DNA from: a virus
Length of the DNA stretch: 38,474 nucleotides
Virus record (IMG/VR): IMGVR_UViG_3300034198_019183
Location: 1 to 38,474 of that record
Strand: one strand, 5' to 3'
Shown here: in pieces, positions 1 to 38,474 of the stretch
How positions within the stretch are numbered: position 1 is the stretch's first letter
Layout: every line of letters starts with the position of its first letter
Notes under the pieces: generated by a model
What the model saw: only the letters and a program-made list of their open reading frames with translations
Databases searched by the model: none
What the model was told of the DNA's origin: nothing
Made by a program: the position numbers and the translations under genes

Positions 1-28
1 AACTCGAACAACAATCAGAGTACGAACC

Positions 29-199
29 ATGACCTACTACATTCAACGCCGATCAATCAATCACAACTACTTAGAAACTGTGGATGAGTTCGAGTCTCAC
101 AAGGAGGCTAGTACCACGCTGCACGAGTATCAGATCTGTGACTATTCGGCTCACTACTACATCAGCTCACGATGCTGCAAAGCTTGGCGCGAATCATGA
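29..199 (+). CDS. Small conserved cyanophage-type protein, unknown function
   Basis: A 56-residue protein starting MTYYIQRRSINHNYLETVDE and continuing through EFESHKEAS, HEYQI and SAHYYIS, ending in a cysteine/tryptophan-rich tail (CCKAWRES). From memory, this pattern (tyrosine-rich start, TVDEF, then S-A-H-Y-Y-I-S) matches a small protein family common in marine cyanophages; no function is known to me. It fills the space before the RlpA-like gene and ends 49 bases upstream of that gene's preferred start. The family recognition is from memory and not searched. Confidence 0.7.
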   Translation: MTYYIQRRSINHNYLETVDEFESHKEASTTLHEYQICDYSAHYYISSRCCKAWRES

Positions 200-205
200 C
201 TCTTA

Positions 206-219
206 CCCGCTAACGCGGG
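206..219 (+). promoter_or_regulatory. Short GC hairpin in the leader of the RlpA-like gene
   Basis: CCCGC and GCGGG flank a TAAC loop, giving a perfect five-pair stem about 30 bases upstream of the ATG at 249. The octamer TAACGCGG in it, and the CATCAC run just before the ATG, recur in the leader of the gene at 6155. There is no T-run, so a terminator is unlikely. A leader element is an inference. Confidence 0.3.
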
Positions 220-248
220 GCCAACTCACACAATCACATCAGCATCAC

Positions 249-566
249 ATGAAACGACTACTTCTGTTTTTTCCTTTGATGTTTATCAACCCAGTTAATG
301 CTCGCCCAGTAACTGCGACTGTCTACCACGAGTGGTATCACTCAAGAGAAACATACTGCGGACAAACCTATCAGCACTGGGGTGTATCTGCTGCGCACCC
401 GTGGCTACCCTGCGGCACACAAGTTCGTGTAACACACAAGGGTAGAACGCTTACTGTGCCCATCACAGATCGTTGTGATTGCAACTCTATAGATTTGTCA
501 GCCGGGGCAGCCTACAGGCTAGGCGTTCCGATTGACGGTATCGCAACCGTTTCAATCAGTTACTGA
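249..566 (+). CDS. Secreted RlpA-like double-psi beta-barrel protein
   Basis: A 105-residue protein. I chose the ATG at 249 rather than upstream starts because it begins with a clean signal peptide (MKRLLLFFPLMFINPVNA, likely cut after NARP or nearby). The mature part has the RlpA/DPBB pattern: SAAHPWLPCGTQVRVTHKGR, then VPITDRCDC, then IDLSAGAAYRLG. The D of TDR and the D of IDLS correspond to conserved barrel residues. RlpA proteins are septal peptidoglycan lytic transglycosylases; this one has only the barrel and no SPOR domain. Several cysteines suggest disulphides and a periplasmic location. It likely acts on the host cell wall early in infection; catalytic activity is unproven. Confidence 0.75.
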   Translation: MKRLLLFFPLMFINPVNARPVTATVYHEWYHSRETYCGQTYQHWGVSAAHPWLPCGTQVRVTHKGRTLTVPITDRCDCNSIDLSAGAAYRLGVPIDGIATVSISY

Positions 567-603
567 TCTGATGCACCCAGCACCCTCACTGTTCCGACAG
601 GCA

Positions 604-612
604 TGGTATAGT
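604..612 (+). promoter_or_regulatory. Extended -10 promoter upstream of the 666-1445 genes
   Basis: TGGTATAGT is an extended -10 (TG-N plus TATAGT, five of six matches to TATAAT) about 54 bases before the ATG at 666. No good -35 sits 17 bases upstream, which is tolerated by extended -10 promoters. The gap between 567 and 665 holds no gene. Confidence 0.45.
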
Positions 613-665
613 GTGCTGGCCTCATCTCTCACAATCTTTTCTACGGTCATCACTTTCTAATCACC

Positions 666-887
666 ATGGACAACATTCCTTACGACATTTACCAACTTGG
701 TTATCACAGTCTTGCTTACCACACGCTCGCACGGTTTAAACAACTGTTGCAGCGCGACATGATGATGCCACCAGACATTGCCGAGCAGATCGAAGACAAC
801 ATCATCCCTGCACTCGAATACATCGACGGATGGGAACCAACTGATGCACAAATTCAAGCTCACATCGAATCACGAGGTATGTTCTGA
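666..887 (+). CDS. Small acidic protein, unknown function
   Basis: A 73-residue acidic protein (MDNIPYDIYQLGYHSLAYHT) with helical character through DIAEQIEDNIIPALEYI. I do not recognise the family. It is the first gene after the -10 element at 604-612, and its TGA overlaps the next gene's ATG by one base, so the two are probably translationally coupled. An opposite-strand frame at 657-863 mirrors it and has no supporting start or context. Confidence 0.65.
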   Translation: MDNIPYDIYQLGYHSLAYHTLARFKQLLQRDMMMPPDIAEQIEDNIIPALEYIDGWEPTDAQIQAHIESRGMF

Positions 888-1078
888 TGATTCAGCTAAT
901 TGTTGACGATGAGTTCGGCGTTCCTTTCGCCATCGACACTTTTCTAACTATCGACGATGCTAAAGACGCACTAAACCAGCTGGAGTGTTCTCTAGAAGAC
1001 TGTGTAACTTCAGCCCGTGCAAATTACCTTATGTGTGCCATCGACCAACTGAAACAATCCATCGCGGAGTATGAGTAA
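887..1078 (+). CDS. Small acidic protein, unknown function
   Basis: A 63-residue acidic protein (MIQLIVDDEFGVPFAIDTFL) with a helical second half (DDAKDALNQLECSLEDC and IDQLKQSIAEYE). No recognised domain. Its start overlaps the upstream stop by one base (TGATG) and its end overlaps the next start by eight bases, the packing expected of a phage early operon. Confidence 0.65.
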   Translation: MIQLIVDDEFGVPFAIDTFLTIDDAKDALNQLECSLEDCVTSARANYLMCAIDQLKQSIAEYE

Positions 1079-1445
1079 GAAGATGATCACTGTAAACACA
1101 AGTCACGGTACACTCAAAGTGCCGGCAAAGTATGTAGGCGAAGCCCTTGCAGTCCACCGCCCCATCGTTGGTTTCAACAAACTAAGCAAAGAACCAAAGC
1201 GCTGGACAATCACGCACCTAGGTTCAGGTTTGGCTGCAGGTTGGTTTGATGGTCCGATGCGCGACGCTATCCAACTAGCTAAGTACTGGGATCTCACCTT
1301 TCGTGATGAACTTCCCGGCGCTGACCCTAACGCTAAAGAATGGTTGCGTAAGGATGATTGGAAGCGCCAACTCGATGGGATTGAACCTATCGCATCACCC
1401 GATTCGTGGGAAGCGGTAGTGGCTAAATACAATCACCTATTATGA
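1071..1445 (+). CDS. Hypothetical early protein, 124 aa
   Basis: A 124-residue basic protein. It starts MSKKMITVNTSHGTLKVPAK and contains HLGSGLAAGWFDGPMRDA, a tryptophan/lysine-rich stretch (KEWLRKDDWKRQ) and a C-terminal helix. I do not recognise a fold. The start overlaps the preceding gene by eight bases, supporting coupling. The opposite-strand frame at 1103-1432 is a shadow of this gene. Confidence 0.7.
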   Translation: MSKKMITVNTSHGTLKVPAKYVGEALAVHRPIVGFNKLSKEPKRWTITHLGSGLAAGWFDGPMRDAIQLAKYWDLTFRDELPGADPNAKEWLRKDDWKRQLDGIEPIASPDSWEAVVAKYNHLL

Positions 1446-1660
1446 CTAGCTTTATGTGCTCAACTGTAACCTGCGTGCAGATGTTTACTGGTGTCTCTCC
1501 AGCTTACATACACAACTCCAACTCGTACGCTGCGCTAACTCAATCTGGTGCTGTTGTGTGTCACAGGGCAGAAATTCAATACTCCTGCTCTAACACACGC
1601 AGTGCTTCATCAAGTGCAAACTCAGGTGCGCGACCTTCCACAATCGGCTTTCTGGATTGA
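1442..1660 (+). CDS. Possible small cysteine-rich protein
   Basis: A 72-residue frame whose ATG overlaps the preceding TGA (ATGA), a common phage coupling arrangement. The first half (MTSFMCSTVTCVQMFTGVSP) is rich in Cys, Ser and Thr; the second half looks less protein-like and runs 85 bases into the convergent gene at 1576-1887. Either this gene is real and overlaps tail-to-tail, or the ATGA is coincidental. No homology recognised. Confidence 0.3.
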   Translation: MTSFMCSTVTCVQMFTGVSPAYIHNSNSYAALTQSGAVVCHRAEIQYSCSNTRSASSSANSGARPSTIGFLD

Positions 1661-1887
1661 TAACCGACATAAACAGAAGGATCAAATCCAGCAGAGGCTC
1701 TCACCATAAACGGTGAGTTAGCAGGTTGGATCTCAACACCACCTTGAGGCGTTATGGTTACTCGCCCTGTTGCATCCTCAATTGCACCTTTGAGTAAGAG
1801 GTTCTTAACTGTCTCCAACTCATCAGGGAGTCTGGCATCTCCAGCCATACGCAAACCTTCCCGAATTAACTGACTAGAAACGTCCAC
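1576..1887 (-). CDS. Hypothetical protein on the opposite strand of the early module
   Basis: A 103-residue protein with convincing composition: a helical N-terminus (SQLIREGLRMAGDARLPDEL), a central beta-rich part (ATGRVTITPQGGVEIQPA) and a helical acidic end (FALDEALRVLEQEY). The start is GTG at 1887, with GAGGGG about 12 bases upstream as a possible ribosome site. It is the only - strand gene in the first 18 kb, so it needs its own promoter, probably within the 5' part of the 1920 gene. Family not recognised. Confidence 0.6.
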   Translation of the reverse strand: MDVSSQLIREGLRMAGDARLPDELETVKNLLLKGAIEDATGRVTITPQGGVEIQPANSPFMVRASAGFDPSVYVGYQSRKPIVEGRAPEFALDEALRVLEQEY

Positions 1888-1919
1888 AAGTTCATTAACC
1901 CCTCACAACAGTTTAAATC

Positions 1920-2285
1920 ATGCGAACAATCGAAAAGAAGATGCTCAGCGCCATCATCGAGCGCAAGAATCTCAGTCTCGCCAACACCAAGGTTGAGAAC
2001 ATCTACTTGCCTCATCCCGTAGACAAAGGCGATCGAATTATAGACAGAACGAATGTCTATCTCCACGGGAATCTGATTGCAACAATCACACCAGATAGCG
2101 TGATCTGTAACAACTGCGGCTATCGAACCAACATAACTAAATCACGTCTTCACGTTTTGTTGCGTGAGTTCTGCGGAGCTTCAGTGTCACAATCTAATTT
2201 TGAGTGGTTTCTAACTACTCGTGACAACGTGATCCACATGGAGGACAGGCAAGATTACACTGTTGAACGCGTCCCCCTCCACTAA
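1920..2285 (+). CDS. Conserved cyanophage-type hypothetical protein (MRTIE family)
   Basis: A 121-residue protein starting MRTIEKKMLSAIIERKNLSL, then NTKVEN, VYLHGNLIAT, a CNNCGY pair of cysteines, TRLH-like text (TKSRLHVLLREF) and a C-terminal VIHME. This order (MRTIE, HGN-IA, SRL) matches, as far as I recall, a small hypothetical family frequent in marine phages. CxxC plus nearby His could bind a metal, but this is unproven. It starts 32 bases from the divergent - strand gene's GTG, so the two share a short divergent intergenic region. Confidence 0.7.
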   Translation: MRTIEKKMLSAIIERKNLSLANTKVENIYLPHPVDKGDRIIDRTNVYLHGNLIATITPDSVICNNCGYRTNITKSRLHVLLREFCGASVSQSNFEWFLTTRDNVIHMEDRQDYTVERVPLH

Positions 2286-2333
2286 GCTCCTGACCAATTT
2301 CTAATTTGATTCAAACTAGAAGTTAATTAGACC

Positions 2334-2693
2334 ATGAAAGACCAGCAACACCCCGTCACCCCTCCCTTAGAACTACTTAAGAAGTGGGAAGATCAATGGT
2401 TCGATGAGGAAGAACATCCCGATGTACTACTCATTCAAGCTTTCCAAGCTGGCGCGGATCAAGAACTTGAAGCGTGCTGCGCTTTAGCTCTTGTCGATCC
2501 ATGCTGCGGCACTAAATTTCAACGCAGTATCTTGGTTAGAAAGTTGCGCGAGCAACGTCGTCCAAACCCGCCAAGCTTGAAGAAACAAGCGCTAATTGCA
2601 CTCCACGCTGTGGCAGTAGGTGCAAACGATATGCGAGAGCAATTCCAAGACTTAAACACTATTCGTCGCGCACTGGAGCAGCTCGATGAATGA
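2334..2693 (+). CDS. Cyanophage accessory protein (HPVTPP / GADQELEACC family), copy 1
   Basis: A 119-residue acidic protein. The signature is an N-terminal QQHPVTPPLELLKKW, a central AGADQELEACC, then RRPNPPSLKKQAL and a final IRRALEQLDE. The gene at 23579 has the same four blocks in the same order, so they are paralogues. Such proteins are, from memory, abundant in cyanophages and of unknown function. Its last codons overlap the next gene's ATG by eight bases. Confidence 0.75.
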   Translation: MKDQQHPVTPPLELLKKWEDQWFDEEEHPDVLLIQAFQAGADQELEACCALALVDPCCGTKFQRSILVRKLREQRRPNPPSLKKQALIALHAVAVGANDMREQFQDLNTIRRALEQLDE

Positions 2694-2940
2694 TCTCAAG
2701 CTACCAAGCCTGAGAACTAATCAACGAAACATCCTTCGCTTAGTTGCACAACACGAACAACGTAATCCTGGTGAGCCTTGTTACCTCGGCAAAGTTACAG
2801 CCAGCCGCCGCAATGTTTTCCTCAAAGCAGTTGGCTCACTCGAAGAAAGACAACTCATCGAGATAGAACGAGTCGGCTCAAACTTCCAGGCTTGGAAGAT
2901 TAAACTACTCATTCCAGTTGACCAAATCCTCCCAGCTTAA
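2686..2940 (+). CDS. Possible winged-helix DNA-binding protein
   Basis: An 84-residue basic protein. The order helix (NQRNILRLVAQHEQR), then SRRNVFLKAVGSLEERQLIEIER, then a strand (FQAWKIKLL) resembles a minimal winged helix-turn-helix with a recognition helix around residues 38-53. That is a structural reading, not a family match. It overlaps the upstream gene and lies two bases before the next ATG. A regulatory role is only inferred. Confidence 0.6.
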   Translation: MNDLKLPSLRTNQRNILRLVAQHEQRNPGEPCYLGKVTASRRNVFLKAVGSLEERQLIEIERVGSNFQAWKIKLLIPVDQILPA

Positions 2941-2942
2941 CC

Positions 2943-3221
2943 ATGAGCAAACTTACAGCCTTCCTGTTCACTTCCCTTACTTCCTTACTTATCACCACGC
3001 CAGCTCAAGCTCAGTGGGCAATGACTTGCACTCGCGAGTACAACAGCTCAGTAAATCTCCGCAATCAACCATCAACACGAGCAACCGTGATCGCTTCAAT
3101 CCCTAACGAAAGTTATGTTCGTGCACTCACCTGGGTGTGGGGTGCGGACAAAATGCGTTGGTGGAAAACTGAATACAACGGCCTCGTAGGTTGGATGCGT
3201 TCTGATTACCTTTGCCGTTGA
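2943..3221 (+). CDS. Secreted SH3b-domain protein
   Basis: A 92-residue protein with a signal peptide (MSKLTAFLFTSLTSLLITTPAQA, cleavage after AQA). The mature part is a bacterial SH3 pattern: SVNLRNQPSTRATVIASIPN (the typical LNVRSGPST-like block), then a WWKTEYNGLVGWM strand and WMRSDYLCR. Two cysteines flank the domain and may form a disulphide. SH3b domains bind peptidoglycan peptides or partner proteins in the periplasm. It belongs to the envelope-directed cluster running to 4876. Confidence 0.75.
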   Translation: MSKLTAFLFTSLTSLLITTPAQAQWAMTCTREYNSSVNLRNQPSTRATVIASIPNESYVRALTWVWGADKMRWWKTEYNGLVGWMRSDYLCR

Positions 3222-3227
3222 TACATC

Positions 3228-3653
3228 GTGCGAGCAAATCTTAAGTACATCATCATCGCTGGTGTTGCTTTTATCTTTGCAATCACCGCCTCAAGTGTCA
3301 TCAGCTCTTTCGTCAACGTCCTAATTCCTAACCCAAACAAATCAGATCCTGATGGCAAGCTCGAACCAGACCCACAACAGAAGTCAAAAGCTGAGTGGCT
3401 CCAACAACTAGAAGGGGGCGGCCCAGCTGAGACTAAAGAGACTAAAACAGAGACAAGGGTTGAAGAAACAACGGAACCGCAGCCCGAAACTCAACCAGCA
3501 GCTGAACCAGCTCCCGTGTTTCAGCAACCTAACCGTGTCCCTCAAATGCCAGTCAAAGTGCCGCCAGCACCTACAGTAGGGCCGGGCAACTACGATGCAC
3601 CCCCAGCTCCCCCAGCTCCTCCTGTAACAAACACCGGCCCAGGAAACATGTAA
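3228..3653 (+). CDS. Membrane-anchored proline-rich periplasmic protein
   Basis: A 141-residue protein with a GTG start six bases after the SH3b gene's stop. One transmembrane helix lies near residues 7-30 (YIIIAGVAFIFAITASSVIS). The rest is a disordered stretch rich in Glu, Pro, Gln and Thr, ending in Pro-Ala repeats (PPAPPAPPV). Length and composition suggest a TonB-like spacer across the periplasm, but no TonB box or C-terminal domain is present. It may tether or space neighbouring wall-active proteins; this is inference. Confidence 0.65.
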   Translation: MRANLKYIIIAGVAFIFAITASSVISSFVNVLIPNPNKSDPDGKLEPDPQQKSKAEWLQQLEGGGPAETKETKTETRVEETTEPQPETQPAAEPAPVFQQPNRVPQMPVKVPPAPTVGPGNYDAPPAPPAPPVTNTGPGNM

Positions 3654-3659
3654 CTCATC

Positions 3660-4403
3660 ATGAATCTCAGAATGTACGCTTTAGTTGGAACAGTTGGCGG
3701 TTTAGTTGTTGCCCTTGGTGTTCACCACGGGCAGCGCTTCTTCGAATCAAAACAGCAAGTGAGTGAGTATCACCAAGAGATGATGCTTGCCATGGAACAA
3801 CCTCTAGAGTTGGGCGACAATCCGACACGGTTAGCTCCCGATGGTGTCCTACCTCTTGATGCTGTACCTGAGCCAGGATTCTCACCGGAGCCCGGTTCTC
3901 AACGGTCATCAATCGAGTTTTCGCATCCTGTTCCGCCGCTACCTCGGATCGCTAGCTCAGCATTCCTTACGCTTCGTAAAACAAACGAAACAATCCCCAA
4001 GACAAAAGATCCTGTCTGGCGACTAAGCCTCATCAGTAAAGATGGTGTGGTGCTCGACAGCCTGATTGCTGTGACAGGCAGAGCGTCCCGACAAACTGCA
4101 GACCGTCACACGGCTGGCACAAAAGCACCACTTCCGAAAGGAGACTATCGGATTGACACGATGGGTATTGAGCGCGGGCCGTTCCCCGACCCTGAATTAG
4201 GTCGCGGTTTCTGGATTCCGATCACTCCGATGTTCTCCACGGGGCGATCGGATCTCGGCTTTCACGTCGATCCTTCTCTCGGCAAACTCAACGGCGAGTC
4301 AGGTACATCAGGCTGCATCGGCTTAGAGAACACTGACGCAACGGTGAAACTCGTCACCTGGATCAAACACTTCGGAGTCACAAAATTAATCGTTCAATCA
4401 TGA
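3660..4403 (+). CDS. Membrane-anchored L,D-transpeptidase (YkuD-like)
   Basis: A 247-residue protein with an N-terminal membrane helix (about residues 5-22), a linker to about residue 100 and a C-terminal YkuD domain. The catalytic signature is visible: His202 in LGFHVDPS, then GTSGCIGL with Ser217, Gly218 and the nucleophile Cys219. The upstream PLPKGDYRID block (about residues 157-166) is also typical. The family forms 3-3 cross-links in peptidoglycan or attaches proteins to it, acting in the periplasm. Its stop overlaps the next ATG (ATGA). Activity on host wall is expected; purpose in infection is unknown. Confidence 0.8.
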   Translation: MNLRMYALVGTVGGLVVALGVHHGQRFFESKQQVSEYHQEMMLAMEQPLELGDNPTRLAPDGVLPLDAVPEPGFSPEPGSQRSSIEFSHPVPPLPRIASSAFLTLRKTNETIPKTKDPVWRLSLISKDGVVLDSLIAVTGRASRQTADRHTAGTKAPLPKGDYRIDTMGIERGPFPDPELGRGFWIPITPMFSTGRSDLGFHVDPSLGKLNGESGTSGCIGLENTDATVKLVTWIKHFGVTKLIVQS

Positions 4404-4564
4404 AAACACCCTTTTCCAAGCGTCGATTCACCGAAACTGCGATTCTGCTCGCTGCAACAATTGTGCTTGCTGCGGCTATCAGGACAGGGGACACACAGAA
4501 GTCACACAGCATTCAATGTCCATTTTCCCCAAACGGCAAACCTTATTTTGCCCCAGGCTGCTAA
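4400..4564 (+). CDS. Small membrane protein, 54 aa
   Basis: The ATG overlaps the L,D-transpeptidase TGA (ATGA). The product begins basic (MKTPFSKRRFTE), has a hydrophobic helix ILLAATIVLAAAI, and ends in a short external part with two cysteines (IQCPFSPNGKPYFAPGC). It looks like a single-pass membrane peptide with a small disulphide-capable periplasmic tail. No family recognised. The packing with wall-active genes suggests a shared envelope role. Confidence 0.6.
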   Translation: MKTPFSKRRFTETAILLAATIVLAAAIRTGDTQKSHSIQCPFSPNGKPYFAPGC

Positions 4565-4586
4565 ACTTCAATGCTGCCAAACTCTT

Positions 4587-4757
4587 GTGACTTATCCAAT
4601 CACCATCACACTACAATCACAAATTTCACAAAAGCATATTGAATACACAAACGTCTCTCCTTCAACACTTCTAGCAGTTGTAAAAGGCTCGAAGTCTAAA
4701 CAAGCTAAAGAACTAGCTAACCGCCTCATCCCCATCTTGGAAGACCTGTCTAAATGA
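4587..4757 (+). CDS. Small basic protein, start uncertain
   Basis: A longer open frame begins at 4461 but overlaps the well-supported gene 4400-4564. I prefer the GTG at 4587, which begins 22 bases after that gene's stop and gives about 56 residues: VTYPITITLQSQ, then SPSTLLAVVKGS, then KQAKELANRLIPILEDLSK. The C-terminal half is a clear amphipathic helix. Its stop overlaps the next ATG (ATGA), which supports the end of the frame more than its start. No family recognised. Confidence 0.45.
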   Translation: MTYPITITLQSQISQKHIEYTNVSPSTLLAVVKGSKSKQAKELANRLIPILEDLSK

Positions 4758-4876
4758 AATCGACCCTGAGCCTCACCCTCGTTCTTACTAGCATTGTCCT
4801 GTTAAGCCCTGTGGTAGTCCACGCTCATCACACTGGATCACATCACGAGATCACCCAAGAACAATGTCAGAAGTAA
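4754..4876 (+). CDS. Tiny secreted histidine-rich peptide
   Basis: A 40-residue product with ATGA coupling to the upstream gene. Residues 1-24 form a signal peptide (MKSTLSLTLVLTSIVLLSP then VVVHA, probable cut after HA). The mature peptide is only about 16 residues, HHTGSHHEITQEQCQK, with four histidines and one cysteine, suggestive of metal binding. Its 3' end overlaps the next gene's ATG. Short, but the signal peptide and coupling on both sides favour a real gene. Confidence 0.55.
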   Translation: MKSTLSLTLVLTSIVLLSPVVVHAHHTGSHHEITQEQCQK

Positions 4877-5061
4877 ACTTCACAAAAGATGAGATCCTTA
4901 CGCTGCGTAGGGCTCTTAACTCTTTAATGACCAGGCAGCAGCTCAATTTACTTTCGGCGTCTCCGTCGATGAAAGAAGAGATCGAAGCTACCTTAAACAA
5001 ACTCAATCAAATAGACATTAAGCTACTACAATTAACTCCATGCTCCTCTCAAAAGCAATAG
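4864..5061 (+). CDS. Small helical protein, unknown function
   Basis: A 65-residue product: MSEVNFTKDEILTLRRALNS, then a helix MKEEIEATLNKLNQIDIKLLQL. It looks like two helices able to form a small coiled coil or bundle. Its start lies inside the 3' end of the preceding tiny gene and its end overlaps the MarR-like gene by 22 bases. No recognised domain. Confidence 0.6.
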   Translation: MSEVNFTKDEILTLRRALNSLMTRQQLNLLSASPSMKEEIEATLNKLNQIDIKLLQLTPCSSQKQ

Positions 5062-5357
5062 AACCCTTCGCAAAGTTCAATCCCCGCGAAGTTTCCTGTA
5101 CAACACTCTTTATCTTTCTAGCTGTAGGGGAGTCTCGTGAGGGGCTCCTTCAAACAGACATTGCTCGCAAGCTTGGTATCCCTAAGAGTTCCGTCTCTCG
5201 TAACTGCGGCATTCTCGATTCACAAACTCAGAAAGGCGAGCCTGGCATGGGTCTAGTGAGTCGAGAACCTTGGCACGCAGATCAAAGAATCAAGCTCGTA
5301 AGACTTACGGCTAAAGGTCGTGAACTCTTTGATGAAATTCACAGCCACTTAGGTTAA
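5040..5357 (+). CDS. MarR-like winged helix-turn-helix regulator
   Basis: A 105-residue protein. The core is LLQTDIARKLGIPKSSVSRN (helix-turn-helix, about residues 37-56), followed by a wing region with a basic strand (WHADQRIKLVRLTAKGRELF), whose RLTAKGREL ending is a strong MarR hallmark (LT-KG--L). Length is slightly short for MarR (usually about 140), so the dimerisation helices may be reduced. It would bind DNA as a regulator of phage or host genes. It precedes dcd by 24 bases. Confidence 0.75.
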   Translation: MLLSKAIEPFAKFNPREVSCTTLFIFLAVGESREGLLQTDIARKLGIPKSSVSRNCGILDSQTQKGEPGMGLVSREPWHADQRIKLVRLTAKGRELFDEIHSHLG

Positions 5358-5381
5358 TCTCACTGGAGTCTCGTTACTCCT

Positions 5382-5897
5382 GTGGTCTTACCTGATTGGC
5401 GGATTAAAGCTCTCTGCGAGGGGGGCATGATTGAGCCTTTCAACCCCACGCTGATCAATCCAGCCAGTCTAGACGTCACGCTCGGCACTAACCTCTACGT
5501 TGAGGTTGAGGCTGGTGGCATGTTGCCTAAAAACATTTCAGAGCACACCAGAGAAAACCCCTACCTGCTGCTGCCTAACGAATTTATCTTGGCTGAAACA
5601 GCTGAGACCTTTAACATTCCCGACTACATCTCGGCGCAGTTCGTGCTTAAGTCTTCGCTGGCTCGTGCGGGTTTGGAGCATTTGCTCGCTGGCTACATCG
5701 ACCCTGGATTCAACAACTCGGTGTTGACTCTGGAGTTCAAGAACGCTAAGCAGTTCTCAGCCTTCCCGCTCTGGCCCGGTATGCGGTGCGGGCAGATTGT
5801 CTTCACTGAGATGACTGAGGCTCCTCAAGCTAGCTACAGATACACTGGGAGGTATAACAACGATGCAAAGGTCTCGCGTAGCAAGGGGCTCCTGTAA
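5382..5897 (+). CDS. dcd: dCTP deaminase
   Basis: A 171-residue protein with the dCTP deaminase/dUTPase trimer fold. Signatures are INPASLDVTLGTNLYVEVE (residues about 25-43), FVLKSSLARAGLEHLLAGYI, then DPGFNNSVLTLEF, whose Glu aligns with the catalytic Glu of Dcd, and MRCGQIVF. The last residues (SRSKGLL) match the C-terminal lid. It deaminates dCTP to dUTP, feeding dTMP synthesis with ThyX encoded at 24581. The start is GTG at 5382, with GGAG 13 bases upstream. Some Dcd proteins also hydrolyse dUTP; I cannot tell here. Confidence 0.85.
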   Translation: MVLPDWRIKALCEGGMIEPFNPTLINPASLDVTLGTNLYVEVEAGGMLPKNISEHTRENPYLLLPNEFILAETAETFNIPDYISAQFVLKSSLARAGLEHLLAGYIDPGFNNSVLTLEFKNAKQFSAFPLWPGMRCGQIVFTEMTEAPQASYRYTGRYNNDAKVSRSKGLL

Positions 5898-6055
5898 GTC
5901 CTGAGGCTTCGATGCCTCGCAACAGACTAAGACGCAAATGAGAAAGGTAAATACTTCATAGTTAATCCAGTTTTGTTGCTAGTGTTTTACTTAGAAAAAG
6001 TTTTCTTATTAACAAAAGTTGTAACAACTGTGCTCTCGTGTCACCAAATATAAAT

Positions 6056-6067
6056 CCCTGCGCAGGG
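6056..6067. promoter_or_regulatory. 12-base palindrome abutting the promoter (possible operator)
   Basis: CCCTGCGCAGGG is a perfect palindrome ending one base before the TTGACA at 6069. Its position suits an operator for a dimeric regulator such as the MarR-like protein encoded at 5040, though it could also be a hairpin. The pairing with that regulator is inference only. Confidence 0.35.
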
Positions 6068-6068
6068 G

Positions 6069-6097
6069 TTGACAAGGTGCTCAGGAGAATGTACATT
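6069..6097 (+). promoter_or_regulatory. Sigma70-type promoter for the RavA/ViaA-like cassette
   Basis: A perfect -35 TTGACA (6069-6074), a 17-base spacer and a -10 TACATT (6092-6097, four of six matches). Transcription would start near 6104, giving a leader of about 50 bases before the ATG at 6155. This is the best-looking promoter in the window. Confidence 0.6.
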
Positions 6098-6111
6098 GCT
6101 CTGCATGGGCG

Positions 6112-6133
6112 GCACCGGCCCTTAACGCGGTGC
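6112..6133 (+). promoter_or_regulatory. Leader hairpin of the RavA/ViaA-like cassette
   Basis: GCACCG (6112-6117) pairs with CGGTGC (6128-6133) around a ten-base loop holding CTTAACG. It lies near the predicted 5' end of the transcript and could stabilise it. TAACGCGG occurs both here and in the hairpin at 206-219. Confidence 0.35.
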
Positions 6134-6154
6134 GTTCCCTTCGCATCACATCAC

Positions 6155-6580
6155 ATGATTAAGGTCACTAAACAGTCCCTGATCGAACAGGGACGCATCA
6201 GCGCCGAGCGGTACGACTCCTGTGACACTGCCCTCGCTCAACTTAACGAAGGATTCGGTGCCGAGTATGAGTCTGCTCGCAGCAACCTAACTTCGATGCT
6301 TGTCAAAGCAGACAACAGCGGTATCGACCTGGATGTTTTCCGTGGCGACGATTCTTTATTCAAGTTTCCTGAGTTCCGTACGAACATCGTTGTTCGGATA
6401 GATCGTTTGCCCACGCCGCACGCCAAGATCGAGAAGCTGAACGAAAAGATTGCTGATCTGGAGCGCAAGCTCAAGATTGCCAAGATCGAGCGGAACAGTT
6501 TGATCGAACAACTGCACATCACCGGAGCCATCGACCTGGTTACCGACAAAATCACCGCCGTCTTCCGTCGCCTTAAGTGA
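6155..6580 (+). CDS. Coiled-coil protein leading the RavA/ViaA-like cassette
   Basis: A 141-residue protein. I start it at ATG 6155, downstream of the promoter and leader. The N-terminal half is mixed (MIKVTKQSLIEQGRISAERY) and the C-terminal half is a heptad-rich coiled coil (EKLNEKIADLERKLKIAKIE, residues about 93-112, continuing). Family not recognised. It is three bases before the DUF3150-like gene, so it is most likely an accessory member of that cassette, perhaps mediating oligomerisation. Role is inferred from position only. Confidence 0.6.
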   Translation: MIKVTKQSLIEQGRISAERYDSCDTALAQLNEGFGAEYESARSNLTSMLVKADNSGIDLDVFRGDDSLFKFPEFRTNIVVRIDRLPTPHAKIEKLNEKIADLERKLKIAKIERNSLIEQLHITGAIDLVTDKITAVFRRLK

Positions 6581-6582
6581 TC

Positions 6583-7794
6583 ATGAGCAACGACAAAATC
6601 TTCCTCCTTCACTGTTCCGTTAGCGCATCCGTAAGGCAGAGCACGCAGATCAAGATGGCAGATCTACAGCTGCCAGACACTGTGATTGACGTGCTTGAAA
6701 AACAGCAATCAGTTTCTGTACGTCCAACACTCTCAGGCAAACTTAAAGAGTTTTTGAATCTACTGCGTATAGAACAACGTAAGCTTTACGACGAGTGCAC
6801 AATCCATAACGGAGATGTTCACTTCCTCCATGAGGATTATTTCGAAGAGGCTATGGAACGCATCACAAAGATCCGTTCTGATGCTTCTAACTACAACGAG
6901 AAGCTCAATGAGCTTTGGCTTGAAGAGTACACTCGCTGGTCAAACACCGTTGAAGGTTTCTTAGAGCCTTTGTTCCGTGACGACACAGAAGGCTTCAAGC
7001 TCGCTAAGGAAGCTTACTTGACTATCTTCCCTACGAAACAGGAGTTCGAAAATCCGATCAAGGTGTTTGTGGTCGGACCCAACCCTGTGAGCCTGGAGGT
7101 TTCTGATAGCAAAGAGGAGCATTCGATCTCCACGGCCATTCAAGAGGCAGCGGTGCTCAACACAAACGAAGTGCTTGAGGCGGCGAGGGAGGGTGCTGCT
7201 GATCGCGCACTCGCTAAAGCCGCTGAACTATTAGACGATCTTGATGTTCGTGTGTCTTCCAAGATTGGCGAACGTCAAACTGGAGGAAGTAAGCGGCGTG
7301 GGTCTTGGCAAATTACTGCTGAGACTTTGCAGCTGATCACTCGCCATTGCCCAGGATTTGAGAATCTTTCGACGCTATCGAATGATTTGCTCGATGTAGG
7401 TGTCAGGCTTCAGTCAGCTACGGCCAAAGTTAAAAACCAAGCATTCAAAGACTATGCAAACCTAAAAACGAAGATTCGTAAGGAGCTTGAGTCGATTGTT
7501 GAATCGCGCAACACGAGCGATGGTCTCGAATCACTGAAGCGTTCCTTGGCACTCTCTAGTACATATAAAGATCTCTTGGCGAAGATCAACTCTGCTGACA
7601 ACCAGGAACAGCTCGATCAGCTCTACCACGAGCTTCAGGTCGAGAAAGATGTTTACCACCAACGAGCGAAGCATTTGCAAACCTTGTTTGATCAACGAGC
7701 TGAGTTGGTCAAAGCTCAATCCGCAAACCTTGATGATCTTATTGACGAGGTAAAAACTATTGAAGTTGAATCGACAGATGATCTTGATTTCTAG
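6583..7794 (+). CDS. DUF3150-like protein, partner of MoxR/VWA genes
   Basis: A 403-residue, helix-rich acidic protein starting at ATG 6583 (an upstream GTG at 6577 is also in frame). N-terminal text resembling DUF3150 includes a KIFLLHCSVSASVRQ-like strand, then helices and coiled coil at residues about 280-390. In other genomes DUF3150 proteins sit beside MoxR-type ATPases and VWA proteins, exactly as here; I assign the family by that context and general pattern, so this is moderate. The C-terminus STDDLDF is acidic then aromatic, like an SSB tail. It may be a substrate or adaptor for the ATPase/VWA pair. Confidence 0.6.
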   Translation: MSNDKIFLLHCSVSASVRQSTQIKMADLQLPDTVIDVLEKQQSVSVRPTLSGKLKEFLNLLRIEQRKLYDECTIHNGDVHFLHEDYFEEAMERITKIRSDASNYNEKLNELWLEEYTRWSNTVEGFLEPLFRDDTEGFKLAKEAYLTIFPTKQEFENPIKVFVVGPNPVSLEVSDSKEEHSISTAIQEAAVLNTNEVLEAAREGAADRALAKAAELLDDLDVRVSSKIGERQTGGSKRRGSWQITAETLQLITRHCPGFENLSTLSNDLLDVGVRLQSATAKVKNQAFKDYANLKTKIRKELESIVESRNTSDGLESLKRSLALSSTYKDLLAKINSADNQEQLDQLYHELQVEKDVYHQRAKHLQTLFDQRAELVKAQSANLDDLIDEVKTIEVESTDDLDF

Positions 7795-7831
7795 GCTTTC
7801 CTCAAAAGACTACAGACTTCTACTTGTCACT

Positions 7832-7875
7832 AAAAGTCTCTCTAAGCCGCACAGGAATCTAAAGAGAGATCTTTT
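7832..7875 (+). promoter_or_regulatory. Long imperfect inverted repeat between DUF3150-like and ATPase genes
   Basis: AAAAGTCTCTCT (7832-7843) pairs with AGAGAGATCTTTT (7863-7875) with one bulged T, giving an arm of about twelve pairs and ending in four Ts. It is in the 120-base gap between the two genes, which holds no other gene. It could attenuate or process the transcript and set the ATPase level; the stem is AT/AG-rich and not a classic GC-rich terminator. Confidence 0.4.
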
Positions 7876-7914
7876 AAAAAACCTGTTTAAAGCACTTTCA
7901 ACAATCTTCGACTA

Positions 7915-9099
7915 ATGAACGACACACTCTTCTCGAACCTTCAAAGCTTCCGCGCATCACTTAACACCAGCTTCCTAGAGCGTGCTGACATCATTGATGG
8001 ACTACTCGCGTCCCTGATTACAAAACAAAATAGCTTTCTGTTCGGGCTGCCTGGCACGGGTAAATCTGAGCTTGTCCGAGCAGTATCAAACGGATTCAAA
8101 GAGTCTCAATTCTTCGGTTACCTTCTTTCTCCCACCACGGATCCTTCTGAGTTATTCGGTCCTGTAGCTGTGTCCAAGCTATTGAATGACGAGTATGTTC
8201 GTGATGTTAAAGGGTATCTGCCAACCTCAAACATCGCATTCTTGGATGAACTCTTTCGTGGCAGCTCAGCAGTTCTTAATTCTTTGCTGACAATCCTGAA
8301 CGAGCGGACTTTCAATAACGGTCGCGAAGTTTTAGAAACTCCAATTCAGTCGATTGTCGCAGCAACCAACTCCTTCCCTCAAGAAGAATCGCTTCAAGCT
8401 TTCTGCGATCGATTCTTGTTCCGACCGACCGTAGATCTCCTTAAGAAACCAACCTCCAAGAGAAGTTTGGATATGTGGGCTCTCGGCATTAAGCAGCGAC
8501 CGGTAGTTGAATCTAATTTGACATTTGAAGACTTGACCACTCTCCAAGAAGAAGTGGCAAACGTGAGTGTCAGCGATGAGTTTCTAGATTCTTTTACGCA
8601 GGTGATTGACCTGTTAGCTACCAGAGGAATCACAATCAGCGACCGGCGAAGAGTTCAGATCCTCAAGTTCTTACGAGGCTGGGCTGTTGTGCAAGGCGAC
8701 GAGGAGCTGTTCCCGGAGCACCTTCACCGCTCGCTCGTGCACATTGTGTATCAAACACAAGATGATATACAGGTAGTTAAAGAAGTGCTAGAGCAAGCTG
8801 TACCTACAGCTGAAAAGCTGATGGAAAGTATCAAGCGAGCTCACAGCGGAATTCTCACTGAATACCACGCTCTCCACGCGGCAGAATCTAAGAGCGTCGA
8901 CGATTTAAATCGCCTGGTCGGCAAGCTTCGAAAGATGCACCGTGACTTAGAAACTCTGTCAAACAAACTAGATAACATCTTGGAATCTGGTCAATACAGA
9001 ATCAGCGCCAGTGCTCGACAGTCTGCAACCAAGCTTGCTCAAACTATCGAGTCTTCATCTCAATCAGTCGCAGCTTCAATCTCTAACGTCTCATCATGA
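7915..9099 (+). CDS. MoxR/RavA-type AAA+ ATPase
   Basis: A 394-residue AAA+ protein. Walker A is GLPGTGKS (residues 44-51), Walker B IAFLDE (107-112), sensor 1 Asn152 in VAATN, and an arginine finger region CDRFLFR (164-170). FGPVAVS and the run LNSLLTILNERTFNNGR match RavA more closely than generic MoxR. The C-terminal part (about 290-394) is helical, with a coiled coil near DDLNRLVGKLRKMHRDLE. In E. coli RavA forms a hexamer and works with the VWA protein ViaA on membrane and respiratory targets. The VWA partner follows here with a four-base overlap. The phage target is unknown. Confidence 0.85.
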   Translation: MNDTLFSNLQSFRASLNTSFLERADIIDGLLASLITKQNSFLFGLPGTGKSELVRAVSNGFKESQFFGYLLSPTTDPSELFGPVAVSKLLNDEYVRDVKGYLPTSNIAFLDELFRGSSAVLNSLLTILNERTFNNGREVLETPIQSIVAATNSFPQEESLQAFCDRFLFRPTVDLLKKPTSKRSLDMWALGIKQRPVVESNLTFEDLTTLQEEVANVSVSDEFLDSFTQVIDLLATRGITISDRRRVQILKFLRGWAVVQGDEELFPEHLHRSLVHIVYQTQDDIQVVKEVLEQAVPTAEKLMESIKRAHSGILTEYHALHAAESKSVDDLNRLVGKLRKMHRDLETLSNKLDNILESGQYRISASARQSATKLAQTIESSSQSVAASISNVSS

Positions 9100-10637
9100 A
9101 AACTAACACCGAGTTTCTTCGCCTCGTAAACAATGAGCCTCTCGTGCTCGCTGTCTCTGCACTCTCTGACTTCTTGTGGGATGACTTCATTCGAGATGCG
9201 CGTCCCATCGTCAGATACTTAGAAGACAAGTACAACATCAAACAGCTCTCTCGTTTCGGTAAAGAGCTATTCGATTTCCTGTACAACGGCGGCCAAGTAA
9301 CTACGGTCATCAATTTCGATGAGGTTGAGTCCTACTTCCGCGCCAAGCAGAACGGACAAAACCCAGACTTCCCCAAGGGATACAAACCTGAGTACGCATT
9401 CTGGTACAACTTATTTGTACAAGTGTGCGAGTCTCCTGCGTGGCCACGGTTGGTTGCCCTCTCGATCGGCGACCAGTTCACATCAGGTAATAACGCTGTA
9501 AACGTACTCAACGAACTCAGCGAGATCCTGATGGTCGAGCTTGAGGGCAACTCGCTCAGCGAAGAACTCCTCAGTCAAGGCGCTCAGCAACTTCAAGATA
9601 TTCGTGAACAGTTCATGGAGGCTAAGAAGCAAGGCGACAACGCCAAAGCTGCGCAGCTGCGTCAGCAAGGTAAGGAGCTTGGCCGACAAATGGAGCAAAG
9701 CTTGCTCCAAATGAGTGAACAAATGCAACCTCAAGTAGATAAGGCGGTTGATCGGGCGCATCAGGCCGCTAAAGACAATCAAGAAGCTATGGCTGCTCTC
9801 GCTGGCACCGAAGCTGGCAAAGGAGTCGCTCTTAACGATCTTGATCAAAAACGCAACCTTGCTAGGAAGCTCAGCAACAACCCTGGTCTTAAAGAGCTTG
9901 TGCGCCGACTCGGGGCTTTGCGGCAAGCTTGGGCTGATCGCAAGCGGGCTCGTAGGTCGCAGACTAGTTACAGCGACATAGTAGGTGCCAAGTTCTCAGA
10001 TACAGTGACCAAAGCATTTCCTGCTGAGATCGCCTTAGCTGCCACAGAGCAAGGTCGTGCTTTGTTTGCTCTGAAGTACAGTCAAAAAACATTGCTTTGC
10101 AAAGACTACGAAGCAAAGATCAAGGAACTTGATAAAGGCCCAGTGGTGCTATACATCGATATCAGTGGATCGATGGCAGGCGAGTGTGAGCTCTGGTCAA
10201 AAGCTATCGCCTACGTAATTGCCGAGGAGTGCCTCAAACAGAAGCGTGCGACACACATACACTTATTCGACACGCTTGTGCAAAAAAGTATTCACCTGGA
10301 TAAAGACCGTTCGGATAACGAACGCCTGCTTAACTTTGTACTTAGCTGGACGACAAGGGGAGGTACATCTTTCTGCTCTGTTATCAACCACGCGCTGTCG
10401 GAAATTAACTTCGTCGAAAAAGCCGACATTCTTATGATTACAGACGGAAACGCCGAGGTCTCAGACCCCTTCGTGCGGCGCCTCAACGCATTTAAACAAG
10501 AGCATGGTGTGCAATGGAATAGCTTCTGTATCGGTAAGCAAGCGCGTGTACTCAAAGAGTTTAGTGACTATGTGCACACAATAGATGTTCTGGACGATCC
10601 TAAAAGCGCAGAGTTGTTTCAAGATGCACTCCGCTGA
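9096..10637 (+). CDS. ViaA-like von Willebrand factor A domain protein
   Basis: A 513-residue protein. Residues 1-150 are helical; 150-240 form a Gln/Glu-rich coiled coil; residues about 345-500 are the VWA domain. The MIDAS motif is complete: DISGSM (Asp355, Ser357, Ser359), Thr424 in RGGTSF, and Asp450 in MITDGN. The order helical N-region, coiled coil, C-terminal VWA is that of ViaA. The start overlaps the ATPase stop (ATGA), so the two are coupled, as in ravA-viaA operons. It is expected to bind and stimulate the ATPase and to select its targets. The gene ends 30 bases before a GC hairpin. Confidence 0.85.
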   Translation: MKTNTEFLRLVNNEPLVLAVSALSDFLWDDFIRDARPIVRYLEDKYNIKQLSRFGKELFDFLYNGGQVTTVINFDEVESYFRAKQNGQNPDFPKGYKPEYAFWYNLFVQVCESPAWPRLVALSIGDQFTSGNNAVNVLNELSEILMVELEGNSLSEELLSQGAQQLQDIREQFMEAKKQGDNAKAAQLRQQGKELGRQMEQSLLQMSEQMQPQVDKAVDRAHQAAKDNQEAMAALAGTEAGKGVALNDLDQKRNLARKLSNNPGLKELVRRLGALRQAWADRKRARRSQTSYSDIVGAKFSDTVTKAFPAEIALAATEQGRALFALKYSQKTLLCKDYEAKIKELDKGPVVLYIDISGSMAGECELWSKAIAYVIAEECLKQKRATHIHLFDTLVQKSIHLDKDRSDNERLLNFVLSWTTRGGTSFCSVINHALSEINFVEKADILMITDGNAEVSDPFVRRLNAFKQEHGVQWNSFCIGKQARVLKEFSDYVHTIDVLDDPKSAELFQDALR

Positions 10638-10667
10638 GTATCCCTAAGTTAGAACTGCCCTTAGATT

Positions 10668-10688
10668 GAGGGGCATCTGCCGCCCCTC
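10668..10688 (+). terminator. Hairpin closing the RavA/ViaA-like cassette
   Basis: GAGGGGC (10668-10674) pairs perfectly with GCCCCTC (10682-10688) around a seven-base loop. Only two Ts follow before the ATG at 10691, so termination would be weak. The hairpin could equally mask the ribosome site of the next gene. Confidence 0.45.
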
Positions 10689-10690
10689 TT

Positions 10691-11119
10691 ATGGATAGAC
10701 ATACAGACGCAAAAGTCGTCAGACGAATAGAAGCTGAGTACTCACCAGCTACAGAAAAGTTCGAGCTTGAAGATTGGTTGGCACAACAGCTATTTGACAC
10801 GTATCACAATTTGTATGAAGGAAAGCCAGAGCTCTTTAGGTTCCGAGAAGCTGTACTCCTTTATGCACCGCAAACTGAGTTGATCAACGCGACAAGATTG
10901 ATCGAGAATGACGTAACTGAGCACTGCATATTGCTAAGCGGTTTCCTCTACAAAAATTACGGAGTCAAGAAACTGAACGATAAAGCGGACGTTGAAATGC
11001 AGCTGATGCTGTCAGAACATGATTTTGAACTAATGGCTGTACAGATCACAGACGAGATCAGTGCATGGTACGAAACGGTGAGCTCCATGAAGGAGGTGCT
11101 GAGTATGAAGCGCAAGTGA
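10691..11119 (+). CDS. Hypothetical protein after the RavA/ViaA-like cassette
   Basis: A 142-residue acidic, helical protein (MDRHTDAKVVRRIEAEYSPA, later EDWLAQQLFDTYHNLYEGKP and a C-terminal helix). No family recognised. The ATG follows the hairpin at 10668-10688 by two bases. It may be an early gene separate from the cassette, depending on whether the hairpin terminates. The 79 bases between 11120 and 11198 hold nothing definite. Confidence 0.65.
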   Translation: MDRHTDAKVVRRIEAEYSPATEKFELEDWLAQQLFDTYHNLYEGKPELFRFREAVLLYAPQTELINATRLIENDVTEHCILLSGFLYKNYGVKKLNDKADVEMQLMLSEHDFELMAVQITDEISAWYETVSSMKEVLSMKRK

Positions 11120-11198
11120 CTGAATTCTTAAAAAAAGCTGAAAAACTCTTGCGTCGCAGCATTGGAAAGATACCATTCATCTGTTCTGCCCCCATTAC

Positions 11199-12011
11199 AT
11201 GAACTTCACGTTTAAGATCGGCGACACAACCCTCGACAACAACGAGGCAAAAGCGCTTCTGAACGCAGCGGGTCGCAAGGAATCAATCGTGGTCGACATT
11301 GCCGAGCACGTTGACCCTGCAATGATTGACGCTAAAAAGCTGTTCTCTATCAGCGTTGAAACCAAAAACCCCACGCTAGCATCGCTGGCTGCCAAGTTCG
11401 CTATCGAAGGAGTAGAAGCTCCTAAAAAACGGAGCTACACCCGCACCGATGCAAATAGGATTTCTCGGATTGAAATCAAAAAAATCATCGATAATCCTGG
11501 CGAAGCGATCGAAGATCTTTGCAAGGTGAATAACCTTAAATCGCTCGGCGCCGCGATGATCCTGGATGGGATCTCTGACGGTCACAGCCGGACGCTCCGT
11601 CAGATCGCTACTAGCTGTGTAAACAGCATGGCTTATCGTGGCTCTGTGAGTCCCGACTCTCAGTGTTTCATGGGCTTCTGCAAGGACGGTGACGGCCACT
11701 ACCGGACACTCAACCAGGGGCCGAACGTTCCTCGCAGCGCTTGCTACCACGCGTCGCCTGTTTACACAGCGGTTCGCGACGGCGCTCAGCTGCTGAAAGA
11801 GTGGGATCTGATTGAGCTGAAGGAACTGATTGAATTCGGCAGTCAGGACAAAGAGCTGGATGAGAACAGCCGACAGCTCCGTCGCGTTGTTTACGCCGTG
11901 TCGCCAACTGCCATGGGTCAGAAGGTTGCTCGCGAGTGGGGCGACATTGCCGATTTCATCAGTCACCGCTGGAGCAGCCGCATTCGGGAGAAAAAGTCCT
12001 ACGCTGCCTGA
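11199..12011 (+). CDS. Hypothetical 270-aa protein upstream of polA
   Basis: A 270-residue protein. The N-terminal 80 residues look like a small alpha/beta domain (MNFTFKIGDTTLDNNEAKAL). A basic linker (APKKRSYTRTDANRISRIE) leads to a central helical part with four cysteines and histidines (SCVNSMAYR, CFMGFCKDGDGHYR, SACYHASP) and a helical C-terminus ending RIREKKSYAA. No homologue recognised. The basic linker and position immediately before polA suggest nucleic-acid work, but this is only contextual. It ends just before a strong terminator. Confidence 0.7.
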   Translation: MNFTFKIGDTTLDNNEAKALLNAAGRKESIVVDIAEHVDPAMIDAKKLFSISVETKNPTLASLAAKFAIEGVEAPKKRSYTRTDANRISRIEIKKIIDNPGEAIEDLCKVNNLKSLGAAMILDGISDGHSRTLRQIATSCVNSMAYRGSVSPDSQCFMGFCKDGDGHYRTLNQGPNVPRSACYHASPVYTAVRDGAQLLKEWDLIELKELIEFGSQDKELDENSRQLRRVVYAVSPTAMGQKVAREWGDIADFISHRWSSRIREKKSYAA

Positions 12012-12032
12012 ACGACGGACCACTGAATCCAC

Positions 12033-12059
12033 GGGGCGTCGAAAGATGCCCCTTTTTTT
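12033..12059 (+). terminator. Strong rho-independent terminator before polA
   Basis: GGGGCGTC and GATGCCCC form an eight-pair stem (one G-T pair) capped by a GAAA tetraloop at 12033-12052, followed by seven Ts (12053-12059). This is a textbook intrinsic terminator. It ends only six bases before the polA ATG, so polA expression must rely on read-through, antitermination or RNA processing. Confidence 0.85.
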
Positions 12060-12065
12060 ACTCTC

Positions 12066-13961
12066 ATGAAAATCTTCTACGCGGACAGCGACAACAAGTT
12101 CCAGCAGTCAATTGAAGAACTAAATCAAATCCCAAAGCTTTGTCTTGACGCCGAAACGACTGGGCTTGACTCGCACGTTTCAAAACTGCGCTTGCTTCAG
12201 CTCTGCACCACTGACGAAAAAGTAGAAAACAGAACTGTCTATGTCTTGGATCTGTTCAAAGTAAAGAAGCTTTCTGGTCTGAAGGAGCTGATCGAGAGTC
12301 GCGAGATGCTTTTGGGTCACAACCTGAACTTTGACCTTCAGTTTCTCCTATCTCTGGGTATCGACTACAAAGGCAAAATATTTGATACCTATGTAGCTGA
12401 ACGCTGTCTGCGGGCTGGATTTAAAGAGAAAAAAGTCTCACCTAAACTCCAAAAGCCTTATTTCGATGATGTCAGCTGCTCGCTAAAAGCCGTGGTTAGT
12501 CGGCGATTGGACTTAGACATCAGCAAAGAACAACAGGTGTCTGACTGGAGCAAGGAAGATCTCGATATCGAGCAGATCGAATATGCGGCTAAAGACGTCG
12601 ACCTTCTGCCCAGCATCGCAGCAGACCAACTTAAAGAACTGGTGGAAGAGTCTCTACTCGATATTTATTCGCTGGAGTCGAAGTGTGTACGCCCCGTGGC
12701 GAGGATGTGTCACAGGGGATTCAACGTCGACGTTAGCAAACTGATAGCCCTGAAGGGTGCTGTAGAGCTCAAGCTAGAAGAGGTCACACTAGAATTCTGT
12801 ACTAAGCTCGACGCGGCCCTGCCTCCCGACCTCAAGCTCCCACGAAACATCGATGGATCTTTGGCAATCGGCAAGAACCTCCGAAAGGAATTCAACCCTG
12901 GATCTGGTTCGCAGTGCAAAAAATTCTTCGACGCACTTGGCGTTGCTTTACCAACAAACCCTTCTACAGGAAAGACAACACTCAATCAGATATCACTCGC
13001 AGAGTTTGACAGCGACGACCCTTTGCTCAATCTCTATAGGAAACGAACCAAGATTGAAACCCAGTTAGAGCACGTTGAAAAACTGATAGCTAACATCAAC
13101 CCGATCACTCATCGAATCCACTCAGGGTACAACCAGTACGGCGCCAACTCAGGGCGGTTCACATCAAGCGGTGCTAAGAAAACCGCAGCTAAAAAAGTTA
13201 AAAACCAGTTTGCGATTAACGCTCAGCAAATCCCTAGGGATAAAGAATTTCGCGAGTGTTTCATTGCCACGCCTGGTTACCAACTTATTATCTGTGACTT
13301 CAGTCAGATCGAACTACGCCTAGGTGCCGAGCTGATCGGTATCCCTCAAATGATCCAAGCCTTCAAAGATGGGCACGATCTTCACACGGTGACAGCAAGC
13401 CTTATCTACAAGGTGCCGCTTGAAGAAGTTCAGAAGAGTCAGCGCCAGGAGGGCAAGACGTTGAACTTCGCGCTCCTCTATGGCATGGGCTACAGGAAGT
13501 ACAAGACTTACGCAGCGCAAAGCGGCAAGATCATTTCGCTCTCTGAAGCGAAGGTCGCTCATATGGCGTTCCACTCCGCTTATCCACGGTTGAGGCAGTG
13601 GCACCGTGAGCGTGCGGCTCTGGTGGAAGACGGTTGGACTTACGTCCGTACACCCTTAGGTCGGCGCCGGTTGCTCTCGTACGACGATGCCACTATGACT
13701 GCCTGTGCCAACACGCTGATACAAGGGGCAGGAGCTGATATCCTTAAGCTGTCTTTAGCAAAGCTGAATCCCTATCTCGGGGATGAGGCTCACTTAGTTG
13801 CCTGTGTGCACGATGAAATCGTACTTGAAGCAGTTGAGGGTAAGGTCGAGTACTACAAAGAAGTACTTGAGCGCTGCATGAAAGAAGCAGCCGAAACCAT
13901 CCTCAAAGAAGTTCCTGCTAAAGCAGACGCTAGTTACGGAGACACCTGGGCAGAAAAATGA
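12066..13961 (+). CDS. polA: Family A DNA polymerase with 3'-5' exonuclease domain
   Basis: A 631-residue replicative phage polymerase without a 5'-3' exonuclease. Exonuclease residues are Asp28 and Glu30 in LDAETTGLD, then HNLNFD, and YAAKDVD near residue 180. Polymerase motif A is DFSQIELRL (Asp411), motif B KTLNFALLYGMG (Lys464; Phe468 corresponds to E. coli Phe762; the Tyr four residues on to Tyr766), motif C VHDEIVLE (Asp583, Glu584). The exonuclease residues are intact, so it should proofread. It works with the primase-helicase at 20226 and the SSB-like protein at 16689. Its stop overlaps the next ATG. Confidence 0.95.
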   Translation: MKIFYADSDNKFQQSIEELNQIPKLCLDAETTGLDSHVSKLRLLQLCTTDEKVENRTVYVLDLFKVKKLSGLKELIESREMLLGHNLNFDLQFLLSLGIDYKGKIFDTYVAERCLRAGFKEKKVSPKLQKPYFDDVSCSLKAVVSRRLDLDISKEQQVSDWSKEDLDIEQIEYAAKDVDLLPSIAADQLKELVEESLLDIYSLESKCVRPVARMCHRGFNVDVSKLIALKGAVELKLEEVTLEFCTKLDAALPPDLKLPRNIDGSLAIGKNLRKEFNPGSGSQCKKFFDALGVALPTNPSTGKTTLNQISLAEFDSDDPLLNLYRKRTKIETQLEHVEKLIANINPITHRIHSGYNQYGANSGRFTSSGAKKTAAKKVKNQFAINAQQIPRDKEFRECFIATPGYQLIICDFSQIELRLGAELIGIPQMIQAFKDGHDLHTVTASLIYKVPLEEVQKSQRQEGKTLNFALLYGMGYRKYKTYAAQSGKIISLSEAKVAHMAFHSAYPRLRQWHRERAALVEDGWTYVRTPLGRRRLLSYDDATMTACANTLIQGAGADILKLSLAKLNPYLGDEAHLVACVHDEIVLEAVEGKVEYYKEVLERCMKEAAETILKEVPAKADASYGDTWAEK

Positions 13962-14833
13962 GCACCTCTACCAAACGCATTCGTCCTCTATCCCCGAGCA
14001 AATTCAAGATCGGCGATCGCGTCACCGAAAACATCAAGAACATCACCTGCGTCAGCCCTTTCGCTGAGCAGAAGATCAAAGAAAAAGTCGCTGGCTACGT
14101 CAATGGAACACGCCTAGGTACCGTCAAGGAAGTCTTCGTTAAGACAAACAAACGCGGTGATCGCAGGCATTACGCATCAGTGCTGTGGGACGGCTACAAA
14201 TCGACAACTGAACATGAGCAAGGTCGACTTACCATCCACGTGGCTGCGCAAATTAAAAAAGAAGATTCTGCTGTAACCGAGACAAAGAAAAAGACGTCAA
14301 CAGCAGTTGAAATCCTAAATCTCGATGCTGTTAAAGAAAAAGAAGTATTTACAGCTAAAACAGAAAAAGGCTATGTGGGTTGTGTGCGAATGAATAGTGG
14401 AATATGTTTTACAGTCGATGTGTTCTCAAGTGCGCTAGAGGCAGCTAACAGAGCTCGTAACTTGAAAAGACTGCTTGAGCAGCCTTCAGCTCAACAATGT
14501 AAAGAAACCAAAAAAAACACAGAAGAAATTAAAAAATGTGTAGTCAAGAAAACCGTAAAAAAGGTACCCTTGAGATCGAGATTGTACACCCTCGACGAGA
14601 CCAAGGCGATGCCCCTCCTGCGTTTCCAAGAGGTATGGGTTATTATAAAAGACTCTATGTACGTCAGTGACTGTCTAGATAAGGAAAGGCGTAATTTAGT
14701 AAGCTACACTTCCAATAAGGATAAAGCACTTTACTTCACTTGCCACGAAAAGGCGAAGATGACGATGCGTGTGCTCAAGGGGACAATCGGGCCTGGATTT
14801 GACCTTAAGAGATTTTTTATAGAGAATAAATAG
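13958..14833 (+). CDS. Lysine-rich hypothetical protein coupled to polA
   Basis: A 291-residue basic protein; its ATG overlaps the polA stop (ATGA). The N-terminal part (SKFKIGDRVTENIKNI, then VNGTRLGTVKEVFVKTNKRG and HYASVLWDGYKS) resembles a small SH3-like or KOW-like barrel. A Lys/Thr-rich linker and a middle domain follow, then a C-terminal domain with YTLDETKAMPLLRFQEVW and TSNKDKALYFTCHEKAK. No family recognised. Two poly-Lys linkers suggest nucleic-acid contact. It might be a polymerase accessory factor, inferred only from coupling. Confidence 0.65.
   Translation: MSTSTKRIRPLSPSKFKIGDRVTENIKNITCVSPFAEQKIKEKVAGYVNGTRLGTVKEVFVKTNKRGDRRHYASVLWDGYKSTTEHEQGRLTIHVAAQIKKEDSAVTETKKKTSTAVEILNLDAVKEKEVFTAKTEKGYVGCVRMNSGICFTVDVFSSALEAANRARNLKRLLEQPSAQQCKETKKNTEEIKKCVVKKTVKKVPLRSRLYTLDETKAMPLLRFQEVWVIIKDSMYVSDCLDKERRNLVSYTSNKDKALYFTCHEKAKMTMRVLKGTIGPGFDLKRFFIENK
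14799..14827 (+). promoter_or_regulatory. Possible promoter inside the 3' end of the preceding gene
   Basis: TTGACC (14799-14804), a 17-base spacer and GAGAAT (14822-14827). The -35 is good and the -10 only fair; a TATAGA at 14818-14823 is an alternative. A start near 14834 would give a short leader to the ATG at 14849. Confidence 0.3.
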
Positions 14834-14848
14834 AACAGTACTAATACC

Positions 14849-15100
14849 ATGAGATTTGCAGGAGACTTCTTCGGGGTACCTCTTATGACCCCTGAAGAAG
14901 AGCAGGGCTCAGTGCTGACTGATTATTTTCCCGAACTCAGGCAAGTAGGCAAAAGTAGCCAGAAGGCTACAGACGGTTCTCGCGGTTATGGGAACACACG
15001 AGCCGTAAGTCCTTTTACAGGGTTTAAAACTATGGAAGGATCTTACGGTGCTCGTTCCGCTCCGAAGTTTTTCGGATTTAAAACTTTCGACCAGCCTTAG
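14849..15100 (+). CDS. Small phage protein with AG-D-FFG start, unknown
   Basis: An 83-residue protein. The N-terminus RFAGDFFGVPLMTPEEEQGS resembles residues 19-38 of the next gene product (AGNLFGFDLSSLFEDEGGES). A Gly/Ser/Tyr-rich middle follows, and two GFKT/FGFKTF blocks lie near the C-terminus. Low complexity and small size suggest a virion or scaffold-type component rather than an enzyme. No family recognised. Confidence 0.6.
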   Translation: MRFAGDFFGVPLMTPEEEQGSVLTDYFPELRQVGKSSQKATDGSRGYGNTRAVSPFTGFKTMEGSYGARSAPKFFGFKTFDQP

Positions 15101-15178
15101 GAAAATATCAACGCAAATAAATATGGATTAAAGTAGACACAGTATTATCTGTCGACCAGCCCCCGCTCGGTTTTCATA

Positions 15179-16006
15179 ATGACTGCCACGCCATCTTCTG
15201 ATTCCGATAAATTCGGTCGTGCTCTTCGGAAAGCAGGCAACCTTTTTGGGTTCGATCTCAGTTCGCTGTTTGAAGATGAGGGTGGAGAATCCACTGGTGG
15301 TTTTGAGGGATTTGTACCAGGGTTCCGCGTACAGAGTCTCCTGAAAGGTCGTAGCCCGAGTACGCTAACTTACAAAGCCGAAAAAACCCCAGCTAGAACT
15401 GGGACATTTGAGTTGACTCCTGAAAAAACTGATACGTCAACCAAAGCAAAAGCTGATCGTCTTTTGAGCAGCTTTATCGAGAACGGAACACCTGGCGCCA
15501 TAGGTGCTATGGCGGTGGGCCGTGCAAAAGAATACGGTTATACTCCAGAGCAAATCAAGAGTATGGCTAAGAAAGAAAACTTGAAGTTCGGTGAACAGGC
15601 AGCTAAGAGCTTAGGTCTCAACACTGATTTATTTAGCTACACATCGGGGGCAGGAGTAACACCTGGGGCTCTAGGGATGACTGCTGTGACAGCCGCTCGC
15701 GAAGCAGGCTTAGCTGACGAGGCCATTCGGTCCTTCGCTCAACAGCAAAACCTGAAGTTCGGAGATCTCGCAGCTAAGAGCTTAAATGTGGGTGCCGGTC
15801 AAACGTATCAAGCTCCTGCGCAGCAATCTCGTACGATTGGGAGCTTTGCAGATACTCCAGCACAAGGCGGCACACTAGGTGCGATCGGTTTGACTGGCAT
15901 CAACCGAGCTGCTTCGGCTTTAGGTATCACGCCACAGGAAGCGGCGAAGCGTGCACTTGCTGAAGGAACTCGTCTTGGTGATGCTGCACGAGCACTACTG
16001 GGCTAA
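15179..16006 (+). CDS. Triple-repeat protein, possible virion component
   Basis: A 275-residue protein. The N-terminal half is low-complexity and shares the AG-N-LFG acidic motif with the preceding gene product. The C-terminal half has three diverged repeats of about 44 residues at roughly 103-146, 160-203 and 231-275; each starts TPGAIG/TPGALG/TLGAIG, then a helix, then FGEQAAKSL / FGDLAAKSL / LGDAARALL. The repeats read as helical hairpins. No family recognised; a structural role is plausible. A -10-like TATTAT lies at 15143-15148, without a clear -35. Confidence 0.65.
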   Translation: MTATPSSDSDKFGRALRKAGNLFGFDLSSLFEDEGGESTGGFEGFVPGFRVQSLLKGRSPSTLTYKAEKTPARTGTFELTPEKTDTSTKAKADRLLSSFIENGTPGAIGAMAVGRAKEYGYTPEQIKSMAKKENLKFGEQAAKSLGLNTDLFSYTSGAGVTPGALGMTAVTAAREAGLADEAIRSFAQQQNLKFGDLAAKSLNVGAGQTYQAPAQQSRTIGSFADTPAQGGTLGAIGLTGINRAASALGITPQEAAKRALAEGTRLGDAARALLG

Positions 16007-16035
16007 GCTCTTAGCAGAGCTGTGTCAGAGGTAGT

Positions 16036-16176
16036 TTGACTTTAACTCTGATTAAACGACTTCTTACCGGCAGATTTGGGGTATGGCTTGGGCTGTACCC
16101 CATTTTTGCCGCAAACGAAGAGGATCGCAGGCGTATTATCGAAGCGGCAGAATTCCAGCCGAATGACGTCTACTGA
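16036..16176 (+). CDS. Possible small protein with TTG start
   Basis: A 46-residue frame: TLTLIKRLLTGRFGVWLGLY, then PIFAANEEDRRRII and EAAEFQPNDVY. The start is TTG at 16036 with GAGG four bases upstream, a good ribosome site. Composition looks coding (basic start, short hydrophobic part, charged helix). It overlaps the next gene by 14 bases. Against it, a terminator-like hairpin at 16078-16107 lies inside the frame, so only one of the two readings may matter. Confidence 0.4.
   Translation: MTLTLIKRLLTGRFGVWLGLYPIFAANEEDRRRIIEAAEFQPNDVY
16078..16107 (+). terminator. Terminator-like hairpin after the triple-repeat gene
   Basis: GGGGTATGGC and GCTGTACCCC form a ten-pair stem (two G-T pairs) with a TTGG loop, followed by ATTTTT. 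It is a reasonable intrinsic terminator about 70 bases after the gene ending at 16006. It also lies inside the small frame 16036-16176. Confidence 0.55.
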
Positions 16177-16735
16177 TTACTGTCTGGTCGTTCAACGGAA
16201 TGAGAGAAAGTTAGAGGTAGCCATCACAGCCAACGACTCGAACCACGCTCAGGCTCAAGCGGCAGACATAACCCGAGCACTGCAAGCAGATACATTCTCT
16301 CTGTCCTACAAAGTTGTACAAGAAAGCAGTCTTGCCATCCTGTTCAGAAGGCTAGCGTCTAGTGACTTCGAACACGCGTGCTGCGAGGAGTGGGGTGGAT
16401 GCTTCTGCAACGGCTCACCTGTGGTCTACGCACTGGGCTACAAGTACTACGTACGCCCCTTGATATTGGATTATCTTGAAATCAACAAAGACGGTTGTGT
16501 GAAGCCCTCCTGCGGCAACCGGCTCTGCATCAATCCCTACCACAACTCTTACAAAAGGATGAAGGCGTCGAAACTAGGCGACGCAGACACGAATTTGGTA
16601 CTAGCATTCTCCAGCCAAGGAGTCCCTGTAAAGGAGATTGCTAAGGCACTCAAGGTACACCGTTCAACGATTTACCGAACGTTAAACAATGCTCATCACG
16701 ATGCTCGGCCTTCGGGTCAAAGACGAGGCTCTTGA
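16163..16735 (+). CDS. Zinc-finger (HNH-like) plus helix-turn-helix protein
   Basis: A 190-residue protein from ATG 16163 (a longer frame starts at 16076, but it crosses the hairpin). The middle has cysteines in CCEEWGGCFCN, then CVKPSCGNRLCINPYHN, which matches the C-terminal half of HNH_3-type homing endonucleases (C--N--C-NP-H); the first catalytic His is not evident. A helix-turn-helix follows (VPVKEIAKALKVHRSTIYRT). It could be a degenerate homing endonuclease or a transcription factor. It overlaps the SSB-like gene by 47 bases. Confidence 0.65.
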   Translation: MTSTDYCLVVQRNERKLEVAITANDSNHAQAQAADITRALQADTFSLSYKVVQESSLAILFRRLASSDFEHACCEEWGGCFCNGSPVVYALGYKYYVRPLILDYLEINKDGCVKPSCGNRLCINPYHNSYKRMKASKLGDADTNLVLAFSSQGVPVKEIAKALKVHRSTIYRTLNNAHHDARPSGQRRGS

Positions 16736-17336
16736 AGAAGACGGACTCGTCAACGTAATTGCAGAGTCGCTCCCAACCTCAGACAAACGAGTCGCAACAA
16801 AGGTTCAGCTCACACAGAAGTCTGATCACTACGTTGGCAAGCTTTTGAAAGGACTTAAGGAGAGTCAAACGATCCTCGCCGTAGGTCCGGCAAAAGCCAC
16901 CCCTGATGGTGTGCTTCAAATGCAGCCGATGCTGGTTGTAACCAACGATAACTTCGACGACCTGCTTGCCATCAACACCTACATGGCTTGCGGTGGCTTA
17001 GGACCCAAGCAAGAGGAGAGCGAGGTAGGCGGCTCAACCGTGACCAACAGGTCATTGGCTTGGCAAGATCCTGACAGCTCAGAAACTTCCTGGACAAAGA
17101 TCACGGCGTGGGACAAGTTCTCGAAACAGCTTTCTGAACTTCCTAACGGAACACCGACGATTGCTGTTGGTCGGATCACCACGAGTGAAAAAGAAGAACG
17201 TCAGTACCTGAACTACTCCGTTGAAAAAGTTCTTTACCTTCCCAAGGGCACAAAGTCCGCGCCCAACAAAGCTGCAGACCCCGACAAAGGGCGTGTCTCA
17301 GCAGCGGCTCTCGGTTCACTGGATTTCTCTCTCTGA
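16689..17336 (+). CDS. Single-stranded DNA-binding protein-like (OB fold)
   Basis: A 215-residue protein. The region WTKITAWDKFSKQLSELPNG, then TIAVGRITTSEKEERQYLNY, matches the SSB OB-fold order (aromatic-rich strand, KxA-like helix, then G-R-strand). The tail is Pro/Lys-rich and ends SLDFSL, similar in spirit to an SSB C-terminal peptide but not strongly acidic. It would coat single-stranded DNA during replication with the polymerase and helicase. The start may be ATG 16689 or ATG 16701. It is 9 bases from the next gene. Confidence 0.6.
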   Translation: MLITMLGLRVKDEALEEDGLVNVIAESLPTSDKRVATKVQLTQKSDHYVGKLLKGLKESQTILAVGPAKATPDGVLQMQPMLVVTNDNFDDLLAINTYMACGGLGPKQEESEVGGSTVTNRSLAWQDPDSSETSWTKITAWDKFSKQLSELPNGTPTIAVGRITTSEKEERQYLNYSVEKVLYLPKGTKSAPNKAADPDKGRVSAAALGSLDFSL

Positions 17337-17345
17337 TTTAAGGTC

Positions 17346-18170
17346 ATGGTTTTTATCGCTGGTAAGTTCTCTGCCGAAGAGATTCTCTGTCAAATCCCGC
17401 CGCACACACTTCGAATCGATCTTCAAAGCCGCTATTGGAAGTCCGATACTGACAACGAAGCGGCAATCGTCGACAGTAACGGCAATGGGATACCGATTTC
17501 GTTCGTCCTTCTCGGCTTCACGCCGTATTTCGGCAACCTCGGTATGCGAACGCATGAGGAGTTTATTCGTATTGCTTACATTGGTGTTTCACCTAACCAT
17601 CGTCTGCTTCCGCCTCGCTGTGTATGCACTAGTATCATTAGTGGTAAGTCGTCTCAAAGGAACTTCATCTCGTACTTCCAAACACTCTATAATAACCGTA
17701 TTAACGTAGGTGAAGTCATTACGGAAACCAAGTTCGTTCAAAAATCTTTTAACGAACGAGACCCGATGACTGGCGCAGATGGCGCGAAAATTAATTACAA
17801 CGTCTTAGAGTTTCGGGATCGCCCTGCTCAAACGGATGAAGAGCAAAAGCTCATCGAAGACATCAGCAACTGGCTTGATGGTGGTTCAGGAGATCTGGTG
17901 GCGTCTGCTCTACGTAGTACTATCTCCGGTGCTCATCTGGTTGAGTTACCTCTTGGAGAGGACCACGGGGCGATTAAAGAAGCTTTCATCGAAGCTAACC
18001 CGAAACGCCTAGAGGGTTCTGCCCCAGCTGGCCTTGCGGCTCTCCCCGCAGGTGCAGGCGCTCCTGGATCTAAGGTTGAAGCTCCTCCTGAGCCTAAGAA
18101 AACTACAAGCAAGAAGGAGCTTACGGAGGATCAAAAAGCAGCCCTCAAGGCTGCGGGACTCGATTTCTGA
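17346..18170 (+). CDS. Hypothetical protein, possibly DNA-associated
   Basis: A 274-residue protein. The N-terminal two-thirds are beta-rich (IPISFVLLGFTPYFGNLGMR, IAYIGVSPNHRLLPPRCVCT); the C-terminal third is a disordered Ala/Pro/Gly/Lys-rich tail ending TEDQKAALKAAGLDF. No family recognised. Position beside the SSB-like gene and a similar hydrophobic tail (GLDF) suggest involvement in DNA replication or repair, by context only. A strong terminator follows 30 bases after the stop. Confidence 0.65.
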   Translation: MVFIAGKFSAEEILCQIPPHTLRIDLQSRYWKSDTDNEAAIVDSNGNGIPISFVLLGFTPYFGNLGMRTHEEFIRIAYIGVSPNHRLLPPRCVCTSIISGKSSQRNFISYFQTLYNNRINVGEVITETKFVQKSFNERDPMTGADGAKINYNVLEFRDRPAQTDEEQKLIEDISNWLDGGSGDLVASALRSTISGAHLVELPLGEDHGAIKEAFIEANPKRLEGSAPAGLAALPAGAGAPGSKVEAPPEPKKTTSKKELTEDQKAALKAAGLDF

Positions 18171-18200
18171 GGTAAGCTCTACCTGGATTGTTCACACTAA

Positions 18201-18227
18201 GAGGCGCCCTCAAAGCGCCTCTTTTTT
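18201..18227 (+). terminator. Rho-independent terminator between the replication genes and nblA
   Basis: GAGGCGC (18201-18207) and GCGCCTC (18215-18221) form a seven-pair stem with a seven-base loop, followed by six Ts (18222-18227). It ends the + operon four bases before the nblA stop on the other strand. The T-run is only on the + side, so it mainly serves the + transcript. Confidence 0.85.
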
Positions 18228-18231
18228 GTGC

Positions 18232-18465
18232 CTACAGCTCTAGGAGATCACCGAAAGAAGGTAGGTGCACACCATAAGCAACACAGTACTTGATAATGTT
18301 CTCTAGCAGCTTCGCTCGTATTAAGTAGTTGGCGTACACGACCTCAAGTACTTCGCGAGCTTCTTTGCGGCTAAGCTTGTCCATGCCATCTAAGAAAGCA
18401 CGGTGTGTGAACTGCTGCTCAAGCGTTAGATGAGACCGCAGCTTGTCAACTAGCTCCTCAGCCAT
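18232..18465 (-). CDS. nblA: NblA-like phycobilisome degradation adaptor
   Basis: A 77-residue helical protein. SHLTLEQQFTHRAFLDGM, then KLSRKEAREVLEVVYANYLI and LLENIIKYC, follow the NblA pattern: L-S/T-L/V-EQQF, a first helix, then SRE-type turn, then a long helix ending in an II/MI-K motif. NblA bridges phycobilisomes to the Clp protease so that the antenna is degraded. NblA homologues are known from cyanophages such as the Microcystis phage Ma-LMM01. The gene is on the - strand, opposed to its neighbours, and its start codon shares CATG with the divergent gene at 18464. The host probably carries phycobilisomes. Confidence 0.85.
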   Translation of the reverse strand: MAEELVDKLRSHLTLEQQFTHRAFLDGMDKLSRKEAREVLEVVYANYLIRAKLLENIIKYCVAYGVHLPSFGDLLEL

Positions 18466-19000
18466 GACAAATTTCTATCGTGTACCTCGATACATCTTTG
18501 ATCCTATTCGGAACGCCGGCTTGGTGGAAGGAGTGGTTCTTCTACCTTTCGACCCTGAAGGAGCTCTAGAAAAACAAGTCCGCAAAGCCCAAGTCGCCGA
18601 TGTGATCAGCAACGGTTGCGAAGAAAACTTAGTTGACTTGGACTGGTGGACACAGCAGAAAGGGAATATCGATTGGGTTGTAGCAATTACACAAGGCATG
18701 AAAGACTACACAAAGTGGGTAACTGAGTGTGGACTACAAGCAGCTAGAAAAGGTGTGTGTATACTAGATAGGCTTACCTTCCTTGAGCCCACACGGGCAC
18801 GCGAAGATTTCTTACGGGACGCATCCCTCACAAACATTAAGATCCTGAGTCCAAGGCCATCCTTTCGTGCAGATGGTACTAATTCAAAGGATCCTGTGAC
18901 CTCTGCGTGGTTTATCTTTCAAAAACCAGGAGCAGCTCAAGTCAATACAACTATTGATTTCGAAGTAAATTGGCACCGCCCACAGGATCTCAAGCTATGA
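18464..19000 (+). CDS. Degenerate phage DNA methyltransferase-like protein
   Basis: A 178-residue protein from ATG 18464 (MTNFYRVPRYIFDP). The second half matches the C-terminal half of phage adenine-methyltransferase-like proteins: a strand/helix with VCILDRLTFLEPTRAREDFL, then ILSPRPSFRADGTNSKDPVT and AWFIFQKPG. The N-terminal SAM-binding glycine motif and the NPPY-type catalytic motif are not visible (there is DLDWWTQQ and IDWVVAITQ instead). It may be an inactive relative or a non-methylating protein of that fold. Start codons of this gene and nblA overlap in CATG. Confidence 0.55.
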   Translation: MTNFYRVPRYIFDPIRNAGLVEGVVLLPFDPEGALEKQVRKAQVADVISNGCEENLVDLDWWTQQKGNIDWVVAITQGMKDYTKWVTECGLQAARKGVCILDRLTFLEPTRAREDFLRDASLTNIKILSPRPSFRADGTNSKDPVTSAWFIFQKPGAAQVNTTIDFEVNWHRPQDLKL

Positions 19001-19317
19001 GCAAGCGTCTATTTCGACGGTTAGATCAGTTAATAGAGCTACAGAAAGAACAGAACCGTCAGCTCGATAAGATTACTGCATTGCTCGTAGGTCAACAGCT
19101 GCTCACTGAATGCGTTGACTACCAGGGCAACGCTCGCTCCCCAGAGGACTGCGCCGAGATCACCATCGAAGGTTTCTCAGCTGCTCTCTGTTTAATGGGC
19201 GAGCTCGACCAACGAAACCGTGAATATCAGTATCAAAAGTCTGAATTCTTTTTAGACGATGAGGATGAGGACGAAGATGATGAAGATGATGGTCCCGTTA
19301 TGTCAAGTTCGTTCTAA
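18997..19317 (+). CDS. Small protein with strongly acidic C-terminus
   Basis: A 106-residue protein starting at ATG 18997, which overlaps the upstream TGA (ATGA). The N-terminal helix is MSKRLFRRLDQLIELQKEQN (coiled-coil-like). The C-terminus contains an acidic run of 14 Asp/Glu residues followed by GPVMSSSF. Such tails mimic DNA or mediate protein binding. No family recognised. A DNA-mimic or anti-restriction role is possible but not supported beyond the acidic run. Confidence 0.65.
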   Translation: MSKRLFRRLDQLIELQKEQNRQLDKITALLVGQQLLTECVDYQGNARSPEDCAEITIEGFSAALCLMGELDQRNREYQYQKSEFFLDDEDEDEDDEDDGPVMSSSF

Positions 19318-19343
19318 TATATTTAGGAATTGACACGTTAACT

Positions 19344-20123
19344 GTGTCCGATACAAGAGTAACGATTAACGGATTAAGGCATTATCTCTGTGATGGTGTT
19401 CCAAAACCGCTTCCGTCCGTAACATCTGTTCTTAGCGCCACTCAAACCGAGACAACGCGAAAGAAACTAGCTCACTGGAATCTTATGAATCCAGGAGCTG
19501 CTGATGCTGCGGCGACTAGAGGTACGTGGATTCACAACAGCGTAGAAGATTATCTTCGTGGCCTTAGGGTAATCCCATCAGAACAATATAAACCATACTG
19601 GGAAGGAGTTCCTGAGCTACTCGACGAACTCTTAGAAGGTGGTCGTGTTCTTTGGAGCGAAAAGCCCTTCAATCAACCACGCTGGTCTAAGTACGTTGGA
19701 GATGACGGAGTTGGTCGCATACATTACTACGATGAATCTACAGGACACGGTTACGCTGGTTGTTGTGACCTTATCTACATGAACTCGAATGCTGAGATCG
19801 TGCTAGCTGACTTTAAAACCAGCAACGGCCCATACTCGGCTAGGTTCCCCAACAAAAATCAAAATATCGACGAAAAAACAAAGAAGGCTCTTATATCAGG
19901 AGTATTCAAGACAAAAAAAACACGGCTTCAGCTGGCGGCTTACAAACTAGCGGCAGAAGCTTGCCTCGGCATTAAAATAGTTAAGACGCAGATTATCGTC
20001 ACAACCGCCATTAAAGAATTTAATACTCAGATATTTACTTTTGGTTCTGAAGAAGTTGAAAAGGATTGTGAGAGTTGGCTTCAAGTTTTAAAAAACTACT
20101 ACGAACTTCACCATCAGGCGTAG
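19344..20123 (+). CDS. PD-(D/E)XK exonuclease (RecB/Cas4/MGME1-like)
   Basis: A 259-residue nuclease. Motifs in order: TRGTWIHNSVEDYL (Arg59, Gly60, His64), Glu105-region, GCCDLIY (Asp142), VLADFKTS (Asp156, Lys158) and LQLAAYKLA (Gln196, Tyr200). The DxK after a hydrophobic strand and the QxxxY motif are diagnostic of the RecB/MGME1-type fold. It would trim DNA ends or serve recombination during phage replication. The start is GTG at 19344, with AGGA about 15 bases upstream. The Cys residues needed for a Cas4 Fe-S cluster are not evident. Confidence 0.8.
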   Translation: MSDTRVTINGLRHYLCDGVPKPLPSVTSVLSATQTETTRKKLAHWNLMNPGAADAAATRGTWIHNSVEDYLRGLRVIPSEQYKPYWEGVPELLDELLEGGRVLWSEKPFNQPRWSKYVGDDGVGRIHYYDESTGHGYAGCCDLIYMNSNAEIVLADFKTSNGPYSARFPNKNQNIDEKTKKALISGVFKTKKTRLQLAAYKLAAEACLGIKIVKTQIIVTTAIKEFNTQIFTFGSEEVEKDCESWLQVLKNYYELHHQA

Positions 20124-20150
20124 AATCAAACCCACTCGACAGCGCTCCAC

Positions 20151-20173
20151 GACAGGCTTCTTCAACCTGTCTT
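20151..20173 (+). terminator. Weak hairpin before the primase-helicase gene
   Basis: GACAGG (20151-20156) pairs with CCTGTC (20166-20171), nine-base loop, followed by TT only. It lies in the 102-base gap before 20226; no other gene is seen there. Termination would be weak. I found no convincing promoter in the same gap. Confidence 0.3.
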
Positions 20174-20225
20174 AAGGTTCGCTCGCCCCAAAACAGGCCA
20201 TACTAGAGGCGCTCAGCGACATCCC

Positions 20226-23003
20226 ATGAAGTTCATTTGCTCTGTAAACCTCGGGGTCGTCCCGCACCTCGACCCTGAGCTGGGCAAGATCGCAACGAAT
20301 GGGAACTTCACGGCCTTTAACTCAGGGTGGGACTCGTGCGAGCTTGAAACAAATGAGCTCGCAGAAATCCTGGCTAAGCAAGCCGGTCTTTGTGCGTGGC
20401 ACCTGCAAGACGGCAAACGACAAAAAAATCAAACTGGAGTTATTAAAGCCGGTCTGATTATTGTCGATATCGACAACCAAGCTGATCACAAAGACGAAAA
20501 CGGAAACAAGGTACAAAAACAAGAACTCACAGTAAAAGAAGCCCTAGAACTCGACATATGTAAGAAGTATTTAACTCTGGGCTACTACAGTCCTTCTACC
20601 GCTGAAGGGTGGCCACGCTTTCGCCTGGTCTTCGGGCTCGAAACTACGGTCATCAATCCTGGTTTTTACCAGTGGTTCTGTAAACAGATCTACGCACAAA
20701 TTCCGGGGTCCGATGTCAGGGCGACAACGATTCCAAACTTGTTCTATGGACCCAAAAATCCTGAAGCGATCTTTGCGGCGCCAGGACGCTTCATCCCAAC
20801 TGAAAAAATCAACGAAGCGATCCAGGTTTTTGCTGCGCTGCCTGCTGACGAGACTGATCTGGGAGGAGAGCCGATTGAGTACTTGAACCAAGTAACCATC
20901 CGACAGAACGGAATGGACTTAGTTCGCCTCGTTTCCAACACAGTTCGTTCGGTTCTCGACGGTGAGGAAGTGGGTGACCGCAGCTCAACGATGGCTGCAG
21001 TTTTTAAAGAGTTGTTGGGATGGGCCAACTGGTGCGCGACACATGAGATAGCCCTATGCGTCTCACCCTTGACAGTTGCACAGGATGCGTTCTATAACAT
21101 CTATGGTTACCCGCACGACATCGATGGCAAGTTTGAACGCATCCTGAATTCCATCAGGAATCCTGAGGAGCTGCAGCCCGCAGTCTCGCTGGCTTCTGAG
21201 TTAGGTGAATTAGGCACCTGGAAAAAGATTCGCCGAATCAGTCGGTCCGTCTTTGACACCCACGCCTCTAACGAGGTCAAGGCGGCCCTCGAACAGGCCA
21301 AACGCGAGGCAGCAGTCAACGCTGTTCTCGATATGTCTGAATTCGATCTCAGCTCTGCAGAGCCGGAGACATCAACATCAAAACCCAAATTAAAAGTTAA
21401 AACTAAAGAGCAGGACATGAACGTTCCTTCTACCCCAAGTCAGCTCGTCAGCCTTCAAAGCGGCACAAGAAATCGTGAGTTCTCGGAGAACGATGTAGCC
21501 GACATTATCGTCACTAATCAGGGTGATCAATTTATATACGACAGCTACTTAGATCAGTTTTATCACTACGATGATGATCAAGATATCTGGTACCACCAAG
21601 ACGAGCAGCACATCAAACGCCGTATTGTTAAAGCGCTTGACTCGTTTGTGACAGCTGGAGTTCTTGCCAAGTACAACGCGGCAATGATCAACAGCGTGTT
21701 TTCAATCCTGAAAGCCAAGCTCCTGAAGTCTGCAGACGGAGGTCGTCGCAGCATATGGAGTAAATCACGCGGCTACATCCCGTTCAGAAACGGTGTGCTT
21801 GACACAACGACGCTTGAGTTTGAAGAAGGTCAACACAAAGAACTTTATCTTCGTCACAAGCTTCCCTACGACTACAACGCTAAAGCTCAGTGCCCAGAGT
21901 TCATGCGTTGGATTACCTCGGCATTAGATAAAGGTCAAGAACTTTTGATTCAGGCTTTCGCTCGGGCGCTGCTAACCGGCTACACCGCAGGCGAGAGGTT
22001 CCTCCACCTAGTTGGCCCTGGTGGTACAGGTAAGTCAACCATGCAGCAGCTCATGGTGGCTCTCGCTGGCTTCCACGGCACTCATACGTCGAGCTTGGAA
22101 GTCATCGAAACAAACAAGTTTGAGAGCTACAACCTGATTGGCAAAAAACTTTTACTGCTGACGGATGAATCAAACTACAACCGTCGCATGGACGTGCTTA
22201 AAAAGCTGACGTCTGCTTCCGATACGTTGCGAGCTGAGCGCAAGTACGGCAAAGAGATCATCAGTTTCAAGCCTGAATGCTTGGTGTGTATTGCTAGTAA
22301 CGAACACATCACCTCTAACGACTCAAGTAGTGGTCTTGAGCGTCGGCGTCTAACAATCGTTATGGATAAGGTTGTAGACCCAAGCCTACGTAAGGAGTTG
22401 ATCAGCGTATTCGATGATCACATCGAGGGTGCTTTTGTTCCCGAAATGAGCGGAATTGTGACTTGGGCTTTGTCGATGGACTACGCCACGATGAAAGACG
22501 TTCTGGCTAACCCGACTAAGCACGTACCATCGCTCAACCGCACCAACATCGAAGCACTGCTGTTCAACAATCAGTTCGTAGCTTGGTTGCACGACTGCTG
22601 TCTATACGCTCCGAACACCGTAAGCCCCGTGGGTCAAGGTGCACGCAAGCCAAACACCGACGAAGCTGAGAAAGGTATGTATGTAGCCAATGCTTATGGT
22701 GCGTTGTATCCTAGTTATGCTAACTTCTGCAAATCTTGTGGCTACAAACCTGCAGCAAAACATCGTTTTGTTGAACGCACTAAGGAAGCCATGGTGAACA
22801 TCTTGAAGCTTCCAAATGTAAAGATAGTGTTGAACGATGGTGTTGCCGGCATTAAAGGGCTGCGGATTAAAGCATATGACCTACAATCCGACCGTGCAGC
22901 GAAAGGGCCTGATCGCCTCCCCAGCCCGGTGGAGTTTGCTCAGGACACAAGCAGCAACCGCTGGGATACAGCTTTCCAAAAACATGATCCGGTTAAACTC
23001 TAA
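20226..23003 (+). CDS. Primase (AEP-type) fused to SF3/D5-like helicase
   Basis: A 925-residue replication protein. N-terminal (about 1-200) looks like an archaeo-eukaryotic primase: IIVDIDN (Asp81, Asp83) and EGWPRFRLVF (Arg131-133) match the catalytic DxD and the following basic motif. A linker with low complexity lies near residues 370-410. Residues about 580-780 form the helicase: Walker A GPGGTGKS (597-604), Walker B LLLTDESN (Asp647, Glu648) and CLVCIASNE (sensor 1). The C-terminal 120 residues may be a winged helix. It would prime and unwind DNA for PolA. It overlaps the next gene by 20 bases. Confidence 0.85.
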   Translation: MKFICSVNLGVVPHLDPELGKIATNGNFTAFNSGWDSCELETNELAEILAKQAGLCAWHLQDGKRQKNQTGVIKAGLIIVDIDNQADHKDENGNKVQKQELTVKEALELDICKKYLTLGYYSPSTAEGWPRFRLVFGLETTVINPGFYQWFCKQIYAQIPGSDVRATTIPNLFYGPKNPEAIFAAPGRFIPTEKINEAIQVFAALPADETDLGGEPIEYLNQVTIRQNGMDLVRLVSNTVRSVLDGEEVGDRSSTMAAVFKELLGWANWCATHEIALCVSPLTVAQDAFYNIYGYPHDIDGKFERILNSIRNPEELQPAVSLASELGELGTWKKIRRISRSVFDTHASNEVKAALEQAKREAAVNAVLDMSEFDLSSAEPETSTSKPKLKVKTKEQDMNVPSTPSQLVSLQSGTRNREFSENDVADIIVTNQGDQFIYDSYLDQFYHYDDDQDIWYHQDEQHIKRRIVKALDSFVTAGVLAKYNAAMINSVFSILKAKLLKSADGGRRSIWSKSRGYIPFRNGVLDTTTLEFEEGQHKELYLRHKLPYDYNAKAQCPEFMRWITSALDKGQELLIQAFARALLTGYTAGERFLHLVGPGGTGKSTMQQLMVALAGFHGTHTSSLEVIETNKFESYNLIGKKLLLLTDESNYNRRMDVLKKLTSASDTLRAERKYGKEIISFKPECLVCIASNEHITSNDSSSGLERRRLTIVMDKVVDPSLRKELISVFDDHIEGAFVPEMSGIVTWALSMDYATMKDVLANPTKHVPSLNRTNIEALLFNNQFVAWLHDCCLYAPNTVSPVGQGARKPNTDEAEKGMYVANAYGALYPSYANFCKSCGYKPAAKHRFVERTKEAMVNILKLPNVKIVLNDGVAGIKGLRIKAYDLQSDRAAKGPDRLPSPVEFAQDTSSNRWDTAFQKHDPVKL

Positions 23004-23559
23004 TCTGACCTTGGCAGTGGTTGCTTCCGCTGCTGTAGGAATCACCACGGCCATCACGGCTCCTCAGTTTGTAGGCGCGTCCTTTGCTTTTGCTGGCGGT
23101 CTAATCGGCGGTGCCGGCATTGCCCGAGAGCGTGCTTTAAAACAGAAGCAAAGCGAGGAGACACTAAACCGTGTAACAGCTTGCTTCGCGACCCTATACG
23201 AATCAAACCGTGGGATCGTCGACCCGATGCAGTTGAGCGTGTTAGCCAATATCCCCGGAGATCAAGCCTATGCTTTTCTTTCGGGATTAGCTGAAACAAC
23301 AAACGGACAAAAAATAACTGTCAAACAAGGAGGAGGAGCTGTCTTTGCTTTCCCTCACTCAAAATCGGCACTCGATGAACTGACTGCTAATGCACGAAAG
23401 TGGGCGGAAGCGCAGACACAGCAACTTAGTGCGGAACTAGATCAACACAAGCAGGCTTTGCAGTACATCCAACTACAGCAGGCTGCTGCCATTATGCCAA
23501 AAACCCCTGCGCCTCGTGTGGAGCCAAGTCCTTGGGAGAATGTAGCTCCCCCGTCGTAG
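22984..23559 (+). CDS. Membrane protein with C-terminal coiled coil
   Basis: A 191-residue protein from ATG 22984 (the longer frame from 22837 is inside the helicase gene). Two membrane segments are visible: LTLAVVASAAVGITTAIT and FVGASFAFAGGLIGGAG (about residues 8-25 and 29-46). A cytoplasmic part follows with a winged-helix-like stretch (SNRGIVDPMQLSVLANIPGD) and then a Gln-rich coiled coil (AQTQQLSAELDQHKQALQYI). No family recognised. It may anchor replication or host-takeover factors to the membrane; this is inference. Confidence 0.6.
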   Translation: MIRLNSNLTLAVVASAAVGITTAITAPQFVGASFAFAGGLIGGAGIARERALKQKQSEETLNRVTACFATLYESNRGIVDPMQLSVLANIPGDQAYAFLSGLAETTNGQKITVKQGGGAVFAFPHSKSALDELTANARKWAEAQTQQLSAELDQHKQALQYIQLQQAAAIMPKTPAPRVEPSPWENVAPPS

Positions 23560-23578
23560 TCATTACCACTAATCACCC

Positions 23579-23923
23579 ATGACACAACAACATCCCATCA
23601 CCCCACCGCCGGAGCTGGTGCAGCAGTGGCTAAAAGAGCGCACACTTCTGAAATCACAGCCTTTGGCTCACACCTACCTAGCCACCCGCGCTGCCCAATG
23701 GGGCGCAGACCAAGAGCTGGAGGCGTGCTGTGAGTGGCTGGAGCAGCAGACTCTGTGTGGCCACCAAGACTTGCTTCCTTCATTCCGCGCTGCCCGCCGC
23801 CCCAACCCCAACCCGCCGAGCTTGAAGGAGCAGGCGTTGGCTGAACTAGCCGAATGGGAAAACGTTATGGACATTGCACCCGATAGCCCCATCCGCCGCG
23901 CTTTGGAGCAACTCGATGACTGA
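23579..23923 (+). CDS. Cyanophage accessory protein (HPITPP / GADQELEACC family), copy 2
   Basis: A 114-residue protein with QQHPITPPPELVQQW, then WGADQELEACCEWL, then PNPPSLKEQALAELAEWEN and IRRALEQLDD. This is a diverged paralogue of the gene at 2334, the two copies lying at the outer ends of the + strand half. Function unknown. Its last eight bases overlap the next gene's ATG. Confidence 0.75.
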   Translation: MTQQHPITPPPELVQQWLKERTLLKSQPLAHTYLATRAAQWGADQELEACCEWLEQQTLCGHQDLLPSFRAARRPNPNPPSLKEQALAELAEWENVMDIAPDSPIRRALEQLDD

Positions 23924-24140
23924 ACTTTCACCTGCTGCGCAGGCGGTGTACGACGCCTTCTGCTGTGAGGCTCGTTCAGAGCCGCATCATCAACGTGAGG
24001 CCATTGCCGCCGCCCTGCGAGCTGCTGCGGATCAGGTAGTGCCAGCGCCACATCTTCCGTATGACTCTTGGTGTGTTGTAAACGCATCAGCAATACGCGC
24101 CGAACTTTTGGCCATTGCTATTGAACTTGAAGCCCAGTAG
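23916..24140 (+). CDS. Small cyanophage protein (ELSP-AQ-V family), copy 1
   Basis: A 74-residue protein from ATG 23916, which overlaps the preceding stop. MTELSPAAQAVYDAFCCEA then a helix IAAALRAAADQVVPAP and a second helix IRAELLAIAIELEAQ. It is similar to the gene at 24155, which begins PELSPQAQEV and ends ADELEAFAQ. The upstream frame start at 23874 would add 14 residues inside the neighbour and is not needed. From memory this family is common in cyanophages, with unknown role. Confidence 0.7.
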   Translation: MTELSPAAQAVYDAFCCEARSEPHHQREAIAAALRAAADQVVPAPHLPYDSWCVVNASAIRAELLAIAIELEAQ

Positions 24141-24154
24141 TCACCTTCACTTCT

Positions 24155-24379
24155 ATGCCTGAACTTTCACCGCAAGCCCAAGAGGTGTTCTGGGCGTTCA
24201 ACCGAGCAGCCAGCGGTAAGCCTGAGGAGTGGCACTATTTGCCCGCTATTGTCTCCGCAATTCGAGAAATCGCAGCCAAGTACTCCTACGAGGCTCATGG
24301 CGATGGCTGGTATGAGTTGGTAGTCGATGTCTCCGACCTCTACGCGCTCGCAGACGAGCTTGAAGCCTTTGCTCAGTAG
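24155..24379 (+). CDS. Small cyanophage protein (ELSP-AQ-V family), copy 2
   Basis: A 74-residue protein (MPELSPQAQEVFWAFNRAAS). Same start block, internal helix (LPAIVSAIREIAAKY) and C-terminal YALADELEAFAQ as copy 1, and the same TAG-TC stop context. The two are tandem duplicates. It is the last gene before the convergence region at 24.4-24.6 kb. Confidence 0.7.
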   Translation: MPELSPQAQEVFWAFNRAASGKPEEWHYLPAIVSAIREIAAKYSYEAHGDGWYELVVDVSDLYALADELEAFAQ

Positions 24380-24400
24380 TCGCTTTCACTAAATTGTCAC

Positions 24401-24471
24401 GGGTCGGTAGTCTATTGGTAAGGACAGGCGGACAACGCACTTAGAAAGTCGGTTCGATTCCGGCACGACCC
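24401..24471 (+). tRNA. tRNA-like element with non-canonical anticodon arm
   Basis: A 71-base cloverleaf-like sequence. GGGTCG pairs with CGACCC (acceptor, a G-A mismatch at the seventh pair). GTCT pairs with GGAC around an ATTGGTAA loop (D arm, conserved GG at 18-19). GTCGG and CCGGC enclose TTCGATT (T arm, canonical). Spacing between arms is exactly that of a tRNA, but bases 24427-24443 cannot form a five-pair anticodon stem; only GCG-GACAA-CGC pairs. U33 is absent and no CCA is encoded. I cannot assign an amino acid. It is either a decayed tRNA or a tRNA-like structure. Confidence 0.55.
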
Positions 24472-24511
24472 TTGGCACAGTAGTCTGATCGCTAGTATGT
24501 TTAGTGATAGA

Positions 24512-24556
24512 GCCTGAGCCTCTGTTGCGTCCTTATGAGACGTCTCACGCTCAGGC
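24512..24556. terminator. Nested inverted repeat at the convergence of + and - genes
   Basis: GCCTGAGC (24512-24519) pairs with GCTCAGGC (24549-24556). Inside lies a perfect 12-base palindrome TGAGACGTCTCA (24536-24547). The structure is symmetric, between the last + gene and the 3' end of thyX on the - strand, so a bidirectional terminator or a recombination or binding site are both possible. No long T-run flanks it. Confidence 0.45.
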
Positions 24557-24580
24557 CATCAATACTTTTAGCGGCTGTAT

Positions 24581-26392
24581 CTACTGGGGCAGGTAGCGGA
24601 TAAAATCCCATCCCTTAAGAGACGGGTCTTCCGATTGCTTGATCGCTTTAACAACAGTCGGAAGCTCGCGAGCTAGGCGATACCCAATCGAACGAGCAAT
24701 CTCACGATGCTCTTTTTGGGTATCGTCTTTACCCCGTAAACCCACATAATGTATAAAACTACGCACTGTACCGCTCATGTGCATACGGGTTGGTGTATAT
24801 AAAGGGAGAATATTACGAGCACATTCACGAGCCACGCCTGCGTTAAGCATCTCGTTGTACAGCTCCTGGATCTGACTGTCGATAATCTCTAACCGGTCCC
24901 AGAACGATTCACACATGTAAACCGGTAGCCGGTCTACGCTGCTTTGCCGATTCTTTTGAGCTTGAAATCGGAGTTCAAACTGAAAAGGCTTCTCCTCTAC
25001 ATCTAGAGTTTCATTTGGGTTGCAATAGCGCTGAGAATTGTGAACAACTACACCGTTTGCGACATAGTTATGAGAGTCGTGATCTACTTCTAAGTCATAA
25101 GTATCTAGTAACCCTAGATAAGTAATAGACTCCACGGTAGTCCAACGCGCAGTCAATTTATTACCACTACTACGATGCCTCCATTCAACACGATGACCTT
25201 CAGTACCATGTGTACGAGAATGACACTCTTTACAGAGAACTTCTATATTCGACAAATCGTAAGCTTTGTCTGGATGAGAGTAAACAGGTAATCTATGATG
25301 CAGTTCTAACTTTTTATTAGATCCACATTTTTTACATTTAAAGCAAGCATCCTCCAACAATTTTCGTCGGTGCTGACTAATAAAGTCACATATTTTTTGC
25401 CTCTCGGCTCGATCAACACCTCCTCTCCATAAATTACTATCAGATCCTCGACGAGCTTTGGCACGAAGTTTATCTTTCGTTTCTTCAGACATAGGTTTAC
25501 CTTTATACCGCAAGCCTTTATTCCATATAGGTGTATAAGAAGCTACTTCTTTTTTGGTGAAACAAATAGAGTGTTTTTTTAACCATTTACGAATAGTGTT
25601 GGGAGAGCAGCTCGCCGCATTCGCTATTCCTTCTAACCCAGTACCGTTAGCGATACAAATTTCTTTTGTTTTTTGAAGCCAATCTTTATCTTGATAAACA
25701 GGTACTCCGTTAGTAGCAAATAGTGTGTCCGCACGTTCGATAGGGATGGCGACAGTATTATTAGAAGTCACTCGTAAATCTAGTATTTCTTTAAGAGGGG
25801 CAAACCCACTTTTAGTTAAAAATTTGTGGTCTAGTGTACTCTTTATTTTTTTACCATTAGAGAATTTAATTTCATAACATGGTTTAACACCAGTTTTATA
25901 TATATCTACTATATTGCTAGTTATGAACTCGTTAGTGTTCTGATCGAAGACTCGAATACGCATATTTTGAATTCGATCTTTTAGTGGGATTCTGCGTTTA
26001 TCTTCTGAGTCCCACCGGGAGTTTATAGGTGCTGCCCCAAAATGAAACTTATCATATAAGTATGAAATAGATCTTGTGTAGTGGCTTCTTTTATTTTTTG
26101 TATGTCCGTGAGGCAACTCAAAAGAAATGAGGGAGTCCCCCGTAATACAAGCTTCTTGAAATACAAAGCTCCTATGCCTCAAGATTTGTGGTGAAATTGC
26201 TCTAGTTGTTGATATTTCAAAGCTCGCAGATGCTTGCTCAAATACGCTCCAGTGTGAGTGCTTGATACAGTACGTTAAAAGTTTCTCATACTCAGCACGA
26301 TCAGGATCTTTAGTAGAAACCCTAGCGTGTCTTGCTATTACTTTTTCCGCGTCACTTGTGATCCAATCCAGATCAGCAGTGTGAAGCTGCAT
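24581..26392 (-). CDS. thyX: Flavin-dependent thymidylate synthase with an in-frame intein
   Basis: A 603-residue precursor. Residues 1-81 and 453-603 give a 232-residue ThyX after splicing; this is a normal ThyX length. The ThyX signature RHR-X7-S is interrupted: ILRHRSFVFQEA lies just before the intein and the signature Ser begins the C-extein (SQRYCNP). FAD-dependent ThyX methylates dUMP to dTMP using methylenetetrahydrofolate and NADPH, complementing the Dcd encoded at 5382. Splicing must occur for the enzyme to be active, as the intein splits the active site. Its ATG overlaps the upstream 46-aa gene stop (TAATG). Confidence 0.9.
   Translation of the reverse strand: MQLHTADLDWITSDAEKVIARHARVSTKDPDRAEYEKLLTYCIKHSHWSVFEQASASFEISTTRAISPQILRHRSFVFQEACITGDSLISFELPHGHTKNKRSHYTRSISYLYDKFHFGAAPINSRWDSEDKRRIPLKDRIQNMRIRVFDQNTNEFITSNIVDIYKTGVKPCYEIKFSNGKKIKSTLDHKFLTKSGFAPLKEILDLRVTSNNTVAIPIERADTLFATNGVPVYQDKDWLQKTKEICIANGTGLEGIANAASCSPNTIRKWLKKHSICFTKKEVASYTPIWNKGLRYKGKPMSEETKDKLRAKARRGSDSNLWRGGVDRAERQKICDFISQHRRKLLEDACFKCKKCGSNKKLELHHRLPVYSHPDKAYDLSNIEVLCKECHSRTHGTEGHRVEWRHRSSGNKLTARWTTVESITYLGLLDTYDLEVDHDSHNYVANGVVVHNSQRYCNPNETLDVEEKPFQFELRFQAQKNRQSSVDRLPVYMCESFWDRLEIIDSQIQELYNEMLNAGVARECARNILPLYTPTRMHMSGTVRSFIHYVGLRGKDDTQKEHREIARSIGYRLARELPTVVKAIKQSEDPSLKGWDFIRYLPQ
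25037..26149 (-). mobile_element. HNH-endonuclease intein in thyX
   Basis: Residues 82-452 (371 aa). Splicing block A is CITGDSLISF (Cys1); block B is KKIKSTLDHKFLT with the TxxH-type Thr and His; blocks F and G are TYDLEVDHDSHNYVANG and VVVHN, followed by the +1 Ser. The central part holds NUMOD3-like segments (WNKGL, KGKPMSEETKDKLRAKARRG) and an HNH endonuclease with CKKCG, LELHHRLPVYS, LSNIEVLCKECH. Zinc cysteines are present, so the endonuclease may still be active and able to home. The DNA is noticeably more AT-rich than flanking exteins, suggesting a separate origin. Confidence 0.9.
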
Positions 26393-26532
26393 TAGCTGCG
26401 GGGGAACGTCTGGCTGTAGCGCAGCCTAGCAGTGATCTCGCTGGGATTCGACACCATCCGAGCTAAATCGGCAGGACCCCAACCGAGCTTCATGCCCGCC
26501 ATACGAACGGTATCAGCCTCTCGGGTCATCAT
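26392..26532 (-). CDS. Small 46-aa protein between the structural genes and thyX
   Basis: A frame starting ATGATG at 26532, overlapping the upstream gene's TGA, and ending TAA overlapping the thyX ATG (TAATG). The product is MTREADTVRMAGMKLGWGPA, then DLARMVSNPSEITARLRYSQ and a short end. Coupling at both ends strongly favours a real gene. Basic and partly helical; no family recognised. Confidence 0.6.
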   Translation of the reverse strand: MMTREADTVRMAGMKLGWGPADLARMVSNPSEITARLRYSQTFPRS

Positions 26533-27041
26533 TTGCGCTTTGTGGGAAGCTGAAGCGGTAGTGTTCCGCCAGTGTTGTAGCTGTTAGGCATCAGCGCCAT
26601 CGTAGGATCAGGCGCATTCAAGAAGTTTTGCTGCGGCGTCGAAGTTAAAATCTTAAGTTGATTACGAAACTCAGGATTTAAGGTGTTCTGAGTTTTAACC
26701 AGATACTCACCTTTGCTCATGTCAGCAGCGCGATCGGGAATAACTAAAGTGTCCCGATGGTTGTAGCCGGCAGGCCCTGTCAACTGCTGGCTAGGAACGA
26801 TATTACTAGCTTGCACATCTGTGGGACCCACGGGTTCGCGGGTGTACTCACCACGATCTCGCTGATACTGACTGTATACGCGATTGACGTTATCGAGCTG
26901 AGTAGCTCGATTCAACTCAATCATCTCAGGGGTGTTCTGATAGAGCGCAGGTACACCCGTCGCCAGACTGCCGAGTGGTCTCACCCGATCAGCCATGGGG
27001 CCAAGCCCACCTGGGCGCTGTAAGAAGTTTTGACCGTTCAT
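26529..27041 (-). CDS. Hypothetical late protein, 170 aa
   Basis: A 170-residue protein, Asn/Gln/Pro-rich and probably largely disordered (MNGQNFLQRPGGLGPMADRV, later PTDVQASNIVPSQQ, PEFRNQLKILTSTPQQNFL and a basic end LPTKRK). No catalytic motif. Composition and position among late genes favour a virion-associated or assembly protein. The stop overlaps the 46-aa gene's start. An opposite-strand frame at 26757-27023 mirrors it. Confidence 0.6.
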   Translation of the reverse strand: MNGQNFLQRPGGLGPMADRVRPLGSLATGVPALYQNTPEMIELNRATQLDNVNRVYSQYQRDRGEYTREPVGPTDVQASNIVPSQQLTGPAGYNHRDTLVIPDRAADMSKGEYLVKTQNTLNPEFRNQLKILTSTPQQNFLNAPDPTMALMPNSYNTGGTLPLQLPTKRK

Positions 27042-27055
27042 GAGTTTAGTTTAAC

Positions 27056-27289
27056 TCAATCTGGGTTACGAGTACGATTTCGAGAGGCGTCAATAGCTCT
27101 CAAATTACTGGGCGAATTGTTATGGGGATTTCCATCTTTGTGGTCGATATCTTTACCATCACCTTTATGGGCTTTCCCTACGCGCATCATATAGCGTCGC
27201 GCTTTATTACGAGCAGCGCGGCGTTTCTTTACTTTTTCAGTACCATCATAATTCTCATATTCTTTTTTATAATCTCGTTGATACGCCAT
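27056..27289 (-). CDS. Small HNH-like protein
   Basis: A 77-residue, very basic protein. MAYQRDYKKEYENYDGTEKV is followed by a Lys/Arg helix and then KDIDHKDGNPHNNSPSNLRA, which matches the DH-DGN--N-NL core of HNH-type nucleases/nicking domains. The first His (DH) and Asn (SNLR) are present; a final His is not. From memory, such small HNH-like proteins sit in phage late operons and may aid DNA packaging. Nuclease activity is not certain because zinc cysteines are lacking. Confidence 0.65.
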   Translation of the reverse strand: MAYQRDYKKEYENYDGTEKVKKRRAARNKARRYMMRVGKAHKGDGKDIDHKDGNPHNNSPSNLRAIDASRNRTRNPD

Positions 27290-27304
27290 CAGATCGCTAA
27301 GTTT

Positions 27305-27559
27305 TTACAATTCTAAGCCAGCCCGAAAGAGCTCAGCTACATCCACGCCGCGTCGAGTCACAAGATGACGGCAGAATTCAGCAATATCCGACTGAAACCT
27401 TTGAAATAGACCGGTATAGCACCCGTTACCAGGAGCATAAAATTCATACAAAGCGTCTAAGAAATCAGCTTTACTCTGCTCATCGTCTACAGACCAATTT
27501 TCTAAGATCTTCAGGTAGTCGAACTCAGCAGCCGGCATGGAGAATTGGTTGGGGCTCAC
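27305..27559 (-). CDS. Small conserved-type late protein, unknown
   Basis: An 84-residue acidic helical protein (GTG start at 27559; an in-frame ATG at 27538 gives 77 residues from MPAAEFDYLK). Features: FDYLKILENWSVDDEQSKAD, then YEFYAPGNGCYTGLFQRFQS, then RHLVTRRGVDVAELFRAGLE. No family recognised. It is eight bases downstream of the endolysin stop, so likely in the same lysis transcript. Confidence 0.6.
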   Translation of the reverse strand: MSPNQFSMPAAEFDYLKILENWSVDDEQSKADFLDALYEFYAPGNGCYTGLFQRFQSDIAEFCRHLVTRRGVDVAELFRAGLEL

Positions 27560-27567
27560 ACTCTAAC

Positions 27568-28803
27568 TCACTTGGCTTGGATGATCCAGCCGGATTTGGC
27601 GCCTTCAACTAAGAAACGGGGTCCGAGGTTCTTCTTTGAGTAAAGACGGTATTTACCATCTGTGGATACGTAGCCTCCACTTACAAGATCCATCTCGCCA
27701 AACGGATCGTGAACCCAGAGCTTCGTTTTATCTGCGGTTATGCCCACGCAGCAAACCCAGTGGCCTCCTCCTACAGGATTAGACACTGGTCCCTTGTGCA
27801 GGACGCCCATAGGCACAGGTATGCCTTTTTGTAACTGAGACTCGACTAACGCCCAATCAGCGTTCTGCACAAATTTTGCATCTGCACCAAAATGTTTAAG
27901 TGCTGCTATCTGGGCGCTAGCTTCTGTACTATCGCCGTACTTATAAACTTCGTTAATATATTCATCATCGCCTTCAATTGCATCAGGATCTAGCGAAGCC
28001 AGCAGCATCGCACAGCTACTAGAAAAACACGTACGCATGGGATCTTTCTTATTATCTCTTTGACTAAAGTAAGGTACAGTTAATTTAATTTCACCATCTA
28101 GTACTGGTGCACCTTCTTGAGTCTCAGCATCATTAATAATTTTCCAATGATCTGGAAATATCCACCATTCTTTATCGGGCTGAGCTTCTAAGAATACACG
28201 TTGGTGTGTCTCACCAGAAAACATTCGTATCTCGTACCACTGCCAAGCACTATTTTTAGGTACAAACAGTTTTTCCTCTGCCGATAGCGCTGCGGAGTCC
28301 ACGGGGCGTCGCTTGAGCCAAGTGTCGCGTTTGGCCAGGATCGACTTGCCCAAAAGAGGATGCTTAATCTTCTCTAAGAATAAAGCTTTTTCAGCGTCCC
28401 TTCGGCGTACTAAACCCTGTACAGGTTGATCACCTCCTGCTTTAACCCAGCGCCCAAACTCCCCCGCAACGATCTTCCGATCAGCGCCGTGGTTTAGGAG
28501 TTTCAACAGTGTGCTGTTAACAAATGCAGTCGGGCCGATATTGAATACGAATGAGACCAGCGCGTCATATTCGTTCTGGTTTAGTTTTACAGAAACAAAT
28601 GAGCTAATAGCTTGCTGAGCGCTTTCCGTGTCTCGACGCAAGAGTCGCTCTGCTTCCTCTTCTGTAATCTGTTGATTTGGGTAAACGTCTGAGCCTGTGT
28701 GGCCGTAACCGATTGTTAGAACACCAGCAGGACAGTTATAACTTTTTAAACGAATACCCTCAAACTTTTTAATCAGATCTATACCTTTTTGAGAGACGCG
28801 CAT
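27568..28803 (-). CDS. Two-enzyme endolysin: GH24 lysozyme plus C39-like peptidase
   Basis: A 411-residue protein. N-terminal about 1-150 is a GH24 lysozyme (IDLIKKFEG with Glu15; CPAGVLTIGYGHTG with Cys24 and Thr30, i.e. E-8X-C-5X-T). Residues about 155-225 form a beta-rich linker of SH3-like character. Residues about 240-380 form a C39-like papain-fold peptidase: MRTCFSSSCAMLLA (Cys259), GGGHWVCCVG (His348), and VHDPFGE (Asp366). It would cut the glycan with the first domain and a peptide bond with the second, most simply in peptidoglycan cross-links. No signal peptide; the holin-like protein at 30888 could release it. Confidence 0.8.
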   Translation of the reverse strand: MRVSQKGIDLIKKFEGIRLKSYNCPAGVLTIGYGHTGSDVYPNQQITEEEAERLLRRDTESAQQAISSFVSVKLNQNEYDALVSFVFNIGPTAFVNSTLLKLLNHGADRKIVAGEFGRWVKAGGDQPVQGLVRRRDAEKALFLEKIKHPLLGKSILAKRDTWLKRRPVDSAALSAEEKLFVPKNSAWQWYEIRMFSGETHQRVFLEAQPDKEWWIFPDHWKIINDAETQEGAPVLDGEIKLTVPYFSQRDNKKDPMRTCFSSSCAMLLASLDPDAIEGDDEYINEVYKYGDSTEASAQIAALKHFGADAKFVQNADWALVESQLQKGIPVPMGVLHKGPVSNPVGGGHWVCCVGITADKTKLWVHDPFGEMDLVSGGYVSTDGKYRLYSKKNLGPRFLVEGAKSGWIIQAK

Positions 28804-28864
28804 CGGTCAAATCCTGCCTTAACTACTCTGACAGAATCCGACCGACTACGACGTGAAGTTTTAA

Positions 28865-29263
28865 TTAAGCAGCCGCTAACGTAACACGGTATTCAGTCTC
28901 GCTTCGCCCGGTACGGAACACATAGAGAGTGCCAGTATCACCAGAAGTAACACTGTAAGTAAAGCTAGAGCTCGAACGACGGCTCAGCTTAGGGGCTTCA
29001 GCAGTGCCTGCCACGGTGCCATCAGCTTTATAAACCTCAACCTTGCTAACAGCGAAGGCTTCGGCATCCAAGGTGATAGTCGCGGTACCCGTAGTGCCAA
29101 AGGTGACACTAAAAACATCAGCTAAACCAAGACCGCCGTCACCGGCAAAGGACCGGTAGTTGCCAATAGTTACGTTGCTGCCGTCACTGGTGCGGAACTG
29201 GCCGAAACGCGTAATTCCTTCAGGAGCGGCTCCCGTCTCACGATTGAAGGTAACTTCGGCCAT
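28865..29263 (-). CDS. Small beta-rich virion-type protein
   Basis: A 132-residue beta-rich protein, Gly/Ser/Thr-rich (GNYRSFAGDGGLGLADVFSV, GTTGTATITLDAE, then KVEVYKADGTVAGTAEAPKL, SFTYSVTSGDTGTLYVFRT). The pattern is like a small Ig-like or jelly-roll decoration or tail domain. No enzymatic motif. It follows the fibre/lysis genes in the - strand late operon. A virion role is inferred from composition. Confidence 0.6.
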   Translation of the reverse strand: MAEVTFNRETGAAPEGITRFGQFRTSDGSNVTIGNYRSFAGDGGLGLADVFSVTFGTTGTATITLDAEAFAVSKVEVYKADGTVAGTAEAPKLSRRSSSSFTYSVTSGDTGTLYVFRTGRSETEYRVTLAAA

Positions 29264-29302
29264 GGCTAGATTTAATACGCCTCGATATAAAAATTCTAAG
29301 AC

Positions 29303-29650
29303 ATGTATAACAAAACAAACGCCCTAATTTACGAGCTAATTATTTTTCTATGTAGGTGGTACCCGCTCAAACGTAAGCCGTGGGTAAGACGAATACTCGA
29401 CTATTGCCGCCCCGACTGGGCTGCGTTCCGAGCCGAAGTCGCGATGAAGGACGTCGACAAGCAAATTGAGGATCTCCACGAGGCGTGGGATGAGGAAGAA
29501 AAGGAGAAGCAGAAGCCCGTCTATAGCGAGCTTCCACCTGACGGATCTAAAGCCCAAGAGTTACTCGGGGGTGAGATGCGGCTCAGCGCCCCTTGGACTG
29601 TTGAGACTTCTTATAAGACTGAGCCTTCTTCTTCGCCCGAACGCAATTAG
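29303..29650 (+). CDS. Hypothetical + strand protein within the late - strand region
   Basis: A 115-residue protein. N-terminal hydrophobic part MYNKTNALIYELIIFLCRWY could be a membrane anchor; RKPWVRRILDYCRPDWAAFR and an acidic coil DKQIEDLHEAWDEEEKEKQK follow, then a low-complexity end. Its last 68 bases overlap the - strand small gene at 29583-29723. Protein-like composition argues for a real gene; opposite-strand orientation argues caution. A phage spanin or other lysis accessory is possible but no lipobox or clear motif is seen. Confidence 0.5.
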   Translation: MYNKTNALIYELIIFLCRWYPLKRKPWVRRILDYCRPDWAAFRAEVAMKDVDKQIEDLHEAWDEEEKEKQKPVYSELPPDGSKAQELLGGEMRLSAPWTVETSYKTEPSSSPERN

Positions 29651-29723
29651 GTACGCTACGCCCATCTTTCTTTTTGTATCCTTCTTGGACATATCCGTCC
29701 CAGCAGGGTCCTTGCTTAGCCAT
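29583..29723 (-). CDS. Small cysteine/lysine-rich phage protein (GPCWDGY family)
   Basis: A 46-residue protein from ATG 29723: MAKQGPCWDGYVQEGYKKKD, GRSVPNCVRAKKKAQ and a basic tail. The core G-PCW-GY---G-K-K-G--VPNC is, from memory, a small conserved phage motif of unknown function, found beside virion genes. The longer frame to 29765 adds residues from inside the neighbour. Its ATG lies in the neighbour's last codons (8-base overlap). Confidence 0.65.
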   Translation of the reverse strand: MAKQGPCWDGYVQEGYKKKDGRSVPNCVRAKKKAQSYKKSQQSKGR

Positions 29724-29931
29724 TGTTTCTAGAGCGTTTGTAAGCGCGTGCTTTGCGACCGGCACGCTTGGCGACTTCAGTGTTCTCGACGTGAGTGTTC
29801 ACTGGCTTGCCACGGGTGGCCGCTTTTTTCTTTTCGTCTGTGGCGCGACGCTCCTCAGCAGACATCGATGCCCAGGCGGCCTTAGGCAGGTAGCGTTCTG
29901 TGCGTCCCTTTTCTCGCGCTAGGTCAGCCAT
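29716..29931 (-). CDS. Small basic protein resembling the C-terminal part of DUF5872
   Basis: A 71-residue protein from ATG 29931 (TAATG overlap with the six-cysteine gene). MADLAREKGRTERYLPKAAW, then SMSAEERRATDEKKKAATRG, and a Lys/Arg-rich end. The GRTERYLP-A----M---E block is what I remember as the second half of DUF5872-type proteins; the first half lies in the separate gene at 30359-30583. Strongly basic, so it may bind nucleic acid. Confidence 0.65.
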   Translation of the reverse strand: MADLAREKGRTERYLPKAAWASMSAEERRATDEKKKAATRGKPVNTHVENTEVAKRAGRKARAYKRSRNNG

Positions 29932-30359
29932 TATTGAATCGGCCCTCCGTACAGCCACGCGTCACAGCTGCGTTTCGAAGCGCACTTGAACTTAAACAGT
30001 TGACAATAACCCAAATCAGCTAACTCCTGTACATCGCGCGGATCTGCTGCTTTCGTCTCGTTAATTCCTTGGAGTATGCAATCTAAAACTCGCGGTGACT
30101 GATCAAACGCTGCGCAGTTGCCGCACAAAGCACTTTGAGCGTGCTCTACATCAGTATTCCAAAGTTCAGCTTTATGCTCCCAAAATCCAGGATCGGGGTA
30201 ATCAGGGTTTAAAGGCCCATAAGCAAACTTATCTATCGTCCAGTTACGGTTTTTAGTATTCTCTTCAACGTTTAGCGTTGCTGAAGGGCAACTAGAAGCT
30301 TGAGAAGTAATTTCTTTTTCAAGAAATACTTTGGATCTAACAGGAGTGCTGTATTCCAT
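29931..30359 (-). CDS. Six-cysteine protein, HiPIP-like cysteine pattern
   Basis: A 142-residue protein. The C-terminal half has ALCGNCAAF (Cys79, Cys82), VLDCILQGI (Cys94), DLGYCQLFKFKC (Cys119, Cys126) and SCDAWLYGGP (Cys132). The CxxC, then C, then GYC with trailing aromatics and a W-Y-GG end resembles high-potential iron-sulphur proteins, and conserved phage proteins of this type exist. An extra Cys24 lies outside. It may bind an Fe-S cluster or be disulphide-stabilised in the virion. Coupled by TAATG to both neighbours. Confidence 0.6.
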   Translation of the reverse strand: MEYSTPVRSKVFLEKEITSQASSCPSATLNVEENTKNRNWTIDKFAYGPLNPDYPDPGFWEHKAELWNTDVEHAQSALCGNCAAFDQSPRVLDCILQGINETKAADPRDVQELADLGYCQLFKFKCASKRSCDAWLYGGPIQ

Positions 30360-30583
30360 TAGTTTTTCTTCTCGTACTCTTCGCGAGTTTGCCAGTCTTC
30401 ATCACCCCACTTTTTCAAGCGATTTTCCGAAGACTTTTTACCTTCGTAAGTACCGCCAGCCTCCTTGTAGTACTTAGTAGCTAGCTGCATGGCTCGTGCA
30501 GAGTGGCCTCCCAGTTTCTTACGGGCTTTAGCTTTAGCCCTCGCCCACAACGCGGGGTTTTCTTTCTTTGCTACTTCAGCCAT
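30359..30583 (-). CDS. Small basic protein resembling the N-terminal part of DUF5872
   Basis: A 74-residue protein: KENPALWARAKAKARKKLGG, then SARAMQLATKYYKEAGGTYE and GKKSSENRLKKWGDEDWQTR. The SARK-QLA--YK--GG-Y-G----N-L-KW--E-W-T pattern matches DUF5872 as I remember it. The rest of the domain appears in the gene at 29716-29931, separated by the six-cysteine gene. Coupled by TAATG overlap to the neighbours. Function unknown. Confidence 0.65.
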   Translation of the reverse strand: MAEVAKKENPALWARAKAKARKKLGGHSARAMQLATKYYKEAGGTYEGKKSSENRLKKWGDEDWQTREEYEKKN

Positions 30584-30843
30584 TAGTCGCGACCCTCCGT
30601 ATTGCGCTCATCGCGCTTACCTCGTTCACGTTCAATCTTATATTTTCTGGCTCGCGTCTTAGCCCGCGTGGCTTTCGACATCTCGCCACGCCTGTCGCCT
30701 TTCTTCGTGGCTTCTTGAGTTCCTTCCTTCAAGTCGCCCGATTTTTGCAGCTGGCTAGTCGCAATCGCATAAGCCCTAGATTCACTCATCTTAGGGTTTT
30801 CTTCCATTATCGACTTAACAGCCTTGTCCAAAATTGCGGGCAT
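30583..30843 (-). CDS. Small basic helical phage protein
   Basis: An 86-residue, strongly basic protein. MPAILDKAVKSIMEENPKMS then ESRAYAIATSQLQKSGDLKE, and a Lys/Arg-rich C-terminal half. The KAVKSIM---P-MSES-AYAIAT--LQK-G-LK start is, from memory, a recurrent small-phage-protein motif of unknown function. First gene of the coupled - strand cluster ending at 29583; a TATAAT lies 21 bases upstream. Confidence 0.65.
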   Translation of the reverse strand: MPAILDKAVKSIMEENPKMSESRAYAIATSQLQKSGDLKEGTQEATKKGDRRGEMSKATRAKTRARKYKIERERGKRDERNTEGRD

Positions 30844-30864
30844 AGGACTACGAATGCTCTTAGA

Positions 30865-30870
30865 ATTATA
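30865..30870 (-). promoter_or_regulatory. -10 element for the small basic-protein cluster
   Basis: A perfect TATAAT on the - strand (30870 to 30865), 21 bases before the ATG at 30843. There is no clear -35 at the usual distance. A + strand TATACT (30868-30873), 14 bases before the holin-like gene, overlaps it, so the region may fire in both directions. Confidence 0.4.
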
Positions 30871-30887
30871 CTAACTGGACTAGAACC

Positions 30888-31067
30888 ATGGTTCACTACA
30901 TTTCTGAAAACTGGACCGACATTGTCGGTGTTTTGGCTGCTGTTCATGTGCTCGCCCTGGCAATCGTCAACGTAACCCCCAGCAAAAAAGACGACGAGCT
31001 GTACAACAAGCTGTACAAGATCGTCGAACTTTTTGCAGGCATCATCACCAAAACCGCTAAGAAATAA
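30888..31067 (+). CDS. Holin-like small membrane protein
   Basis: A 59-residue protein on the + strand. One transmembrane helix (IVGVLAAVHVLALAIVNV) after a short N-terminus, then VTPSKKDDELYNKLYKIVEL, then FAGIITKTAKK. The TM-TP-KDD---K--KIVE pattern resembles small phage membrane proteins that are often annotated as holins. It lies about 2 kb from the endolysin gene but on the opposite strand. It would make inner-membrane holes so that the endolysin reaches the wall. Holin function is an inference. Confidence 0.65.
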   Translation: MVHYISENWTDIVGVLAAVHVLALAIVNVTPSKKDDELYNKLYKIVELFAGIITKTAKK

Positions 31068-31068
31068 C

Positions 31069-31434
31069 TTAGGCGGCCACGGGGGTTGGGCTCCAATAGA
31101 CAGGCACCAAAGGGAGAGGATCGGCGTCTGACTGGTTTACCCAGCGCAGAATCCGATCCTCTCTTTCCAGCGTCCAGAAGTCTTGAGATCTGAACCAGGA
31201 ATACCAATCTTCAGAACTTTTTAAAATGTTGCAGTCGCCGCAGGCTGCAATTAAATTTTTACGGGTGGTGGATCCGCCACGGGCTTTGGGGATCACATGA
31301 TCCAGCGTCGTTGGATTTTCCTTACCGCAGTAAGCGCAACACCCCCAATCTTCAAATATCTGTTTACGGAATCGTTTCTTCGCAAACCTCTTCTGTAAAC
31401 AGCTGAGGTCAAAAAGTAAGTCCCGTTCGCTCAC
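31069..31434 (-). CDS. HNH endonuclease
   Basis: A 121-residue protein with a complete HNH: CAYCGKENPTTLDHVIPKAR (two zinc cysteines, His-Val after Asp), then GGSTTRKNLIAACGDCNILK (Asn, second CxxC-type pair). The first His, the Asn and the final CxxCN are visible. Start is GTG at 31434. In phages this type of HNH is either a free-standing homing nuclease or a packaging-associated nuclease. Its stop faces the holin-like stop (1-base gap). CTCACA-AA-TGTGAG (31430-31443) spans its start codon. Confidence 0.8.
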   Translation of the reverse strand: MSERDLLFDLSCLQKRFAKKRFRKQIFEDWGCCAYCGKENPTTLDHVIPKARGGSTTRKNLIAACGDCNILKSSEDWYSWFRSQDFWTLEREDRILRWVNQSDADPLPLVPVYWSPTPVAA

Positions 31435-31492
31435 AAATGTGAGTGCGGCTGCGTCTATTCTAAGTCAGGGTTTTGTTATAACTGACGCGAAA

Positions 31493-32230
31493 TCAAAGAG
31501 GATTCAAAAGAAGTAATCCTGAAGACGACACAGCTTTAGCAACAGGTCCCCATGTATAAGCACCTGACCAAGTTACAGGTTGTCCTGAGGATGTTGTAAA
31601 ACCTCCTGTTGTATTTAGAAAATAAAACAAGCCAGGTGTCAGTCCGCCAGTGCGGTTGTAATCAATATCTCTAGGTAGTAACACACGAACGCTAGTGCCG
31701 CTACTTACACTTGCTTGAGCGGTGCCGATAAAGTTATTTCGACCTCCGATCGTGGGGCTGCTTGCCTGAATGATTTGAACGCGTCCCGTATCGTCTAAAC
31801 CAACAGCATTTCCACTAGCAACAGTCGATGCTGCTGTAAAAACAACAGAGTTATTAGGTGAATAACTTACTGCAGCACTCAGAGCAGCATTACCAGAAGC
31901 AAGGGCAGTGGACGCTTTTGCTTGGGCTGCCACGCCGCTTGCAAGTGCAGCTTGAGAAAGCTGTAAACCGGCATAACCAGAAAAAGTAGCTTGATACGCA
32001 AGATCTTGAGCTACACCATCAAGGCCGATGGCGTCCCCTACAAAAATTACGCCACTTGCAACGGAAGCTAGTCCAACATCAAGTCTCTTATTTCCTGTAT
32101 TGAGATCGCCGCCGCCAACTAAACCACTACCTGCAGTCAGCGTGCCGAGCTGAACACCATCAACGCTGTCACCAGGCGGGAGCTGGCTGAGTCCTCCGTC
32201 GACGTAAACAAGAGGAAGTCTCTCAGCCAT
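31493..32230 (-). CDS. Tail-fibre-like protein A (paralogous fibre family)
   Basis: A 245-residue protein. N-terminal block LPPGDSVDGVQLGTLTAGSG, LVGGGDL (shared by the paralogues at 32576 and 33360), then Ala/Ser repeats STALASGNAALSAAV that look like a trimeric coiled or beta-helical shaft, then a C-terminal domain GLTPGLFYFLNTTGGFTTSS and a final GPVAKAVSSSGLLLL. The gene has a - strand TAAAAT about 21 bases before its ATG. A tail-fibre role is inferred from composition, repeats and location with other fibre-like genes. Confidence 0.65.
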   Translation of the reverse strand: MAERLPLVYVDGGLSQLPPGDSVDGVQLGTLTAGSGLVGGGDLNTGNKRLDVGLASVASGVIFVGDAIGLDGVAQDLAYQATFSGYAGLQLSQAALASGVAAQAKASTALASGNAALSAAVSYSPNNSVVFTAASTVASGNAVGLDDTGRVQIIQASSPTIGGRNNFIGTAQASVSSGTSVRVLLPRDIDYNRTGGLTPGLFYFLNTTGGFTTSSGQPVTWSGAYTWGPVAKAVSSSGLLLLNPL

Positions 32231-32267
32231 CTCAACCGCCTAGTTAACTTTATTTTATCCGATCCGA

Positions 32268-32543
32268 TCAGACTTGAGTGCGGGGGTCAACCCAGCCAGG
32301 GTTAAGTGCCCAACCACCGCTGGAGGTGTAGGTGTACTTCCAGCCGAACCAATCGCCAGGATCAGTCACGCCTTCTTCGAGCACGCAGTTCGAAGTTTTG
32401 CAATCCGCGATGATCAAATCAGGATCAGCGGGGTCGCCGACCACGGTGCGATCGGCTTCGATCGACACAGGCTTGGCATCTTGAAATAGGTAAATGCTGA
32501 CGTTTGGGACTTGGAAGTCAGCCAGGCGACAAATGGTTTTCAT
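32268..32543 (-). CDS. Small protein between fibre genes
   Basis: A 91-residue acidic protein: MKTICRLADFQVPNVSIYLF, then IEADRTVVGDPADPDLIIAD, then WFGWKYTYTSSGGWALNPG. Three cysteines and many aromatics near the end. No family recognised. Situated between two paralogous fibre genes, so it may be a fibre-assembly helper or tip protein, by position only. Confidence 0.55.
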   Translation of the reverse strand: MKTICRLADFQVPNVSIYLFQDAKPVSIEADRTVVGDPADPDLIIADCKTSNCVLEEGVTDPGDWFGWKYTYTSSGGWALNPGWVDPRTQV

Positions 32544-32575
32544 GAGGCTTTAAAGCACTAAGACAGTGTAACTGA

Positions 32576-33325
32576 CTAAATCATGTCAGTCAGTAACAAG
32601 GTGGTCGAATTAACCGCCCGTCCAACAGGTCCCCAGCTCACTGCTCCTGTCCAGCCAGCTGGCTGGGTTGCAGTAGTAGTAAAGCCACTGGTCGTTGGGT
32701 TGACGTAATAAAGAGCACCCGTAGTGAGGCCACTATTTGTTCGATCATAAGAACCTGGCAGACGTATGGAAACTACAGAGCCACTAGCCGCAGAAGTTTG
32801 AGCTACACCAATAAAATTATTTTGAGAACTTATATAAGGGTAGATAACACCGCCGATAACTCGTATGCTCTGAACCCTATTAGAAGCGTCTAAACCTACA
32901 GCATTTCCAACAGAAATTGTGCTAGCAGCCGTGAACTGTCGAATCTGCCCAACCGGAACTGCTGCAATAGCAGCTAGAGCAGCGTTGCCACTGGCTAAAG
33001 CTGCAGTAGCTAAAGAATCACCAGCAATACCACTCGCCAGTGCAGCAGATCCTACACTAAGCGAATAATTACCACTCTCTAGAGCGGTAGTCGCAGTCCG
33101 TTGCGCAACACCATCAGTAGCAAGGTATTTGTTATCAACCAGAATTAAACCGCTGGGGTTAGGAGCCAGCGAAACATTAACTGTGGTCGTGCTCGATAAA
33201 TCGCCGCCGCCGTTTAAACCACTGCCGGCAGTTAAGGTACCGACAGAGCCGCCGGCAATCGAATCGCCAGGAGGTAGCTCAGTCTGCTGACCGCTAATAG
33301 AAACGACAGGGCGACGAGCTACCAT
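32576..33325 (-). CDS. Tail-fibre-like protein B (paralogous fibre family)
   Basis: A 249-residue protein of the same design as the 31493 and 33360 products: start TELPPGDSIAGGSVGTLTAG, SGLNGGGDL, then alanine-glycine repeats (ALESGNYSLSVGSAALASG), then SNNFIGVAQTSAASG and a C-terminal GLTTGALYYVNPTTSGFTTT with WGPVGRAVNSTTLLL. The paralogues differ mainly in the middle and C-terminus. A TATATT lies 16 bases before the ATG on the - strand. Confidence 0.65.
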   Translation of the reverse strand: MVARRPVVSISGQQTELPPGDSIAGGSVGTLTAGSGLNGGGDLSSTTTVNVSLAPNPSGLILVDNKYLATDGVAQRTATTALESGNYSLSVGSAALASGIAGDSLATAALASGNAALAAIAAVPVGQIRQFTAASTISVGNAVGLDASNRVQSIRVIGGVIYPYISSQNNFIGVAQTSAASGSVVSIRLPGSYDRTNSGLTTGALYYVNPTTSGFTTTATQPAGWTGAVSWGPVGRAVNSTTLLLTDMI

Positions 33326-33359
33326 AACAAACCAACTTCTAAATATACTTTAGCCCCAG

Positions 33360-35216
33360 TTAAATTGACTTGAGCAGCATTAAACCACTCGTCGACACAG
33401 CGCGACCGATGTAATTCCAGGGGACTTGTCCAGCCCAATAAGCAGGCTGAGTTGTAGATGTAGTAATACCACTGGTTGTAGGGTTAACATAATAGAACGA
33501 ACCAGGTGTCAAGTTTGCTGTCGGATTATTGTATAAAGTTCCAGGCAAGCTGATAGTGCAGAGAGCGCCGCTCGCCACGGTAGATTGAGAAATCCCAAGT
33601 ACGTTGTTAAGAGAGTTCTGAGTGGGAGCTACTCCGCTGGCTTGGAGCTCCTGGGCAGCATTTACAAAACCTTGCCCTGTGGCGCCAGACTTCCAAGCAA
33701 AAACAGTACGTCTAGAGGTGGTGCTGTAAACAGAACGTAAACCATCCGTAAAACTTCCAATAGTTGCAGCGTTCGGAGAAAAGGAAATAGATGTACCTGA
33801 AACAGTTCCAACAACACTTAACCCGGAAGAACCAGACTGATAGCCAGCTATAATTTTTCGATAAAAGCTGTCATAACTAAGTACAATATCCTGAGCGCCT
33901 GTTATCGTAACCGCAGACCCAAATGATATAGACGTACCGGCAACAGTACCGACAATTACTTTACCCACATATCCACTACCTCCATCTAGATACGAAATTA
34001 CAACTCGATTATTAATAGGATCATACACACTAGAATTTATGAGCGAAATACTACTATTAAAGACTACCATAGTACCGAAAGAAATAGATGTACCAGAAAC
34101 AGTACCAATAATAGATTGACCATAGTTACTGGCAGTATTGTCTTGATAGGATATTACAACTTTACTATTTGTGGAATCAAAGGCCATGGCAATACTGCTA
34201 GTATTGCCCCCTAATTCAAAATTAACACTGGTGCCAAAAGAAATCGCAAACGAAGAAACAGTTCCGACAATAGCAGTACCGCGAGATGTGGATAAGTTGT
34301 CATACGCAATAACAACTTTAGAATTAGTAGAATCGTATACAGATTTAATTGTGCCTACGTTGATGGATGCAATAGTAGTAGTACCAGCAAAACTAATGGA
34401 GGCGCCACCACTTGTAAGATACCCTATCACAGCTGTAGGGTAAGAAGTAGTAGACACATCTTGATAACAAATAACAGCTCGCGATAAAGCTGTGTCAATA
34501 GTAACAGTTAGCTGAGCATTTACACTAGATGAAGCAAAAATAAAAGGTGAACTAACTGAAATAGATGTACCAGAAAAACTAATGATACGTACTGTACCGT
34601 AGTTACTGTTACTCTGATCTGGATATGCTACTATACACCTATTAAAACTAAAAAAATAACCTGTATCAATATAAGGTTGGGTAAGGCTTGAAAATTGAGT
34701 CGCTGTGTCAGGGAAACGCATTGGGTTTGAAAAATCAAAAATTTCATTTCTAATACTTTGCACCCTTCCAGTATCATCAACGCCCACGGGATATCCCGAA
34801 GCGATTGCACTGGCAGCCGTAAACCGAGCAAAGTTGCCGCCAGGGCCGGGGACGGGAATCAGACCCAGCGCTGCGTTGCCCGAAGCAAGTGCCGCAGTAG
34901 CGGTAACTAAGGACGAGTTCCCACTAGCTAAAGCAGCATCCGCAAGAACTGCAGCAGCTGAGCCACTAGCTAAAGCTGCGTCAGACGTGACCTGATCAAA
35001 ACCATCAATCCCGAGTGCGTCGCCAACATAAATAACCCCACTCGGATTAGGAGCTAAAGCTAAATCAACACGAGGGTTCGTCGAAACCGAGCCGCCGCCA
35101 ACTAAACCACTACCCGCAACAACTTGAGTCGTCGAAGTGCCAGCAGTTACCGTATCGCCGACAGGAAGCTCAGCAATATAACCATCCTGAACAACAAGAG
35201 GGCGACGGGTAACCAT
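33360..35216 (-). CDS. Tail-fibre-like protein C with beta-propeller-type insert
   Basis: A 618-residue protein. N-terminal AELPVGDTVTAGTSTTQVVA and SGLVGGGSV, the Ala/Ser shaft region and C-terminal LTPGSFYYVNPTTSGITTST and YIGRAVSTSGLMLL match the two shorter fibre paralogues. Between them (about residues 190-550) lies an insertion of seven diverged repeats of about 45-50 residues, each with a KVVIAYxD-like strand, then GTSISFGT strands (e.g. NSKVVISYQDNTASNYGQSI and GTVSGTSISFGTMVVF). Seven such units suggest a beta-propeller, as used in carbohydrate-binding tips. Receptor recognition is plausible, not shown. Confidence 0.65.
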   Translation of the reverse strand: MVTRRPLVVQDGYIAELPVGDTVTAGTSTTQVVAGSGLVGGGSVSTNPRVDLALAPNPSGVIYVGDALGIDGFDQVTSDAALASGSAAAVLADAALASGNSSLVTATAALASGNAALGLIPVPGPGGNFARFTAASAIASGYPVGVDDTGRVQSIRNEIFDFSNPMRFPDTATQFSSLTQPYIDTGYFFSFNRCIVAYPDQSNSNYGTVRIISFSGTSISVSSPFIFASSSVNAQLTVTIDTALSRAVICYQDVSTTSYPTAVIGYLTSGGASISFAGTTTIASINVGTIKSVYDSTNSKVVIAYDNLSTSRGTAIVGTVSSFAISFGTSVNFELGGNTSSIAMAFDSTNSKVVISYQDNTASNYGQSIIGTVSGTSISFGTMVVFNSSISLINSSVYDPINNRVVISYLDGGSGYVGKVIVGTVAGTSISFGSAVTITGAQDIVLSYDSFYRKIIAGYQSGSSGLSVVGTVSGTSISFSPNAATIGSFTDGLRSVYSTTSRRTVFAWKSGATGQGFVNAAQELQASGVAPTQNSLNNVLGISQSTVASGALCTISLPGTLYNNPTANLTPGSFYYVNPTTSGITTSTTQPAYWAGQVPWNYIGRAVSTSGLMLLKSI

Positions 35217-35241
35217 GGCAGAACCTCAATAAAAACGAGAC

Positions 35242-35745
35242 CTAGCTGAAGAGGTCCACGGGGGGCTGGATTTCGACGTGCAACTCAGTCGTACTGAGTG
35301 CTAAACCTAAATTAACAAGAGCAGCATATCCGCTAGCCGCAGTTACAGTACCCGAGGCAGTGCTGTAACGAGTTAACTCGCCGCTGTACTGGGACAAATA
35401 ATAAAACTGGCCCGGAACCAGAACCGCATCGGCGGTGATATTAACGTCACTAACAACAGCAATATCGTCAAGATTTACAGCAACACTCGATCCATTTGAA
35501 GCAGCCGCAGCAGTAATACCAATCGCCTGATACCGCTCAGGAGCAACGCCGCTAGCCGCAGACGCCGGCAGCGCATATGTACCGCTCACATAGACGACCT
35601 GGCCTTGAATTAAATTTGAGCCAGCGGTGAAGTTTTGGGTCGACGCGGCACTGGTTGTAACGCCAGCGCCATTCACAAGCCACACCTGTGTGCCGCCGGG
35701 CGTGAAGTCCGTGTATTTGCGGTTAAAAATGGCGCGTTCCGTCAC
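35242..35745 (-). CDS. Fibre-region protein, 167 aa
   Basis: A 167-residue beta-rich protein: MTERAIFNRKYTDFTPGGTQ, then SNLIQGQVVYVSGTYALPAS, then VLVPGQFYYLSQYSGELTRY and a final VNLGLALSTTELHVEIQPPV. The PG-FYYL--Y--G and ALST/TELHV end resemble the C-terminal block of the fibre paralogues (GLFYF... KAVSSSGLLLL), so it may be a reduced relative. A TATAAT lies 29 bases upstream. Likely a fibre or decoration component. Confidence 0.6.
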   Translation of the reverse strand: MTERAIFNRKYTDFTPGGTQVWLVNGAGVTTSAASTQNFTAGSNLIQGQVVYVSGTYALPASAASGVAPERYQAIGITAAAASNGSSVAVNLDDIAVVSDVNITADAVLVPGQFYYLSQYSGELTRYSTASGTVTAASGYAALVNLGLALSTTELHVEIQPPVDLFS

Positions 35746-35774
35746 TATTTAAAACCAAGACTTCCGATCACTAA

Positions 35775-35780
35775 ATTATA
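35775..35780 (-). promoter_or_regulatory. -10 element before the 35242-35745 gene
   Basis: Perfect TATAAT on the - strand, 29 bases upstream of the ATG at 35745, without a standard -35 at 16-18 bases. Similar -10-only elements precede other - strand genes (30843, 33325, 32230), consistent with phage-modified late transcription. Confidence 0.4.
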
Positions 35781-35795
35781 ACCGAGGTCTCAAAC

Positions 35796-35885
35796 TCAGT
35801 CGTCATCACGAGGGTTGATCGCCATCAGGCTATACCCCATTAACAACAGGAAACCTAGAGACCCAAGGGCAAAAATAGACAGCAT
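35796..35885 (-). CDS. Tiny membrane peptide, 29 aa
   Basis: MLSIFALGSLGFLLLMGYSL then MAINPRDDD. One short hydrophobic helix with an acidic end, starting at the upstream gene's stop (TGATG, one-base overlap). The topology is like a single-pass membrane micropeptide, with a short positive stretch before a negative tail. The overlap supports translation; function unknown. Could be a small holin, antiholin or assembly peptide. Confidence 0.5.
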   Translation of the reverse strand: MLSIFALGSLGFLLLMGYSLMAINPRDDD

Positions 35886-36394
35886 CAGCTTCCAGGCTTA
35901 GGTGGCCACTGCACATTCCAGGGGAAGCCAGCCTGTTGCGGCACCATGCGGAGTGTTTCGCGGTAGAGCGCCCAAGCGCCTTTGCCATCAGGGTCGAGCG
36001 GGCTATCAGCAAGCTGGGTCCAATCGCATTCAGCCAAGCGGCGGTTGCGATCTTCGCGGACGGCTTTGCCCTGCTCAGCATCTTTGGCGAAACAATACGC
36101 CTCATACTGCTCAGCAGCGGTGTGTACCACGCCTTCGTCGTCGGTGTAATCCTGGAAGACAGGACCGGCAATGTAGTGCGTGAACCACTGACCGTTCACT
36201 TCCACCACGCCATCACGTTGGCTGTACTGGTAGGGCGGTACGGTGGTGGCTTGGGGGCCTTCCAGCACGGGGTCGTAGCCGAAATCGCTGATGATTTCAG
36301 CGGTCAGCTGCGGCGGGAAGCTGGTGTTGGGGTTGGAGCGGCGAAACTCGTCTTCAGTGATGACGGCGCCGGTGGTGCGGTTGCGGAGTTCCAT
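35885..36394 (-). CDS. Tail assembly-type protein (Phage_tail_APC-like)
   Basis: A 169-residue protein from ATG 36394 (an upstream GTG at 36403 is also in frame). N-terminal MELRNRTTGAVITEDEFRRS, a Tyr/Gln-rich middle, and a C-terminal RNRRLAECDWTQLADSPLDP, then YRETLRMVPQQAGFPWNVQW. The R--RLAECDWTQL-DSPL block and FPWNV-WP end are a widespread phage tail-associated domain often labelled tail assembly chaperone or fibre-associated. It directly follows the large fibre gene, as expected for a fibre-assembly partner. Confidence 0.75.
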   Translation of the reverse strand: MELRNRTTGAVITEDEFRRSNPNTSFPPQLTAEIISDFGYDPVLEGPQATTVPPYQYSQRDGVVEVNGQWFTHYIAGPVFQDYTDDEGVVHTAAEQYEAYCFAKDAEQGKAVREDRNRRLAECDWTQLADSPLDPDGKGAWALYRETLRMVPQQAGFPWNVQWPPKPGS

Positions 36395-36399
36395 GATGT

Positions 36400-38376
36400 T
36401 CACGAGATGGCAAGAAACACGAAGCTGCCACCGTTTGCGTTGATGGCGGCAGGGGCAGTGGAGCTGATCTGGAAGCCAGAACTCAGCGGATCGATGTAGT
36501 CGGTACCGGTGACTTCTGCAGCAGCGGAATTGAGAAGCAGGTAGGGATCGTTACCGCTAACAATGCCGCGAGCGGTATCCCAGACGTACCAGTCGCCTGT
36601 GGAATCCGCACGCTTGATTAGAACAAACCGTGCGCCTGCTGTGAATCCGCAGTCAATGTTGAGCGTGGTGCCGGTGCCGGTGTAGCTACCGACTTTGCTC
36701 ACGCCAGGGCAGGAAGCGAAGAGGTAGGCGATATATGTTTGACCGCTTGTAAACCCTCCGGGGCTGGACAGTGTGGCTTCCCCAGGTGTGAAGGTCGTAG
36801 AAGTAAAACCTAAAGACCAGTACCCTGGCTGAACAAAGCCGGAGCCATTCGTATTTAAACCGGACGATGCACCGGGTATAAAATATATGCCGTCCGATCC
36901 CTGCTTGACGGCGACAGGCCAGCCCATGTCCTGTCCAGTACCACTGGACCTACGCTTTAGTATAAAGAGTTCAGGAACAACTGTTAGATTATGGCTTACA
37001 ACTTGAGCACTACTTCCCGTGCCGGTGTAACAAACGGCGTCGAAGAAGCCGGGGGCGCGGCGGAAGCCGTAATCGACAATACTGAGTCCGTTAGCTGTAC
37101 TTAAGCCGAGATTATTTTGTTGATCCCAATTAACAGTTACAGCAGCGTCAGCCGCAGTCGTTGCTGTTTCTAAGTAAAACGAACCTCGTAATCTGTCGTG
37201 AGTTCTGGGGCTAATAGCATTTGCCCTGAAGCCGACCCACAGTGAATCTGCGGGAAAGCCAGGCGTAAAAGTAGTTGTTGGAGAGACAGTTGTAGTGATT
37301 GCAGCATTAAACACCTTCGTGGCATCGGTGGGCGTCTTCATCGGCCCACGGCGGATGGCGATGTAGACCACACTGAGGTTAGCCCCAATACTTTTCATGC
37401 TAAACCCCGTAGAGTTGCATTCACCAAAATCGCTTCCTGTTGCTTCAGCGCCGGAAGTATTTGCAAACGAAAATGCGTCGTTACCGGCACTCCATCCGCG
37501 CATGTTATCTATTAATAACCAATTCCCTGCGATACTAGGACTTTTTATTAGCAACCACTGCGGTTCCCAGCCCAGCGTGACTGTGGCAGTGCCACTTCCG
37601 TCTGTCGTAAAAGTCCCGCAACTCACCACACTGTCATTGCCACTATCGCCAAACCCGCCAGCGTCGTGCGCGAACAGGTAGGCGACGTAGGTGCCGCCGG
37701 AGGCGTTCACAGTGGCATCAGTGCCAAGACTGAAGACCGTGCTGGTCGGTGTGGTGCTATTCCAGCGGGTGGCGCCTGTTGCTTTAGCAGCGGTGCTGTT
37801 CAGCACCATGTATTCGGTGTTGGCGAGGCTGCGGTGGTAAACCTGCCAGTCACCAGTGGTATCCGTGCGCTTGACAATGATGCAGCCGGGCACGCTGCCT
37901 AGGTTGTGGCTGATGGTGCGGTTCGCGCCCGAACCGGTCCACGTGCAGACATCAAAGAACTTCTCCGCCTCGCGGAAAGTCCAGGAGGCGTATGTAGTAG
38001 CGGATTCATTGGTATAAATGTTTGATGCGTTTCCGACATTAAAACCAGTGGATAAAAAATTTAAGTACAGAGCGCCCCAGGTAGAATCTTGGCCAAAATT
38101 AGAAGCTGTGTTTAAGGCGTTTTGATTGGTTCTTAAAGTATCGAAAAGAAAATGATTGTATTGCGGGATCTGCGAATTAACCTGAGCAGACCCAGCAATA
38201 TTTCTGCTTTTAATCCAAACCAATCCCCCCTTCCCGGCCAGATCAATCCCATTCGTGATCGTCTGCGTGCTGCCGTTGCCGGTATACAGCCAGGTGCTGA
38301 AGACATCTTCGACGTAAGTGCCAGCACTTGCTGCACCAGCGGCACCCTGCATAAGCCTGAGAGTAGTGGAATCCAT
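36400..38376 (-). CDS. Large tail fibre / adhesin with repeated lectin-like blocks
   Basis: A 658-residue protein. Repeated blocks near residues 135-245, 255-360 and 440-555, with a last one near 560-658, share the order FDVxTYTGxG, xxISHNLGxVPG-type strand and a FxLIKRxDxTGDWYVW-type strand (e.g. GCIIVKRTDTTGDWQVYHRS and FVLIKRADSTGDWYVWDTAR), then LLNSxAAxxTGxDY. The C-terminus ends NANGGSFVFLAIS. This pattern, DUF7483-like as I recall it, is typical of phage fibres in marine viruses. It would bind cell-surface receptors. Its stop overlaps the start of the tail-assembly gene. Confidence 0.7.
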   Translation of the reverse strand: MDSTTLRLMQGAAGAASAGTYVEDVFSTWLYTGNGSTQTITNGIDLAGKGGLVWIKSRNIAGSAQVNSQIPQYNHFLFDTLRTNQNALNTASNFGQDSTWGALYLNFLSTGFNVGNASNIYTNESATTYASWTFREAEKFFDVCTWTGSGANRTISHNLGSVPGCIIVKRTDTTGDWQVYHRSLANTEYMVLNSTAAKATGATRWNSTTPTSTVFSLGTDATVNASGGTYVAYLFAHDAGGFGDSGNDSVVSCGTFTTDGSGTATVTLGWEPQWLLIKSPSIAGNWLLIDNMRGWSAGNDAFSFANTSGAEATGSDFGECNSTGFSMKSIGANLSVVYIAIRRGPMKTPTDATKVFNAAITTTVSPTTTFTPGFPADSLWVGFRANAISPRTHDRLRGSFYLETATTAADAAVTVNWDQQNNLGLSTANGLSIVDYGFRRAPGFFDAVCYTGTGSSAQVVSHNLTVVPELFILKRRSSGTGQDMGWPVAVKQGSDGIYFIPGASSGLNTNGSGFVQPGYWSLGFTSTTFTPGEATLSSPGGFTSGQTYIAYLFASCPGVSKVGSYTGTGTTLNIDCGFTAGARFVLIKRADSTGDWYVWDTARGIVSGNDPYLLLNSAAAEVTGTDYIDPLSSGFQISSTAPAAINANGGSFVFLAIS

Positions 38377-38381
38377 TTATA

Positions 38382-38474
38382 TCAAGTCGTATAATTAATC
38401 AAAGAAGAAGCTCGCCAAGTTGTACCGCTGTCGTCTGTGACGAACATAAATAAATGTGTTTTCCCTGTAGTTAA
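38382..38474 (-). CDS. C-terminal fragment of a gene extending past the window edge
   Basis: Reading the - strand from 38474 gives 30 residues with no stop until the TGA at 38384-38382: LTTGKTHLFMFVTDDSGTTW then RASSLINYTT. The aromatic/Ser/Thr-rich text looks like fibre protein. The gene is 5'-truncated by the window end, so its full nature is unknown. Its stop lies five bases before the 658-aa fibre ATG. Confidence 0.45.
   Translation of the reverse strand, partial: LTTGKTHLFMFVTDDSGTTWRASSLINYTT

Follow-up and report, generated by a model that had tools for sequence, protein, structure and literature searches.

A phage operon that joins a RavA-like ATPase and a ViaA-like VWA protein to a putative third partner shares three co-linear genes with cyanobacterial plasmids

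Introduction

What does a phage gain from an operon that encodes a MoxR AAA+ ATPase and a VWA protein? Phage MoxR–VWA pairs have been known since at least 2007 (PMC2147016), and a function in cobalamin synthesis has been proposed for them (PMC8651126). Here, we analyzed a 38,474-nt stretch of viral DNA (the window) in which a pair of this type, encoded by genes C and D, is preceded by two further genes, A and B. The identities and order of the four genes, the purifying selection acting on them, their conserved promoter and the homology of B, C and D to a plasmid triad were established by computation. The homology is new here: B, C and D correspond gene by gene, and in the same order, to a triad found on plasmids of Acaryochloris and Chroococcidiopsis. 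MoxR–VWA pairs are already known from phages, and the operon containing B-C-D adds a new variant.

Results

Genes A, B, C and D all lie on the plus strand, with 4-nt overlaps at both the A/B and C/D junctions. B and C are separated by a gap of 120 nt in the window and of 2–30 nt in some relatives. The plus-strand genes of the window extend from its left end through polA and a primase gene, and the operon has dcd and polA, which are nucleotide and DNA polymerase genes, as neighbors. An SSB-like protein is encoded at 16689–17336. The lysis and structural genes constitute a separate block on the minus strand, in the orientation opposite to the operon. The features of the locus are as follows.

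6069..6097, plus strand: sigma70-type promoter, TTGACA-N17-TACATT, with 10/12 consensus matches, supported by the alignment of relatives
6107..6133, plus strand: 5' leader, GGGCGGCACCGGCCCTTAACGCGGTGC, nearly invariant and near the expected transcript start
6155..6580, plus strand: gene A, 141-aa helical/coiled-coil protein, with the start taken from comparison with relatives
6577..7794, plus strand: gene B, 405-aa mostly helical protein with a DUF3150-like fold, starting at GTG 6577 or ATG 6583
7915..9099, plus strand: gene C, 394-aa RavA-like MoxR AAA+ ATPase without a LARA domain, assigned by profiles, structure match and trees
9096..10637, plus strand: gene D, 513-aa ViaA-like VWA protein with MIDAS residues D355, S357, S359, T424 and D450
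10668..10688, plus strand: 7-bp hairpin, GAGGGGC/GCCCCTC, directly before the ATG of the next gene

The original prediction described a co-directional, tightly spaced set of four genes, and the overlaps, the short gaps and the gene order in relatives bear this out. Its expectation that the four genes would be linked in related phages also holds, as the A-B-C-D order is kept in approximately 33 distinct viral contigs (a hand count from the search outputs), where it is followed by a gene of the 270-aa type and then by polA. In close relatives, both C and D are 73–95% identical to their counterparts in the window. The identities decrease to 69–74% for C and 56–63% for D in a middle group, and to 58–61% and 47–51%, respectively, in a deep group. 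D follows C in every relative whose contig extends far enough, and two contigs (L065 and L066) carry an insertion of ~0.9 kb between C and D. To judge from their codon positions, all four genes are under strong purifying selection. A megablast search with positions 1–24500 of the window gave no match and no close isolate.

The upstream end of the operon requires a correction. Gene A had been predicted to start at 6038 or 6069; relatives show stops or frame shifts within 6038–6154, and the real start is the ATG at 6155. The region 6038–6154 instead holds an untranslated leader region. In all of the relatives examined, an ATG located 19–28 nt after the leader opens a protein A of 140–141 aa. The predicted fold of A has a mean pLDDT of 88.5, with no significant match in a BFVD fold search. 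Family (HMM) searches with A also gave no match, and its relatives were found only within its own phage family.

The sigma70-like promoter of the original prediction is strengthened by the comparison, in which the −35-like and TAnnnT boxes are positionally conserved in most relatives. Upstream of the leader, TTGACA and TAnnnT keep their position in 46 of the 70 first loci, a count that includes redundant copies. The boxes of one relative (L056) depart from the family pattern, and a scan for the promoter pattern alone found 4 occurrences against 4.4 expected, which is not above chance. The leader that follows contains 18 invariant columns across 21 distinct versions, an invariance that was partly imposed by the search pattern, and it is nearly invariant also in the deepest group of relatives. 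An Rfam search with the leader gave no match. The leader could adopt an H-type pseudoknot in which GGGC (6107–6110) pairs with GCCC (6118–6121) and GCACC (6112–6116) pairs with GGTGC (6129–6133). Both candidate stems are nearly invariant in the relatives, so that covariation speaks neither for nor against the pseudoknot, and the second stem is broken in L056. The leader may act as an RNA element or as a DNA element.

At the other end of the operon, the hairpin at 10668–10688 had been taken for a terminator. Its stem is strong, but it lacks a T run and was not called by a terminator scan. The stem directly precedes the next ATG and is present only in a few near relatives; as a terminator, the hairpin is not supported.

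Gene C encodes an intact AAA+ ATPase. The predicted Walker A and B motifs are confirmed and are accompanied by sensor and arginine residues, and the motifs are invariant both in the family and in distant relatives. C matches the Pfam bpMoxR family (1e-53) and, among solved structures in the PDB, RavA (1.6e-61), followed by MoxR (1.8e-11). The match to the NCBIfam RavA profile is also strong (1.9e-39, 136 bits), but it does not reach the equivalog cut-off of 681 bits. LARA (PF20265) and the RavA C-terminal domain (PF12592) match Salmonella RavA and have no match in C. In our trees, the canonical RavA rows, including Salmonella RavA, form a supported clade (100/98; 95/95), and C falls outside it, contrary to the placement within the RavA clade that had been looked for. 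The first tree joins C to cyanobacterial plasmid ATPases (89/97) and gives CobS, YehL and ATV p618 long branches. With these three left out, the second tree places C among RavA-like rows and does not resolve its position there or its grouping with the plasmid ATPases. The assignment as a RavA-type ATPase thus stands at the level of profile and best structure and fails at the level of orthology, on domain content, score and clade placement. By sequence, C is RavA-like but is not a RavA orthologue.

A similar division applies to gene D. Its complete MIDAS, noted at the outset, is present, and the MIDAS residues are invariant in relatives. D matches the NCBIfam ViaA profile (2.4e-14, 53 bits) without reaching the equivalog score of 500 bits, and an hhalign comparison with ViaA (E 5.1e-12) covers 268 C-terminal columns only. 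By contrast, the match of D to the Acaryochloris plasmid VWA protein extends over nearly the full length (E 3.9e-33). The description of D as a ViaA-type VWA protein therefore holds by profile, MIDAS and adjacency to the ATPase gene but not by equivalog score or full-length match.

Is B a DUF3150 protein, as the original prediction suggested? The DUF3150 HMM (PF11348), searched at E<=10 in the window and eight related records, matches none of the nine, and no Pfam family matches B above its cut-off. The likeness emerges instead at the fold level. A model of B, built from 23 relatives at moderate confidence (mean pLDDT 67, pTM 0.42), finds its best BFVD fold match in a protein that carries the name DUF3150 (E 1.9e-4, prob 1.00, 15% identity); a fold search of the PDB gave no significant match. 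The records of phages YuA and BcepNazgul, which were considered as possible DUF3150 sources, showed no DUF3150 annotation. DUF6744 was considered as a relative of B and was ruled out, with no detectable profile similarity. The C-terminus of B is acidic and its last residues are DF, an ending that may resemble the tips of single-strand-binding proteins.

The closest counterpart of B is encoded on plasmids. B aligns by hhalign with the product of the gene immediately before the RavA-like one in Acaryochloris and Chroococcidiopsis (prob 99.3, E 2e-20, 354 columns), and a search of PLSDB returned such proteins from these two genera alone. On plasmid pREC4 of Acaryochloris marina and in Chroococcidiopsis, the triad is annotated as a hypothetical protein, a MoxR/AAA ATPase and a VWA protein, and its ATPase is 38–40% identical to C by tblastn. 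These plasmid triads differ from the phage operon in that no gene A was found and replication neighbors are not annotated. In Chroococcidiopsis, toxin-antitoxin genes are inserted between the ATPase and VWA genes, which is not the case in the phage operon. Scans of genome collections with alignments of B and of C gave no relatives, whereas the plasmid tblastn search found relatives of both; the scans were seeded with long exact patterns and are hence a weak negative. In the literature that we found, the plasmid triad of B-like, RavA-like and VWA proteins is not described as a system.

Related modules place the B-C-D triad in a wider context. RavA–ViaA of Enterobacteriaceae resembles C-D in its adjacent MoxR AAA+ and VWA genes, in that order, and in its invariant motifs; the phage operon differs in its extra partner B, its mobile-element context and the absence of the LARA and C-terminal domains from C. 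Modules of DUF6744, RavA-like and VWA proteins occur in Moorella phage MTATph1 and on plasmids of Alicyclobacillus, Brevibacillus, Pseudanabaena and Nocardia. They share the pair and a third partner upstream or nearby, but this partner is DUF6744 rather than B. Aphanizomenon phage vB_AphaS-CL131 provides a cyanophage run of partner, MoxR and VWA genes (gp148-gp147-gp146), followed by dnaN, although its partner is LPD29, unlike B, and its ATPase is only ~30% identical to C. No paper mentioning DUF3150 or DUF6744 was found in the open-access literature.

Among cellular sequences, C and B have their nearest relatives on cyanobacterial plasmids, and the nearest relatives of polA are in Pseudanabaena phages (29% identity). 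These relationships point to a cyanobacterial host as likely. The predicted link to cyanophages is supported indirectly in this way, but the host marker psbA, for which the window was searched, is absent.

Discussion

We tentatively propose, at a probability just short of even, that the operon encodes a RavA–ViaA machine of a mobile-element type, in which B is a third partner. The machine would remodel a complex required by the phage itself, with the replication machinery as the most likely candidate. C would form an ATP-driven MoxR ring, and D, as the VWA/MIDAS cofactor of this ring, would engage the target. The DUF3150-like protein B would serve as a dedicated third partner, either adaptor or substrate, that contacts D and sets what the machine acts on, with A as a putative lineage-specific helical accessory. 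Transcription would start from the operon's own host-type promoter, whose location within the replication module suggests that expression is probably early. The machine would then remodel or mature a complex of the phage's own, and its role would lie neither in virion building nor in an action on host membrane complexes.

Plasmids make no virions. The co-linear B-C-D genes of cyanobacterial plasmids are therefore an argument for a machine at the service of mobile DNA and against one for building virus particles. The proposed replication target is suggested by the gene neighborhood. Besides dcd and polA here and dnaN in CL131, the neighbors of the pair include dnaN and a gene of the CHC2 primase type on the Alicyclobacillus plasmid and SSB on the Pseudanabaena plasmid, and contig MT836594 carries DnaN- and SSB-like ORFs, as read from its sequence, together with the pair. 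No replication genes lie beside the pair in Acaryochloris and Chroococcidiopsis, which have the closest plasmid triads, or in Brevibacillus and Nocardia. Because phage replication genes cluster anyway, such adjacency is weak evidence for a replication target. A broader version of this proposal, which we regard as rather unlikely, is that cyanophages and cyanobacterial plasmids share an undescribed B-C-D machine, that interchangeable third partners (B/DUF3150, DUF6744 or LPD29) direct such machines to the replication proteins of each element, and that in this phage the machine is controlled by a new compact leader RNA with which the transcript of the operon begins at its 5' end.

Other functions have been proposed for comparable systems. 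A virion assembly chaperone is very unlikely here, as plasmids, which have no virions to build, carry the B-C-D triad too, and the operon is part of the replication module, on the strand opposite to the structural genes; the idea derives from a published proposal for a jumbo-phage MoxR-vWA pair (PMC7824862) and from work on p618 of Acidianus two-tailed virus, cited in PMC7911831. The original prediction instead favored the remodeling of a host complex, perhaps at the membrane; such a complex could also be respiratory, as with E. coli RavA–ViaA. RavA–ViaA associates with respiratory complexes and the inner membrane (PMC3893208, PMC9489729). However, neither LARA nor the RavA C-terminal domain is present in C, D resembles ViaA in its C-terminal half only, and no feature of the operon points to the membrane or to respiration, which leaves a host or membrane target unsupported and the explanation quite unlikely.

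A counter-defence or conflict system, in which the AAA+/VWA pair and B would disarm or dismantle a complex of the host or of a rival element, is unlikely, although it draws on several observations. MoxR–VWA ternary systems have been described as conflict systems (PMC7159879), the triad is carried by phages and conjugative plasmids, and toxin-antitoxin genes lie near some copies. A-D nevertheless lack the VMAP and effector parts of the described ternary systems in Pfam and PADLOC searches, and PADLOC returned no family beyond chance-level scores. The operon is also syntenic throughout the phage family rather than sporadic. Since PF20030 (bpMoxR) matches true Salmonella RavA too, the name of this family is no evidence for a conflict system. 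Highly improbable, finally, is a chaperone that inserts metal cofactors in the manner of CobS/CobT or NorQ/NorD. Bacterial MoxR–VWA pairs do perform this task, and cobST-like pairs are common in tailed viruses (PMC8651126, PMC9976466). C matches the phage CobS-type family phrog_249 only at E 0.005, S-PM2 CobS is extremely distant from C in the tree, and no chelatase or metalloenzyme neighbor was found among the annotated ORFs.

Many phages carry MoxR–VWA pairs, most of which have no demonstrated role. That plasmids share these three genes with phages speaks against a general function of such pairs in virion assembly, and it suggests that specificity is likely to come from the third protein. 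B-C-D thus gives concrete genes for testing, and the nearly invariant leader and the conserved promoter constitute a testable regulatory element.

Conserved end of B and its flanking spacer

B, the DUF3150-like protein of the operon, terminates in a short motif that recurs in nearly all of its relatives:

7780-7791, + strand, C-terminus of B, an acidic stretch followed by DF

The final F is common to B, its relatives on cyanobacterial plasmids and the Pseudanabaena DUF6744 protein. The spacer between B and C, the RavA-like ATPase gene (7795-7914 in the window), varies from 2 to 235 nt across relatives. A small ORF apparently lies within this spacer in three viral relatives (L056, L060 and L063), where it appears to start at the B stop codon.

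Small paralogous proteins and other genes

The window and the viral relative L066 encode small paralogous proteins that begin with a QHPxTPP-type motif, and the L066 copy is located between C and the VWA gene D.

Window 2334-2693, QHPxTPP-type small protein gene
Window 23579-23923, QHPxTPP-type small protein gene
L066 10599-10943, QHPxTPP-type small protein gene

On the Listeria innocua plasmid pLIS35 (L166, 5241-6954), a RavA-like ATPase gene is adjoined by quaternary-ammonium efflux genes and has no annotated VWA neighbour within the stretch examined.

Further features of the window:

24401-24472, tRNA-Leu (CAA) gene
24581-26392, - strand, thymidylate synthase ORF split by an in-frame HNH endonuclease region
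3660-4403, L,D-transpeptidase (YkuD) domain gene, Pfam match slightly above the cut-off

The HNH endonuclease region is possibly an intein, and the L,D-transpeptidase domain is unusual for a phage.
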